DNA of 49,824 nucleotides from Balneolaceae bacterium (lineage in GTDB: Bacteria > Bacteroidota > Rhodothermia > Balneolales > Balneolaceae). The notes beneath the pieces were generated by a model that did not search any database, was not told where the DNA came from, and saw only the letters and a list, made by a program, of their open reading frames with translations. The translations under genes were made by a program, and so were the position numbers. Location: the NCBI GenBank assembly GCA_007693395.1, contig REDS01000094.1, forward strand, positions 1-49,824, in the 5' to 3' direction. Of this stretch, positions 1 to 49,824 are shown one piece after another; positions within the stretch are counted from its first letter, which is position 1; each line of letters opens with the position of its first letter.

Positions 1-52
1 GGGATCAGTTCAATATTGTGGGGAGTGATGGATAGAAGTTGTATACTTGGCC

Positions 53-130
53 ATGGACTACAAACACATACTAAGCCTTTTTCTTCCACAAGGGCTGCTT
101 GATCACTTTGATATTGACCACGTTGAGTAA
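53..130 (+). pseudogene. N-terminal remnant of an ISAon1-like transposase
   Basis: An ATG at 53 opens 25 codons ending at a TAA at 128-130. The peptide contains ILSLFLPQGLLDHFDIDHVE, which resembles the first residues of the small N-terminal protein of ISAon1-type insertion sequences (typically an ILP-LLPEGLL-YFE-like start). The family protein is about 100 residues or more, so this is a stub. No catalytic transposase domain, terminal inverted repeat or target duplication is visible here, but the window edge hides whatever lies to the left. The assignment rests on a short motif and is tentative. Confidence 0.45.
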
Positions 131-403
131 GGCGGGGGAACTTGGTGAGGATTTTCATTTAGTATAATTGAAGATTTATGCAATAATTGATACCCATTAA
201 GTATATAATATCGCACCACATAACCAGCAATTCCTGCTGACGGATTCGCATTGACTGCCCAACTTTTGAGTTGATTGTTCCGCAGCAGAATTGCCAAACC
301 GTTATGTGTCGGAAGCCCATTTTTTGCTACAGGCAATTTTCACTTCTATAATCTGTTATAAATTTGTAGATTCTAGACAGACTAGATGATAATGGAAGTA
401 TTT
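131..403. other. Stretch without a supported gene, upstream of the toxin-antitoxin pair
   Basis: I see no convincing gene here. A minus-strand reading frame at 103-336 could encode 77 residues, with a loosely fibronectin-like stretch (WAVNANPSAGIAGYVVRYY), but it has no clear start signal and runs back over the transposase remnant, so it may be chance or another decayed fragment. The last 60 bases before 404 should carry the promoter of the antitoxin operon. The run TCTAGACAGACTAGAT near 371-387 contains two CTAGA/CTAGAT-like half-sites that could be autoregulatory, which is speculation. Confidence 0.3.
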
Positions 404-664
404 ATGATCACAAAATCTAAAAAATGGCAATTACAGGAAGCTAAAAACAGATTTAGCGAAGTCGTACGTAAGGCATCCGAAGAGGGGCCTCAAACGGTTA
501 CAAAGCATGGAAAAGACAGTGTAGTGGTGCTTTCTGCTGAAGATTATCGCAAATTAGAACAACCGAAAACGTCATTGATTGAATTTTTTCAAACATCACC
601 TCTTTCAGAGGTTGAGATTGATCTAAAGCGAGATAAATCTCTTTCTCGTCAAGTTGACCTATGA
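404..664 (+). CDS. Phd/YefM-family antitoxin
   Basis: This small protein (86 residues from the ATG at 404; ATGs at 386 and 392 are alternatives) is the antitoxin of a type II toxin-antitoxin pair. Its N-terminal half has the Phd/YefM DNA-binding signature: WQLQEAKNRFSEVVRKASEEGP, followed by a T-K-HGK-x-x-VVVLSAEDY strand-helix unit. The C-terminal tail (about residues 55-86), rich in acidic and basic residues, should wrap around the toxin. Start 404 is preferred because family members begin a few residues before the W-x-LQEAK motif. Its stop overlaps the toxin start by 4 bases (ATGA), so the two are translationally coupled. By analogy the complex represses its own promoter. Confidence 0.85.
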   Translation: MITKSKKWQLQEAKNRFSEVVRKASEEGPQTVTKHGKDSVVVLSAEDYRKLEQPKTSLIEFFQTSPLSEVEIDLKRDKSLSRQVDL

Positions 665-1095
665 GCTATTTGATTGACACCTGCTGCATTTCCGAATTGG
701 TTAAAAAGAAACCAAATCCAAATGTTGTGAAATGGTTTGCCGATCAGGATGAACTCTCCATGTTTTTAAGCGTCATTACGTTTGGCGAATTGAGAAAAGG
801 GATTGAAAAGTTACCCGATTCGAAAAAGAAGAAAGAACTAAATCGATGGGTGAAAGAAGATTTAAAGCACCGCTTCAAAAACCGTATCCTCAACATAAAC
901 ATAGAAGAAGTGAATAAATGGGGTGAGATTTTAGCTGCAGCAGAAAAAAGTGGTAAACCTCTTTCGGTAATTGATTCACTTATTGCTGCCACAGCCCAGG
1001 TTCATGACCTTTCAGTAGTTACAAGAAATACTCAGGATATGGAAGGGGCAGGAGTTGAATTGATTAATCCTTGGACCTATAAACCGAACACATAA
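661..1095 (+). CDS. PIN-domain (VapC/FitB-like) toxin
   Basis: A 144-residue PIN-domain ribonuclease, predicted to cleave RNA when released from the antitoxin encoded just upstream. The four acidic metal-binding positions of the family can be placed: D6 in YLIDTCCISEL, E43 in TFGELRKGIEKL, D105 in LSVIDSLIAATA and D126 after TRNTQ. The full-length fold and intact acids suggest an active toxin. PIN toxins are often paired with VapB/AbrB-type antitoxins; here the partner is of the Phd/YefM type, a common mixed arrangement. The likely substrate (tRNA or rRNA) cannot be read from the sequence. Confidence 0.88.
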   Translation: MSYLIDTCCISELVKKKPNPNVVKWFADQDELSMFLSVITFGELRKGIEKLPDSKKKKELNRWVKEDLKHRFKNRILNINIEEVNKWGEILAAAEKSGKPLSVIDSLIAATAQVHDLSVVTRNTQDMEGAGVELINPWTYKPNT

Positions 1096-1321
1096 CCTAT
1101 ATATGGCCTCCAATGTCAAGTGGCAATAAGTATCTTTGGTAAGAAAATTTTCTTTCCTCACCTGTTGTCGTTCGATCATTTTTCATTGACTCTGTCCTGC
1201 GGGCATTTTTCAATCCTGTACTCACCCGGTTTAGAAGTTTAGAAGGAAAACAGCTGGGGTGACGGTATCTGTCACACGTATCTCTTATTTTGCTTCGAAA
1301 CAGAAAATAAATGGCATCATA

Positions 1322-2620
1322 ATGGGACTAGTTGAAGTTGGTATAGCGGTATTTTTTTTAATCATTGGATTTTTGCTGGCATACTTTATGGCGAAAGCTA
1401 AAGAGTCGAAACTTGAAGAGAGAATTGCTAATCTTAGTGCTGCAATGGGGGAGAGTCAAGTAAAACTCGAGAGTGTATCGGCCCGGGCGGCTGATGCAGA
1501 GAAAGAGCTCACGCTAAGAACGGCAGACTTAAAATATTTAAAGGAACGGCTTACTGACCAAAAACAGGAAGTAGAGAAGCTGCAAGAGCAATTCCGGTTT
1601 GAATTCAAACATCTGGCAAATGAGATTCTTGAAGAGAAATCAAAGAAATTCACCGAACAAAATAAGGAGAAACTCGATCAGCTTTTGAAACCATTGGGGG
1701 AGAAAATAACCGAATTTCAGAAGCGGGTGGAAGATACCCATCGCGAAGACCTGAAGGGAAGAAGTGCTTTAGACCAGCATCTGAAAATGCTGCAGGAGAT
1801 GAATCAAAAAATGAGTACAGAGGCTAAAAACCTTACAAAGGCGCTAAAAGGAGATACAAAGCAGCAGGGAAACTGGGGTGAAGTGATCTTACAGCGAATC
1901 CTTGAAAAATCCGGCCTTAGAAAAGGGTTTGAGTACACCGCTCAGGAGAGTTTCACATCCGAAGATGGCCGGCGTTCTCAGCCTGATGTAATTGTTAGCC
2001 TCCCTGATGAGAAAAAGCTTGTTATCGATTCAAAAGTATCACTAACGGCGTATGAAAAGTATTCATCAACAGAAGATACCGATGAAACACAAGCCTTTCT
2101 AAAGCAACATATCGCATCTTTACGGGCACATGTAAAGAACCTGAGCTCCAAAAACTATGAGCAGATTCACGGCTTTAAGAGCCCCGACTTTGTTTTGCTC
2201 TTTATCCCCATAGAGCCTGCATTTACCGTTGCCATGCAGAACGATCAGGATCTGTATAACGAAGCATTTGAAAGGAATATCATTATTGTAAGCCCAACCA
2301 CATTGCTTGCAACGCTTGCAACCATACAGAATGTGTGGAAGCAGGAGTATCAGAATCGAAATGCAATGGAAATAGCAAGACGCGGCGGCCTGTTGTACGA
2401 TAAATTTGTTGGTTTTGTAGATAACCTGAAGGATGTTGGGAAACGAATCAGGCAGACAGAACAGGCGTACGATTCTGCAATGAATCAACTCTCGGATGGT
2501 GCAGGGAATCTTGTTGGGCAGGCAGAAAAACTTCGTGAACTTGGAGCGAATGCATCGAAAAAACTGCAATCGGATATTTCAAAGCCAGCTCTTGAAACCT
2601 TTAAAAAAGAAGACCATTAA
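1322..2620 (+). CDS. rmuC: DNA recombination protein RmuC
   Basis: RmuC is a membrane-anchored, predicted nuclease-fold protein that limits rearrangements at inverted repeats. From the ATG at 1322 (432 residues) the protein starts with one transmembrane helix (MGLVEVGIAVFFLIIGFLLA), then a long coiled coil (about residues 25-100), then the RmuC core with GNWGEVILQRILEKSGL, QPDVIVSLPDEKKLVIDSK, a later FVLLFIPIEPAF block and the C-terminal RRGGLLYDKFVGFVDNL helix. A GTG at 1259 would add 21 residues that spoil the clean N-terminal anchor, so 1322 is preferred. The 3' end overlaps the convergent downstream gene by 4 bases. It appears to be transcribed alone. Confidence 0.92.
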   Translation: MGLVEVGIAVFFLIIGFLLAYFMAKAKESKLEERIANLSAAMGESQVKLESVSARAADAEKELTLRTADLKYLKERLTDQKQEVEKLQEQFRFEFKHLANEILEEKSKKFTEQNKEKLDQLLKPLGEKITEFQKRVEDTHREDLKGRSALDQHLKMLQEMNQKMSTEAKNLTKALKGDTKQQGNWGEVILQRILEKSGLRKGFEYTAQESFTSEDGRRSQPDVIVSLPDEKKLVIDSKVSLTAYEKYSSTEDTDETQAFLKQHIASLRAHVKNLSSKNYEQIHGFKSPDFVLLFIPIEPAFTVAMQNDQDLYNEAFERNIIIVSPTTLLATLATIQNVWKQEYQNRNAMEIARRGGLLYDKFVGFVDNLKDVGKRIRQTEQAYDSAMNQLSDGAGNLVGQAEKLRELGANASKKLQSDISKPALETFKKEDH

Positions 2621-3519
2621 CGGCTGTATTGTAACGGTTCAACAAGGCTTGCGAGATCGTACCCGTTGTGGTTAGAAATGGCTGAGTACCACGTATTGTC
2701 CCATAGCCAGGATACTACATGGTGATTATTGATCTCCGCTACATAAAAATCGTGATGACTGTTACATGCTTCAACAGCATTTTCAAGCATTTTTAGCCCA
2801 CCTTTTTCGTGCACTTTGCTAACATCAAATGCAAACAAGTAGATCGTTTCCCCAATTTCGGGTTGTGTATACTCAAGCAGCGGAGTTTGGAAGCCATCAA
2901 TAAAGTCTGCCATAACAATACCTTCGAACTGTGCACCGGTAATTTGAGGTACGGTCATGGTTAGTTCAAAGTGGGCACTCAAATAAGCTTCAGCTTCCGA
3001 TAATGAGTGTGTGCCAAAGTGCGGTTCAATTAATTGTCCGTTAGCATTAAGAAAATGTTCTGCTGCTACATTCTCAACAATTAACTCTGCAATACGCTCT
3101 TCGTATGATCCGGTGCTGTCGAGCAGCTGCATGGTAACCAGTGTAATGAACAAAACAACAGCCGCCGCAGTAAAATATCGAAGTATTGTGCTTTTCTTGA
3201 AACCTTGAGATTTACTTTCATGAGGGCTCCTCTTTGTGGCTTGTGGTTGTTGCTTTAAAGGATAAATATTGGAATCATCAGAGATATCCCCCTCATTCAG
3301 AGCAGAAATGATGGTATTTATTCTGTGTGAAAGATGCTCAGGAGCTTTAGCACGTTTGTATTTTTGTTTAAAGAGTTGTTTGATTCTGAGAGTGTTTTCA
3401 TACTCTTTCTTAACAAAATCATCAATTTCAATGAAATCAAAGAAAGCAGCCTGCTCTTCTGAGCTGGCCTCATTATCAATGATAGCCGGTATAATCTTTA
3501 ATGCTTTCTTTCTGTCCAT
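2617..3519 (-). CDS. Orphan anti-sigma-like single-pass membrane protein
   Basis: This 300-residue protein has an N-terminal cytoplasmic helical domain (about 1-70; ALKIIPAIIDNEASSEEQAA and APEHLSHRI) resembling anti-sigma/zf-HC2-like proteins of Balneolales but without a zinc-binding H-x3-C-x2-C. A polar linker follows, then one transmembrane helix at about 113-133 (ILRYFTAAAVVLFITLVTM). The roughly 165-residue extracytoplasmic domain is unrecognised; it is rich in His and aromatic residues near its end (NSHHDFYVAEINNHHVVSWL). No sigma gene lies beside it: the ECF gene at 6546 has its own partner. It could regulate a distant sigma factor or be a sensor of another kind. Confidence 0.6.
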   Translation of the reverse strand: MDRKKALKIIPAIIDNEASSEEQAAFFDFIEIDDFVKKEYENTLRIKQLFKQKYKRAKAPEHLSHRINTIISALNEGDISDDSNIYPLKQQPQATKRSPHESKSQGFKKSTILRYFTAAAVVLFITLVTMQLLDSTGSYEERIAELIVENVAAEHFLNANGQLIEPHFGTHSLSEAEAYLSAHFELTMTVPQITGAQFEGIVMADFIDGFQTPLLEYTQPEIGETIYLFAFDVSKVHEKGGLKMLENAVEACNSHHDFYVAEINNHHVVSWLWDNTWYSAISNHNGYDLASLVEPLQYSR

Positions 3520-3658
3520 CTTTATCTGTTATTACAACTTAATTGAGTGAGGTTGTCTCTCATTATAAAAAAAACAAAATGGTATGGTGCTCCATTCGGC
3601 TAAAAAGTTGTTAATTATTATTTCTGCAGACAGCCCCAATACATTGAAGACAAATAAA

Positions 3659-4399
3659 TTAGCTATGAATACCAATGCTAAACATGTTCAAGGGTGAATT
3701 TTCCATCGGTTTACACGTTAAAGTTAGCTCATTTTTGAGAGTAGGATGCGAGAATGTAAGTGAGTATGCATGCAAAGCAATTCTGCCCGTGGTTTTGCTG
3801 CCATATTTACTATCACCCAAAAGCGGAAACCCTTCTTCTGAAAACTGAACTCGTATTTGATGTGGCCGCCCGGTAATTAAATTGATCTGAACCAGAGAAA
3901 AATCATTGGATTCCTGCAACCGTGTGTACGTTAATTCAGCAAGCTTTGCATTTTTCGATTCATTTTTCACCACCTCTACAACGTTTGTGGATGTATTTTT
4001 TTGCAGATAATGCCTGAACGTTCCACTGGCCGGCAGGGTGCCTGATGCCACTGCGAGATACGTTTTCCTGAAGGTTCTTTTTCTGATCTGTTCACTTATT
4101 CTGGAAGCTGCTTTTGATGTTTTGGCGAGCAGCATGACACCGGTTACGGGTTGATCGAGCCGGTGCAGAAGCCCCAAAAATACATTGCCCGGCTTGTTAT
4201 ACTCTTTCTTCAGATAAGATTTGCATAGGGTCAGTACATCAGGCCGTGCTGTTATATCTTCTTGCGAAAGAACACCCTCGGGTTTATTTATGGCCAGAAG
4301 ATGATTGTCTTCATAAACAATCTCTATATTTGGTTCAGTTGCCGTAAACTTGGGCGTGTTTATCATTGTTAGAAAGTTGTCGTTTAGTTGATTATTCAA
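3659..4399 (-). CDS. RluA-family RNA pseudouridine synthase
   Basis: The enzyme isomerises specific uridines to pseudouridine in rRNA or tRNA. The catalytic motif is intact: GLLHRLDQPVTGVMLLAK, with the nucleophilic aspartate at D82. The N-terminal DNHLLAINKPEGVLSQ strand and the C-terminal ITGRPHQIRVQFSEEGFPLLGD block are standard for the family. At 246 residues with no S4 domain, it is closer to short RluA/TruC-like enzymes than to RluC/RluD, and the target site cannot be named. A second ATG at codon 12 is an alternative start. It is divergent from uvrC with about 90 bases between them. Confidence 0.9.
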   Translation of the reverse strand: MNNQLNDNFLTMINTPKFTATEPNIEIVYEDNHLLAINKPEGVLSQEDITARPDVLTLCKSYLKKEYNKPGNVFLGLLHRLDQPVTGVMLLAKTSKAASRISEQIRKRTFRKTYLAVASGTLPASGTFRHYLQKNTSTNVVEVVKNESKNAKLAELTYTRLQESNDFSLVQINLITGRPHQIRVQFSEEGFPLLGDSKYGSKTTGRIALHAYSLTFSHPTLKNELTLTCKPMENSPLNMFSIGIHS

Positions 4400-4490
4400 C
4401 TTTTTCGTCAGTTTATGTGAGATGACAGAAATTCCATCGAAACGGCCAGTTTATAAATTTTAAGAACCGTAAGTACGTAACTCAGAATAT

Positions 4491-6329
4491 ATGCCTATAT
4501 CGTTAGAGGAAAAAATTGGGCATTTACCCCTCAAACCTGGTGTTTATCAGTTCAAAGATGTAAGGGGAAATCATCTCTATATCGGCAAAGCGAAGAGGTT
4601 GAGGAACAGGGTACGTTCCTATTTTCAGGATTCAGGAAATCATGATGGGCGTATTCGCGTGATGGTGAAGAAAATTCACGACCTCGAGGTTATCGTTACC
4701 GACTCGGAAGCAGAAGCATTAATTCTTGAAAACACACTGATCAAAAAGCACCATCCGCGATATAATATTATGTATCGGGATGACAAGTCTTACCCTTATA
4801 TCTGCATCACAAACGACGAAAAACCCCGTGTATATCCTACCCGAACGGTGGTTAAGGACGGAAGTAAATATTTTGGCCCATACGATCATGTTGGGCATTT
4901 GCGAAGAATGCTCGAAACCATCAGAAAAACGTTTGAACTTTGTACATGTGCAGTATCACCAAAAATGATTGATAAATCGAGAGGCGCACCAAAATGGCAC
5001 TCATGCTTTGATGATTATCTGAAAAATTGCTCAGGTGACTGGGGCGCAGATAAATACGCAGTAGCTCTGCAAAAAGTTGAACGGCTTCTATCCGGAAAAA
5101 CAGAAGGATTGATGAAGGAGGTGAAAGAGGAGATGGAGATTGCATCGACTGCGCTGGAATTTGAGCAAGCAGCACAATTGCGCGACAGCCTCTTATCATT
5201 GCAGAAATACAATCAAAAAATGAAGATTGTTGACAGTAAAAAGATCAACAGAGATCTGTTTGCAATAGAGGTAGCCGAGGATATTTCAGAGGCTTGCGGT
5301 GTACTGTTTAAAGTTCGGGAGGGTAAGCTGGTTGGAAAGTTTCACCGATATATAAAAAATATTGAAGATGTTTCCCAAGAGTTTATGATGCAAGCATTTG
5401 TGGAGGATTATTATAGCGACCCCAGGGGTGTTGATACCGGTTCATTGCCGGATGAGGTTTACATCAGCCACAGCATGGAAGATGACGAGCCTCTCCATAG
5501 TTATCTGTGGGAAGTTCTTGGAAAAAAAGTACCCATCCATGTGCCCAAAATTGGGGATAAAAAACATCTCATGAAAATGGCCTTATCCAATGCAAGGCTG
5601 AAACTTGGGGAGAGACGCATAGAAAAAGAGAAGGCAGAGAAGAACCGAATTCCAAAATCAGTTGAAGACCTGAAAGAATATCTGCACCTTGAGCGTTTGC
5701 CGCGAAGAATTGAGTGTTTTGACAACTCCAATATTCAGGGTTCTGATCCTGTTGCATCTATGGTATGCTTTGTGGATGGAAAGCCGCGTAAAAGCGAGTA
5801 CAAACGTTTTAATATAAAAACCGTGGTTGGCCCCGACGATTTTGCTTCAATGCGAGAGGTGCTCAAACGAAGATACAGCAGGGTAAAAAAAGATAAATTA
5901 CAGGCACCAGATCTAATTTTGGTTGATGGTGGAAAAGGCCAGTTAAGTGCAGCAGTGGAAGCTCTGAGAGAAATAGATTTTCTCGAGCAGTGCGAAGTGG
6001 CGGGATTGGCAAAGCGGCTGGAGGAAGTTTTTCTTCCCGGGAGGGCTGATGCGGTTATGATCCCCAAACGATCGCCATCATTGAAATTATTGCAGATGGC
6101 ACGCGATGAAGCCCACCGTTTTGCTATTACATTTCACAGGAAAAAACGATCAGACAGAACACTTAAAACTGAACTTACAGACATTCCCGGTATAGGCGAA
6201 AAAAAAGCATCTGAACTTTTAAAGGAATTTGGTTCCGTAAAGAAAATAAAAGAGAGTTCTGAGGAAACACTTCAGCAGTTTTTGGGTAATAAAAGCGGGG
6301 GTGCAGTTTACCGCCATTTCAGAGATTAA
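4491..6329 (+). CDS. uvrC: UvrABC excinuclease subunit C
   Basis: UvrC makes the two incisions around bulky DNA lesions in nucleotide-excision repair. The 612-residue length fits the family. In order: an N-terminal GIY-YIG nuclease (GVYQF, then HLYIGKAKRLRNRVRSYF; 3' incision), a cysteine-containing segment around KNCSGDW, a UVR helix pair for UvrB contact (STALEFEQAAQLRDSLLSL, about 220-240), the RNase H-like nuclease domain (IECFDNSNIQGSDPVASMV, then LILVDGGKGQLSAA; 5' incision, D-rich), and a C-terminal helix-hairpin-helix pair (LTDIPGIGEKKASELLKEFG). It stands alone between a divergent gene and a sigma operon. Confidence 0.98.
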   Translation: MPISLEEKIGHLPLKPGVYQFKDVRGNHLYIGKAKRLRNRVRSYFQDSGNHDGRIRVMVKKIHDLEVIVTDSEAEALILENTLIKKHHPRYNIMYRDDKSYPYICITNDEKPRVYPTRTVVKDGSKYFGPYDHVGHLRRMLETIRKTFELCTCAVSPKMIDKSRGAPKWHSCFDDYLKNCSGDWGADKYAVALQKVERLLSGKTEGLMKEVKEEMEIASTALEFEQAAQLRDSLLSLQKYNQKMKIVDSKKINRDLFAIEVAEDISEACGVLFKVREGKLVGKFHRYIKNIEDVSQEFMMQAFVEDYYSDPRGVDTGSLPDEVYISHSMEDDEPLHSYLWEVLGKKVPIHVPKIGDKKHLMKMALSNARLKLGERRIEKEKAEKNRIPKSVEDLKEYLHLERLPRRIECFDNSNIQGSDPVASMVCFVDGKPRKSEYKRFNIKTVVGPDDFASMREVLKRRYSRVKKDKLQAPDLILVDGGKGQLSAAVEALREIDFLEQCEVAGLAKRLEEVFLPGRADAVMIPKRSPSLKLLQMARDEAHRFAITFHRKKRSDRTLKTELTDIPGIGEKKASELLKEFGSVKKIKESSEETLQQFLGNKSGGAVYRHFRD

Positions 6330-6402
6330 ATGTGGCCAAAGTAACATTAAAATGTTATAGAATACCATCCAAACTCTGTATACTTTCGTAGTAGGTAAAG
6401 AT

Positions 6403-6443
6403 TGCCAAAAATGAAAGAGAAGCAGTTTTTTTAATTTTTGGCA
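6403..6443. repeat. Inverted repeat downstream of uvrC
   Basis: A perfect 10-base inverted repeat, TGCCAAAAAT (6403-6412) and ATTTTTGGCA (6434-6443), encloses a 21-base loop containing TTTTTTT. It lies in the 216-base gap between uvrC and the ECF sigma gene. It could be an inefficient uvrC terminator or a dyad for a regulator of the sigma operon. The loop is long and no U-run follows the 3' arm, so a standard terminator is unlikely. Confidence 0.4.
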
Positions 6444-6545
6444 TACAATGTGCAATAACTTATCAAAGCGCTTTTATTGCTCGAATGTTAAGGCGTAAGA
6501 AACTGTTTTGATAAATAACAGGGCTTATTTATAATTACCGAAATC

Positions 6546-7181
6546 ATGCGACTTACTAAATCAGACCACATACCGAAAAACTACACCCGAATGCAAGATA
6601 AAGAGTTGGTACATCTCTTCAGAAAAGAGGATGATCAGCTTGCATTTCATGAGTTAATGAACCGGCATCAGGCTAAAGTGTACTCATACATCTTTAGCAT
6701 GATTCAGAACCGTGAAATTGCTAACGATATCTTCCAGGAGACGTTCACGAAGGTGATCACCAAGATGGATGATACGTACAACGAGCAGGGTAAATGGATT
6801 GCCTGGGTGATGCGTATTGCACATAATGCAACAATCGATCATATCAGAAAACAAAAACGATTTGTGGACGTTACAGGCTCGTATGATGAAGAATCGAAAA
6901 CTGATTTTTACGACAGATTACCCGACGATGATGCCATCGGCCAGCAGGAAAAGCTCGAGCTGGATGAGTCTACATCAAGTCTGTTGAAGCATATTTCGAA
7001 TCTGCCGGAGGAGCAGCGAACAGTGGTTATGTTGCGGCACTATTATGAAATGCCTTTTAAGGAAATAGCTGATTTAACAGGTGTTTCCATAAATACTGCT
7101 TTAGGAAGAATGAGATATGCTTTGATAAATCTTCGTAAAATGTTCGATGAGGAACATGAGAAGGAATCAAAGAATTTATGA
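6546..7181 (+). CDS. ECF-type RNA polymerase sigma factor
   Basis: A 211-residue sigma-70 family protein of the extracytoplasmic-function type, redirecting RNA polymerase to a dedicated regulon. The sigma-2 domain spans about residues 25-100 (AFHELMNRHQAKVYSYIF, DIFQETFTKVI, WIAWVMRIAHNATIDHIRKQ). An acidic linker follows, then sigma-4 at about 145-200 (LPEEQRTVVMLRHYYEMPF, EIADLTGVSINTALGRMRYA). An ATG at 6591 (MQDKELV) is a plausible alternative start. It overlaps the next gene by 4 bases (ATGA), the usual arrangement for a sigma/anti-sigma pair; the operon is probably autoregulated. Confidence 0.93.
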   Translation: MRLTKSDHIPKNYTRMQDKELVHLFRKEDDQLAFHELMNRHQAKVYSYIFSMIQNREIANDIFQETFTKVITKMDDTYNEQGKWIAWVMRIAHNATIDHIRKQKRFVDVTGSYDEESKTDFYDRLPDDDAIGQQEKLELDESTSSLLKHISNLPEEQRTVVMLRHYYEMPFKEIADLTGVSINTALGRMRYALINLRKMFDEEHEKESKNL

Positions 7182-7789
7182 GTGAGAATAAAAACAGATC
7201 TATAACCTATATCTATGATGAGATGGATCCCTCCGAAAAAGTAGAATTCGAGAGGGATCTTGAACTTGATGAAAATCTGCTTATTGAAGTAGAGTCTTTA
7301 AAACGGGTTCAGAATCGATTGAATGGCATTCAAACGGTAGAAGCTCCGCAGCATGTTGTAGATAACATCTGCTTGATTGCCGGTAATAAATCACAAAAAC
7401 CTGCGAAAATACTTTTTTTCAGCAGTACAATTTACAGCGCGGCAGCTGCACTGTTACTACTTGGGCTAACATCATCATATTTTTTTCTTAATGGTGAGGA
7501 ATCAACCATTAACGAAGGTGCCATAAATAATGCCTCAGTCTCAGCCCCTGTTTTTTTTCATCAGCCCGAACCTGCAGTTAGCATAATTGGAAACCAAGTA
7601 GAGAGAAATGTAACCCCTTGGGTTGATACGAATGAAGTGATCTACTTCCATGACAGACTTCGTTCAAACGGAACAGCAACGGTAGATTCTATTTTTGAAA
7701 ATAGCTTCAGAAAATTAACACCGGTTCAAAACCCATCTTTTTCAAATCCTAATCGGCAAAATTTACACCTGACTGGCAGCCGAAGATAA
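7178..7789 (+). CDS. Membrane anti-sigma-like partner of the ECF sigma factor
   Basis: A 203-residue protein translated by overlap with the sigma gene. An acidic cytoplasmic part (about 1-75: YIYDEMDPSEKVEFERDLEL, then SLKRVQNRLNGI) fits a sigma-binding domain but has no zinc motif. One transmembrane helix follows at about 83-107 (TIYSAAAALLLLGLTSSYFF), then an unstructured, Asn/Ser/Pro-rich extracytoplasmic tail without a recognisable sensor fold. The role is inferred from gene pairing, topology and the ESLKR-x-x-x-RL-type N-terminal helix. The signal sensed is unknown. Confidence 0.7.
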   Translation: MSENKNRSITYIYDEMDPSEKVEFERDLELDENLLIEVESLKRVQNRLNGIQTVEAPQHVVDNICLIAGNKSQKPAKILFFSSTIYSAAAALLLLGLTSSYFFLNGEESTINEGAINNASVSAPVFFHQPEPAVSIIGNQVERNVTPWVDTNEVIYFHDRLRSNGTATVDSIFENSFRKLTPVQNPSFSNPNRQNLHLTGSRR

Positions 7790-7818
7790 TTCTGAGCTAA
7801 AAAGTGATAAGGATGGCT

Positions 7819-7849
7819 AATCACATGTATTTGTGCTACTTATGTGATT
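7819..7849. repeat. Imperfect hairpin between the sigma operon and parA
   Basis: Arms AATCACAT (7819-7826) and ATGTGATT (7842-7849) form an 8-base stem around a 15-base loop, 30-60 bases after the stop of the sigma-partner gene. There is no T-run after the 3' arm, so it may be a protein-binding dyad or a weak transcript-end structure instead of an intrinsic terminator. Confidence 0.35.
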
Positions 7850-7875
7850 CATTCTGAAAGTTTTCCACCCCACTG

Positions 7876-7884
7876 TGTGAATAA
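7876..7884 (-). promoter_or_regulatory. Candidate DnaA box upstream of parA
   Basis: TGTGAATAA is the complement of TTATTCACA, matching the DnaA-box pattern TTATNCACA. It sits 71 bases before parA, and TTTTCCACC at 7861-7869 is a second, weaker look-alike in the other orientation. parAB loci are often near the replication origin. A nine-base degenerate match is expected about once or more by chance in a window this size, and there is no box cluster or AT-rich unwinding element, so an origin is not claimed. Confidence 0.25.
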
Positions 7885-7954
7885 CTAATTTTGGTTAGCT
7901 ATGGAGTGAGGGTTATATTAGCATGCAAAGAAACATATTAATTCTACATTCAGA

Positions 7955-8752
7955 ATGGGAAAGATTATATCCATTGCAAACCAAAAAGGCGGGGTAGGAA
8001 AAACAACCACTTCCATAAACCTGGCGGCAAGCCTCGCGGTTATTGAGCACCCCACACTTATAATTGACATCGATCCGCAAAGTAACTCTACCAGCGGTTT
8101 AGGAATAGAGCCCAGTACTGTAACAAGTTCTGTTTACGAAGTAATGGTTGGCGGTGTTGATATTGCCGATACAATTCGGAGTACAGAGCTGCCATATCTC
8201 GATCTGGTGCCATCGCACATTAACCTTGTAGGTGCAGAGATTGAAATGGTTGACAGAAACGAACGCGAACGAATACTTTTAAAAGCAATCGAAGATATCA
8301 GGGATAAGTATGATTTTATCATCATCGATTGCCCGCCTTCGCTTGGGTTGCTAACCATTAATTCACTTACTGCGTCAAATTCTGTTTTAATACCGGTTCA
8401 GTGCGAATATTATGCGCTGGAAGGCTTAGGGCAGCTGCTGAATACCATCAAAATTGTTCGTCAACATCTTAATCGCGAACTGGATATTGAAGGTGTGCTA
8501 CTCACGATGTACGATACCAGAACAAGGCTATCCAATCAGGTAGCTGAAGAGGTTAAGCGATATTTTGATGATAAAGTATTTTCTACCATTGTAGCGAGGA
8601 ACATTCGGCTGGCAGAAGCACCAAGTTTTGGGAAGCCCGCTATTCTTTATGATGCATCCAGCGTGGGGTCGAAGAATTATTTATCGCTGGCAAGAGAAAT
8701 TATTCATAACAATAAGAAACTATTCAAATCCAGCCCTGTGCTGTCGAAGTAG
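7955..8752 (+). CDS. parA: Chromosome-partitioning ATPase ParA/Soj
   Basis: ParA is the ATPase that forms a DNA-bound gradient and moves ParB-parS complexes during chromosome segregation. The deviant Walker A motif is intact at residues 10-18 (QKGGVGKTT, with signature lysine K11). Walker A' ([15 protein letters not shown]) and Walker B ([14 protein letters not shown]) follow. The 265-residue length and lack of an N-terminal helix-turn-helix place it with chromosomal Soj proteins, not with large plasmid ParA. It is 8 bases upstream of parB, clearly one operon. Confidence 0.97.
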
Positions 8753-8760
8753 GAGTATTC

Positions 8761-9678
8761 ATGGCAAAAAAAGTATTGGGACGCGGACTCGGAGCTTTTT
8801 TCCCGGATTACAATGAATCTCCAGATGATAAAAAAGAGACGGAATCGAAACCGGCTCCAATTGCCATCGATCCCGCTGAACGGGTTAATGTTGTACTGAA
8901 CATACCCGTTGAGCATATCCGCCCGAACCCGCATCAGCCAAGAACTGAATTTAATGAAGAGGCATTAGATCAGCTATCACACTCCATCAAAAGGCATGGG
9001 TTAATTCAGCCAATTACAGTACGGTACCTTGGTCAGAAACGCTTTGAGTTGATAAGCGGCGAGAGAAGACTGCGTGCAACCAAATTAGCCGGAATTGCAG
9101 AAATACCCGCATATATTCGTGAGGTGAACGACGAAGAGATCATTGCTTTTGCACTGATAGAAAATATTCAGCGAGAGGAGTTAAACCCCCTTGAAATAGC
9201 ACTTGGCTACCAGCGCCTTATTGATGAATGCGATTACACCCAGGCAGAAGTGGCTGAACGGGTTGGCAAAAACCGCACTACAGTTACTAACATGCTTCGC
9301 CTTTTACTGCTCCCTGACTTTATTCAGGCTTCAGTGCGGGATGAAAGTATTTCGAGCGGACATGCCCGCTCCCTGATCAACCTTAAAAATGAGAAAGATC
9401 AGAAGAAAATTTTGAAACAGATTGTTTCAAAAGAGTTGTCGGTCAGACAAACAGAAGATTTGGTTCGCTCGCTGGAAAAGAAGAATGAACTAAAGAAAGT
9501 ATCTACAACCAAACCTTCACGTGATCCCTTCCTGGAAGATATCTCCGGGAAATTACGCAGCAGGCTTGGCACCAAAGTAGATATTAAATCAAAGGGGAAA
9601 GGTGGCGAAATTCGTATCGAGTTTTATTCTAATGACGATTTAGAACGACTGATCCAGCTACTCAATGAAGCGGATTAA
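8761..9678 (+). CDS. parB: Chromosome-partitioning protein ParB/Spo0J
   Basis: ParB binds parS sites and spreads as a CTP-dependent DNA clamp. The 305-residue protein starts with a ParA-stimulating peptide (KKVLGRGLGAFFP). The N-terminal nuclease-like/CTPase domain follows (IRPNPHQPRTEF, LISGERRLRATKLAG, FALIENIQREELNPLEIA), then the helix-turn-helix (YTQAEVAERVGKNRTTVTNM) and a C-terminal dimerisation domain (GEIRIEFYSNDDLERLIQLL). A GGAG element 6 bases before the ATG supports the start. Its 3' end overlaps the next gene by 14 bases. I found no perfect parS palindrome in the window. Confidence 0.97.
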   Translation: MAKKVLGRGLGAFFPDYNESPDDKKETESKPAPIAIDPAERVNVVLNIPVEHIRPNPHQPRTEFNEEALDQLSHSIKRHGLIQPITVRYLGQKRFELISGERRLRATKLAGIAEIPAYIREVNDEEIIAFALIENIQREELNPLEIALGYQRLIDECDYTQAEVAERVGKNRTTVTNMLRLLLLPDFIQASVRDESISSGHARSLINLKNEKDQKKILKQIVSKELSVRQTEDLVRSLEKKNELKKVSTTKPSRDPFLEDISGKLRSRLGTKVDIKSKGKGGEIRIEFYSNDDLERLIQLLNEAD

Positions 9679-10300
9679 CCTCATATTGTTTTTAACCATT
9701 TTTTTAACACCGGGAAGTGCCATTTTTGGGCAGACACAACTTCTTGAACGCGACTACTCATTACTTTTACATCGTTATACAAACAGTACAGAGGTGCAAG
9801 AGATTACGGATAACGGCACATCGAATCAGGAGTATCCCGAACCAAGATCTGTTCTATTTAAATCGATGATTATTCCAGGCTGGGGACAAATTGAAAACAG
9901 ACAAGCATGGAAAGTGCCTATTATATATGCCATGTTTGCAGGGGTAGGATACTATACTCATTTTCTAAACGGAGAATATCAAGATTACAGAGCGGCTTAT
10001 TATAACACTGTGCAGGGCGCTGAGAGTGATTTCCGATTTGGGCCTACTCCACAACGGTTACAGGGTATAAGTGCAAATCAGCTTCAGTCGAACAGGAACA
10101 GCCTTCGAAATCAGCGCGATTTTATGTTTGTTGTTATGGGGCTTGCCTACGGATTAAATGTTCTTGATGCATACGTATTTGCACACATGAGAAGTTTTGA
10201 TGTATCAGACGATCTCTCAGCGCGAACCGTTATACAGCCGGGTCTCATTGCAGAAGGGGCCCCGGGAGTTTCTATCAGTTTAACTTTACAAAGAAAATAG
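9665..10300 (+). CDS. DUF5683-family exported/membrane protein
   Basis: This 211-residue protein has an N-terminal signal-like segment (MKRINLILFLTIFLTPGSA, then IFGQ). A hydrophobic DUF5683-type core follows: SVLFKSMIIPGWGQIENRQ, WKVPIIYAMFAGVGYYTHFL and a further helix near FMFVVMGLAYGLNVLDAYVF. The function is unknown. Genes of this type commonly follow parB in Bacteroidota, and here the start lies inside the parB 3' end, implying translational coupling. That recurrent linkage suggests an envelope or division-related role, but nothing in the sequence shows an activity. Confidence 0.8.
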   Translation: MKRINLILFLTIFLTPGSAIFGQTQLLERDYSLLLHRYTNSTEVQEITDNGTSNQEYPEPRSVLFKSMIIPGWGQIENRQAWKVPIIYAMFAGVGYYTHFLNGEYQDYRAAYYNTVQGAESDFRFGPTPQRLQGISANQLQSNRNSLRNQRDFMFVVMGLAYGLNVLDAYVFAHMRSFDVSDDLSARTVIQPGLIAEGAPGVSISLTLQRK

Positions 10301-10302
10301 CA

Positions 10303-11016
10303 ATGTCAGCACCAAAATATTTTAACGAACAGAATAAGCCGGTAGATAAATTTGACAAAGAGAGCAACCGCGATCTGTGGAGTATTTTCAAAGTAATGGG
10401 CGAATTTGTTGACGGGTACGATACACTTCTAAGAATTGGCCCCTGTATTTCCATTTTTGGATCTGCCCGGCTGCAGCCAGATACCAAATATTACAACATG
10501 GCAGTTGATGCTGCTGCGGCAATTGTTGAAAATGGATTTGGCGTAATTACCGGAGGCGGCCCCGGAATAATGGAGGCAGGTAATAAAGGAGCTACAAAAC
10601 ACGGTGGTAAATCTGTTGGCCTTGGTATTGAGTTGCCAAAAGAACAGGGGGTAAATGACTATGTAACACCCCAGTATGTAATCAATTTCAAATATTTCTT
10701 CGTGAGAAAAGTGATGTTTGTTAAGTATGCTCAGGGATTTATTGTATTTCCCGGCGGTTTTGGCACTCTCGACGAACTGTTTGAAACATTAACCCTTATC
10801 CAAACCGAAAAAATTGAAAAGATACCCATTGTGATGGTAGGAAAAGAGTACTGGCAGGGTTTGGTAGATTGGATTGAACAAAAACTAAAGGCTGAAGGAT
10901 ATATTAGTGAAGATGATATGGATCTCTTTTATCTAACAGACGATACCGATGATGCTGTTAAATATGTGTGCGATTTTTACAAAAACAGGCGGCTTGAACC
11001 AAATTTTTCTTACTAA
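10303..11016 (+). CDS. LOG-family (TIGR00730) nucleotide phosphoribohydrolase-like protein
   Basis: A 237-residue Rossmann-type protein of the LOG / 'lysine decarboxylase-like' family. Characterised members release the base from cytokinin-type or other nucleoside monophosphates; no member is known to be a true lysine decarboxylase. Both family motifs are intact: GVITGGGPGIMEAGNKGA at about 80-97 and IVFPGGFGTLDELFETLTL at about 147-165. It begins 2 bases after the DUF5683 gene and is probably the last gene of the parAB operon. The physiological substrate is not deducible. Confidence 0.88.
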   Translation: MSAPKYFNEQNKPVDKFDKESNRDLWSIFKVMGEFVDGYDTLLRIGPCISIFGSARLQPDTKYYNMAVDAAAAIVENGFGVITGGGPGIMEAGNKGATKHGGKSVGLGIELPKEQGVNDYVTPQYVINFKYFFVRKVMFVKYAQGFIVFPGGFGTLDELFETLTLIQTEKIEKIPIVMVGKEYWQGLVDWIEQKLKAEGYISEDDMDLFYLTDDTDDAVKYVCDFYKNRRLEPNFSY

Positions 11017-11133
11017 GAAACAAATCTTTAATAAAACTGTTAACAAAAATAGGCTTTGAATAATGATTTTGTACTCAAAATTTCATTAAGTTAAGCACGT
11101 TTCTTCAGAAAGAACCAAAATCAACAAGGAAAA

Positions 11134-12162
11134 ATGAAATCAACAAAACTATACATATCACTCTGTTTGGCACTTTTCATGGCTTTAGGGTTAGCCGAAA
11201 TCACTAACGCACAAGATGAAGCACGTGCTGAAGCTGTAGAACTCTACAACGAGGCTCAGGAACTTGCAACTAATAATCAGTTCAGCGATGCAATTTCTAT
11301 ATACCGCGAAGCTCTTTCAATCTCAAGAGAGCATGCTGGCTTAAACGACATTACAGACCTTATAGAGGAGCGTTTGCCAAGAGTATATGCAAGCAGAGCG
11401 ATTAATGAGTTCAGAACATTTCAGAATGACAGAAATATTTCAACTCTCACAAACACAATTGAATACTTCAAAACAGCAAGAACAGCAGCTGACGAATTTG
11501 GTGATGCACAAGTAGCACAGCAGGCCACAAACAATATTCCTCAGCTTTACTTTCAAAGAGGTGTTCTGAATTTCAGAGCCGAAAACTTTGATGCAGCTAT
11601 GGCAGATCTTGACGAAGCCATTGAACTAAATCCAAACTATGCCGCCGCATTCTACCAAAAAGGTATCGTGCAAAAGCAGATCGATCCTGAAGATTTGGAG
11701 GCATTCCAGTATTGGTACGACAGAGCCATTGAAATAGCTGAGAACGTGAATGATACACGTACACTCAACGCTGCCAGAAACGGAATGCGTGATGAGTTAA
11801 TCTTTAGAGCTGTTACTATTGCAGAACAAAGACAATTCAATAGAGCGATTGAACTGCTTAACAAAGTAGAAAACTACGATCCAGCTTCATACGAAGCACA
11901 CTTCAGATTGTCTGAAATCCACAATGAGCGCGGTAACTGGTCATCAGCAGAAAGTGCTGCGAGAAGATCACTCGAGCTTCATACCGGTGGTACCGCAGAC
12001 AAGGCTAAAATGTATTTCGAACTCGGTACTGCACTCAAGGGCCAGGGTAGAGTTGAAGAAGCATGCTCAGCTTTTGAAAATGCACGGTTTGGTAGTTTCA
12101 CAGATCCTGCAAATCACGAGCTTCAGTTCGAGCTTCGTTGCGAAGGCCACACACCACGATAA
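11134..12162 (+). CDS. Secreted tetratricopeptide-repeat protein
   Basis: A 342-residue exported protein. The signal peptide is MKSTKLYISLCLALFMALGL with a likely cleavage after TNAQ. TPR-like helix pairs follow: AVELYNEAQELATNNQFSDA, RGVLNFRAENFDAAMADLDE, AIELNPNYAAAFYQKGIV, FRLSEIHNERGNWSSAESAA and MYFELGTALKGQGRVEEAC. It probably acts as a periplasmic scaffold, since no catalytic motif is visible. Its own promoter should lie in the 117-base AT-rich gap upstream, and a strong terminator follows at 12184-12214, so it looks monocistronic. Binding partners are unknown. Confidence 0.85.
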   Translation: MKSTKLYISLCLALFMALGLAEITNAQDEARAEAVELYNEAQELATNNQFSDAISIYREALSISREHAGLNDITDLIEERLPRVYASRAINEFRTFQNDRNISTLTNTIEYFKTARTAADEFGDAQVAQQATNNIPQLYFQRGVLNFRAENFDAAMADLDEAIELNPNYAAAFYQKGIVQKQIDPEDLEAFQYWYDRAIEIAENVNDTRTLNAARNGMRDELIFRAVTIAEQRQFNRAIELLNKVENYDPASYEAHFRLSEIHNERGNWSSAESAARRSLELHTGGTADKAKMYFELGTALKGQGRVEEACSAFENARFGSFTDPANHELQFELRCEGHTPR

Positions 12163-12183
12163 GCATTGGTGAAAATAAATATC

Positions 12184-12214
12184 AAAGCCACGCCCAAAAG
12201 CGTGGCTTTTTTTT
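12184..12214 (+). terminator. Rho-independent terminator of the TPR gene
   Basis: AAAGCCACGC (12184-12193) and GCGTGGCTTT (12200-12209) pair perfectly over 10 bases around a 6-base loop, followed by a run of T to 12214. It begins 21 bases after the stop at 12162. This is the clearest intrinsic terminator in the window. It separates the TPR gene from transketolase. Confidence 0.93.
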
Positions 12215-12292
12215 GGCCTTAACTTTTGCCTTGCTGTGAACTTGCCTATCTTTTTAGCCTCAAAATCAAAGAAAAAACTATCTAACCTGTAC

Positions 12293-14296
12293 ATGAGCTC
12301 AAACAAAAACCTTGCAATCAAATGCGTAAATACAATCAGAACATTATCCATGGATGCAGTGCAGGCTGCAAATTCCGGCCACCCCGGAATGCCAATGGGG
12401 ATGGCAGATGTGGCGTATGTTTTGTGGACTGAATTTTTGAAGCATAACCCGCAAAATCCGAACTGGTTTGACAGAGACAGGTTTATATTATCAGCAGGCC
12501 ATGGATCGATGTTGTTGTACTCACTTCTGCACCTCACCGGATACGATCTCTCTCTTGAAGAACTTAAAAACTTTCGCCAGCTGGGCAGTAAAACCCCGGG
12601 TCATCCGGAGTTTGGGCACACACCGGGTGTAGAGACTACCACAGGCCCCCTCGGTCAGGGGTTTGGAACCGGTGTTGGTATGGCCATGGCTGAGGCGTTT
12701 ATGGCAAAAACGTTCAATAAAAATGATTTAACCCTTGTTGACCATTACACCTACGCCATCGTAAGTGATGGTGATTTAATGGAGGGCATTTCACACGAAG
12801 CTGCATCACTTGCAGGTCATTTAAAATTGAGTAAGCTTATCTATCTGTATGATTCTAACAGAATTTCCATCGATGGATCTACAGATTTGTCATTTACGGA
12901 TGATTCAAAAAAGAGGTTTGAAGCATACGGATGGGATGTTCAGGTAATAGATGGGCATAATCACAATGAAATTAAGCAGGCTTTAAAAAACGCCCAAAAA
13001 ACAAATACTCCCTCTCTCATTGAATGCAAAACCAAAATTGGCTATGGAAGCCCGAACAAAGAGGGCACCTCTGATTCTCATGGTGCACCACTTGGCCACG
13101 ATGAGATAAAGCTGACAAAAGATAGGCTTGGGGTTGATCCTGATGCAGTGTTTCATATTCCTGATGAAGTGCTGGAAGAGATGCGTAAAGCAGTTGAACG
13201 CGGTGCTGAGTTAGAAGTATCATGGAAAAATACGCTCAGTGATTACGAAAAAGTGTATCCCGTTGATGGAGTTGCTTTTAAGAGATTTGTAAGCCGTACA
13301 TTGCCAAAAGATTGGGATGATATTTTACCCGTTTTTGATGCTGATGCCAAAGGCATGGCTACAAGAAAATCATCGGGTTTGGTTATCAACGAATTAGCAA
13401 AACATATCCACAATCTTGTAGGTGGCTCTGCTGATCTGACCGGAAGCAACAATACCTACCTTGATGGGATTGATGTTTTTACAAGTTCAAAAAGAAGCGG
13501 ACGAAATCTCTATTACGGTGTTCGTGAGCATGCTATGGCTGCTGCGATGAATGGAATGGCGTTGCATGGAGGTGTTATTCCATTTGGCGGCACATTTCTT
13601 GTCTTTTCTGATTATAACAAGCCAGCTATACGTATAGCAGCATTGTCGCAAATTCCATCCATCTTTGTGTTTACGCATGACAGCATTGGCCTTGGTGAAG
13701 ATGGCCCTACACATCAGCCTATTGAGCACCTGGCAGCTTTACGTGCAACACCAAACGTGAAGGTTTTCCGCCCGGCTGATGCAAATGAAACAGCCTATTG
13801 CTGGAAAGCAGCAATCAAATCAGTTGATGGTCCATCACTTTTGGTATTAACACGGCAGGGTCTGCCAACATTAGACAGATCCGTTTTTGGGGATGCCAAT
13901 GGAACCGAAAATGGAGCATATATACTGAAAAAAGAGAGTAAAGAATCCATTGACCTCATCCTGATTGCTACCGGCTCTGAAGTACACATAGCCCTGGAAA
14001 CAGCCACAAAGCTTGAAGCAGAAGGATATTCTATCCGTGTGGTTAGTATGCCATGCGTTGAACTATTTGAAAAAACTTCCGCCGATTACCGGGAATCTGT
14101 ACTTCCAAAGTCAGTGAAAAACAGAATATCCATCGAAGCAGGAGCTACCTATGGCTGGCATAAATGGGTAGGAAGTGAAGGTATCACAGTCGGGATAGAC
14201 CAGTTTGGTGTATCGGCGCCCTACCAACAGGCGTACGAGCATTTTGGAATTACACCAGAGAAAATTGCATCAAAAGCTATGGAACTGCTCAATTAA
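12293..14296 (+). CDS. tkt: Transketolase
   Basis: Transketolase transfers two-carbon ketol units between sugar phosphates in the pentose-phosphate pathway using thiamine diphosphate. The protein is 667 residues from the ATG at 12293. Visible motifs are [20 protein letters not shown], the ThDP-binding [20 protein letters not shown] followed by YLYDSN, the pyrimidine-binding region [20 protein letters not shown], and [24 protein letters not shown] at 12236 would add 19 residues but falls close to the upstream terminator, so 12293 is preferred. The 3' end overlaps the convergent phosphatase gene by 8 bases. It appears to be a single-gene unit. Confidence 0.97.
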
Positions 14297-15446
14297 GCTG
14301 TTTTGGTGGTTCCAGTTTGTGAACAGTGGTAAATGTGATGTCATCAGCCGGCTTTTCATCACCAATAAACAACTCGATGGATGATTGAATCTTCTGTGTA
14401 ATCGTTTTTGCATGAAGGGATCCGTAAATAGAGATCAGCCCATCAAGGCGTTCTTCACCGTACTCTTCATTTTCACTGTTTCTGGCTTCAATTAAGCCGT
14501 CTGTATATAGCAGAAGGCTGTCGCCCGGTTCAAACTTAAACTTCTTTTCCACAAGATTTTTCTGAAGTGCTTTCGTGGTAGTCATACCGAGAGCGAATCC
14601 ATTTGTATTTAGTTTGAATGTGGTGTCTTTCTGTTTGTTGTACACAATGGGAATGTTGTGGCCGGCTCTTGCAAATGTAAAATAGTCCTCACCATCCGGA
14701 AAAAATGCGGCACAAGCAGTTACAAAGGTTTTATCCTGCTTGTTAGACTTTACATAGTTATTCAGTTCAAGGAAGAGTGCTTTCGGACTTGGCTGTAGTT
14801 TCTTTATCAGCAGGTGTACAAGTGCTTGCATCCTAACCATATATAAAGCGGCGCTCATTCCTTTACCCGATACATCTGCAATGACAATATAGGTGCCATT
14901 CTCCGATCGGATTACATCCACATAATCCCCTCCAACTTCTTGTGCAGTTGCAGCAAAAGAGTGCACCTCAATCTGATTGATTTTTATGTTTGATGGAGGC
15001 AACAGGCTTAGCTGGATATCCCGGGCGAAATCGAGCTCTTTTTGTACGTCTGATTTTTCAAGCAATTCAATTAATAGTATAATAAGAATGCCTGAAAACG
15101 AAAGTGGCAGAAGTAATGGATGGAGCAAAAAACCGGATAAGCCTATAATCTGAAACAGATAGTGCATAAAGAAACCAACAATTGAAACTCCGAAAACGAG
15201 TCTTCTTACCGGATTCAGTCGCTTTGTCAATGCGGATAGAACACTTAACGTACGCTGGTAAATTGGGATCTTTTCGGGTGGTATATCCGGATTTCGCTCC
15301 TTTACAGCATCATAGTAAAGATTTTTCAACCGTTCCGAGTCAGATTGAAACTCTTTGCCTAACTGCCTGGAGTTCATGCCGGTAACGTACTCCTGGTAAA
15401 AAGATCTGGTACTGTACGATGATTTTGTTTCGTTCTTTAGTGCCAT
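14289..15446 (-). CDS. Membrane PP2C-type (SpoIIE/RsbU) serine phosphatase
   Basis: A 385-residue protein predicted to dephosphorylate a phosphoserine on an anti-sigma antagonist or similar protein. The N-terminal 70 residues are cytoplasmic. Two transmembrane helices follow at about 80-125 ([20 protein letters not shown] and [15 protein letters not shown]). The SpoIIE domain comes next, with [58 protein letters not shown] and [16 protein letters not shown], so the metal-binding aspartates are present. It lies 62 bases after paaI and may be read through from the paa operon. No STAS or HATPase switch protein is in the window. Confidence 0.88.
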
Positions 15447-15508
15447 CAGTCTAAACTTTATTTCTTCTAAAGAGTACGTAAAAACCGGGTAAAAGTTCGG
15501 ACAATTAA

Positions 15509-15940
15509 CTACGGGAATGTTATTTCATCACTCTTTTTGTAGAGGCTGCCTTTTGTTATCGCAAGCAGCTGATTTCTGCCATTCATGATTTGAACCGTAC
15601 CTGTGAATAATTTATGGGATTGATGCACCACGGTTGCCTCAGCAAAAAGAATATCATATAGCACGGCCGTTTTTGTGAAGGATATGGAATGTTCAACTAC
15701 CGGTGCAATCTGGCCAAATGTAGCAGCCGAAAAAGCAAGTGCAGTATCAGCCAGCGAGAAAAGGATGCCTCCATGGGTTACACGATACCCGTTGAGCATG
15801 GGTTCAGACACTTCGCAGGATATTTTACAGGATCCCTCGCCAACAGAAACAACGTCAACTCCCATCCACTGGCTAAAAGAATCGTTCTCTAATAGCTTCT
15901 TAACAATGGTTTGTGCTTTTTTGGCAGCTTCATTATCCAT
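15509..15940 (-). CDS. paaI: Hydroxyphenylacetyl-CoA thioesterase PaaI
   Basis: A 143-residue hot-dog-fold thioesterase. In phenylacetate catabolism PaaI is thought to hydrolyse dead-end CoA thioesters and rescue CoA. The family signature is clear: MLNGYRVTHGGILFSLADTA with the downstream aspartate, followed by the VEHSISFTKTA strand. The start overlaps the 3' end of paaH by 8 bases, indicating coupled translation. The context of paaG and paaH supports PaaI over a general acyl-CoA thioesterase. Confidence 0.9.
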   Translation of the reverse strand: MDNEAAKKAQTIVKKLLENDSFSQWMGVDVVSVGEGSCKISCEVSEPMLNGYRVTHGGILFSLADTALAFSAATFGQIAPVVEHSISFTKTAVLYDILFAEATVVHQSHKLFTGTVQIMNGRNQLLAITKGSLYKKSDEITFP

Positions 15941-17108
15941 GGAAAAATTCTCCGTTTCGTACTTTTCGCTTCAAAAGCGGATTGGGACGATATCGGTCTT
16001 CTCTATACTCTACCTGAAGTGCACTCATTGTATCAAGCACGTAGCTCGGGCCAATTTCATCTGCCCATTGCAGAAGGCCTTTCGGGTAATTCACTCCATA
16101 AACCATCGCCAGATCCACCTCTTTAGCAGTGGCAATATTCATAAAAACAGCATCAGATGCTTCATTGATGAGCATTGCCAGAATACGGTTAAAGATTTTG
16201 TTACCCAGTTCTTGATCAGTTACAGGTTCTGGATTTTCAGCTCCTTCACGATAATCATAAAATCCTATTCCCGATTTTTTTCCCAATCTGCCCGCTTCCA
16301 CCATTCTCTTTTGAGCAAAAGATGGTTTAAATCTTGGATCGAAATAAAATTCCTTAAATACTGATTCTGTCACTTTGTAGTTTACATCGTGCCCAATAAG
16401 ATCCATCAATTCAAAAGGCCCCATTTTAAAGCCGCCAATCTCTTTCATTGCCCAATCAATAGTAACTGCATCTGCTGTGCCTTCTTCGTACAATCGGAGA
16501 GCTTCACCGTAAAATGGGCGCGCAACTCTGTTTACAATAAATCCCGGGGTATCTTTGGCAATTACGGTTACTTTCTGCCAGCTGTCGATCAGATTTCGTG
16601 TTTTCTCTTTGATTTCATTTGATGTGGAAATTCCGGGAATAATTTCAACAAGCTTCATTAGGGGGGCAGGATTGAAAAAATGCACTCCCAAAAAGCGCTC
16701 GGGAATTTCCAGCGCGGCTGAAATTGATGCAATAGAGAGCGAGGATGTATTAGATGCGAGAATACAGCTTTCATCAACCATAGGTTCAATGGATTGAAAC
16801 AGTTGTTTCTTAGCATCAGTGTCTTCAACAATGGCTTCAATGATGAACCCACAATCTGCACAATCAGACAGCTCTGAAGAAAACGTAATTCGCTGAAGAA
16901 TAGCGGTAATCTCTTCAGCGGTCATTCTCTTTTTTTCAACCTGACGGTTTAAAATTTTTACAAGTCCGTTTTCAGACTGAGTAAACTGGCGCGCAGAAAT
17001 ATCAAATAGTACAACATCATGGCCATTAGAAGATGCAACCTGTGCAATTCCGGTACCCATTGTTCCGGCTCCAAGTATCCCGATTTTTAATGATTTTTGA
17101 GTATTCAT
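15933..17108 (-). CDS. paaH: 3-hydroxyacyl-CoA dehydrogenase (PaaH-type)
   Basis: An NAD-dependent dehydrogenase, expected to oxidise 3-hydroxyadipyl-CoA late in the phenylacetate pathway. From the ATG at 17108 the 391-residue protein begins with the dinucleotide-binding loop IGILGAGTMGTGIAQVASS. It carries the catalytic VHFFNPAPLMKLVEIIPG, then the C-terminal 3HCDH domain (DTPGFIVNRVARPFYGEALR, GPFELMDLIGHDVNY) and a second, shorter helical repeat. It is shorter than the roughly 475-residue E. coli enzyme, as often seen outside Proteobacteria. An ATG at 17138 would add 10 unlikely residues. It follows paaG closely. Confidence 0.9.
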   Translation of the reverse strand: MNTQKSLKIGILGAGTMGTGIAQVASSNGHDVVLFDISARQFTQSENGLVKILNRQVEKKRMTAEEITAILQRITFSSELSDCADCGFIIEAIVEDTDAKKQLFQSIEPMVDESCILASNTSSLSIASISAALEIPERFLGVHFFNPAPLMKLVEIIPGISTSNEIKEKTRNLIDSWQKVTVIAKDTPGFIVNRVARPFYGEALRLYEEGTADAVTIDWAMKEIGGFKMGPFELMDLIGHDVNYKVTESVFKEFYFDPRFKPSFAQKRMVEAGRLGKKSGIGFYDYREGAENPEPVTDQELGNKIFNRILAMLINEASDAVFMNIATAKEVDLAMVYGVNYPKGLLQWADEIGPSYVLDTMSALQVEYREDRYRPNPLLKRKVRNGEFFHG

Positions 17109-17140
17109 ATTTAAGAGATTAGACAGATGATTGCCCACCT

Positions 17141-17923
17141 TTAGTTGCCTTTATATTTAGGTTCCCGCTTTTCCAAAAATGCAGATACACCTTCTCTGTA
17201 ATCTTTTGTGTTACCTGCTTCACTCTGCAGGTTTGCTTCAAGGCTTAATTGCTCTTCAAGTGTATTCTGGAAGGAATGGTTTATAGCTTCTTTATACAGA
17301 GCGAACCCCTTTGTGGGCATATTGGCAAGTTTTTGTGCAATTTGCTCTACTGATTCAGAGAGGTCTTCTGCATCCATAGTATTATAGATTAATCCAATTT
17401 CTACAGCTTTTTCTGCTGAAATTTTTTCGTCGAGAAGATACATAGCATTAGTTCGGGCGAAACCTGTTAGCCTGGGCAGGAAAAAGGTTCCGCCGCTATC
17501 CGGAATCAACCCAATTCTGCTGAATGCCTGAACAAACATAGCGGTTTTCGAAGCAATTGTGATATCGCAGGCGAAAGCAATATTTGCTCCTGCGCCTGCC
17601 GCAGTACCCTGAACGGCACAAACAACAGGTTTTGGTAACTTTCGGATGGCCCTGATGACGGGATTGTACGTCGTCCTCACTGTATCTGCCAACTGATAAC
17701 CGCTTTCTTTTGCCCGTTCCATTACTTCCGGAAGATCCTGTCCGGCACAAAACGCTTTGCCCGTGGCTTTCAAAATAACGCATCGAACATCATCCTCTCG
17801 GGCACGTTTCAATGCAGCCTGAAGCTCAAGGGCCATAGGCTCCGTAAAGCTGTTGTACTTCTCAGGCCTGTTGAGTGTAATGGTAAAAACGGAATTTTGA
17901 AGTTCAGTTAGGATTAGTGACAT
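17141..17923 (-). CDS. paaG: Enoyl-CoA hydratase/isomerase PaaG
   Basis: A 260-residue crotonase-fold enzyme. In the phenylacetate pathway PaaG isomerises the ring 1,2-epoxide of phenylacetyl-CoA to oxepin-CoA. Visible features are the CoA-binding and oxyanion regions KAFCAGQDLPEVMERAKESG and VVCAVQGTAAGAGANIAFAC, the RIGLIPDSGGTFFLPRLTG segment with the aspartate characteristic of isomerase-like members, and the C-terminal YREGVSAFLEKREPKYKG. The gene neighbours identify it as PaaG; sequence alone would also fit PaaF or a general enoyl-CoA hydratase. Confidence 0.88.
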   Translation of the reverse strand: MSLILTELQNSVFTITLNRPEKYNSFTEPMALELQAALKRAREDDVRCVILKATGKAFCAGQDLPEVMERAKESGYQLADTVRTTYNPVIRAIRKLPKPVVCAVQGTAAGAGANIAFACDITIASKTAMFVQAFSRIGLIPDSGGTFFLPRLTGFARTNAMYLLDEKISAEKAVEIGLIYNTMDAEDLSESVEQIAQKLANMPTKGFALYKEAINHSFQNTLEEQLSLEANLQSEAGNTKDYREGVSAFLEKREPKYKGN

Positions 17924-17980
17924 ATTGACTATGTGAATTTACAATCGGTTAATACCTGTGCAGAACCTGTTCGTGTGAAT

Positions 17981-18394
17981 CTAATTGAATAGAAAAAGTG
18001 AATTTCTTCTCTGTTGTGATGTCGGCTCTGCATCAAACATTTGGCGCCGAATGGCATTGTTGTAATCTGTAACACTTAAGGGAAAATTTCCCGCTCCGTG
18101 AAAGTCGAAATTGAGCCTGTTTCTTATTATGCCTGCTCCAAAATGCAGAATAAAGAGCGTTGGTTTATTGTCTACATCAATAAGATTTCGTTGTGTTAGG
18201 GCTGAATGAAAGAGGGTATTGGTTTGAATTGAAATATCGTAATCGGAGAAGAACATTTCCGGGGTTAGCCTCACATCTATTTCCTGAATAATTTGAGATG
18301 AATCTATCTCATCAACAGAAACCCTTAGCTGTGCAAAACCATCAGAAAGGCTGATCATGAAAAACAGGCCTGCAAAAATGGGTTTCATTTTCAT
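17981..18394 (-). CDS. Small exported protein of unknown function inside the paa operon
   Basis: I do not recognise this 137-residue protein. It has a signal peptide (MKMKPIFAGLFFMISLSDGF, likely cleaved after AFAQ-like GFAQ). A beta-rich mature part of about 115 residues follows, containing LRVSVDEIDSSQIIQEIDV, FILHFGAGIIRNRLNFDFHG and a basic, Gln/Arg-rich end. There are no cysteines after the signal and no catalytic motif. Its ATG directly abuts the paaD stop codon, so it is translated with the operon. A cytoplasmic catabolic operon rarely carries a periplasmic passenger. It may have been inserted, or it may be linked to outer-membrane uptake. Confidence 0.65.
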   Translation of the reverse strand: MKMKPIFAGLFFMISLSDGFAQLRVSVDEIDSSQIIQEIDVRLTPEMFFSDYDISIQTNTLFHSALTQRNLIDVDNKPTLFILHFGAGIIRNRLNFDFHGAGNFPLSVTDYNNAIRRQMFDAEPTSQQRRNSLFLFN

Positions 18395-18928
18395 CTATAT
18401 ACATTTAAAATGTTCAAAGGGTTGTTTGCAGTCATTACAATAATGCTGAGATTTACAGGCTGTTGAGCCAAATTCGCTTTGAAGTTCGGTATTCAAAGAA
18501 TCACAGTAGGGGCAAGGTACTATTTTTTGGGAGCCTTTTAAATTGGTAAGAAAATCCGAATCACGTTCTGTTTTTTCCGGCGGAGCAATTCCATACTCTT
18601 TGAGTTTAAATTTAGCGCCATCAGTCATCCAGTCGGTAGTCCAGGCCTCTTTGAAATCGGTGATAATAGCTACATTTTCAAGCCCTTTTGCTTTCAGTTT
18701 TAACGCGATATCCTTTTCAATTGCATTCATTGCCGGGCAACCAGAGTAAGTTGGGGTAATTACCACATTAATTCCGTTCTTACTAACATGAACTTCTCGC
18801 ACAATGCCCATCTCAACAACATTTAAAACGGGGATTTCCGGGTCACTAACTTCTTCCAGATAGCTCCATATTTTCTCTTTTGATATAGATGTTATTGCGG
18901 CCATTTCTGAGCTATTTCCATTCTGCAT
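18395..18928 (-). CDS. paaD: Phenylacetyl-CoA epoxidase accessory subunit PaaD
   Basis: A 177-residue protein of the MIP18/SufT-like family needed for maturation or function of the PaaABCE epoxidase. The N-terminal domain has SYLEEVSDPEIPVLNVVEMG and VVITPTYSGCPAMNAIEKDI, with the conserved DPEIP and cysteine. A C-terminal zinc ribbon (about 138-175) has CPYC, then CKSQHYCNDC. The ATG at 18928 has GAGGAG 11 bases upstream and overlaps paaC by 17 bases. The ATG at 18904 is an alternative without such a site. It is the third gene downstream of paaA. Confidence 0.95.
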   Translation of the reverse strand: MQNGNSSEMAAITSISKEKIWSYLEEVSDPEIPVLNVVEMGIVREVHVSKNGINVVITPTYSGCPAMNAIEKDIALKLKAKGLENVAIITDFKEAWTTDWMTDGAKFKLKEYGIAPPEKTERDSDFLTNLKGSQKIVPCPYCDSLNTELQSEFGSTACKSQHYCNDCKQPFEHFKCI

Positions 18929-19700
18929 CGGGGTATGATCTCCTCAAAAACTGCATTTGTGCAAGCAGATGCCCCAGGTGTTCTGTATGCCGGCCACTTC
19001 TTGCTCCTGTGAACATGTACTGCTCGTAATCAGGCAGGGTAAGTGTTGCCTCAGTAAGAGTTGAGTTTACGAAACTTCGCCATTCAGGCCGCCATTTTGT
19101 TACGTCACTATAAAGATTATGCTCAATGGCGGCTTCGAAAGCTTTATCAAGTTCAAACATTTCCCCTGTGTACATCCAGAGTTCATTAAATGCATTTTGG
19201 ATGCGACTTTTACTTTCGTTGGTACCGTCTCCCAGGCGTAAAACCCACTCTCTGCTGTACCTAAGGTGATATTTGATCTCTTTGAAATGTTTCTGTAGCA
19301 TACCGTTGAACTGTTCCTCTTCAACTATTTCAATCAGTTCTTTGTACAAAAAGTAGCTAAAGAGGCTGAATAGAAACTGGCGGGTTATGGTAAATGCAAA
19401 GTCACCCTTTGGAAGCTCTGTGAGTGCAATATTCTTGAAATCAATATCATCTCTGAAATAGGCGAAAAAATCTTCGTCGGGTTTATTATCAAGCTTGGCA
19501 GCATACTCATAGAGAGCTGAAGCGTGGCCTATCATATCCAGTGCAATGTTTGCCAGGGCGAGATCTTCCTCAAGTTCCGGCCCATGCCCCGCCCATTCAG
19601 AAAGCCTGTGCCCAAGTATTAAACGATCATCAGCAAGCCGCAAAAGAATTTCGACTAATGCTTCCTGTCTGGTTTGTGGTATGGTATCGAACGTGCTCAT
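18912..19700 (-). CDS. paaC: Phenylacetyl-CoA epoxidase structural subunit PaaC
   Basis: A 262-residue ferritin-like subunit that pairs with PaaA to build the heterotetrameric core of the ring 1,2-phenylacetyl-CoA epoxidase. Characteristic segments are LILGHRLSEWAGHGPELEED, ANIALDMIGHASALYEYAA, ALTELPKGDFAFTITRQFLF and HLRYSREWVLRLGDGTNESK. PaaC lacks the catalytic di-iron set of PaaA. It lies between paaB (59 bases upstream) and paaD (overlapping). Confidence 0.96.
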   Translation of the reverse strand: MSTFDTIPQTRQEALVEILLRLADDRLILGHRLSEWAGHGPELEEDLALANIALDMIGHASALYEYAAKLDNKPDEDFFAYFRDDIDFKNIALTELPKGDFAFTITRQFLFSLFSYFLYKELIEIVEEEQFNGMLQKHFKEIKYHLRYSREWVLRLGDGTNESKSRIQNAFNELWMYTGEMFELDKAFEAAIEHNLYSDVTKWRPEWRSFVNSTLTEATLTLPDYEQYMFTGARSGRHTEHLGHLLAQMQFLRRSYPDAEWK

Positions 19701-19759
19701 TTTGTTAGTCTTGGATCAAGAGCCCTGAGAATCTCATAACTCAGAACTAATTCTATAGT

Positions 19760-20065
19760 CTATTTTCTTTTCTTTACGGCTCTCGGTACACTGTAAAACT
19801 GAGGGTGCCTGTATGCTTTGTCGTTTGCGGGGTCGAAAAATGGCCCCCTGTCTTCCGGTGAAGATGCAGTGATTTGATCTGATGGAACAACCCAGATGAC
19901 AATTCCTTCATTTCTGCGTGCATATGTATCCCTGGCATTTAATAACGCCATCTCTGCATCGGGGGCGTGTACACTGCCCGCATGTTCAAAAGGTTTGCCA
20001 TCAGAAGGCTGATAGAATACCTCCCAAAGCGGCCATTCAGTAGTGTGTGTTGATGATTCAGTCAT
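19760..20065 (-). CDS. paaB: Phenylacetyl-CoA epoxidase subunit PaaB
   Basis: A 101-residue subunit that bridges PaaAC heterodimers in the epoxidase. Family hallmarks are WPLWEVFYQPSDGKPFEHAG, SVHAPDAEMALLNARDTYAR and RNEGIVIWVVPSDQITASSP. The length matches known PaaB proteins closely. It starts 35 bases after paaA ends, in the same operon. Confidence 0.96.
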   Translation of the reverse strand: MTESSTHTTEWPLWEVFYQPSDGKPFEHAGSVHAPDAEMALLNARDTYARRNEGIVIWVVPSDQITASSPEDRGPFFDPANDKAYRHPQFYSVPRAVKKRK

Positions 20066-20100
20066 AGATTAGTTTTGTTCAATTTCACATATCTGCCGTT

Positions 20101-21039
20101 CTAAGAAGCCTTTTCAAGTTCTCTTTTTCGGGCATATTCTTTTGCGGCTTTTCTAACCCATTCACCTTCTTCGTATGCTTTTCTACGTGCTTTCATGCGC
20201 TCACGATTCATTGGGCCATCGCCTTTTACCACACTCCAGAATTCATCCCAGGGGATATCACCAAATTCCCAATGGCCGGTCTCTTCGTTGTAGGTCAGAT
20301 CAGGATCAGGAAGTGTTATTCCGATCGCCTCAGCCTCCATTACAGTGCGATCTACAAAGTGCTGGCGAAGTTCATCGTTGGTTTTTGTTTTAACACCCCA
20401 TTTAATGAGTTCTGCACTGTTTGGAGAGTCAGTATCATGAGGGCCAAACATCATTAACGTAGGCCACCACCAACGATTTACAGCATCCTGGGCCATTCTT
20501 TTTTGTTCAGCAGTTCCACTCGCCATTTTTGCAAGCATTTCATACCCCTGCTTTTTATGGAAGCTCTCTTCTTTACAGATTCTAAGATTTGCACGAGCAT
20601 ACGGTCCATACGATGATTTTGCGAGCATCGTCTGGTTTACAATTGCGGCACCATCAACCAGCCATCCAATCACGCAGATGTCTGCATATGTAAGAGTAGG
20701 GTAGTTGAAAATGCTGGAGTATTTTGCATTACCGTAGATGTAATCTTCAATCAAATCTTTACGCCGCACACCCAGCGTCTCAGTTCCACTGTAGAGGTAG
20801 AGCCCATGACCGGCCTCATCCTGCACTTTTGCAAGCAGAACCATTTTTCGTTTCAATGATGGTGCACGGGTTATCCAGTTACCTTCCGGCAGCATGCCAA
20901 CAATTTCAGAGTGTGCGTGCTGGCTCATCATCCTGACTAGTTGCTTCCGGTAACGTTCAGGCATCCAGTCTTTCGGTTCGATTGTTTCGCCGTTGTCAAT
21001 CCGTTTTTGGAAATCGTCTAACTGTTTTTGGGTATCCAT
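20101..21039 (-). CDS. paaA: Phenylacetyl-CoA epoxidase catalytic subunit PaaA
   Basis: The 312-residue catalytic di-iron subunit of phenylacetyl-CoA 1,2-epoxidase, which commits phenylacetyl-CoA to aerobic ring opening. The iron-ligand segments are present: [20 protein letters not shown] carries an E-x2-H and [20 protein letters not shown] another E-E-x2-H. The signature [18 protein letters not shown] also appears. It is the first gene of the minus-strand paa operon; its promoter should lie in the 200-base gap up to 21242. The electron-transfer reductase gene paaE is not in the window, so electrons must come from a reductase encoded elsewhere. Confidence 0.97.
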
Positions 21040-21172
21040 AAAAGCGCTTTTTTGAAAAGATAGCGAATATTTTGTTTCAAATATGTAAACAGGAATATAT
21101 GGATTTCAGTTCAAAGGAGAGATAAAAAGAAACCTCTGTTTGGCGGTATTTATCGTTAGGCAATTTTCTGTG

Positions 21173-21238
21173 TTGACAAAATGCTTTCAAATGAATAGCG
21201 TTTAACAGGAAATGAATGTTTAAATCATCGCAGGAGGT
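21173..21238 (+). promoter_or_regulatory. Candidate promoter and strong ribosome binding site for the unknown gene at 21242
   Basis: TTGACA (21173-21178) is a perfect -35 hexamer followed after 17 bases by TAGCGT, a weak -10 match. AGGAGGT (21232-21238) is a full Shine-Dalgarno match with only 3 bases before the ATG at 21242. That is unusual in this window, where most starts have weak or no such element. The promoter part is tentative; the ribosome binding site is clear. Confidence 0.5.
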
Positions 21239-21241
21239 ATC

Positions 21242-21964
21242 ATGGAATATGCATCGAAGCTTTCTCTACAATTATTCACCAAAGTTCAGGATGATTTTGA
21301 AAAAAGACAGTACATCATTCTGAGTGAACTGAAGAAAATTTCAACACAGTTTCAGTATTATAAAATATACCCTCATCTAAGCGAATTGATTGAAATTCAC
21401 AAAACTCTTAAAGATATCATCGCAAGGCTAACAGATTTAAAGAGCAAATTTCCGAAGAGAATTGGAAAAATTGACTGGGTAAATCGTACCATTGAGCATG
21501 AGGTGGTTTTTGTGGATGGAACGGATCTTACAGCAGTAGTAGATCTAATTAAGTGGGCGCTTCCGGCTATCGAAAAAGTGATCAGTGAAGGGATTGCTAT
21601 ACATGAATTTGTTGAGAAAGATCTCTCCGTTGAGCATGTTGGCATACTTCCAACCTACAAAGATGAAGGCTATTTTTTTGTGCCGGATAATGAAAGCAGG
21701 AAACTCAATCTGTTTCGATTTGAACTCTCCCTCTTTAAAAGTTCAGAAGATGAATACAGATCACTTAAGACGCGCTTGTTAAAATCACTCGAACAGGGGC
21801 GGGCACACTACTCACCTGGATCGATAAAACTTGAGCTGATAAAAGAGGAGAAAGAACTGCCAAATCCCGCTACCTACGCTTTTGATACTCGGCTTGATTT
21901 CTCATTTCAACAAACAATTTTACCGATTGCAAAACGCAAATTGATGAGAGCGATCTATCAGTGA
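21242..21964 (+). CDS. Conserved-looking soluble protein of unknown function
   Basis: I do not recognise this 240-residue protein. It has no signal peptide or membrane helix. Residues 1-75 look helical and coiled-coil-like (FTKVQDDFEKRQYIILSELK, HKTLKDIIARLTDLKSKFP). The middle has alternating strands and helices (DWVNRTIEHEVVFVDGTDLT, LIKWALPAIEKVISEGIAI), and the C-terminal part is charged and beta-rich, ending TILPIAKRKLMRAIYQ. It is flanked by the divergent paa operon and the DUF354 gene about 100 bases downstream. The strong Shine-Dalgarno site suggests high translation. No function is proposed. Confidence 0.75.
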   Translation: MEYASKLSLQLFTKVQDDFEKRQYIILSELKKISTQFQYYKIYPHLSELIEIHKTLKDIIARLTDLKSKFPKRIGKIDWVNRTIEHEVVFVDGTDLTAVVDLIKWALPAIEKVISEGIAIHEFVEKDLSVEHVGILPTYKDEGYFFVPDNESRKLNLFRFELSLFKSSEDEYRSLKTRLLKSLEQGRAHYSPGSIKLELIKEEKELPNPATYAFDTRLDFSFQQTILPIAKRKLMRAIYQ

Positions 21965-22068
21965 GTTTCATTCAGTTATTCTTTATTTTCAATAAGAGAA
22001 GAAAAAAACAGTTACTTTCTGGCTGAGAGAACCCCCTGAAAATTAATGTGCTAAGTATACTAAACTGA

Positions 22069-23109
22069 ATGAAATTTTTATTCGACATCGGGCACCCGGC
22101 CGATGTGCATTACTTTCGGAATACCATAAATTTCTTACAAGATAGGGGACATGCAGTAAGGATTTATGCTCGCGATAAAGATGTAACTCACAAGTTACTT
22201 TCTGCATACGGATTTGAATTCGTCAGTAAGGGCAGAGGCGGCAGGCTGATATCCGACAGGCTTACATACACTATCAAGAGTTTGCAAAAACTGCATGAGG
22301 GCGTTTCGGATTTCAATCCGGATATTTGTGTGAGCCATGCTTCACCCTATCTCGCTATGATGGCTCGGTTGCATGGGGTTCCAAACATCATGTTTAATGA
22401 TACAGAACGTGCTGCGCTCTTTAAAACCGTACTCCGCTTTTTCAAACCGGAGGTCTACTCACCCGATTCTTTCACTGAGGCTGATGAAAATCGGCAAAAA
22501 CTGGTTCCATCCTACATGGAGCTGGCATATCTGCACCCCGATCACTTTAATCCCAACGAAAAGATAAAAGAGATGACCGGTGAAAATTATATACTGCTAC
22601 GGTTTGTGGGAAATCATGCCACGCATGATCTTGGCTATCCCGGTATTACAGATGATCAAAAACGAGAGATGGTAGAAAGGCTGAAACATTATGCAACGGT
22701 GTGGATTTCTTCCGAAGAGAGTTTACCCGATGACCTTCAAGCCTATCGTTTACAAGTTTCTGAAGAACAAATTCATGATGTTATTGCCTTTTCCCGGTTG
22801 GTGATGGGGGGAAGCGGCACAATGAGCTCTGAGGCTGCCATGCTGGGTGTACCGGCAATATTTGTGAATAACAACCGTCTTGGCTACATCAACGAATTGG
22901 GTGATACCTATGGATTGGTATATCGTTACAGAAACAGAAAGCCGGAACGTGAAAATGCCTTACAGAGAGCAGCTAAAATTTTAGAGGACAAACACACCGA
23001 AAAATATGCAGAGCGGCGAAGGAAAATGCTGGCTGATAAGCAGAATATGACCCGGATTATGCTTGATATCATCAGCCAAAAAGCTGTTGAACTCGGCAAA
23101 GAGGTTTAA
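22069..23109 (+). CDS. DUF354 GT-B-like protein
   Basis: A 346-residue protein of the DUF354 family, which has a GT-B-like two-Rossmann fold related to UDP-GlcNAc 2-epimerases and glycosyltransferases. The hallmark start is FLFDIGHPADVHYFRNTINF, with a glycine-rich second-domain motif RLVMGGSGTMSSEAAMLGVP. Archaeal and bacterial members lie in surface-glycan loci, but no activity is established that I know of. The downstream membrane protein gene starts 4 bases after its stop. A GT4 gene follows on the other strand, consistent with envelope glycan work. Confidence 0.82.
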   Translation: MKFLFDIGHPADVHYFRNTINFLQDRGHAVRIYARDKDVTHKLLSAYGFEFVSKGRGGRLISDRLTYTIKSLQKLHEGVSDFNPDICVSHASPYLAMMARLHGVPNIMFNDTERAALFKTVLRFFKPEVYSPDSFTEADENRQKLVPSYMELAYLHPDHFNPNEKIKEMTGENYILLRFVGNHATHDLGYPGITDDQKREMVERLKHYATVWISSEESLPDDLQAYRLQVSEEQIHDVIAFSRLVMGGSGTMSSEAAMLGVPAIFVNNNRLGYINELGDTYGLVYRYRNRKPERENALQRAAKILEDKHTEKYAERRRKMLADKQNMTRIMLDIISQKAVELGKEV

Positions 23110-23113
23110 CCCA

Positions 23114-23620
23114 ATGAAAACCGTACTGAAACGCACTCTTTATGTTGTTGTTCTGACTCTTTTCTATTTCACAGTTTGGAGCAGTGTTCGCGGCTGGGTT
23201 ACCACTTATACAGTTTTGCCCCAGGTTGAGTTAGCCAAAGAATATTGCAACAAAACCATTTATGTTGATCAAAACAGGCCTACGTCCACAATTATCCACG
23301 TGTATAATGAGCGTAACGAGCAGTATGATACCATTTACTATACAACACCAGCCGGATTTTACCTGCTTTTCGGGCTGGTTTTTGTGATTTTATTTGGCGG
23401 TGCTGCTATTTACTACAAAGTTCTTCTGGGATACCACCTGGGTTTTTGGATTCTAAGCATAATTTCGATGATGCCAGGCTTCTGTATTCACCCTTTATTT
23501 TTCCATGTATCGAATCTTGGTATTATTTATCTCACTCCGTTTGTAACCTTTTTGGTAATTATTTTTTTGATGTCGCCTAAATTATTAACGGCTTTCAAAA
23601 TCAGCGATCAGCAGAAATAG
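23114..23620 (+). CDS. Small multi-pass membrane protein of unknown function
   Basis: A 168-residue protein from the ATG at 23114, chosen because it sits 4 bases after the DUF354 stop; an in-frame ATG at 23063 would overlap that gene deeply. There is one N-terminal helix (TLYVVVLTLFYFTVWSSV) and a short extracytoplasmic loop of about 45 residues (LPQVELAKEYCNKTIYVDQN). Three hydrophobic stretches follow from about residue 73 to 155. No family is recognised. Its 3' end overlaps the convergent glycosyltransferase gene by 20 bases. It is likely a partner of the DUF354 protein, by position only. Confidence 0.65.
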   Translation: MKTVLKRTLYVVVLTLFYFTVWSSVRGWVTTYTVLPQVELAKEYCNKTIYVDQNRPTSTIIHVYNERNEQYDTIYYTTPAGFYLLFGLVFVILFGGAAIYYKVLLGYHLGFWILSIISMMPGFCIHPLFFHVSNLGIIYLTPFVTFLVIIFLMSPKLLTAFKISDQQK

Positions 23621-24683
23621 AATTTAAGAAATCTGTGGTTTGATCTATTCCACTTTTGATTGAATATGCTTCAACAGTTTTGTGGCTGTGTTTGAATTTC
23701 TCTTTTATGGAAGAATAGTTGTTAAACACATATTCAATTTTTTCCTGAAGTTCAGCCACATTATCCGGTTCAAATAAGAACCCGTTTTCGCCGTCGATGA
23801 TATACTCTTTAATCCCGCCGGTATTGGCTGCAATTACGATACAACCTGAAGCGATTGCCTCGATGCCAATAAGGCCTAAAGGTTCTTCGCGTGAAGGGAA
23901 GAGTACAATTTTTGATTTACTGAAAAGTGCAGCCAGTTCATCATCAGTAATTCTTTCATGTATAATCATAATATCAGAAAGATTCTGAGTGTGAATAGTA
24001 TTTAAGAGTCTGTTTTTTAGAGCCCCGTCAGTATATAAATGGATTTTCAAATTATTCTGAATGTAGAATGATTTATTAGAATGTTGTGCTTTAAGAATCA
24101 GATCAACCCCCTTTTTCCAAATAGCAGAGCCAGCAAAGCTAATATCGATAGTTCGTTCATTCTCCCTCAAATGAAATAGCTCAGCGTTATAACCGGGCGT
24201 AATTAGTGTTGATTTTAACCCATATTCCGACTGAATTACTTTCTGCATAAAATTGCTGTTAGTCACAATAAAGTCACTTTTTTCGAGAACATATTTTGTG
24301 AGGCGGAAATAAATTCCCTTGTTTTTTGAAAAGTCGTTCGCGCTTCCGTGAACATAGCATACATGCTTGATTCCATGCATTTTTTGCAACGCAGGAATTA
24401 AGATGCCGGGCAGAAGTTCGCCATGGGAGTAAATTACATCGTAGCTTTTTGCTTTGTATAAAAATTGGGGCAGAAAAGACCAGATTAATGCAAGTAACTT
24501 CAGGAGGCTCGATAAGGCATTGCCGGTTCCAAGATCAGATTTAAACCAACGGTAGTAGAGATTATATACAAGGCCAACTTCATCATACTTCTGCTTCAAT
24601 CCTTTATGGATATTCTTAACAAAAATCTGGTGTGTTGGATTTTTTTTTGTTGGATAACTATTTGTGGCGATAAGTATTCGCAT
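23601..24683 (-). CDS. Family 4 glycosyltransferase
   Basis: A 360-residue GT-B retaining glycosyltransferase. The N-terminal acceptor domain begins RILIATNSYPTKKNPTHQIF and has IYSHGELLPGILIPALQK. The C-terminal donor domain has the NNL-K-typical middle and the E-x7-E nucleotide-sugar motif LFPSREEPLGLIGIEAIASG, followed by GGIKEYIIDGENGFLFEPDN. It is predicted to transfer a sugar from a nucleotide donor to a lipid-linked or surface glycan. Donor and acceptor are not deducible. It is a single gene convergent with the small membrane protein and divergent from the polyprenyl synthase. Confidence 0.92.
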   Translation of the reverse strand: MRILIATNSYPTKKNPTHQIFVKNIHKGLKQKYDEVGLVYNLYYRWFKSDLGTGNALSSLLKLLALIWSFLPQFLYKAKSYDVIYSHGELLPGILIPALQKMHGIKHVCYVHGSANDFSKNKGIYFRLTKYVLEKSDFIVTNSNFMQKVIQSEYGLKSTLITPGYNAELFHLRENERTIDISFAGSAIWKKGVDLILKAQHSNKSFYIQNNLKIHLYTDGALKNRLLNTIHTQNLSDIMIIHERITDDELAALFSKSKIVLFPSREEPLGLIGIEAIASGCIVIAANTGGIKEYIIDGENGFLFEPDNVAELQEKIEYVFNNYSSIKEKFKHSHKTVEAYSIKSGIDQTTDFLNSISADR

Positions 24684-24839
24684 CAGAAAAACATCGGAAA
24701 ACAGCTTATAGTTACATTCTTCAATAGTAAGAAGGTACTAATTTTGATTTCAATTAATACCGTTTAACTGGACGCCATTTAGTATTGAATAGACAACTGA
24801 CCTACTATTTTAGTATCTTTTCGATTAACATAAACAGAC

Positions 24840-25817
24840 GTGCTATTGGACTTTTTAAAAACCTACGCAACACTCATTGAGAGTGAAATTCATCAGCTTA
24901 ACCTTCCGGAAACACCTAAAACCCTTTATGAGCCCCAGCGTTACATTCTTGCAAGCAAGGCGAAACGCGTGAGGCCAATGCTAACCTTAATGGCAACGGG
25001 GATGTGCGGAGAATCCATAGAAAAAGGCATTCCTGCAGCGCTTGCGGTTGAGTTGGTACACAACTTTAGTTTGATTCATGATGACATTATGGATCAGGCA
25101 GACAGCAGGAGAGGGAGTGAAACGGTTCACATAAAATGGGATGAATCTACAGCAATACTTTCCGGGGATGGCATGCTTATACAGGCAATGATTCAGCTCC
25201 ATTATGTAGCAGATAATGTTGATCACAAGAAATTGAGCCGAGTATTTCTTGAAGGCATCAATAAAGTATGTGAGGGTCAGGCTCTGGATATGGAATTTGA
25301 AAATCGCCTCAATGTAACCCCCGATGAATACATGGATATGATATCTGGTAAAACGGGCGCGTTGATTTCAGTTTCTCTGGTGATGGGAGGTATTTGCGCA
25401 AAGGCGGATCAAAAAAAACTTGAAGCGTTGAGTGAAGTTGGCTATTCCTTGGGCAGGGCATTTCAGGTACAGGACGATATTCTGGATGTAATTGCTGATC
25501 CGGAAAAGTTTGGAAAAAAGAAGGGCGGCGACATATATGAAGGAAAAAAAACCTACCTCATGTTAAAACTCCTGGAGCGTTGCAATAAAGAAGATGGAAA
25601 ATGGTTAATCAACTGTCTTGAAAACAAGGCAATGAACCAAGATGACGTATTGAGAGTCATAAACTTATATGAGAAATACGGAATTATAGATGATGCCGAA
25701 TCTTTAATGAAGACTTACTATTTGAAAGCTGAAAAAGCCCTTGAAATATTTGAAGAAACCAAATATAAAGGAGATCTTTTACAGCTAATTAATTTCTTAA
25801 AAAATCGTGAATTTTAG
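24840..25817 (+). CDS. Trans-isoprenyl diphosphate synthase
   Basis: A 325-residue all-trans polyprenyl diphosphate synthase that condenses isopentenyl diphosphate with an allylic diphosphate. The product could be geranylgeranyl or longer, such as the quinone side chain. Both aspartate-rich motifs are present: HDDIMDQADSRRG (DDxxD at 81-85) and FQVQDDILDV (D212, D213); the chain-length-determining residues just before the first motif are LVHNFSLI. The start is a GTG at 24840; no upstream ATG fits. It begins an operon with bamD, nadD and the LD-carboxypeptidase. Confidence 0.93.
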   Translation: MLLDFLKTYATLIESEIHQLNLPETPKTLYEPQRYILASKAKRVRPMLTLMATGMCGESIEKGIPAALAVELVHNFSLIHDDIMDQADSRRGSETVHIKWDESTAILSGDGMLIQAMIQLHYVADNVDHKKLSRVFLEGINKVCEGQALDMEFENRLNVTPDEYMDMISGKTGALISVSLVMGGICAKADQKKLEALSEVGYSLGRAFQVQDDILDVIADPEKFGKKKGGDIYEGKKTYLMLKLLERCNKEDGKWLINCLENKAMNQDDVLRVINLYEKYGIIDDAESLMKTYYLKAEKALEIFEETKYKGDLLQLINFLKNREF

Positions 25818-25821
25818 TTTG

Positions 25822-26640
25822 ATGCGTACTACTTTACTATTACTCCTTGCAGCCTCTTTTACTCTTTTATCCTGCCGAAGTCAGGATCTTATCCGCCCGG
25901 GTGATACACTCGAAGTTGCATTCGAAAAAGCCATGAACCAATTTGAATTGGGTAACTACGGCGATGCTGCAAGGGCATTTGAAACTGTAATATCTATAGG
26001 AAGGGGTACAGAGATTGGTCAGGATGCACAATTCTATCTCGCTGAAACCTATTTTAATGACAGAAGATTTCTGCTTGCTTCTTCAGAATATAACAGATAC
26101 GTGCAATTTCATCCAAATTCACCCCGCAGGGAAATTGTAGAATTTCGTGAAGCGAAATCATACTACAATCTTAGCCCCCGATTTAAATTGGACCAAACGT
26201 ACACAAACAGAGCTATTGAACGCTTTCGCTTATTCAATTCGCGCTACCCGAACTCTGACCTTCGCGAAGAAGCAGCTACCCTTATTACTGAATTGAGGGA
26301 TAAATTAGCACGAAGAGATTTTAATGCCGCTGAATTTTACATGAGAACCCGTCAGTATAATTCAGCAGCAATTTATTATGGCCTTGTGATTGATCAATTT
26401 CCGGAATCATCATGGGCTGAGAGAGCACTTTTAAGGCAAATTGAAGCCTATTTCTTGTTTGCTGAAAATAGTGTTGAGAGAAGGCAGGAGGAGCGGTACG
26501 AAAAAGCTCTTGAGAGCTACAGCAGATACCTTCAGTTGTTTCCTCAAGGAGAAAATCGCAGCCGTGCTGAAGAATTATATGACAGGATAAATCGTGGACT
26601 GGAAAGTGTACGAAACAGGTCAGTGGCTCAATCAAACTAA
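25822..26640 (+). CDS. bamD: Outer-membrane assembly lipoprotein BamD
   Basis: BamD is the essential TPR lipoprotein of the BAM complex that folds outer-membrane beta-barrels. From the ATG at 25822 (272 residues) there is a lipoprotein signal with lipobox LLSC (mature cysteine about residue 18). TPR repeats follow: FEKAMNQFELGNYGDAARAF, DAQFYLAETYFNDRRFLLAS, NAAEFYMRTRQYNSAAIYYG and YEKALESYSRYLQLFPQGE. A GTG at 25807 is in frame but would overlap the previous gene and spoil the signal. The start is 4 bases after the synthase stop. Such a lipoprotein supports a Gram-negative double membrane. Confidence 0.9.
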   Translation: MRTTLLLLLAASFTLLSCRSQDLIRPGDTLEVAFEKAMNQFELGNYGDAARAFETVISIGRGTEIGQDAQFYLAETYFNDRRFLLASSEYNRYVQFHPNSPRREIVEFREAKSYYNLSPRFKLDQTYTNRAIERFRLFNSRYPNSDLREEAATLITELRDKLARRDFNAAEFYMRTRQYNSAAIYYGLVIDQFPESSWAERALLRQIEAYFLFAENSVERRQEERYEKALESYSRYLQLFPQGENRSRAEELYDRINRGLESVRNRSVAQSN

Positions 26641-26649
26641 TAGAAGGCG

Positions 26650-27222
26650 TTGAAAAAGCGAATTGGTGTTTTTGGAGGGTCGTTCGATCCTGTTCATAAT
26701 GGCCATATTCATATCGTAAAAAGCTTTCTGAAAAGTGGTGTAATTGATGAAATATTAATTACACTAACCCCAAGTCCACCTCATAAAGATCATTTAACTC
26801 AAGCTCCTTATCACCACAGATTGCGGATGCTTGAACTTGCCTTTGCCGGGTTTGATCAGGTTCGCATAAGTGATTTAGAAAAATCATTGCCGGCGCCATC
26901 TTATTCATTGCAAACCATGCAAAGCCTGAAGGCCAGTAATCCCGCCTGCCTTTTTTTTCTTTGTATGGGAGAAGACAGCCTTGAAAGCTTCCATACCTGG
27001 CATCGGTACAAAGAACTTTTGGCTGAGGTTACGTTGCTTGTAGCTGCACGGCCGGGTAGCAATGGCGGTTTGGTAGCTGAAGAGATACTTGAAAAAACAA
27101 TTTTTGTGAGTAATAGTGAAATAGATATATCATCTACAACAGTAAGAAGCCGTACCGCTGAGAAACATGTATTGCCGGAACCTGTTGCTGAATATATCCG
27201 AAAAAATAATCTCTATACGTAA
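26650..27222 (+). CDS. nadD: Nicotinate-nucleotide adenylyltransferase
   Basis: NadD adenylates nicotinic acid mononucleotide in NAD synthesis. The 190-residue protein starts at a TTG at 26650, the only usable start: an in-frame TAG lies three codons upstream and the catalytic loop begins at residue 6. Motifs are RIGVFGGSFDPVHNGHIHI (H16 and H19), then TLTPSPPHKDH and, at the end, the nucleotide-binding EIDISSTTVRSR. It is 9 bases downstream of bamD. Confidence 0.96.
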   Translation: MKKRIGVFGGSFDPVHNGHIHIVKSFLKSGVIDEILITLTPSPPHKDHLTQAPYHHRLRMLELAFAGFDQVRISDLEKSLPAPSYSLQTMQSLKASNPACLFFLCMGEDSLESFHTWHRYKELLAEVTLLVAARPGSNGGLVAEEILEKTIFVSNSEIDISSTTVRSRTAEKHVLPEPVAEYIRKNNLYT

Positions 27223-27229
27223 TAGATCT

Positions 27230-28231
27230 ATGATGAACCGGTCAGAATTTTTAAGGCTAAGCAGCATCGGTGCAGTTACATTGCCGGTTGGCCTAACCAA
27301 AAAAACTACGGGAAAGCCTGAATTAATAAAGCCCAAAAGATTAAAAACAGGAGATAAGATTGCATTTACTGCACCTGCCGGACTGCTGCACGATCACAGA
27401 GACTTCAGGCGAATGCGGGAAGTTATGGAGTCTTTAGGGCTTGAGGTTGTTTTTGGGGAGTTTGTTCGCGAAAGGCATGGCTATTTTGCCGGAACAGACT
27501 ATCAGCGGGCGTTGGATTTAATGCGTTTTTTTGATGATGACTCCGTAGATGCGATTGTGGCAGTTCGTGGTGGATGGGGTTGTGCAAGGATTTTACCTCA
27601 TTTGGATTATAATGTGATAAAAACCAACCCAAAAATATATTGTGGCTTTAGCGACAACACCACGCTTCACATGGCATTTAACAAACATTGCGGATTAATA
27701 ACCTATCACGGGCCAAATGGTGCCTCTGAGTGGACCGACATCACCAAGAGTAGTTTTAAAAAAACCTTGATGGATGGTGAAGATGTAGTTTATTCATCAC
27801 CAAAGGGTTTTACAGTGATCAATCCCGGTATTGCAAAAGGGAGATTAATGGGAGGGAACCTGACTATTCTTACTACAGCATTAGGAACGGATTACCAACC
27901 CGATTTAACGGATGCAATTTTATTTGTTGAGGATATCGCTGAACCTCCCTACAAAATAGACAGAATGCTCACGCATTTAAAGCGGGCCAAAATGCTTGAT
28001 AACCTGAGAGGATTTATTTTCGGTCAGTGTACAAACTGTGCAGAACCAAGAGGGGCCAATTTTACGATTGAAGAAGTATTGAATGACCACATAAAGCCAC
28101 TTGGAATTCCGGCAATGATTGGTAAAGATATTGGCCACGATCCCGATAATCTAACCATTCCAGTTGGCCTTCAGGCAGAACTCGATTCAAAAACCGGAAC
28201 CCTTAGGACGCTTGAATCAACAGTGGCGTAA
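27230..28231 (+). CDS. LD-carboxypeptidase (S66/LdcA family)
   Basis: A 333-residue peptidase that trims the terminal D-alanine of tetrapeptides in peptidoglycan recycling. The Ser-Glu-His triad of the S66 family is seen: S141 in CGFSDNTTLHMAF, E234 in LFVEDIAEPPYKIDRML and H303 in IGHDPDNLTIPVGL. The oxyanion-type ITYHGPNG segment follows the serine. The N-terminus (MMNRSEFLRLSSIGAVTLPV) looks like a Tat-like or short signal segment without a true twin arginine, so some of the enzyme may be exported. Starts at 27230 or 27233 are equally good. It is 7 bases after nadD. Confidence 0.9.
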   Translation: MMNRSEFLRLSSIGAVTLPVGLTKKTTGKPELIKPKRLKTGDKIAFTAPAGLLHDHRDFRRMREVMESLGLEVVFGEFVRERHGYFAGTDYQRALDLMRFFDDDSVDAIVAVRGGWGCARILPHLDYNVIKTNPKIYCGFSDNTTLHMAFNKHCGLITYHGPNGASEWTDITKSSFKKTLMDGEDVVYSSPKGFTVINPGIAKGRLMGGNLTILTTALGTDYQPDLTDAILFVEDIAEPPYKIDRMLTHLKRAKMLDNLRGFIFGQCTNCAEPRGANFTIEEVLNDHIKPLGIPAMIGKDIGHDPDNLTIPVGLQAELDSKTGTLRTLESTVA

Positions 28232-28235
28232 AGGG

Positions 28236-29936
28236 TTAAAACATGTAGCTGAAAGAGATGCTCAGCTGTACATTATGAACATCATATGGTTCAAAGTTTG
28301 CTATGGTCAAACCTTGAAAACGTCCATAATCAAATCGCCCATAGTTGTATAATCTGGTCCAGGAAAGTTCACCCGTCAGTACAAAATCACTAAATGAGTA
28401 TAAACCACGTGTTCCAATTGTTAAATCCGTTCGATTTCTCCAGTAATCACCAAAACCCTGGCGAAATTCTTCAGGACGGTTCAGAGACCTGTCATACATG
28501 TAGTGGAAGTGGTTGTTATCTGAAAGCCTGCGGATAAAAAAACCAACCCTGCCCTGATTAATGTATCCGTCAATGCTTAAGAACTGGCTGTTAGAGCCCG
28601 GACCTATTGCAGCACCTATTACCTGTCCCCGGTTAGTATGTCCCTGCCGGATGTCGGGATGTGTATAATAGTAGTTTTGCGGCCGCACTTCCTGAATGTA
28701 AGAGGGTGTCATGTTTGTAAATTCAAGATTTATCTTGTAGAAACTTGCGAGTGGTGCAAAAACAATTTGTTGAATACCAAAAGCGTAACCACTGTTATGG
28801 CGTGGCTGCATCAACAAATCCCGTGAATCGTAAGCAAAATCGTCTCTGAAAAACTCACCATAAATTTCAAAGCGGCTTTCGGGCCATAACCATCTGGCAT
28901 AGATGGAGTTCATGTGATTTCTGGGCTTCAGATTCTGAATGGCGCCGCGTGTATCAAGAAAGTTCTTGTAGAAAAACGGATCGAGTACCATACCAATATC
29001 TTCACCGCTTAGTCTGTTGTTTTCAAGGTAAGTATGAATTGCCCGAGCAAAACCTACATGAAAATTGGGCGCAAAAGCAGGCGAATACGATATGTTGATA
29101 GCATTCATGAATCTGTTACGGTCAGCTTCTTCATCGCTAATGAAGTAGTCAGAATCTTCCGGGAACGCTCCAAGCCATTTAAATTCGAATTTGCCAAGAT
29201 ATGGCACTCTCACGGGAGATCGGGTGCCTATAAAAAAGTGATTCATGCCCGGCGCATTGTTACTGATTAGCAGCGGATACTTTACATTACCACCCCACCA
29301 GAGAGATTCGTTGCTTAGCCCTGCTTCGAAGCTCTTGTAATGCAGCCTTATTGATGAGTGTCCAAGATTAAACGTGCTGAATGGATCTTCACCAAACCGG
29401 AACGGCCTGTCGATAATATCTCCCACGGCTTCGGCCACAAAAAGCCGGTTGCCTTCACCATCCGAGGGGATAAATCTTGGTACTTCGAACTCATTGTTCT
29501 GATGCTGAATGAAATGCGGTTTGAAGGTTATTGTCAGATAATCTGATGTAATCCAAACACCACCCTGAAATTCTGCATTTAATCCGCGTCCGTACCAAGC
29601 TGCTCCATTATTTTCGCCGTACGGCACGGTACTATTCGTAGTAAAACCCAGCATTGGCCTGTATACACCGGCTTTGAACGTGTAGCCAAGATCAATTGTA
29701 CTGTTATCTATTTTGCGTGTCCAGAATCCAAAATCTCTATCTGCGTTCTCGAGGTAAGCATCGTACGTGTGGTTCCAAACCGGCCGTAATGTGAATGATG
29801 TGTGAGCAGATCCCTGAAATAATTGCTGAATGCGAAGCTGTTCCTCTTTGATATCATCAACCGGTATTGTTTGGCCAAATAAAGACGTGTTGTAAAGCAA
29901 ACCGAGGAGAGTGCAGAGTAAAAGAATCCTTTTCAT
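28236..29936 (-). CDS. Wzi-like capsule-assembly outer-membrane protein (copy 2)
   Basis: A 566-residue protein starting at the ATG at 29936 with signal peptide MKRILLLCTLLGLLYNTSLF, cleaved near GQT. An ATG at 29984 would extend it by 16 residues and overlap the upstream gene (ATGA). The mature part is a large beta-barrel of the capsule-assembly Wzi type, with SIRLHYKSFEAGLSNESLWW and a conserved block ending YPLLISNNAPGM. It ends SFSYMF, a terminal aromatic typical of BAM substrates. Wzi anchors capsular polysaccharide at the surface. It is a paralogue of the gene just upstream; the two are co-transcribed. Confidence 0.85.
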   Translation of the reverse strand: MKRILLLCTLLGLLYNTSLFGQTIPVDDIKEEQLRIQQLFQGSAHTSFTLRPVWNHTYDAYLENADRDFGFWTRKIDNSTIDLGYTFKAGVYRPMLGFTTNSTVPYGENNGAAWYGRGLNAEFQGGVWITSDYLTITFKPHFIQHQNNEFEVPRFIPSDGEGNRLFVAEAVGDIIDRPFRFGEDPFSTFNLGHSSIRLHYKSFEAGLSNESLWWGGNVKYPLLISNNAPGMNHFFIGTRSPVRVPYLGKFEFKWLGAFPEDSDYFISDEEADRNRFMNAINISYSPAFAPNFHVGFARAIHTYLENNRLSGEDIGMVLDPFFYKNFLDTRGAIQNLKPRNHMNSIYARWLWPESRFEIYGEFFRDDFAYDSRDLLMQPRHNSGYAFGIQQIVFAPLASFYKINLEFTNMTPSYIQEVRPQNYYYTHPDIRQGHTNRGQVIGAAIGPGSNSQFLSIDGYINQGRVGFFIRRLSDNNHFHYMYDRSLNRPEEFRQGFGDYWRNRTDLTIGTRGLYSFSDFVLTGELSWTRLYNYGRFDYGRFQGLTIANFEPYDVHNVQLSISFSYMF

Positions 29937-29980
29937 TGGGTTAAAAGGATGTTTATAGAAATTTAACAGATTGATCATTT

Positions 29981-31693
29981 TCATAGGATATAAGTAATTC
30001 CAATTTGAAACTGAACATTTGTACGGTCGTTACGATCATAATTTGTGGCATTAAAACCGTCAAATCGCCCGTAATCGAATCTTCCATAGTTATAAGCTCT
30101 CGTCCATGTAAGGCGGCTGTTGATGTAAAAAGGCCCGGGGCCGTAAAGAAAGTTGAGGCCAAAATTCAGGTTTACCCTGTGGCGGAAATAGTCGCCGAAA
30201 TTAGCAGATAGTGCGTTGGATGCGGAGCCTCTTTCAAAATGGAAATTGTCGTTTTCTGCTACTCTCTGGGCAAATATGCCAACCCGATAATTATCTTTAT
30301 AGGCATCCAAAGCCAGGAATTGGCTGTTTGAGCCCGGCCCTATAGCTGCACCCTGAATTTGCCCGTAATTTGTATTTCCTTGTCTAATTTGGCTATGTGT
30401 GTAAAAGTTTCCCTGAAATCGAACTTGTTGCAGAGCAGGGACAGTAATGTTTGTAATCTCAAAGTGAGTTTTCAGAAAATCAAAATATGGCGCATCTGAT
30501 ATTTTTTGAAACCCTAAAGCATAAGCACTGTTATGATTTGGTTGATTGATGAAATCTCGCAGATCATAGCTAAAATCTTCTCGGGCAAATTCAGCAAATA
30601 TTTCTGCCCGAGCTTCAGGAAAAACAAGATGAAAATAGACAGAAGCAATCTGATCCTGATCATCTATACCTGCTAAATTAGCTCTATTGGAACTTTCGAA
30701 AATGTTAAAAAAGTAAGTTATTTGAGAAAAGTTGAAGCCTCCATCCTGGTAGATGTAGCTGCCGTTAATTGCACCAATTGTTAGATTTGGAAAGATTGAT
30801 GGCGAAAATGCAACATTCAAAAAATTAACAAAACGTGTTCTGCCTGCCTCAGGTCCCAGGAAATAGTCAGACTCGGCAGGATACCCTCCTAACCATCTGG
30901 CGTTTATTTTTCCAATATACGGAATGTTAACGGGCTGCCGGGTTCCAAAAAAAACGTGCCGCAGGCCTGCAGAGTTATTACTCATTATCAGTGGGTATCT
31001 CCTCATTGATCCCCACCAAAGTGGCTCTGAACTTATTCCTGCCTCTACTTTATTATAATGGAGCCTTATGGATGAGTTGCCAAAATTAAATATTGAAAAA
31101 GGATCCTGTCCAAATCGAAAGGGAGCATCAACCCGGAATTGAAGTCCCTCAGAACTGTAAAGAGTATTTCCAGCTGCATCTCTCTGGATAAATCTTGGAT
31201 AGAGAAAGTCTCTATTTTCATGATATATAAAGTGAGGCTCGAAATTGACAGAAATATATTCGGATTTAATATAAAAGCCCCCCGTGAACTCAGTTGTATG
31301 TCCTCTTCCATACCAGGCAGCAGCGTTATTTTCTCCCATGGGGAGCCTTGTGTTAAACGTATTCTGAATTGATATTGGCAGTAACCCTGCATAAAAACCT
31401 TCAAATATTTCCGTTTCAGAAGTCGTTAGATGACGCAGCCACCACTTATTGTGATTAATATTTCTACTGAAAACATCATTGTAGAAGTTAAATGTTGAAG
31501 GGCGATTTATCGCACCGTAATTAAGTGAATCCTGAAGTAGTAGATTCAATTGCAGTTGCTCGTCCATTATGCTACCAACAGATATGGTTTGAGCTTGCAT
31601 ATTGGAAGCAGAGAGTGCAAATGCAACAGATATAGTGAGAAAGTAGCTCAAACTCTTCAATAAAATACTGTAATTTTTAAACTTCAGTCTCAT
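29981..31693 (-). CDS. Wzi-like capsule-assembly outer-membrane protein (copy 1)
   Basis: A 570-residue paralogue of the next gene, with signal peptide ending ASNMQAQ. The same barrel blocks appear: AAAWYGRGHTTEFTGGFYIK, FRFGQDPFSIFNFGNSSIRL, EAGISSEPLWWGSMRRYPLI and GFNATNYDRNDRTNVQF. It ends in ITYIL, less canonical than the aromatic end of its partner. It is predicted to bind and display surface polysaccharide. It is transcribed away from the wzz-containing operon at 31979; the two units share a 285-base divergent region, suggesting joint control of export and display. Confidence 0.85.
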   Translation of the reverse strand: MRLKFKNYSILLKSLSYFLTISVAFALSASNMQAQTISVGSIMDEQLQLNLLLQDSLNYGAINRPSTFNFYNDVFSRNINHNKWWLRHLTTSETEIFEGFYAGLLPISIQNTFNTRLPMGENNAAAWYGRGHTTEFTGGFYIKSEYISVNFEPHFIYHENRDFLYPRFIQRDAAGNTLYSSEGLQFRVDAPFRFGQDPFSIFNFGNSSIRLHYNKVEAGISSEPLWWGSMRRYPLIMSNNSAGLRHVFFGTRQPVNIPYIGKINARWLGGYPAESDYFLGPEAGRTRFVNFLNVAFSPSIFPNLTIGAINGSYIYQDGGFNFSQITYFFNIFESSNRANLAGIDDQDQIASVYFHLVFPEARAEIFAEFAREDFSYDLRDFINQPNHNSAYALGFQKISDAPYFDFLKTHFEITNITVPALQQVRFQGNFYTHSQIRQGNTNYGQIQGAAIGPGSNSQFLALDAYKDNYRVGIFAQRVAENDNFHFERGSASNALSANFGDYFRHRVNLNFGLNFLYGPGPFYINSRLTWTRAYNYGRFDYGRFDGFNATNYDRNDRTNVQFQIGITYIL

Positions 31694-31978
31694 AAAATAT
31701 AATCAAAGAATATTGCTTGGCAGTAAAAAGAAATACGATATAAACTTTTTGGCATTAAATATTATGAATCTAAATCCGTTGAAAGTTTGACATTATTTCA
31801 AACTATTAAAACAGGGTATTTATGCGGATTAATCTCTAAAGATAAATGGATTTGGCGGAAATGCATATTACAAATTAAACGTCAGACAGGTTTAATAGGT
31901 GTATAAAATTTGTTACTTTTATATGCTATCTGCGAATATGCCGCAAACTCTTACAACAGCTATTTCTAAATTTATTTT
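31694..31978. promoter_or_regulatory. Divergent intergenic region between wzi-like genes and the glycan operon
   Basis: This 285-base AT-rich gap must hold promoters for both the minus-strand wzi-like pair and the plus-strand operon. A near-consensus sequence ATAAAATTTGTTACTTTTAT lies about 75-55 bases before the wzz start. I see no convincing repeat, riboswitch or operator; the exact promoters cannot be fixed by eye. Confidence 0.4.
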
Positions 31979-33214
31979 ATGTCTCAGTACGCACCTGAAG
32001 AGGATGTTTTAGACGAACAAAAACATTCCAACAATAAAACAAATGTTCGTGTTGAAGAAAACCCGGAAGAAGAAGTAGATATTTGGAATCTTGTAAGAAT
32101 TATTTGGGCTGGGCGCAAGATAGTACTCCTTTTTGCTTTGGCTTTTTTATTGTTAGGTCTTTTTCATATTAGCACAGGGCCAACTGAATATACTTCAGAT
32201 GCAGTGTTGTTACAGGAATCCTCAAGAGATCAAAGTAACACACAACGTCTCCTGCAGCAATTTGGTGGTTTTGGTTTCAATACATCGAGTGGTGGCTCAA
32301 CTGATATGCTTGGCCCGGGAATGTATCCTACAATTGTATCGAGTATTGAGTTTCAAAGAGAGTTAATTGCAGAACCTATAGAATTTAGCCGATTCGATAA
32401 TCCCATAACGCTTTATGAATTCTTTGTAGAACATCACCAACCGCCTTTTCGAGATAAAGTATATTCCTTTATTCGTAATTATACTATTCAGTTGCCTTTT
32501 CGTATAGTAGACTGGATTACAAATATTAGTTTTACTCCTGAAGAGCCTGAAGAAGAAATTGAAGTAGAACAAGAAATTGATAGCAGGGTATTGATATTGT
32601 CAAGAAGAGAAGCAAGTACAATTGCAGAAGTTTCCGGAAGAATTAGTTTGAGTATTGATGGCAATATAATTACGGTAAATACCACCATGCCGGATAGGAA
32701 AGCGGCTGCTATGCTTAACGTACAGGTTATTGAACAGATTCAGGAATACGTTACTAATTATAAAATAGAGAAGGCGAGACAGAATGTTGAATTTACAGAA
32801 AACAGGCTTGTTGTAGCCGAAGAGAGATATGAAGAGGCTCAAAGAGCACTTGCAGAGTTCAGAGATCAAAACATAAATCTTGCAACGAATATTGCAAGAA
32901 CGGAAGAAGAAAGGCTTGCCAACCATAGAGACAGGATGTTTAACGTCTACAACTCTCTGTCTGTTGAACTTGAACAGGCAAGACTCAGGCTTCAGGAAGA
33001 AACACCGTTATTCTCTATCATGCAAAAATCCAGTGTACCAACAAGGAGTTTGGGAAGCTCTAACAGGGCAATTGTAGTATTTGTGATATTAGGTGTAATA
33101 TTTGGATTCTTGTTCATCTTCGGCAGATTAATTTTTATAAAATTGAAAGAAGAAGTGTTTGATAAAGAAACACCAGAAAAAGTACAAAAAGAGAGGTTAG
33201 AGTATCAGTACTGA
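31979..33214 (+). CDS. Wzz-type polysaccharide chain-length determinant
   Basis: A 411-residue inner-membrane protein of the Wzz family (polysaccharide co-polymerase), which sets polymer length. It has a disordered acidic N-terminus (1-40), TM1 at about 47-66 (RKIVLLFALAFLLLGLFHIS) and a large periplasmic domain with coiled coil at about 250-330 (VEFTENRLVVAEERYEEAQR). TM2 lies near 360-388 (AIVVFVILGVIFGFLFIFGR), and a short cytoplasmic tail follows. There is no fused Wzc-type tyrosine kinase and none nearby. It is the first gene of the long plus-strand operon. Confidence 0.88.
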   Translation: MSQYAPEEDVLDEQKHSNNKTNVRVEENPEEEVDIWNLVRIIWAGRKIVLLFALAFLLLGLFHISTGPTEYTSDAVLLQESSRDQSNTQRLLQQFGGFGFNTSSGGSTDMLGPGMYPTIVSSIEFQRELIAEPIEFSRFDNPITLYEFFVEHHQPPFRDKVYSFIRNYTIQLPFRIVDWITNISFTPEEPEEEIEVEQEIDSRVLILSRREASTIAEVSGRISLSIDGNIITVNTTMPDRKAAAMLNVQVIEQIQEYVTNYKIEKARQNVEFTENRLVVAEERYEEAQRALAEFRDQNINLATNIARTEEERLANHRDRMFNVYNSLSVELEQARLRLQEETPLFSIMQKSSVPTRSLGSSNRAIVVFVILGVIFGFLFIFGRLIFIKLKEEVFDKETPEKVQKERLEYQY

Positions 33215-33251
33215 ACAAGAAGTTGATTTAATAACAATGTTACTGGCTTAA

Positions 33252-35054
33252 ATGATTAAATCACTTAAAAAAATCTACAGTTTACTGCCAAGAAAAGACC
33301 GTTTTCGTTTCGGGCTTTTGTTTGTAATGATGGTGGTTGCTTCTCTCTTTGAGCTTATAGGTATAAGTTTAATTCCAGCGTTTGTAATTAGCATTGCTGA
33401 ACCCGAGCGTATTTTAAGTATACACATTCTGGGAGACTTTTTACGGGATATGGGAATTGACACAACACAAAGGCTTGCACTTACAGGTGCAATAGCACTT
33501 ATTACAGTCTATTTATTAAAAAACACATATCTGACCTATTATAAATACTTAAAACAGAAATTTGTTTTAAATAAAAGGTTATATCTGCAAAACAGATTGT
33601 TTAAGGCTTACATGACAGCGCCTTATACCTTCTACTTAAATAAAAATTCTGCTGAATTATTAAGGAACGTTAATGGTGAGATTGGAAAGATTATAACTGG
33701 TACTGTTTTACCTTTTTTGGAGATAAGCTTAAACACAATTACGTTCATTTTTATTATCGGAGCCCTTCTTTACCTTGAACCTGTAATCACAATTGTAACG
33801 GTTGTGATGATGGGTGGTGGTGGCTACATTTTCCTAAGTATAACTCAAAAAAAGACAGAAGATTCAGGGCGAATAAGCCGTCTTGCAAGTGGAGATATGA
33901 ATCGGATGATTTTGCAAGGGTTAGGTGGCTTTAAAGAGGCAAGAGTATTGAATCGTGAGAGCTTATTTCTAAAGCAGTATAATAAGTTTGCAAAAAAGGG
34001 CATTGGTGCAGCCATCTACCAGACAGTTGTTAAGAGTTTGCCTAAGCCTATTATAGAGACTTTGTTAATTACCGGTATATTGGTAGTGACACTCATCATG
34101 ATTTTTGAAGGCAGGTCATTTAACCAGATCATTCCTACCCTCACTCTTTTTGGTGTTGCTGCCGTTAAATTAATGCCAATCTTCAATACATTTGTTCAAC
34201 AAGTAACAAGTATTCGTTACAGTGCCGACGCAGTATTTACTGTGAGTGGTGATCTTGAATATCTTGAAAAAATAACTGCCTCAGAAGAGAAAGAAAACCT
34301 CAAAGCCGTTGAAAGGGTAAACCTGCAAAAAGAAATAGTTCTGGATAATGTTAGTTATAGGTACCCCGGAGCGGATAGCTTTGCAGTAAAAAATATCAAT
34401 CTCACTATTCCAAAAGGAGATGCTGTTGCATTTGTAGGTGCATCCGGTGCAGGAAAAACCACACTTGTAGACCTTATACTTGGTTTACTTGAGCCTGAGA
34501 GTGGAAGAATTTTGGCTGATAGTACAGATATATCGGAGAACCTAAGGGGCTGGATGAAAAATATCGGGTATATTCAACAGTCGAATTATCTGTTCGATGA
34601 AAGAATTTTCAGAAATATTGCTTTTGGCATACCTGATGATGAAGTAGACGAAGAAAAATTGAGGAATGCCATAGAAGCAGCTCAGCTCGGTGATTTAATA
34701 AAGCGTCTGCCTATCGGGTTAAAGACAAGAGTTGGTGAGCGAGGTGTAAGGTTATCCGGAGGGCAGCGACAGAGGGTAACCATTGCAAGAGCACTTTATA
34801 ATAATCCTCAGATTTTGGTAATGGATGAGGCTACATCTGCACTCGATAACATTACAGAAAAATTTGTTATTGAAGCGATAGAACGGCTTAGAGGAGACCG
34901 AACGATTATTATGATTGCCCATCGGCTAACTACCGTAAAAAATTGCGATATCATTTACATGATGGAAGAGGGCGAAATTGTTGCGAAAGGAACGTACAAT
35001 GAGTTAATGGAAAACAGCCAGCAATTCAGGAAAATGAGCCTTATTGACGATTAA
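33252..35054 (+). CDS. ABC exporter, half-transporter of the MsbA/PglK flippase type
   Basis: A 600-residue fused permease-ATPase that should dimerise and move a lipid or lipid-linked glycan across the inner membrane. Residues 1-325 carry about six transmembrane helices (VTLIMIFEGRSFNQIIPTL near the end). The nucleotide-binding domain follows: Walker A VGASGAGKTTLVDLILGLL, Q-loop YIQQSNYLFDE, signature RLSGGQRQRVTIARALY, Walker B ILVMDEATSALD and H-loop MIAHRLTTV. Its position after wzz and before pseB suggests that it flips the NulO-containing oligosaccharide, similar to PglK in Campylobacter; this is inferred. Confidence 0.92.
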   Translation: MIKSLKKIYSLLPRKDRFRFGLLFVMMVVASLFELIGISLIPAFVISIAEPERILSIHILGDFLRDMGIDTTQRLALTGAIALITVYLLKNTYLTYYKYLKQKFVLNKRLYLQNRLFKAYMTAPYTFYLNKNSAELLRNVNGEIGKIITGTVLPFLEISLNTITFIFIIGALLYLEPVITIVTVVMMGGGGYIFLSITQKKTEDSGRISRLASGDMNRMILQGLGGFKEARVLNRESLFLKQYNKFAKKGIGAAIYQTVVKSLPKPIIETLLITGILVVTLIMIFEGRSFNQIIPTLTLFGVAAVKLMPIFNTFVQQVTSIRYSADAVFTVSGDLEYLEKITASEEKENLKAVERVNLQKEIVLDNVSYRYPGADSFAVKNINLTIPKGDAVAFVGASGAGKTTLVDLILGLLEPESGRILADSTDISENLRGWMKNIGYIQQSNYLFDERIFRNIAFGIPDDEVDEEKLRNAIEAAQLGDLIKRLPIGLKTRVGERGVRLSGGQRQRVTIARALYNNPQILVMDEATSALDNITEKFVIEAIERLRGDRTIIMIAHRLTTVKNCDIIYMMEEGEIVAKGTYNELMENSQQFRKMSLIDD

Positions 35055-35090
35055 ATTTCCTGATTTTTTTGCAGGAATCTTTAGAAAATT

Positions 35091-36104
35091 ATGGATTTAA
35101 ATAAAAAATCAATACTTATAACCGGTGGTACCGGTTCTTTTGGCAAAGCATTTGTAAAACGGGTTTTAAGCGAATGGCCAAATATAGAAAGGTTAGTCAT
35201 CTATTCACGGGATGAACAGAAACAGTTTGAAATGGCACAAGAGTACCCACATAAAGATTACCCGATGATTCGGTTCTTTATTGGTGATGTGCGGGATTAC
35301 AGCAGGCTGAAGAGGGCGCTCAACGGTATTGATTATGTGATTCATGCTGCAGCTATGAAACATGTACACATCGCCGAATATAATCCTGATGAATGTGTGA
35401 AAACGAACATTGGTGGAGCAGAAAACCTTGTAAAAGCGTGTTTATCAAATGGAGTTAAAAAAGTCGTCGCGCTATCTACAGATAAAGCAGCTGCACCTGT
35501 CAATTTATATGGAGCTACCAAACTGGTGTCCGACAAGCTCTTTATTGCGGCAAACAATATTCGGGGATGGAATCCCATCACATTTTCTGTAGTGAGATAT
35601 GGAAATGTTATGGGGTCAAATGGGTCGGTAATACCCTTCTTTATGAAAAAAAGGGATGAGGGTGTTCTGCCTATTACTAATACAAGCATGACCCGTTTTT
35701 CCATAACCCTTGCAGATGGAGTAAATATGGTACTGCATGCTCTTGAACATGCCTGGGGCGGTGAATTATTTGTTCCGAAAATCCCATCATACCGAATTAC
35801 TGACGTAGCTGAAGCAATTGGACCAAACTGCAAACATGAAGTGATAGGCATGAGGCCCGGAGAAAAAATCCATGAAGAGATGATTACCACCTCAGACTCC
35901 TTTTATACTTACGATCTTGGGAAATATTTCGTGATTTTACCATCAAGCCACAATTGGAAGCTTGAAGAGTTTTCAGAGCATTTCAATGCCAGAAAAGTTC
36001 CGCTCGGTTTCAGGTATAATTCGGGGGATAATGATGAATGGCTATCCGTTGAGCAGATTCGTGATTTGATAAAAACACATCTATACCCCGATTTTAGCAC
36101 ATAA
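35091..36104 (+). CDS. pseB: UDP-N-acetylglucosamine 4,6-dehydratase (inverting), PseB
   Basis: PseB removes water from UDP-GlcNAc and inverts C5, giving UDP-2-acetamido-2,6-dideoxy-beta-L-arabino-hexos-4-ulose, the first step to pseudaminic acid. The 337-residue protein has the NAD(P) loop ITGGTGSFGKAFVKRVL (12-18), the PseB-type AAMKHVHIAEYNPDECVKTN and STDKAAAPVNLYGATK with Y140 and K144, and the C-terminal VPKIPSYRITDVAEAIGPNC. It has no N-terminal membrane domain, so it is not a WbpM-type enzyme. It starts 36 bases after the ABC gene; a weak hairpin lies in that gap. Confidence 0.95.
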   Translation: MDLNKKSILITGGTGSFGKAFVKRVLSEWPNIERLVIYSRDEQKQFEMAQEYPHKDYPMIRFFIGDVRDYSRLKRALNGIDYVIHAAAMKHVHIAEYNPDECVKTNIGGAENLVKACLSNGVKKVVALSTDKAAAPVNLYGATKLVSDKLFIAANNIRGWNPITFSVVRYGNVMGSNGSVIPFFMKKRDEGVLPITNTSMTRFSITLADGVNMVLHALEHAWGGELFVPKIPSYRITDVAEAIGPNCKHEVIGMRPGEKIHEEMITTSDSFYTYDLGKYFVILPSSHNWKLEEFSEHFNARKVPLGFRYNSGDNDEWLSVEQIRDLIKTHLYPDFST

Positions 36105-36129
36105 ATCTGTAATCTGAAAAATTCTGTAT

Positions 36130-37350
36130 ATGCAGGAACACAAATCTCCAATTCCATACGGAAGGCAGCAAATTACAGACGAGGATATTAATGAAGTTAT
36201 CCGCGTACTAAAGACTGATTATTTAACTCAAGGCCCAGAGATTGAAGCCTTTGAGCAAGCTTTTGCTGCTTATGTAGGCAGTAAATTTGCTGTAGCAGTC
36301 TCGAATGGTACGGCTGCCCTGCATTTATGTGCACTTGCGCTCGAGGTTAAAGAAGGTTCAAAAGTTATTACCACGCCCCTTACTTTTGCAGCTTCCGGAA
36401 ATTGTATTCTATACTGTGGCGGTGAAGTTGTTTTTGCAGATATTGATCCCGAAACGTGGCTTATCGATATCGAACATGTAAAAGAGTTACTTCATGCTAC
36501 TCCAGAAGGAACATACCAGGGTATTATTCCTGTTGATTTTACAGGTCGTCCGGTAAATCTTGAAGCATTCAGAAAACTTGCAGATGAACACGGCCTTTGG
36601 ATTATTGAAGATGCATGCCATGCACCCGGAGGCTGGTTTCTAAATAGTGAGGAAAAACGGTCGCACTGTGGCAGCGGAAAATATGCCGACCTTGCCATCT
36701 TTTCGTTTCATCCGGTTAAGCACATTGCCGCAGGCGAAGGAGGCATGATTACCACAGATAATCCGGAACTCTACAAAAAATTACTGTCATTACGTACACA
36801 CGGTATTATTAAAGATGATGATCGTTATCTGAACTCTCCAAATATTGCTGATGGCAGATTTACTCAGGATAAGGATGTTATACAAAAATTTTATCCCGGT
36901 TGGTATATGGAAATGCAAGATCTTGGATACAACTACAGGCTAACCGATTTCCAGGCTGCACTCGGGCGCAGCCAACTCTTACGAGCTGATGAAGGTTTAA
37001 ATCGGCGTAAAGAAATTGCAAAACGATATGATGAAGCTTTCAAAGATGAACACTGGTTAATCAGGCAGGCGGGTTTTATAGATGGCCATGCATATCATCT
37101 CTATGTTGTTGAAGTTGAAGATCGTAAAGAGCTATATGATTACCTTCGATTGAATAAGATTTTTGCACAGATTCATTACATACCACTTCATCTGATGCCC
37201 TACTACAGAAACCTCGGCTGGAAACCGGGCGATCTCCCAAATGTAGAAAAATACTATAGTTCTTGTATCAGTTTGCCTCTGTATCCTTCGCTAAGTGATG
37301 AACAGCAGTTGTTTGTGATTGAAACCATTCGCTCTTTTTATGACAAATGA
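36130..37350 (+). CDS. pseC: UDP-4-amino-4,6-dideoxy-N-acetyl-beta-L-altrosamine transaminase PseC
   Basis: A PLP aminotransferase that adds an amino group at C4 of the PseB product, producing UDP-4-amino-4,6-dideoxy-L-AltNAc. The 406-residue fold-type I protein has the sugar-aminotransferase start IPYGRQQITDEDINEVIRVL. The phosphate-binding AVSNGTAALHLCALAL and LWIIEDACHAPGG follow, and the PLP lysine is K197 in FSFHPVKHIAAGEGGMITT, the exact PseC-type context. The last 11 bases overlap the aldo/keto reductase gene. The product would normally be acetylated by PseH, which is absent here. Confidence 0.95.
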   Translation: MQEHKSPIPYGRQQITDEDINEVIRVLKTDYLTQGPEIEAFEQAFAAYVGSKFAVAVSNGTAALHLCALALEVKEGSKVITTPLTFAASGNCILYCGGEVVFADIDPETWLIDIEHVKELLHATPEGTYQGIIPVDFTGRPVNLEAFRKLADEHGLWIIEDACHAPGGWFLNSEEKRSHCGSGKYADLAIFSFHPVKHIAAGEGGMITTDNPELYKKLLSLRTHGIIKDDDRYLNSPNIADGRFTQDKDVIQKFYPGWYMEMQDLGYNYRLTDFQAALGRSQLLRADEGLNRRKEIAKRYDEAFKDEHWLIRQAGFIDGHAYHLYVVEVEDRKELYDYLRLNKIFAQIHYIPLHLMPYYRNLGWKPGDLPNVEKYYSSCISLPLYPSLSDEQQLFVIETIRSFYDK

Positions 37351-38182
37351 TCTTCTTCAAAAGATTGGAATCGGTACTGTACAATTTGGAACAGACTATG
37401 GTATTTCAAATACATATGGCCAGACACCATCAGGAGAGGTTGTAAAGATTTTACACTTTTGCAGGCAGTATGGTGTTACGCTATTAGATACTGCACCGGC
37501 CTATGGAGATGCTGAAAAAGTAATTGGGGCCAATGATTTAACGGGTTTCAGGGTTGTATCAAAGTTTATGCCTCCACGTTATTTATCAATAGAAGATCAG
37601 CTCAAAAAGAGCCTTACAAATTTAAACCATGATAGCCTTTATGGTTACCTTGCTCACCGCCCTGAAGATCTGTTGATCAACCCCGTTCAGTGGAACATTC
37701 TGCAACAGTTAAAAGATTTGGGGTCCATCAAAAAGGTAGGTTTTTCATTGAATAAACCGGCTGAACTTCATGCACTCATTGAAGAGAACATGATACCTGA
37801 TCTTGTACAAGTGCCGTTCAATTATTTTGATAAGCGGTTTGAAAACGACTTTAAAATACTGAAACGGTACAACTGCGAAATCCATGCCAGATCTGTATTT
37901 CTTCAAGGTCTGTTTTTTAAAAAATCTGAGGAATTATCACTATTTTTTGATCAGGTTAAACCTGTAATCCAAAGTCTTCAAAGGGATTTCAGCAACCTTG
38001 CACAATCACTACTTATGCATGTTTTAAAACATCCAATGATTGACAGAGTGATTATAGGTGTGAATAATAGCGCGCAATTTCTCAATAACCTTAATGGTAT
38101 CGGAACTGCTGAGGAACTTCCGACAACTCATTTAGAAATTCCTGAAGAAATCTTAATGCCATCAAACTGGCCTGCAAAATGA
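37340..38182 (+). CDS. Aldo/keto reductase of the NulO cluster
   Basis: A 280-residue aldo/keto reductase from the ATG at 37340, overlapping pseC by 11 bases. It starts KIGIGTVQFGTDYGISN and has the catalytic DTAPAYGDAEKVIG region with Asp and Tyr. The lysine lies in VVSKF, and the phosphate-binding segment is near LKHPMIDRVIIGVNN. AKRs of this kind recur in nonulosonic-acid loci, but their substrate is not established. It may reduce a keto-sugar intermediate or modify a side chain. The downstream SDR overlaps by 4 bases. Confidence 0.8.
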   Translation: MTNDLLQKIGIGTVQFGTDYGISNTYGQTPSGEVVKILHFCRQYGVTLLDTAPAYGDAEKVIGANDLTGFRVVSKFMPPRYLSIEDQLKKSLTNLNHDSLYGYLAHRPEDLLINPVQWNILQQLKDLGSIKKVGFSLNKPAELHALIEENMIPDLVQVPFNYFDKRFENDFKILKRYNCEIHARSVFLQGLFFKKSEELSLFFDQVKPVIQSLQRDFSNLAQSLLMHVLKHPMIDRVIIGVNNSAQFLNNLNGIGTAEELPTTHLEIPEEILMPSNWPAK

Positions 38183-38967
38183 ACATTCAAACATTCAATC
38201 TTACCGGAAAAATTGCGTTAATTACTGGTGGTTATGGCTACCTTGGCAAAGCTGCAACCGAGAGTTTAGCCTATCATGGGGCTACAGTTTACGTGCTTGG
38301 AAGATCTGAGAAAAAATTTGAAACAGCTTTCAGCAAAAATGAGTTTTATAAAAAACGTATTCATTTTCAGGTATGTGATGTTGCCAGCACGGATTCTATA
38401 AAAAACGCATATGGTCAAATCAATCAAAAAGAAGCGGGTTTTGATATCCTTATAAACAACGCTTTTTATCTGAGTGGGAATAACCCGCTGAAGATGACGG
38501 ACGAAGACTGGCAAACAGGAATTGATGGTACACTAAACAGTGTGTTCAGATGTATCCGTGAAGCGATACCTGTACTTATAGAAAGTGGGGCGCCCAGAAT
38601 AATCAATGTTTCCTCCATGTATGGTGTAGTGGCTCCGGATTTTGATGTATATCTAGACTTTCCTGAATCCATAAATCCACCACATTATGGTGCGGCCAAA
38701 GCCGGAATTGTACAGTTATCAAAATATTACGCAAGTTTTCTTGGTAGTGACGGAATTACAGTAAACACGGTTACACCTGGCCCGTTTCCATCGGATAGTG
38801 TACAACAAAAGACAAAGTTTATTGACAATCTAAGCAAAAAAACATCGCTTGGGCGTATAGGCAAACCGGAAGATCTTGCCGGCGCTTTTGTCTATCTGGC
38901 CTCGGATGCAGCCGCTTTCGTAACCGGGCAGAATATTATTGTTGATGGTGGCTGGACTTCTGTTTAG
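38179..38967 (+). CDS. Short-chain dehydrogenase/reductase (PtmA-like)
   Basis: A 262-residue classical SDR. The cofactor loop is ALITGGYGYLGKAATESLAY (glycines at 17, 18, 20 and 23). The catalytic set is S145/S146 in INVSSMYG and Y170-x3-K174 in HYGAAKAGIVQL, with NNAFYLSG for the active-site Asn region and the usual GQNIIVDGGWTSV end. PtmA-type SDRs accompany legionaminic/pseudaminic genes in Campylobacter, so the substrate is probably a sugar nucleotide or its precursor. It is coupled (ATGA) to the aldo/keto reductase. Confidence 0.82.
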   Translation: MNIQTFNLTGKIALITGGYGYLGKAATESLAYHGATVYVLGRSEKKFETAFSKNEFYKKRIHFQVCDVASTDSIKNAYGQINQKEAGFDILINNAFYLSGNNPLKMTDEDWQTGIDGTLNSVFRCIREAIPVLIESGAPRIINVSSMYGVVAPDFDVYLDFPESINPPHYGAAKAGIVQLSKYYASFLGSDGITVNTVTPGPFPSDSVQQKTKFIDNLSKKTSLGRIGKPEDLAGAFVYLASDAAAFVTGQNIIVDGGWTSV

Positions 38968-39022
38968 TCCATCATACCGTTCAGAATCGAAACTTAAACA
39001 AAACCTTATCAACACTTTTTTG

Positions 39023-40786
39023 ATGTATAATATTATTGAAATTGCCAATACACACGGCGGTGATAATGATTATCTAAACGATCTGATTGATCAATTTGCC
39101 GAGTACAAAAACAATTTTGGCATCAAATTTCAACCAAGTAAGCCGGATCGTATCGCACTTGAGAGTTACGAGTTTTTTGAGGTTTACAAAGAGTTCTTTT
39201 TTGATAATGACGAATGGAAAGGTTTCATCACCAAAGCCGGTAAAACCAAAGATGTATGGCTGGATCTATTCGATACCTACAGTGTGGAGATATTCCGGGA
39301 AAATAATGATACAGTACGAGGCATAAAACTGCAGGCATCAGTTCTAAATAACCTTGAAGTTGTTGATGCATTGAAGAAACTTGGCCTGAATGGCAAAGAT
39401 CTCATTATCAATATTTCAGGGTTCAGCATTAACCAGATAGAAGATTTTGTACGTGATTTTGAGAACCAGCTGAATCCACGAGAACTTCTGCTTGAGATCG
39501 GGTTTCAATCTTACCCAACACAGCTGGTAGATTCCGGTTATTCCAAAATCAAAACCATAAAAGAACACTTTTCCAATCGAATTGTTTTTGCTGATCATAT
39601 TGATGCTAATGATCCAATGGCGATCTATTTCCCGTCAATGGCTTTACTGCAGGGAGTGGATGCGATTGAGAAGCATGTTCGCTTACCGAGAGAAACAAAA
39701 TACGATCATTTCTCAAGCCTGAACCCGAAACAATACGCTATATTTATTAAGATTCAGAAGGCTTGCTCTGAGCTTGGTTCACAACCGTTTATTAATCAAA
39801 AAGAGACTGAATATCTCATAAACAGTTTGATGAAGCCTGTTGCTGGCGAAAATATACAACAAGGCTCACTGCTAAATCCAAAGAAAAATCTTCTATTCAG
39901 AAGATCTGGTAAAGATGGCCTTGATCTATATCAGATTAAAGAGAAATTGAAATATCGAAGTATTGTATCGAGAGAGGTGAATAAACACCAAACGTTTACC
40001 GACCATGACTTTAAAACAGCGCATGTAGCTGCAATTGTGGCTTGCAGGCTTAAATCAACACGGCTTAAAAGTAAGGCGCTCAGTAGAATAGGTGATTTAA
40101 GCTCCATTGAGTACTGCCTTAGAAACTGTTTGCGTTTTCCCGGTGTGCAAACAACGGTACTTGCCACCAGTAACCTAAGCAGTGATGAACCACTTAAAGA
40201 TTATACATACAGCCCTGAAATCCATTTTTTCACGGGCGATCCGGATGACGTGATCAATCGGTATTTAGGAGTAATCAATCAGCTTAAAATAGACGTCTTT
40301 ATACGTGTTACAGGTGATAATCCATTTGTAGATCCCGAAATCTGTGAGATTTTGTTGGAGAAACACTTTGTATCAGGTGCCGACTACACAACTGCAAGAC
40401 AAACAGCTGTTGGAGCAAACTTGGAAGTTATTACATCGGCTGCACTCAAGAGAGTGGCAGAGTATTTTCCCGCTGCCAATTACTCTGAATATATGAGTAA
40501 GTATTTCACCAATAATCCCGGGCACTTCAACATAAACATTGTGGACCTGCCTGAAGAGTATATTCGTGATTATCGCCTTACACTGGATTATGAGGAAGAT
40601 TTGCAGTTATATAATGAAATTGATGCACGATTATCAGCTGAAAATCCTGATTTTGGAATTAAAGATGTGTTTAACCTTTTAGATTCAACAAACTTAGCTG
40701 ACATTAATTCGCATATCAGTCAAAAATACGAAACTGATCAGCAGCTTATAAACACCCTCAACCAACACACAACAATTAAGAGTTGA
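39023..40786 (+). CDS. Fusion: divergent NeuB/SpsE-type synthase domain plus SpsF cytidylyltransferase
   Basis: A 588-residue protein from the ATG at 39023. Residues 1 to about 265 are a divergent NeuB-family barrel. E6 (IEIANTHGGDND), K35 (GIKFQPSK), K102 (GIKLQAS), SYP at 163-165, D191-H192 and the E216-K217-H218 motif (DAIEKHVRLPRETKYDHF) match the landmark residues of sialic-acid-type synthases. A short SAF-like start (YRSIVSREVNKHQTFTDHDF) is cut off and runs straight into an SpsF/PseF-type CMP-sugar cytidylyltransferase (about 333-575: VAAIVACRLKSTRLKSKAL, FFTGDPDDVINRYLGV, IRVTGDNPFVDPEI). The cytidylyltransferase would activate the finished NulO. An ATG at 38939 would overlap the SDR. 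Genes with spsE, spsF and spsG order exist elsewhere as separate genes. Confidence 0.82.
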   Translation: MYNIIEIANTHGGDNDYLNDLIDQFAEYKNNFGIKFQPSKPDRIALESYEFFEVYKEFFFDNDEWKGFITKAGKTKDVWLDLFDTYSVEIFRENNDTVRGIKLQASVLNNLEVVDALKKLGLNGKDLIINISGFSINQIEDFVRDFENQLNPRELLLEIGFQSYPTQLVDSGYSKIKTIKEHFSNRIVFADHIDANDPMAIYFPSMALLQGVDAIEKHVRLPRETKYDHFSSLNPKQYAIFIKIQKACSELGSQPFINQKETEYLINSLMKPVAGENIQQGSLLNPKKNLLFRRSGKDGLDLYQIKEKLKYRSIVSREVNKHQTFTDHDFKTAHVAAIVACRLKSTRLKSKALSRIGDLSSIEYCLRNCLRFPGVQTTVLATSNLSSDEPLKDYTYSPEIHFFTGDPDDVINRYLGVINQLKIDVFIRVTGDNPFVDPEICEILLEKHFVSGADYTTARQTAVGANLEVITSAALKRVAEYFPAANYSEYMSKYFTNNPGHFNINIVDLPEEYIRDYRLTLDYEEDLQLYNEIDARLSAENPDFGIKDVFNLLDSTNLADINSHISQKYETDQQLINTLNQHTTIKS

Positions 40787-41766
40787 GCTCTCAATCTACA
40801 ATCAAGAGGCAGTTACTCATCAGGGCTGATGGAGATCAGCAAACCGGTTTAGGCCATCTCTACAGATGTATCTCTCTGGCTTATATGCTTCAGGATGATT
40901 TCGTAATTACATTTATGATGAAATATTGCCCTGAGAATATTCTAAAAGAGATCACAGCAGATGGATTCAATGCCCGTATGATAACTGTTGATGACGATTT
41001 CTATTCGTATTTGACATCCGAATCTGTTGTAGTTCTTGATGGGTATAAATTTGGGTTACTCCATCAGCAAGAAATTGCCATGCGGAAAGTGGCCGGAATT
41101 GTGTGTATTGACGATATGTACGATCGTAAATTTGCATGCGATCTCATCATAAATCATGCCCCCGGGGTTAAGCAGGGGTACTACAATGCAGACTTAACTA
41201 CAAAATTTGCACTCGGTCCCGATTACGCTTTATTGCGCCCGCTGTTTTTAGAAGCAGCATCAAAAAAAGAGAGTCAAACAAAATCTAAAGAACTGTTTAT
41301 CTGTTTTGGAGGGTCAGACCCCAGAGACAAAACATCTCTTGCTGTAGAAACCGCACTAACTGCAACGGAGTTTCAGAGAATTAATGTGGTAGCTGGAGCA
41401 GCTTATCCGTATTTTGACAAGCTGAAAAATAGATTCAGTAGTAGTGATCGAGTTGTTCTGTATCAGTCTCTTAATCAGAATAACATGTTAAGACTTATGG
41501 AAGAATCGTCTGTGGCGATTGTGCCTTCAAGCGGAATTTTGTTTGAGGTTCTTGCAGCAGGATGTAAAGCTATTTCCGGTGTGTATGTTGATAATCAAAA
41601 AAAGGTATATGCAGGATTTAAAGAGCTGAATGCGATTGTTGAGGCAGGGGATTTTAGCCGCTCAGATATGGAACGTGCGTTATTGGAGTCAGAGGGGTTT
41701 ACTCCCCCAAATATTATTGATGGAAATAGTGCCGAACGAATAAGAAACTTATTTAAACAGATTTAA
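40783..41766 (+). CDS. pseG: UDP-sugar hydrolase PseG
   Basis: A 327-residue GT-B-like hydrolase that removes UDP from UDP-2,4-diamino-trideoxy-L-altrose, freeing the sugar for PseI. The start RQLLIRADGDQQTGLGHLYR and the later VCIDDMYDRKFACDLIINH with FICFGGSDPRDKTSLAVET fit PseG/SpsG. The second-domain VAIVPSSGILFEVLAAGC is present. The start is a TTG at 40783 overlapping the previous stop (TTGA); no ATG precedes the glycine-rich motif. It lies next to the synthase-cytidylyltransferase fusion, the usual spsE-spsF-spsG order. Confidence 0.93.
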   Translation: MSSQSTIKRQLLIRADGDQQTGLGHLYRCISLAYMLQDDFVITFMMKYCPENILKEITADGFNARMITVDDDFYSYLTSESVVVLDGYKFGLLHQQEIAMRKVAGIVCIDDMYDRKFACDLIINHAPGVKQGYYNADLTTKFALGPDYALLRPLFLEAASKKESQTKSKELFICFGGSDPRDKTSLAVETALTATEFQRINVVAGAAYPYFDKLKNRFSSSDRVVLYQSLNQNNMLRLMEESSVAIVPSSGILFEVLAAGCKAISGVYVDNQKKVYAGFKELNAIVEAGDFSRSDMERALLESEGFTPPNIIDGNSAERIRNLFKQI

Positions 41767-41781
41767 AGCAGAAAGAAGTTT

Positions 41782-43467
41782 ATGACCATTTTAGGAATTG
41801 CGAACGATGAAACAGCAAGTGCCTGCATTATAAAAAACGGCAAACTGATTGCCGCTGCAAGCGAAGAGAGGTTTACAAGGGTTAAGATGGATAATTCCTG
41901 GCCAAAGCAATCTATTGATTACTGCCTGCAGGTTGCAGATTGCGCCCTTCACGAGCTTGATGCCATTACGTATGGCTGGAGTGCAGGCTTTGATGCTGAA
42001 AAACATCTGCTTGAGTATTTTGACCGTATTGTTTACGAAGCTCAAACCAATCCGGGCGGACTGCCAATTTTTCGTGAGCGTATAGAGACAGAAATGAAGC
42101 AGGATCGTAAAAAAAGAGATGAATTTTGGGCTTTCGTAGATGAACACAATCTCCGTGATAAAGCGTTTTCTTACGATCATCATGATGCGCATGCTTTTTC
42201 AGCCTATGCTTGTTCCCCTTTCGAGAATGCACTTGTAGTAACGTGCGATGGGCGCGGCGATTTTATGTCGTTTTCAGTGGCTTCGTTTTCTCCAACTGAA
42301 AATGAATTTCACTACAGAGGAAGCAGTTCAGACAGCCTCGGATTCTTCTATGGCAGAATTACAGGCCTACTGGGTTATCGTCCGCACCGGCATGAGGGTA
42401 AAGTTACAGGGTTGGCCGCACATGGTGATCCCCAAAAATTACTCCCCCAAATGCGTGAGATGATCTACGTAAAAGAGGGAAAAGTGTATGGAAAATCAGG
42501 TGACCTTTTCAGGCCGTTTTATACCAATTATTCTGAACCGCTCAAAAAATTGATTGCTGAAAATTCGCGGGAAGATGTAGCTGCTGCCGCACAGGTTCAC
42601 CTTGAAGAATCTATTACTGAGTTGGTACAGTACTATGTAAACCAAACGGGCGCTGAATATGTGTGTATGGCAGGTGGTGTGTTTGCAAATGTACGTGTAA
42701 ACCAATGCATCCTTGAAATTCCGGGTGTAAAAAATGTATTTATTCAGCCACAAATGGGAGATGGTGGCCTGAGTATTGGTGCTGCTGCCAATTATCTCTT
42801 CGATAATGGATTACATAAAGTAGAATTGACCGATGTATATCTTGGCCCGGATTATTCTGATGAGGAGATTGAAGCTGAGTTGGGTAAAACATCAGGAATC
42901 TCATATCAGTGTGCTGAGGATGCTACCCAACACGCTATCGATGCTATCAACAATAATGAAGTAATCGGCTGGTATAACGGACGAATGGAATTTGGTCCGC
43001 GTGCACTGTGTAACCGCAGTATAATCTATCACTGCAAGGATACGTCAGTGAACGACTGGCTGAACGAGCGAATGGACAGAACGGAATTTATGCCGTTTGC
43101 CCCCGTTACGCTCGAAGAACTTGCACCGCAATGTTATTTAGGCTGGGAAAAAGATCATATAGCAAGCCGCTATATGACAATTACCTACAACTGTACCAAG
43201 TTAATGGCAGAAAACTGTCCTGCAACAGTGCATATTGATAATACGGCTCGGCCTCAAATTGTTAATGAAGAGAGCAATCCAAAAATGTACCGATTGCTCA
43301 AAGAGTATTATCGGCAAACCGAAGGGCTTTCATTGATTAATACCTCTTTTAACCGGCACGAAGAACCCATTGTTAACCGCCCACAAGAAGCTATTGATGC
43401 TCTTAAAACCGGAATGATTGATCTGCTGGTGATAGGAAACTATGTGGCAAAGAAAGCTGAAGCATAA
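41782..43467 (+). CDS. Carbamoyltransferase (NodU/CmcH/TobZ family)
   Basis: A 561-residue carbamoyltransferase that makes carbamoyl-AMP from carbamoyl phosphate and ATP and passes the carbamoyl group to a sugar hydroxyl. The Kae1-like N-terminal domain has MTILGIANDETASACIIKNG, metal-binding H134, D135 and H137 in YDHHDAHAFSAY, and TCDGRGDFMS. HEGKVTGLAAHGDP, CMAGGVFANVRVNQ and IQPQMGDGGLSIGAAA follow. The C-terminal YrdC-like domain has GRMEFGPRALCNRSIIYHC. It is downstream of pseG by 15 bases and abuts the formyltransferase-like gene. The acceptor is probably the NulO or a neighbouring sugar (inferred). Confidence 0.92.
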   Translation: MTILGIANDETASACIIKNGKLIAAASEERFTRVKMDNSWPKQSIDYCLQVADCALHELDAITYGWSAGFDAEKHLLEYFDRIVYEAQTNPGGLPIFRERIETEMKQDRKKRDEFWAFVDEHNLRDKAFSYDHHDAHAFSAYACSPFENALVVTCDGRGDFMSFSVASFSPTENEFHYRGSSSDSLGFFYGRITGLLGYRPHRHEGKVTGLAAHGDPQKLLPQMREMIYVKEGKVYGKSGDLFRPFYTNYSEPLKKLIAENSREDVAAAAQVHLEESITELVQYYVNQTGAEYVCMAGGVFANVRVNQCILEIPGVKNVFIQPQMGDGGLSIGAAANYLFDNGLHKVELTDVYLGPDYSDEEIEAELGKTSGISYQCAEDATQHAIDAINNNEVIGWYNGRMEFGPRALCNRSIIYHCKDTSVNDWLNERMDRTEFMPFAPVTLEELAPQCYLGWEKDHIASRYMTITYNCTKLMAENCPATVHIDNTARPQIVNEESNPKMYRLLKEYYRQTEGLSLINTSFNRHEEPIVNRPQEAIDALKTGMIDLLVIGNYVAKKAEA

Positions 43468-44105
43468 TGACCATTTATGCAGGAAACTATATAGAGGTTT
43501 TAAAAACGTTTCATGAAACGTTAGGAGTGAATATTGCGATATCTGAAAAGCGAAATGTTGATTCAGTAATAGTTGAATACTGTTCGTCAAATAAAATTAC
43601 GTTGTTCCTGGCAGAAAACTCTGCTCACCTGGATGAGTATCTTGATAGCCTTCCGGAAAATATTAAACTATGCCTTGTTGCCAGCTTTGGCCTGTTGTTG
43701 AAAAACAGGTTTATAGAGAAAACTGAATGGACGGTTAATATTCATCCGGGTGATCTGAAAACCTGCCGCGGGAGGCATCCTCTTCCGTTTGCAATCGTTA
43801 AGGGATTACCCATGATGACTCTCACTGCTCATCTCATTGAAGATGAAAAAATTGATAATGGCCCGGTTTTGGCTGAGTTTTCTATACCTATTGATTATAC
43901 AAAATCGTACTCGAGTAATGATCTCATGTTAAGATCAAATCTCCCTTTTATTACAAATTTGATTTTATCACAGGTAAAAGAAAAAGGTGAATTACACACT
44001 GCTGTGATAGATTTAAAAAATGCTCCGTATAACAAGCGGCTTGATGCGGACACTCTGAACGAAGTAATGAATTCCAAAAACCTATTGAAATACTGTTATT
44101 TATGA
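43467..44105 (+). CDS. Formyltransferase-like protein, candidate sugar N-formyltransferase
   Basis: A 212-residue protein with the formyltransferase catalytic Asn-His-Asp triad: N91 and H93 in WTVNIHPGDLKTCRGRHPL, and D130 in EDEKIDNGPVLAEFS. The family uses N10-formyltetrahydrofolate. It lacks the long C-terminal domain of methionyl-tRNA formyltransferase, so it is more likely a sugar N-formyltransferase (as for viosamine-type amino sugars). In this operon there is no PseH, and the PseC product carries a free 4-amino group. The neat prediction is 4-N-formylation, giving a 7-N-formyl pseudaminic acid. It overlaps the flanking genes by 1 and 4 bases. Confidence 0.78.
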   Translation: MTIYAGNYIEVLKTFHETLGVNIAISEKRNVDSVIVEYCSSNKITLFLAENSAHLDEYLDSLPENIKLCLVASFGLLLKNRFIEKTEWTVNIHPGDLKTCRGRHPLPFAIVKGLPMMTLTAHLIEDEKIDNGPVLAEFSIPIDYTKSYSSNDLMLRSNLPFITNLILSQVKEKGELHTAVIDLKNAPYNKRLDADTLNEVMNSKNLLKYCYL

Positions 44106-44818
44106 TTGTTGTAAGTCAGCCAAGATATTTGCCTGCGCTAACATACTTACAAAGGCTCCATTTTGCCGATACGTTTGTAATACTTGATAACGTACAAAGG
44201 CAAAAGCGCGGGTTTGAAAACAGGAATCGCGTTCTGGTTGACGGTAAAACAAGATGGCTTACGATTCCATCATCCTCATCATCCCGGGCACTCATTAGAA
44301 ATACCACGATTGATGGTATCGATTGGATTACAGAGCATAAAGAAAAGCTTGCACAGTATTACGCAAGCGCCCCGTTTTTTAAAGAAGAGTATATCGAGGC
44401 GTACTATAAAGATTTAAACGAAAAGATCGTAGAGACTAACTATGACTTTTCTGCATCGATGATTCATCTCATAAATAATATCTGCTCGCTATTTGGTTTT
44501 TCGCCGAGAATAATTTGTGCAACAGATCTTGATAGTAATGAGGTGGAGGCTGGCCATGGGCCGGATAAAATAGCTGAAATAGCAAAAGCATTGAAGGCAA
44601 AAATTTATGTATCCGGGTTGAATGGCAGGGAGTATGGAATAAAAGACTCCTTTGCAAAGAGCAATATTGAGGTTAAATTTCATGAAGATCAACCTGCCAT
44701 GTATACTCAGGGAGATCATGAATTTATACCGCACCTGGCTTTTTTCGACTCCCTGTTTTACGCCGGGATGGAAGAAACCATTAAACAGGTTAAAAAAGAA
44801 CCTACCTTACTAAACTGA
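44102..44818 (+). CDS. WbqC-family protein
   Basis: A 238-residue protein of the WbqC family, found in surface-polysaccharide loci. The family start IVVSQPRYLPALTYLQRLHF is followed by FVILDNVQRQKRGFENRNRV and TRWLTIP. No signal peptide or membrane helix is present. No catalytic activity is established for the family that I can state. Its position between the formyltransferase-like gene and pseI, with 4-base and 1-base overlaps, suggests a role in the same modified NulO or its transfer. Confidence 0.88.
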   Translation: MIVVSQPRYLPALTYLQRLHFADTFVILDNVQRQKRGFENRNRVLVDGKTRWLTIPSSSSSRALIRNTTIDGIDWITEHKEKLAQYYASAPFFKEEYIEAYYKDLNEKIVETNYDFSASMIHLINNICSLFGFSPRIICATDLDSNEVEAGHGPDKIAEIAKALKAKIYVSGLNGREYGIKDSFAKSNIEVKFHEDQPAMYTQGDHEFIPHLAFFDSLFYAGMEETIKQVKKEPTLLN

Positions 44819-45867
44819 TGATGAAAATTGGAAACAGACAGATAGGCGATAACCAGCCCTGTTTTATTATTGCTGAACTCTCTGCAAACCATCTGCATAA
44901 CTTTGATATTGCAATTAAAACACTGGAAGCGGCCGCTGCTGCAGGAGTTGATGCATTTAAGATTCAGACTCTTACTGCAGACACAATGACCATAAATTGT
45001 GATAATGAATACTTTACCATAAATAAAGGTACACTATGGGATGGCAGAACATTGTATGATCTCTATTCAGAAACCCCTCTGCCTTATGAATGGCATCAGC
45101 CCATTATTGATAAGTGTCATGAACTTGGCTTAATTTGGTTCTCAACACCGTACGATAAAACCGCCACGGATTTTCTGGAAACATTAGACCCGCCGGCATA
45201 CAAAATCGCTTCCTTTGAAATTACTGACATACCACTTATTGAGTATGTGGCATCAAAAGGTAAACCTGTAATAATGTCAACCGGCATAGCAACGAAAGAA
45301 GAGATTGAAAATGCCATTGTTGCCTGCAGGAAAAGTGGAAATCATCAGATTGCGTTACTTAAGTGTACATCAGCGTACCCTGCTCCCTATGAAGAGATTA
45401 ATCTTCGGATGATCGAAGAGTATAAACGTGAATATAGGGTAATCAGTGGGCTTTCTGATCATACATTAGGCACAGAAGTGCCGGTAGCATCGGTTGCCCT
45501 GGGTGCAAGCATCATCGAAAAACATATGATTCTGGACCGCAACCTTGGCGGGCCTGATGCAGCGTTTTCTTTAGAACCTGAAGAGTTTAAAACACTTGTA
45601 AATCAGGTTAGAAATGTTGAAAAAGCAATCGGTACTGTAACTTATGAATTAAGCGAAAAAGTTAAAGCGAACAGGATGTTTGCAAGATCTCTTTTTGTAG
45701 TGAAAGACATCAAAAAAGGGGAGCCATTTACAGAAGAATCGGTACGTTCTATAAGGCCTGGAGACGGGCTTGCCCCTAAATTTTATCATGCCGTTCTTGG
45801 AAAACATGCCGCAGCTGATATAAATAGGGGTACACCGTTAAATGAAAATCATATTGAGGATTTTTGA
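44818..45867 (+). CDS. pseI: Pseudaminic acid synthase PseI
   Basis: A NeuB-family synthase that condenses the PseG sugar product with phosphoenolpyruvate to form pseudaminic acid. The 349-residue protein has all landmarks: FIIAELSANHLHNFD, FKIQT, the PseI-typical TLWDGRTLYDLYSETPLPYE, YKIASFEITDIPLI, SGLSDHTLG and IIEKHMILDRNLGGPDAAF. A full C-terminal SAF domain has VRSIRPGDGLAPKFYHAVLG. ATGs at 44818 and 44821 are both possible. Unlike the fusion gene at 39023, its SAF domain is intact, so this is most likely the working Pse synthase. Confidence 0.96.
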   Translation: MMKIGNRQIGDNQPCFIIAELSANHLHNFDIAIKTLEAAAAAGVDAFKIQTLTADTMTINCDNEYFTINKGTLWDGRTLYDLYSETPLPYEWHQPIIDKCHELGLIWFSTPYDKTATDFLETLDPPAYKIASFEITDIPLIEYVASKGKPVIMSTGIATKEEIENAIVACRKSGNHQIALLKCTSAYPAPYEEINLRMIEEYKREYRVISGLSDHTLGTEVPVASVALGASIIEKHMILDRNLGGPDAAFSLEPEEFKTLVNQVRNVEKAIGTVTYELSEKVKANRMFARSLFVVKDIKKGEPFTEESVRSIRPGDGLAPKFYHAVLGKHAAADINRGTPLNENHIEDF

Positions 45868-46577
45868 TGGAACACCTTTTTCAGAATAAACGAATAATGA
45901 TCGTTGCTGCTCACCCTGATGACGAAATTCTTGGGCTTGGCGGAAGCATGCACAGGCTCATTCATCAGCTTGGAGCAAGTGTACATGTGGTAATACTGGG
46001 TGAAGGAATTACATCAAGGGCAGATGAAAGAGATACTGAAAAATGGAAAAATGAACTTAGCATACACAAAAGAAATATTGAAGAAGCTAAAAAAGCTATA
46101 GGTTATCATTCAGTTAGTGTATACGATTTTCCCGATAACCGTTTCGATACAGTTGCTCTACTTGATATCATTAAAACGATCGAAAAAGAGAAAGCAGAGT
46201 GGAAGCCCGATGTAGTGTTTACACATCATGGGGGCGATCTGAACATAGATCATCAGCGAACATTTGAAGCTGTGGTAACTGCCTGCAGGCCAATGGAAGA
46301 TGAGGTGGTAAAAACCATTATAACTTTCGAAACCCCCTCCGGTACGGAATGGCGGCCTTCAACGGATCCTAAACATTTCATTCCCAATCTTTTCATCTCT
46401 TTTGATGAAGATAGCCTACATGCAAAAATTGAAGCTATGGAGAGTTATACATTTGAAATAAGAGATTATCCGCACCCACGTTCACCTGAGGCATTAAAAA
46501 TTCGGGCTTCATTTTGGGGACAAAATATTGGGAAAATGTTTGCAGAGGCATTTTGCCTGATTCGATCTGTGAACTGA
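45867..46577 (+). CDS. PIG-L family deacetylase
   Basis: A 236-residue zinc-dependent N-deacetylase of the PIG-L/LmbE family. The metal motif is A15-H-P-D-D-E20 in IVAAHPDDEILGLGGSMH. The second site is TFHH-type THHGGDLNIDHQR with H121, D124 and H129. Start ATG 45867 shares its first base with the pseI stop (TGATG); a TTG at 45864 is less likely. Its acceptor in a NulO operon is probably an N-acyl group on a sugar intermediate or on the finished NulO, opening a position for formylation or another acylation (inferred). Confidence 0.88.
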   Translation: MEHLFQNKRIMIVAAHPDDEILGLGGSMHRLIHQLGASVHVVILGEGITSRADERDTEKWKNELSIHKRNIEEAKKAIGYHSVSVYDFPDNRFDTVALLDIIKTIEKEKAEWKPDVVFTHHGGDLNIDHQRTFEAVVTACRPMEDEVVKTIITFETPSGTEWRPSTDPKHFIPNLFISFDEDSLHAKIEAMESYTFEIRDYPHPRSPEALKIRASFWGQNIGKMFAEAFCLIRSVN

Positions 46578-46598
46578 ATATAAATCAATACTATCTGA

Positions 46599-48011
46599 AT
46601 GAATATTTATATACCGATAGAGATAAAAGTTCGTGAACTTGAGGGCAGAACCCTTTTAGCTTTTGCAGCTGCTGAGCGTGGGCATACTGTAATTGTGGGG
46701 GAGAAAAAAGACACCATTGGCCTTGCAACAAAAGGGTTGCTACCTCCCGGTCTTGTTCATTTGAAATCGATTACCCCCCACCATTCAATGAAGAAAATGT
46801 TGACGAAGTTGAAAAGCCGCGGACATTCACTTACCGTACAAGACGAAGAGAGTGGCCTGCTCGATGAAACCTACGAAACGTTTGCCAGATTACGTTTCTC
46901 ATCCGAAACAATTGATCAAGTAGATAAGGTACTTACCTGGGGAAATTACGATTACAGATCCCTCAAAAAGTTTTATACCGATCAATCCGGAAAGTTTGTG
47001 GTAACAGGCTCGCCACGGGCAGATTTTTGGCGCAAGGATTTTTACGATTACTACTCAGAACATGAAGAGAGCAAAACACTTGATGGTAAGCCATACATCA
47101 TGGTAGTCTCAAATTTTGGAGGCATACTAAACATGAACAGATTCTGGAACATCATGGCGCGCCTTAATGAAGCCGGCTATTTTGAACGGGAGGAGGGCCG
47201 TGAAAGGCACGAGTTTAACAATGCGGCCTATCAAACACGGTTAATCGGAGAATTTGTATTTATGGTTCGCGATCTTGCAAAGCGATTTCCAGACTATAAC
47301 GTATTAATTCGTCCACATCCGATTGAATCTGTAGAAGGGTGGGAAAAGTTGGTTGGTAACGTACCCGGTGTGTATATAAAAAGAGAGGGAACCATAAGCC
47401 CGTGGATACGAAATGCAAAACTGATTATCCACAACGGATGTACAAGTGCGCTTGAAGCGGCCGTTGGCGGTCAGCACAGAATTGCCTATCGTCCGTTGCC
47501 TAATGAGATAGAGAGAGCTATACCAAATAAAGTGAGTTATAACGTTTTCTCGATGGAGGAGCTTTATAAAGCAGTTGAAGCTGTAATACATAATTCAGGT
47601 AGCAAAGAAATAGAAAAGCAGTATAAGGAAGGCCGGAAAATTGTGAATGACCGATTTGAAGAAACAGATGATAAGCTTGCAGCAGATAAAATAGTTGACC
47701 AATGGGAATCAATTTCAGCAGTGGCAGACTCAAGAAGTGAATCGCCGGAAACATTTCTTAACGTAAAACAGGAAGATGGTTTGTTGAAAAAGTCGCTGAA
47801 ATATGGTTACTCAACGATTAGAAAATTAACTTCCGGAAAGAAAGCTGATGAAAATGAAAAGTTATTAAATACAGCGTTTAAATTTCCGGAGTACACAGAT
47901 GAAGAGTTCACTAACATTCGGGAAGGGTTACAAAAGAATTTAAACCGGTTTAAAAATGTAGAGTTCAAACGGTTTGGTAAAAAGTCTTTCATACTGTATA
48001 GAGGTAAATAG
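46599..48011 (+). CDS. Surface carbohydrate biosynthesis protein, GT-B / CDP-glycerol-transferase-like
   Basis: A 470-residue protein of the 'surface carbohydrate biosynthesis protein' family, with a fold like CDP-glycerol glycerophosphotransferases. It opens NIYIPIEIKVRELEGRTLLA and contains VVTGSPRADFWRKDFYDYYS. The second Rossmann domain has LIRPHPIESVEGWEKLVGN, TISPWIRNAKLIIHNGCTSA and LEAAVGGQHRIAYRPL. A charged C-terminal tail of about 120 residues ends FGKKSFILYRG. Such proteins recur beside nonulosonic-acid genes and may be the glycosyltransferase for the CMP-NulO, but this is inference. Confidence 0.8.
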   Translation: MNIYIPIEIKVRELEGRTLLAFAAAERGHTVIVGEKKDTIGLATKGLLPPGLVHLKSITPHHSMKKMLTKLKSRGHSLTVQDEESGLLDETYETFARLRFSSETIDQVDKVLTWGNYDYRSLKKFYTDQSGKFVVTGSPRADFWRKDFYDYYSEHEESKTLDGKPYIMVVSNFGGILNMNRFWNIMARLNEAGYFEREEGRERHEFNNAAYQTRLIGEFVFMVRDLAKRFPDYNVLIRPHPIESVEGWEKLVGNVPGVYIKREGTISPWIRNAKLIIHNGCTSALEAAVGGQHRIAYRPLPNEIERAIPNKVSYNVFSMEELYKAVEAVIHNSGSKEIEKQYKEGRKIVNDRFEETDDKLAADKIVDQWESISAVADSRSESPETFLNVKQEDGLLKKSLKYGYSTIRKLTSGKKADENEKLLNTAFKFPEYTDEEFTNIREGLQKNLNRFKNVEFKRFGKKSFILYRGK

Positions 48012-48022
48012 AAAAAACTGAA

Positions 48023-48790
48023 GTGGGAAAAATCGTAGAACTTATTGGGCCATCCGGTGTTGGGAAAAGTTCTCTCTATCTGGAGTTGCAAAACCGATGG
48101 AGAAAGAGCGATAACTGGGCAGTTTATCACGATTTTGTGTATCGCAGAAAAGAGAGAGATCTAACAATGTTTTTTCTGAAGGTTAAAAGTTTTTGGACCA
48201 AAATATTTTCATCTGACTACTACTGGAATGAGGGAAGGGTTAAAAGTGCACAAAAACTATTTGCAGAAGATCACCCTGAGTTTATGTCTGTGTTAATGGA
48301 TTTAATTCATGAACATGCAAAAGTTGGTTATAATGGTGAAGACAAGCGGTTCCTGGTTACATTTTTTTCACTCAAATCAATCAGCCGCTTGCAAAATGCA
48401 CAGCAGAAAAAAGAAGATAACAGGGTGTGCCTGATTGATGAAGCCCTCATCAGCAGAATCATGCATATAAACTCACCTACATTTTCTGAAGATCAGCTTA
48501 AGAAATATATTAATTCTATGCCTTTACCCGATGGGTTGATCTTTATGAACGCACCGGTTGATGAAATTTTGAAGCGGATACAAAAAAGAAAAACACTCTC
48601 AACCATTCATCATGGATTAAGCTTCGGTGAAATTCAGGAGCTCACAATCAACACTCAAAATTTAATGAAACAGGTGGTAAGTTTTTTTGATGAAATAAAC
48701 ATCCCTGTTCTGGAACTTGACGGAACTCTTTCTACGGTAGAACTTGCGAATCATTCGATTGAATTTATGGAGGGGATAAGTAATACGTAA
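48023..48790 (+). CDS. P-loop kinase-like protein
   Basis: A 255-residue protein, start GTG at 48023, with a Walker A ELIGPSGVGKSSLYLELQNR at residues 6-18 and a likely Walker B/lid region in VCLIDEALISRIMH. It resembles thymidylate-kinase-like small-molecule kinases found in glycan loci, with GLIFMNAPVDEILKRIQKR typical of the NMP-kinase-type core after the lid. Its substrate is unknown; it could phosphorylate a sugar, glycerol or lipid. It is the last gene of the operon, 11 bases after the GT-B gene. The convergent gene ends 21 bases downstream. Confidence 0.75.
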   Translation: MGKIVELIGPSGVGKSSLYLELQNRWRKSDNWAVYHDFVYRRKERDLTMFFLKVKSFWTKIFSSDYYWNEGRVKSAQKLFAEDHPEFMSVLMDLIHEHAKVGYNGEDKRFLVTFFSLKSISRLQNAQQKKEDNRVCLIDEALISRIMHINSPTFSEDQLKKYINSMPLPDGLIFMNAPVDEILKRIQKRKTLSTIHHGLSFGEIQELTINTQNLMKQVVSFFDEINIPVLELDGTLSTVELANHSIEFMEGISNT

Positions 48791-48811
48791 ATTCTTCCTT
48801 TAATTTGAGGT

Positions 48812-49729
48812 TTAACGTTCTATTCTTTTTTTTATCAATTTTCCACTCATCTCCATCAGAAAAGCTGCGTGGTGAGTAATACCTTTAATCTTACCATATC
48901 GCCGCATTCTCTTTTTGGCAGATTTCCATGAGTGCCCTTTTGTAAAGGTGCCAACTTCAGCCATTTGTTCTTCCAGAAAATGTTCTATATCTGTATAATT
49001 CGCTTCTTGTTTTTCAGAGATGGATAACGTGTAAAGTGCTTTTTCAGCCAAATTTTCGAAGAAACGTATATCAGCAGTGGGTGATTCTTTTGATAGCAAT
49101 CCATCAACAGCACCTTTCAGCATAACACGGTAGTCATCATCAGCCTTAGCAAGTTCCTTCCAGGCTGCTATATTTTCACCAATCTCTTTAGGATGCTTAA
49201 CGGCATGAAAAAAAGCTTTCCTGTAAAGGTCTTTATAGCTTTGCTGAAAGTCATGCAGTCCAACTACATATTCCAATACTTTTGTTTTATACCCCTTTTT
49301 TTCCATCAGATTCACAGTGAATTCCTCTGGGCGTATCTGAATACCATTTTCGGGGATCAGTCTCAATGCTTTACTCAGCAGTTTTGTTCTGTAAACTCTG
49401 AATCCGGCTAGCCTGTGTTTTATGAAAAACTTATCAAATACCATTGCTTTGAAGGAAAAAACGTTTCCTGAAATTTCGTCACTCTTTTGAGAAATGGTTT
49501 TAATGAATCCGGGCCTTGGTAAAACATCAGCATCGATAGTTATGAGCCACTTTTTTTTACTTTCAATGCCAAGACGATAACTCTCTCTTAAAGCTTCTTC
49601 GAAAGGCACTAAATTGATTACCTGAATATTATCGGCAGGTAGTTCATTACGCACCAGTAGTTTACAAGCTTCAGTAGTTCGTTCACCTGCAGATCGGATA
49701 ATAACAATAAATTCTTCGTCTGTATTCAT
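48812..49729 (-). CDS. GT-A-fold glycosyltransferase-like protein
   Basis: A 305-residue protein with a family-2-like GT-A Rossmann core: FIVIIRSAGERTTEACKLLV, QVINLVPFEEALRESYRLGI and a DxD-type metal site in KKWLITIDADVLPRPGFIK (DAD). The C-terminal half is helical and basic, with a KGHSWKSAKKRMRRYG stretch and no membrane helix. The second glycosyltransferase half (about 110-200) has EEFTVNLMEKKGYKTKVLEY. It is convergent with the NulO operon and lies near the window end. Donor and acceptor are unknown; glycan neighbours suggest a surface polysaccharide. Confidence 0.75.
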   Translation of the reverse strand: MNTDEEFIVIIRSAGERTTEACKLLVRNELPADNIQVINLVPFEEALRESYRLGIESKKKWLITIDADVLPRPGFIKTISQKSDEISGNVFSFKAMVFDKFFIKHRLAGFRVYRTKLLSKALRLIPENGIQIRPEEFTVNLMEKKGYKTKVLEYVVGLHDFQQSYKDLYRKAFFHAVKHPKEIGENIAAWKELAKADDDYRVMLKGAVDGLLSKESPTADIRFFENLAEKALYTLSISEKQEANYTDIEHFLEEQMAEVGTFTKGHSWKSAKKRMRRYGKIKGITHHAAFLMEMSGKLIKKRIER

Positions 49730-49824
49730 TTATGATGTTATTAGGCAGTTTTAATGAAAGTCTTAATTTAAGTAATAAGTGCAACATGAAAAATTAATCA
49801 ATAGAGGCGTAACAGCTAGGGATT

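Follow-up and report, generated by a model that had tools for sequence, protein, structure and literature searches.

A NeuB–SAF–cytidylyltransferase fusion with a probably neofunctionalised barrel in a pseudaminic acid locus of a Balneolaceae bacterium

Main Finding

One gene of a Balneolaceae bacterium (contig REDS01000094.1) encodes a NeuB-type barrel, a complete SAF (antifreeze-like) domain and an SpsF-type cytidylyltransferase (CT) in a single protein. It lies in a pseudaminic acid (Pse) locus within the window, as the whole 49,824-nucleotide stretch of DNA analysed here is called. The protein is probably a CMP-Pse synthetase joined to a neofunctionalised, NeuB-derived barrel–SAF part that would no longer perform the ordinary PEP condensation; we infer the PseF role, the loss of the PEP reaction and the ligand binding of the barrel. 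NeuB hits serve to call nonulosonic acid (NulO) synthesis and to predict the sugar of a gene cluster. If this barrel family accompanies a real synthase without condensing PEP, such hits would lead to systematic miscounting, and the true reaction of the barrel would be a missing pathway step or a missing control point.

Domain Architecture of the Fusion

The initial annotation had described one unbroken frame running from a NeuB-like barrel into a CT. This is confirmed by the frame itself, which is uninterrupted, by two Pfam domains (NeuB, PF03102, 43.1 bits against a cut-off of 22.1; CTP_transf_3, PF02348, 73.1 bits against 22.6) and by full-length collinear orthologs of 42–57% identity. An artefact of assembly or frame was also considered, and is ruled out by the many collinear full-length relatives, some of them in isolate genomes. 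The motifs expected in the barrel (E6, K35, K102, Y164-P165, D191-H192 and E216-K-H218) were all found, and its scores lie far under the NeuB equivalog cut-offs (TIGR03569, 46.7 against 399.65 bits; TIGR03586, 40.0 against 340.25 bits).

Structure prediction of the full protein, proposed at the outset, gave an AlphaFold2 model of mean pLDDT 92.8 in which an eight-stranded barrel, a SAF domain (about residues 260–333) and the cytidylyltransferase are resolved. With Foldseek the model aligns to 3g8r (337-residue chain, 350 alignment columns, target-based TM 0.83), to PseI 8h2c (TM 0.77–0.79) and to the NeuB-family structure 1xuu; PseI/NeuB chains are matched along their whole length, which places the N-terminal domain with NeuB at the level of the fold. 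The CT portion matches the cytidylyltransferase 6oew with a TM of 0.88–0.89. Searches of an open-access collection of papers turned up no account of a NeuB–SAF–CT protein. Shewanella SfmA (PMC3765264) was also looked at and dropped, being a 290-aa NeuB-domain protein with no CT fusion.

The SAF domain had been thought to be cut to about 20 residues and then replaced by the CT. That reading was wrong, because hhalign, the AlphaFold2 model and Foldseek all show a whole SAF, complete though divergent and carrying R294, with the CT coming after it. With hhalign, fusion residues 1–333 pair with PseI residues 15–349 (E = 5e-39); taken on its own, the SAF pairs over 54 columns (E = 1.9e-7). The Pfam SAF model has no match in the fusion, presumably owing to the divergence of the domain. 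NeuB enzymes form domain-swapped dimers, each SAF capping the site of the neighbouring subunit. In the meningococcal enzyme, the only direct contribution of the SAF to the active site comes from Arg314 (PMC6795526), and its equivalent, R294, is invariant across 39 alignment rows.

Table 1. Features of the fusion gene and of the surrounding Pse locus.
Feature	Position in window	Strand	Evidence
PseB dehydratase	35091..36104	+	TIGR03589, 507.7 bits vs 407.75
PseC aminotransferase	36130..37350	+	TIGR03588, 441.8 bits vs 423.5
Aldo/keto reductase (AKR), start codon uncertain	37319..38182	+	PF00248; AKR fused behind CT in Schinkia (L111)
SDR, adh_short_C2, 262 aa	38179..38967	+	Pfam; domain and length as EpaB (PMC12053666)
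NeuB2–SAF–CT fusion gene	39023..40786	+	587 aa plus stop; full-length orthologs
NeuB-type (beta/alpha)8 barrel and helices toward SAF, residues 1–267	39023..39823	+	PF03102; eight model strands; Foldseek
D81, NeuB Thr110 position	39263..39265	+	D in 38/38 distinct fusions
SAF (antifreeze-like), complete but divergent, residues 268–333	39824..40021	+	hhalign; invariant R294 = NeuB Arg314; model
SpsF-type cytidylyltransferase (CT), residues 334–587, predicted CMP-Pse synthetase	40022..40783	+	PF02348; invariant residues; 6oew match
PseG hydrolase	40783..41766	+	TIGR03590, 168.6 bits vs 153.55
Formyltransferase-like protein, possible N-acylation step	43467..44105	+	PF00551, 37.3 bits vs 26.1
PseI, canonical pseudaminic acid synthase with SAF	44818..45867	+	TIGR03586, 486.6 bits vs 340.25; catalytic residues

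The Pse Locus and the Role of the Cytidylyltransferase

The PseB, PseC, PseG and PseI proteins of the window all score above their equivalog cut-offs, which identifies a pseudaminic acid locus (Table 1). A NodU-like carbamoyltransferase and a BshB1/PIG-L-like deacetylase are also present between or behind the Pse genes, and no PseH-like acetyltransferase was noticed among the scanned window genes. The stretch 41782–44105, inside the locus, holds the carbamoyltransferase together with the formyltransferase-like gene; going by these genes, the product of the locus may be N-formylated and carbamoylated.

In the CT, the columns R342, K344, S345, R347, K351, D432, R518 and D522 are invariant. The genome has only two CTP_transf_3 genes, namely the fusion and one full-length match of 195 bits, which on its score is kdsB-like. 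Since only this kdsB-like gene is otherwise available, the fusion is likely the CMP-Pse synthetase, and from its context the CT most likely fills the PseF role of the locus. No PseF equivalog model matched the CT among NCBIfam hits with E up to 0.01.

Distribution and Genomic Company

A search for the same domain order in relatives, as suggested in the initial annotation, recovered it in the genus of the window (57% identity), in two further sampled genomes (50% and 45%) and in several other phyla, with 38 distinct full-length fusion sequences in all. The genome-contig collection yielded 36 loci with an alignment query (a single-protein query gave none), 34 of them matching along the full length; the phyla on the locus records are Bacteroidota, Balneolota, Ignavibacteriota, Bacillota, Myxococcota, Thermodesulfobacteriota and Campylobacterota. 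The fusion occurs in 5 of 301 Bacilli genomes and in 3 of 396 genomes of a phylum sample, the window's own counted. The family is rare but broad. Searches of plasmid and phage collections brought up mainly CT matches and no fusion of full length.

Nearly all of the 36 loci with flanking sequence sit among Pse genes, PseI included, and no second CT of this type was found in the stretches of those loci. Where PseI is missing from the stretch, the contig usually ends; at one such locus (L102) the same contig has a canonical synthase some 11 kb away. A canonical NeuB-family synthase is also present in 13 of the 15 fusion genomes checked, the remaining two being MAGs. The co-occurrence with PseI is not absolute because of two genomes. 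In one, from the Bacilli (G709), the fusion has no Pse genes nearby. In the other (G634) the fusion is still in the locus, a broken PseI remnant adjoins PseH (L145, about 6378–6699; G634:C17:158377–158698) and the neighbourhood of the fusion showed no PseC; this is read as a decaying locus. AKR and SDR genes accompany the fusion in only a minority of loci, so the role of the barrel does not hinge on them.

The Barrel Active Site

The barrels of the 38 distinct fusions were compared with 36 PseI proteins, the group membership of some rows being set by score thresholds; residues of the synthases are numbered after the PseI of the window, which agrees with the meningococcal enzyme at most of these positions. 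The fusions keep E6, K35, K102, H192, E216, H218 and R294, while Q37, Y164 and D228 are each found in 37 of 38. The metal histidines H215 and H236 and the catalytic lysines K53 and K129 thus have their counterparts (H192, H218, K35 and K102) in every fusion. The equivalents of K35 and K102 are PEP contacts in NeuB, and as both are kept, the barrel could still bind PEP or a different keto acid.

Six other active-site positions are changed in the fusions, mostly in a fixed manner, and the 36 PseI proteins retain theirs. T110 is replaced by D, E134 by V or I and S185 (also given as N/S184) by Q in all 38; S213 is A in 37 and T in the other; S154 is N in 34 and G in four; the S132 position is variable. 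At position 110, PseI itself has Ser in 25 of 36 sequences and Thr in nine. Several of the replaced positions presumably hold PEP in NeuB structures. Several are on the published list of active-site residues, which gives no PEP-contact assignment for them (PMC6795526). A type II divergence test, which asked whether strictly fixed differences are enriched in the active-site columns, gave a weak result (p = 0.08) and is given no weight here.

The dN/dS of the barrel is 0.02–0.09, as low as that of the CT (10 of 11 pairs; the eleventh was saturated). Purifying selection that matches that of the CT points to functional change of the barrel, not decay. The earlier suggestion that it has lost or changed its synthase activity is supported by the six replaced positions and by the canonical synthase in nearly all of the same genomes, and the remodelled barrel probably does a job so far undescribed.

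Natural Comparisons and Origin

Stand-alone NeuB2 genes beside CT genes (n = 6) share G160-F161-Q162 and, mostly, A190. One is a split copy (L107), in which the NeuB2 and CT parts lie in separate frames; the other five come from genomes in which canonical synthases are present too. The Lys129 equivalent is missing in four of the six. In trees from quick searches, the 39 fused barrels fall together with the split copy in one clade (99% SH-aLRT), and the CT domains of the fusions form another (99%), grouped with the CT genes that adjoin stand-alone NeuB2 genes (93%). The simplest history would start from adjoining NeuB2 and CT genes, pass through one old fusion and continue by horizontal spread.

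Several variants have arisen within this family. A plasmid of Priestia megaterium (L074:8992–9963) encodes a SAF–CT protein of 323 aa with no barrel, annotated as 'spore coat protein'; its SAF match is under the Pfam cut-off, and its neighbours are AKR, SDR, PseG, PseH and PseI. The CT of genome G508 has no barrel and seemingly no clear SAF either. Both are nested inside the Bacilli fusion clade, which implies at least one loss of the barrel and probably two. Schinkia azotoformans (L111:7974–10640) has instead an 888-aa NeuB2–SAF–CT–AKR protein with an SDR gene after it. In a Cyclobacteriaceae MAG, SAF and CT are separated by a stop codon; this split may be natural or an error.

Two fusions in the reverse order, CT–NeuB, were found in genomes G005 (L067:6850–8640, minus strand) and G191 (L068:7869–9614, plus strand), where each is the only NeuB. 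Both retain T110, S132, S154, S185 and S213, and in the alignment have D at E134 and S at R314; SAF is detected by Pfam in L067. The near-canonical pocket of these two proteins indicates that fusion to a CT alone need not remodel the pocket. In the sequences compared, remodelling appears to go with being the companion of another synthase. The Priestia protein without a barrel, the split copy, the AKR-extended copy and the reverse-order fusions are ready comparisons for testing the barrel.

Viral contigs of IMG/VR (L170 and L171–L190), many with PseB/PseC/PseI-like genes, encode proteins of about 655–690 aa in which a CT comes first. In L170:5989–7986, the one contig given a domain scan, it is followed by a class-III aminotransferase.

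Proposed Function and Alternatives

In the preferred reading, PseI would make pseudaminic acid and the CT of the fusion would activate it using CTP. As the barrel retains its metal-binding histidines and its residues on the sugar side, the same hexose or NulO is probably still its ligand. It would then either modify the sugar in a PEP-independent step, or hold it and hand it on. A wider version of the first option, which we put forward tentatively, is that the whole 'GFQ-YPT' NeuB2 family, stand-alone and fused, might work without PEP on the hexose or NulO of Pse/Leg-type pathways, as the enzyme of an undescribed step in NulO biosynthesis that NeuB-type annotation conceals.

A non-catalytic role, such as the channelling scaffold suggested in the initial annotation, is a rather unlikely alternative. 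Here the barrel–SAF would be a pseudo-synthase that pairs with PseI and brings the CT to it for channelling or regulation. The complete SAF with its invariant R294 would suit such a partner, as would the Priestia protein, in which the SAF was kept beside PseI though the barrel was lost. However, the barrel's sugar and metal residues hardly vary at all, a constancy beyond what a pure scaffold would need, and the G508 CT seems to do without a clear SAF.

That the barrel is a true synthase, condensing PEP with a different sugar to give a second NulO, is improbable. The PF03102 fold, the metal histidines, both lysines and the Arg314 equivalent are all retained, and the reverse-order proteins are near-canonical synthase–CT fusions. 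Against this stand the six replaced positions, T110 to D included, the canonical synthase that is nearly always present, the scores far under both NeuB equivalog cut-offs and the stand-alone relatives, most of which lack even Lys129. A different NulO, as first suggested, is less likely, since there are changes at positions where PEP is expected to be held. A relic barrel, which an old fusion would have left to decay while the CT alone matters, can be dismissed almost entirely: Priestia and G508 manage without the barrel, but its dN/dS is like that of the CT and its residues are invariant across phyla.

Comparison with Known Systems

In Acinetobacter prophages, EpaA (CT–AKR) and EpaB (an SDR) convert Pse to 8-epi-Pse (PMC12053666). 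The window has a CT, an AKR and a 262-aa adh_short_C2 SDR in a Pse setting, a likeness in gene content and domains. The Schinkia protein, like EpaA, has its AKR joined on after the CT, and with the SDR that follows it resembles an EpaA/EpaB pair to which a NeuB part has been added. EpaA itself lacks a NeuB domain, and the AKR of the window is a separate gene. By analogy, an 8-epimerised product of the window locus would be a reasonable guess. Searches of phage and viral collections brought up no clear EpaB, and the SDRs found there had no clear EpaA partner.

The reverse-order fusions bring the same two enzyme families into one protein. They differ from the window fusion in their opposite order, in a separate CT clade, in keeping most residues of the PEP pocket and in being the sole NeuB, and are judged to be an independent fusion.

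With PseI, NeuB and SpsE (TIGR03586, TIGR03569, PF03102; 8h2c, 1xuu, 3g8r) the fusion has in common the full-length barrel and SAF, the metal histidines, both lysines and the Arg314 equivalent. Unlike them, it carries a CT, has six active-site positions replaced, scores far under the equivalog cut-offs and occurs alongside a canonical PseI, not in its place. With the SpsF-type CMP-NulO synthetases (PF02348; 6oew) it shares a whole CT, including the invariant nucleotide-binding and RLT-D motifs, and this CT is the only candidate for the activation step; it differs from those enzymes in its NeuB-derived extension of 333 residues.
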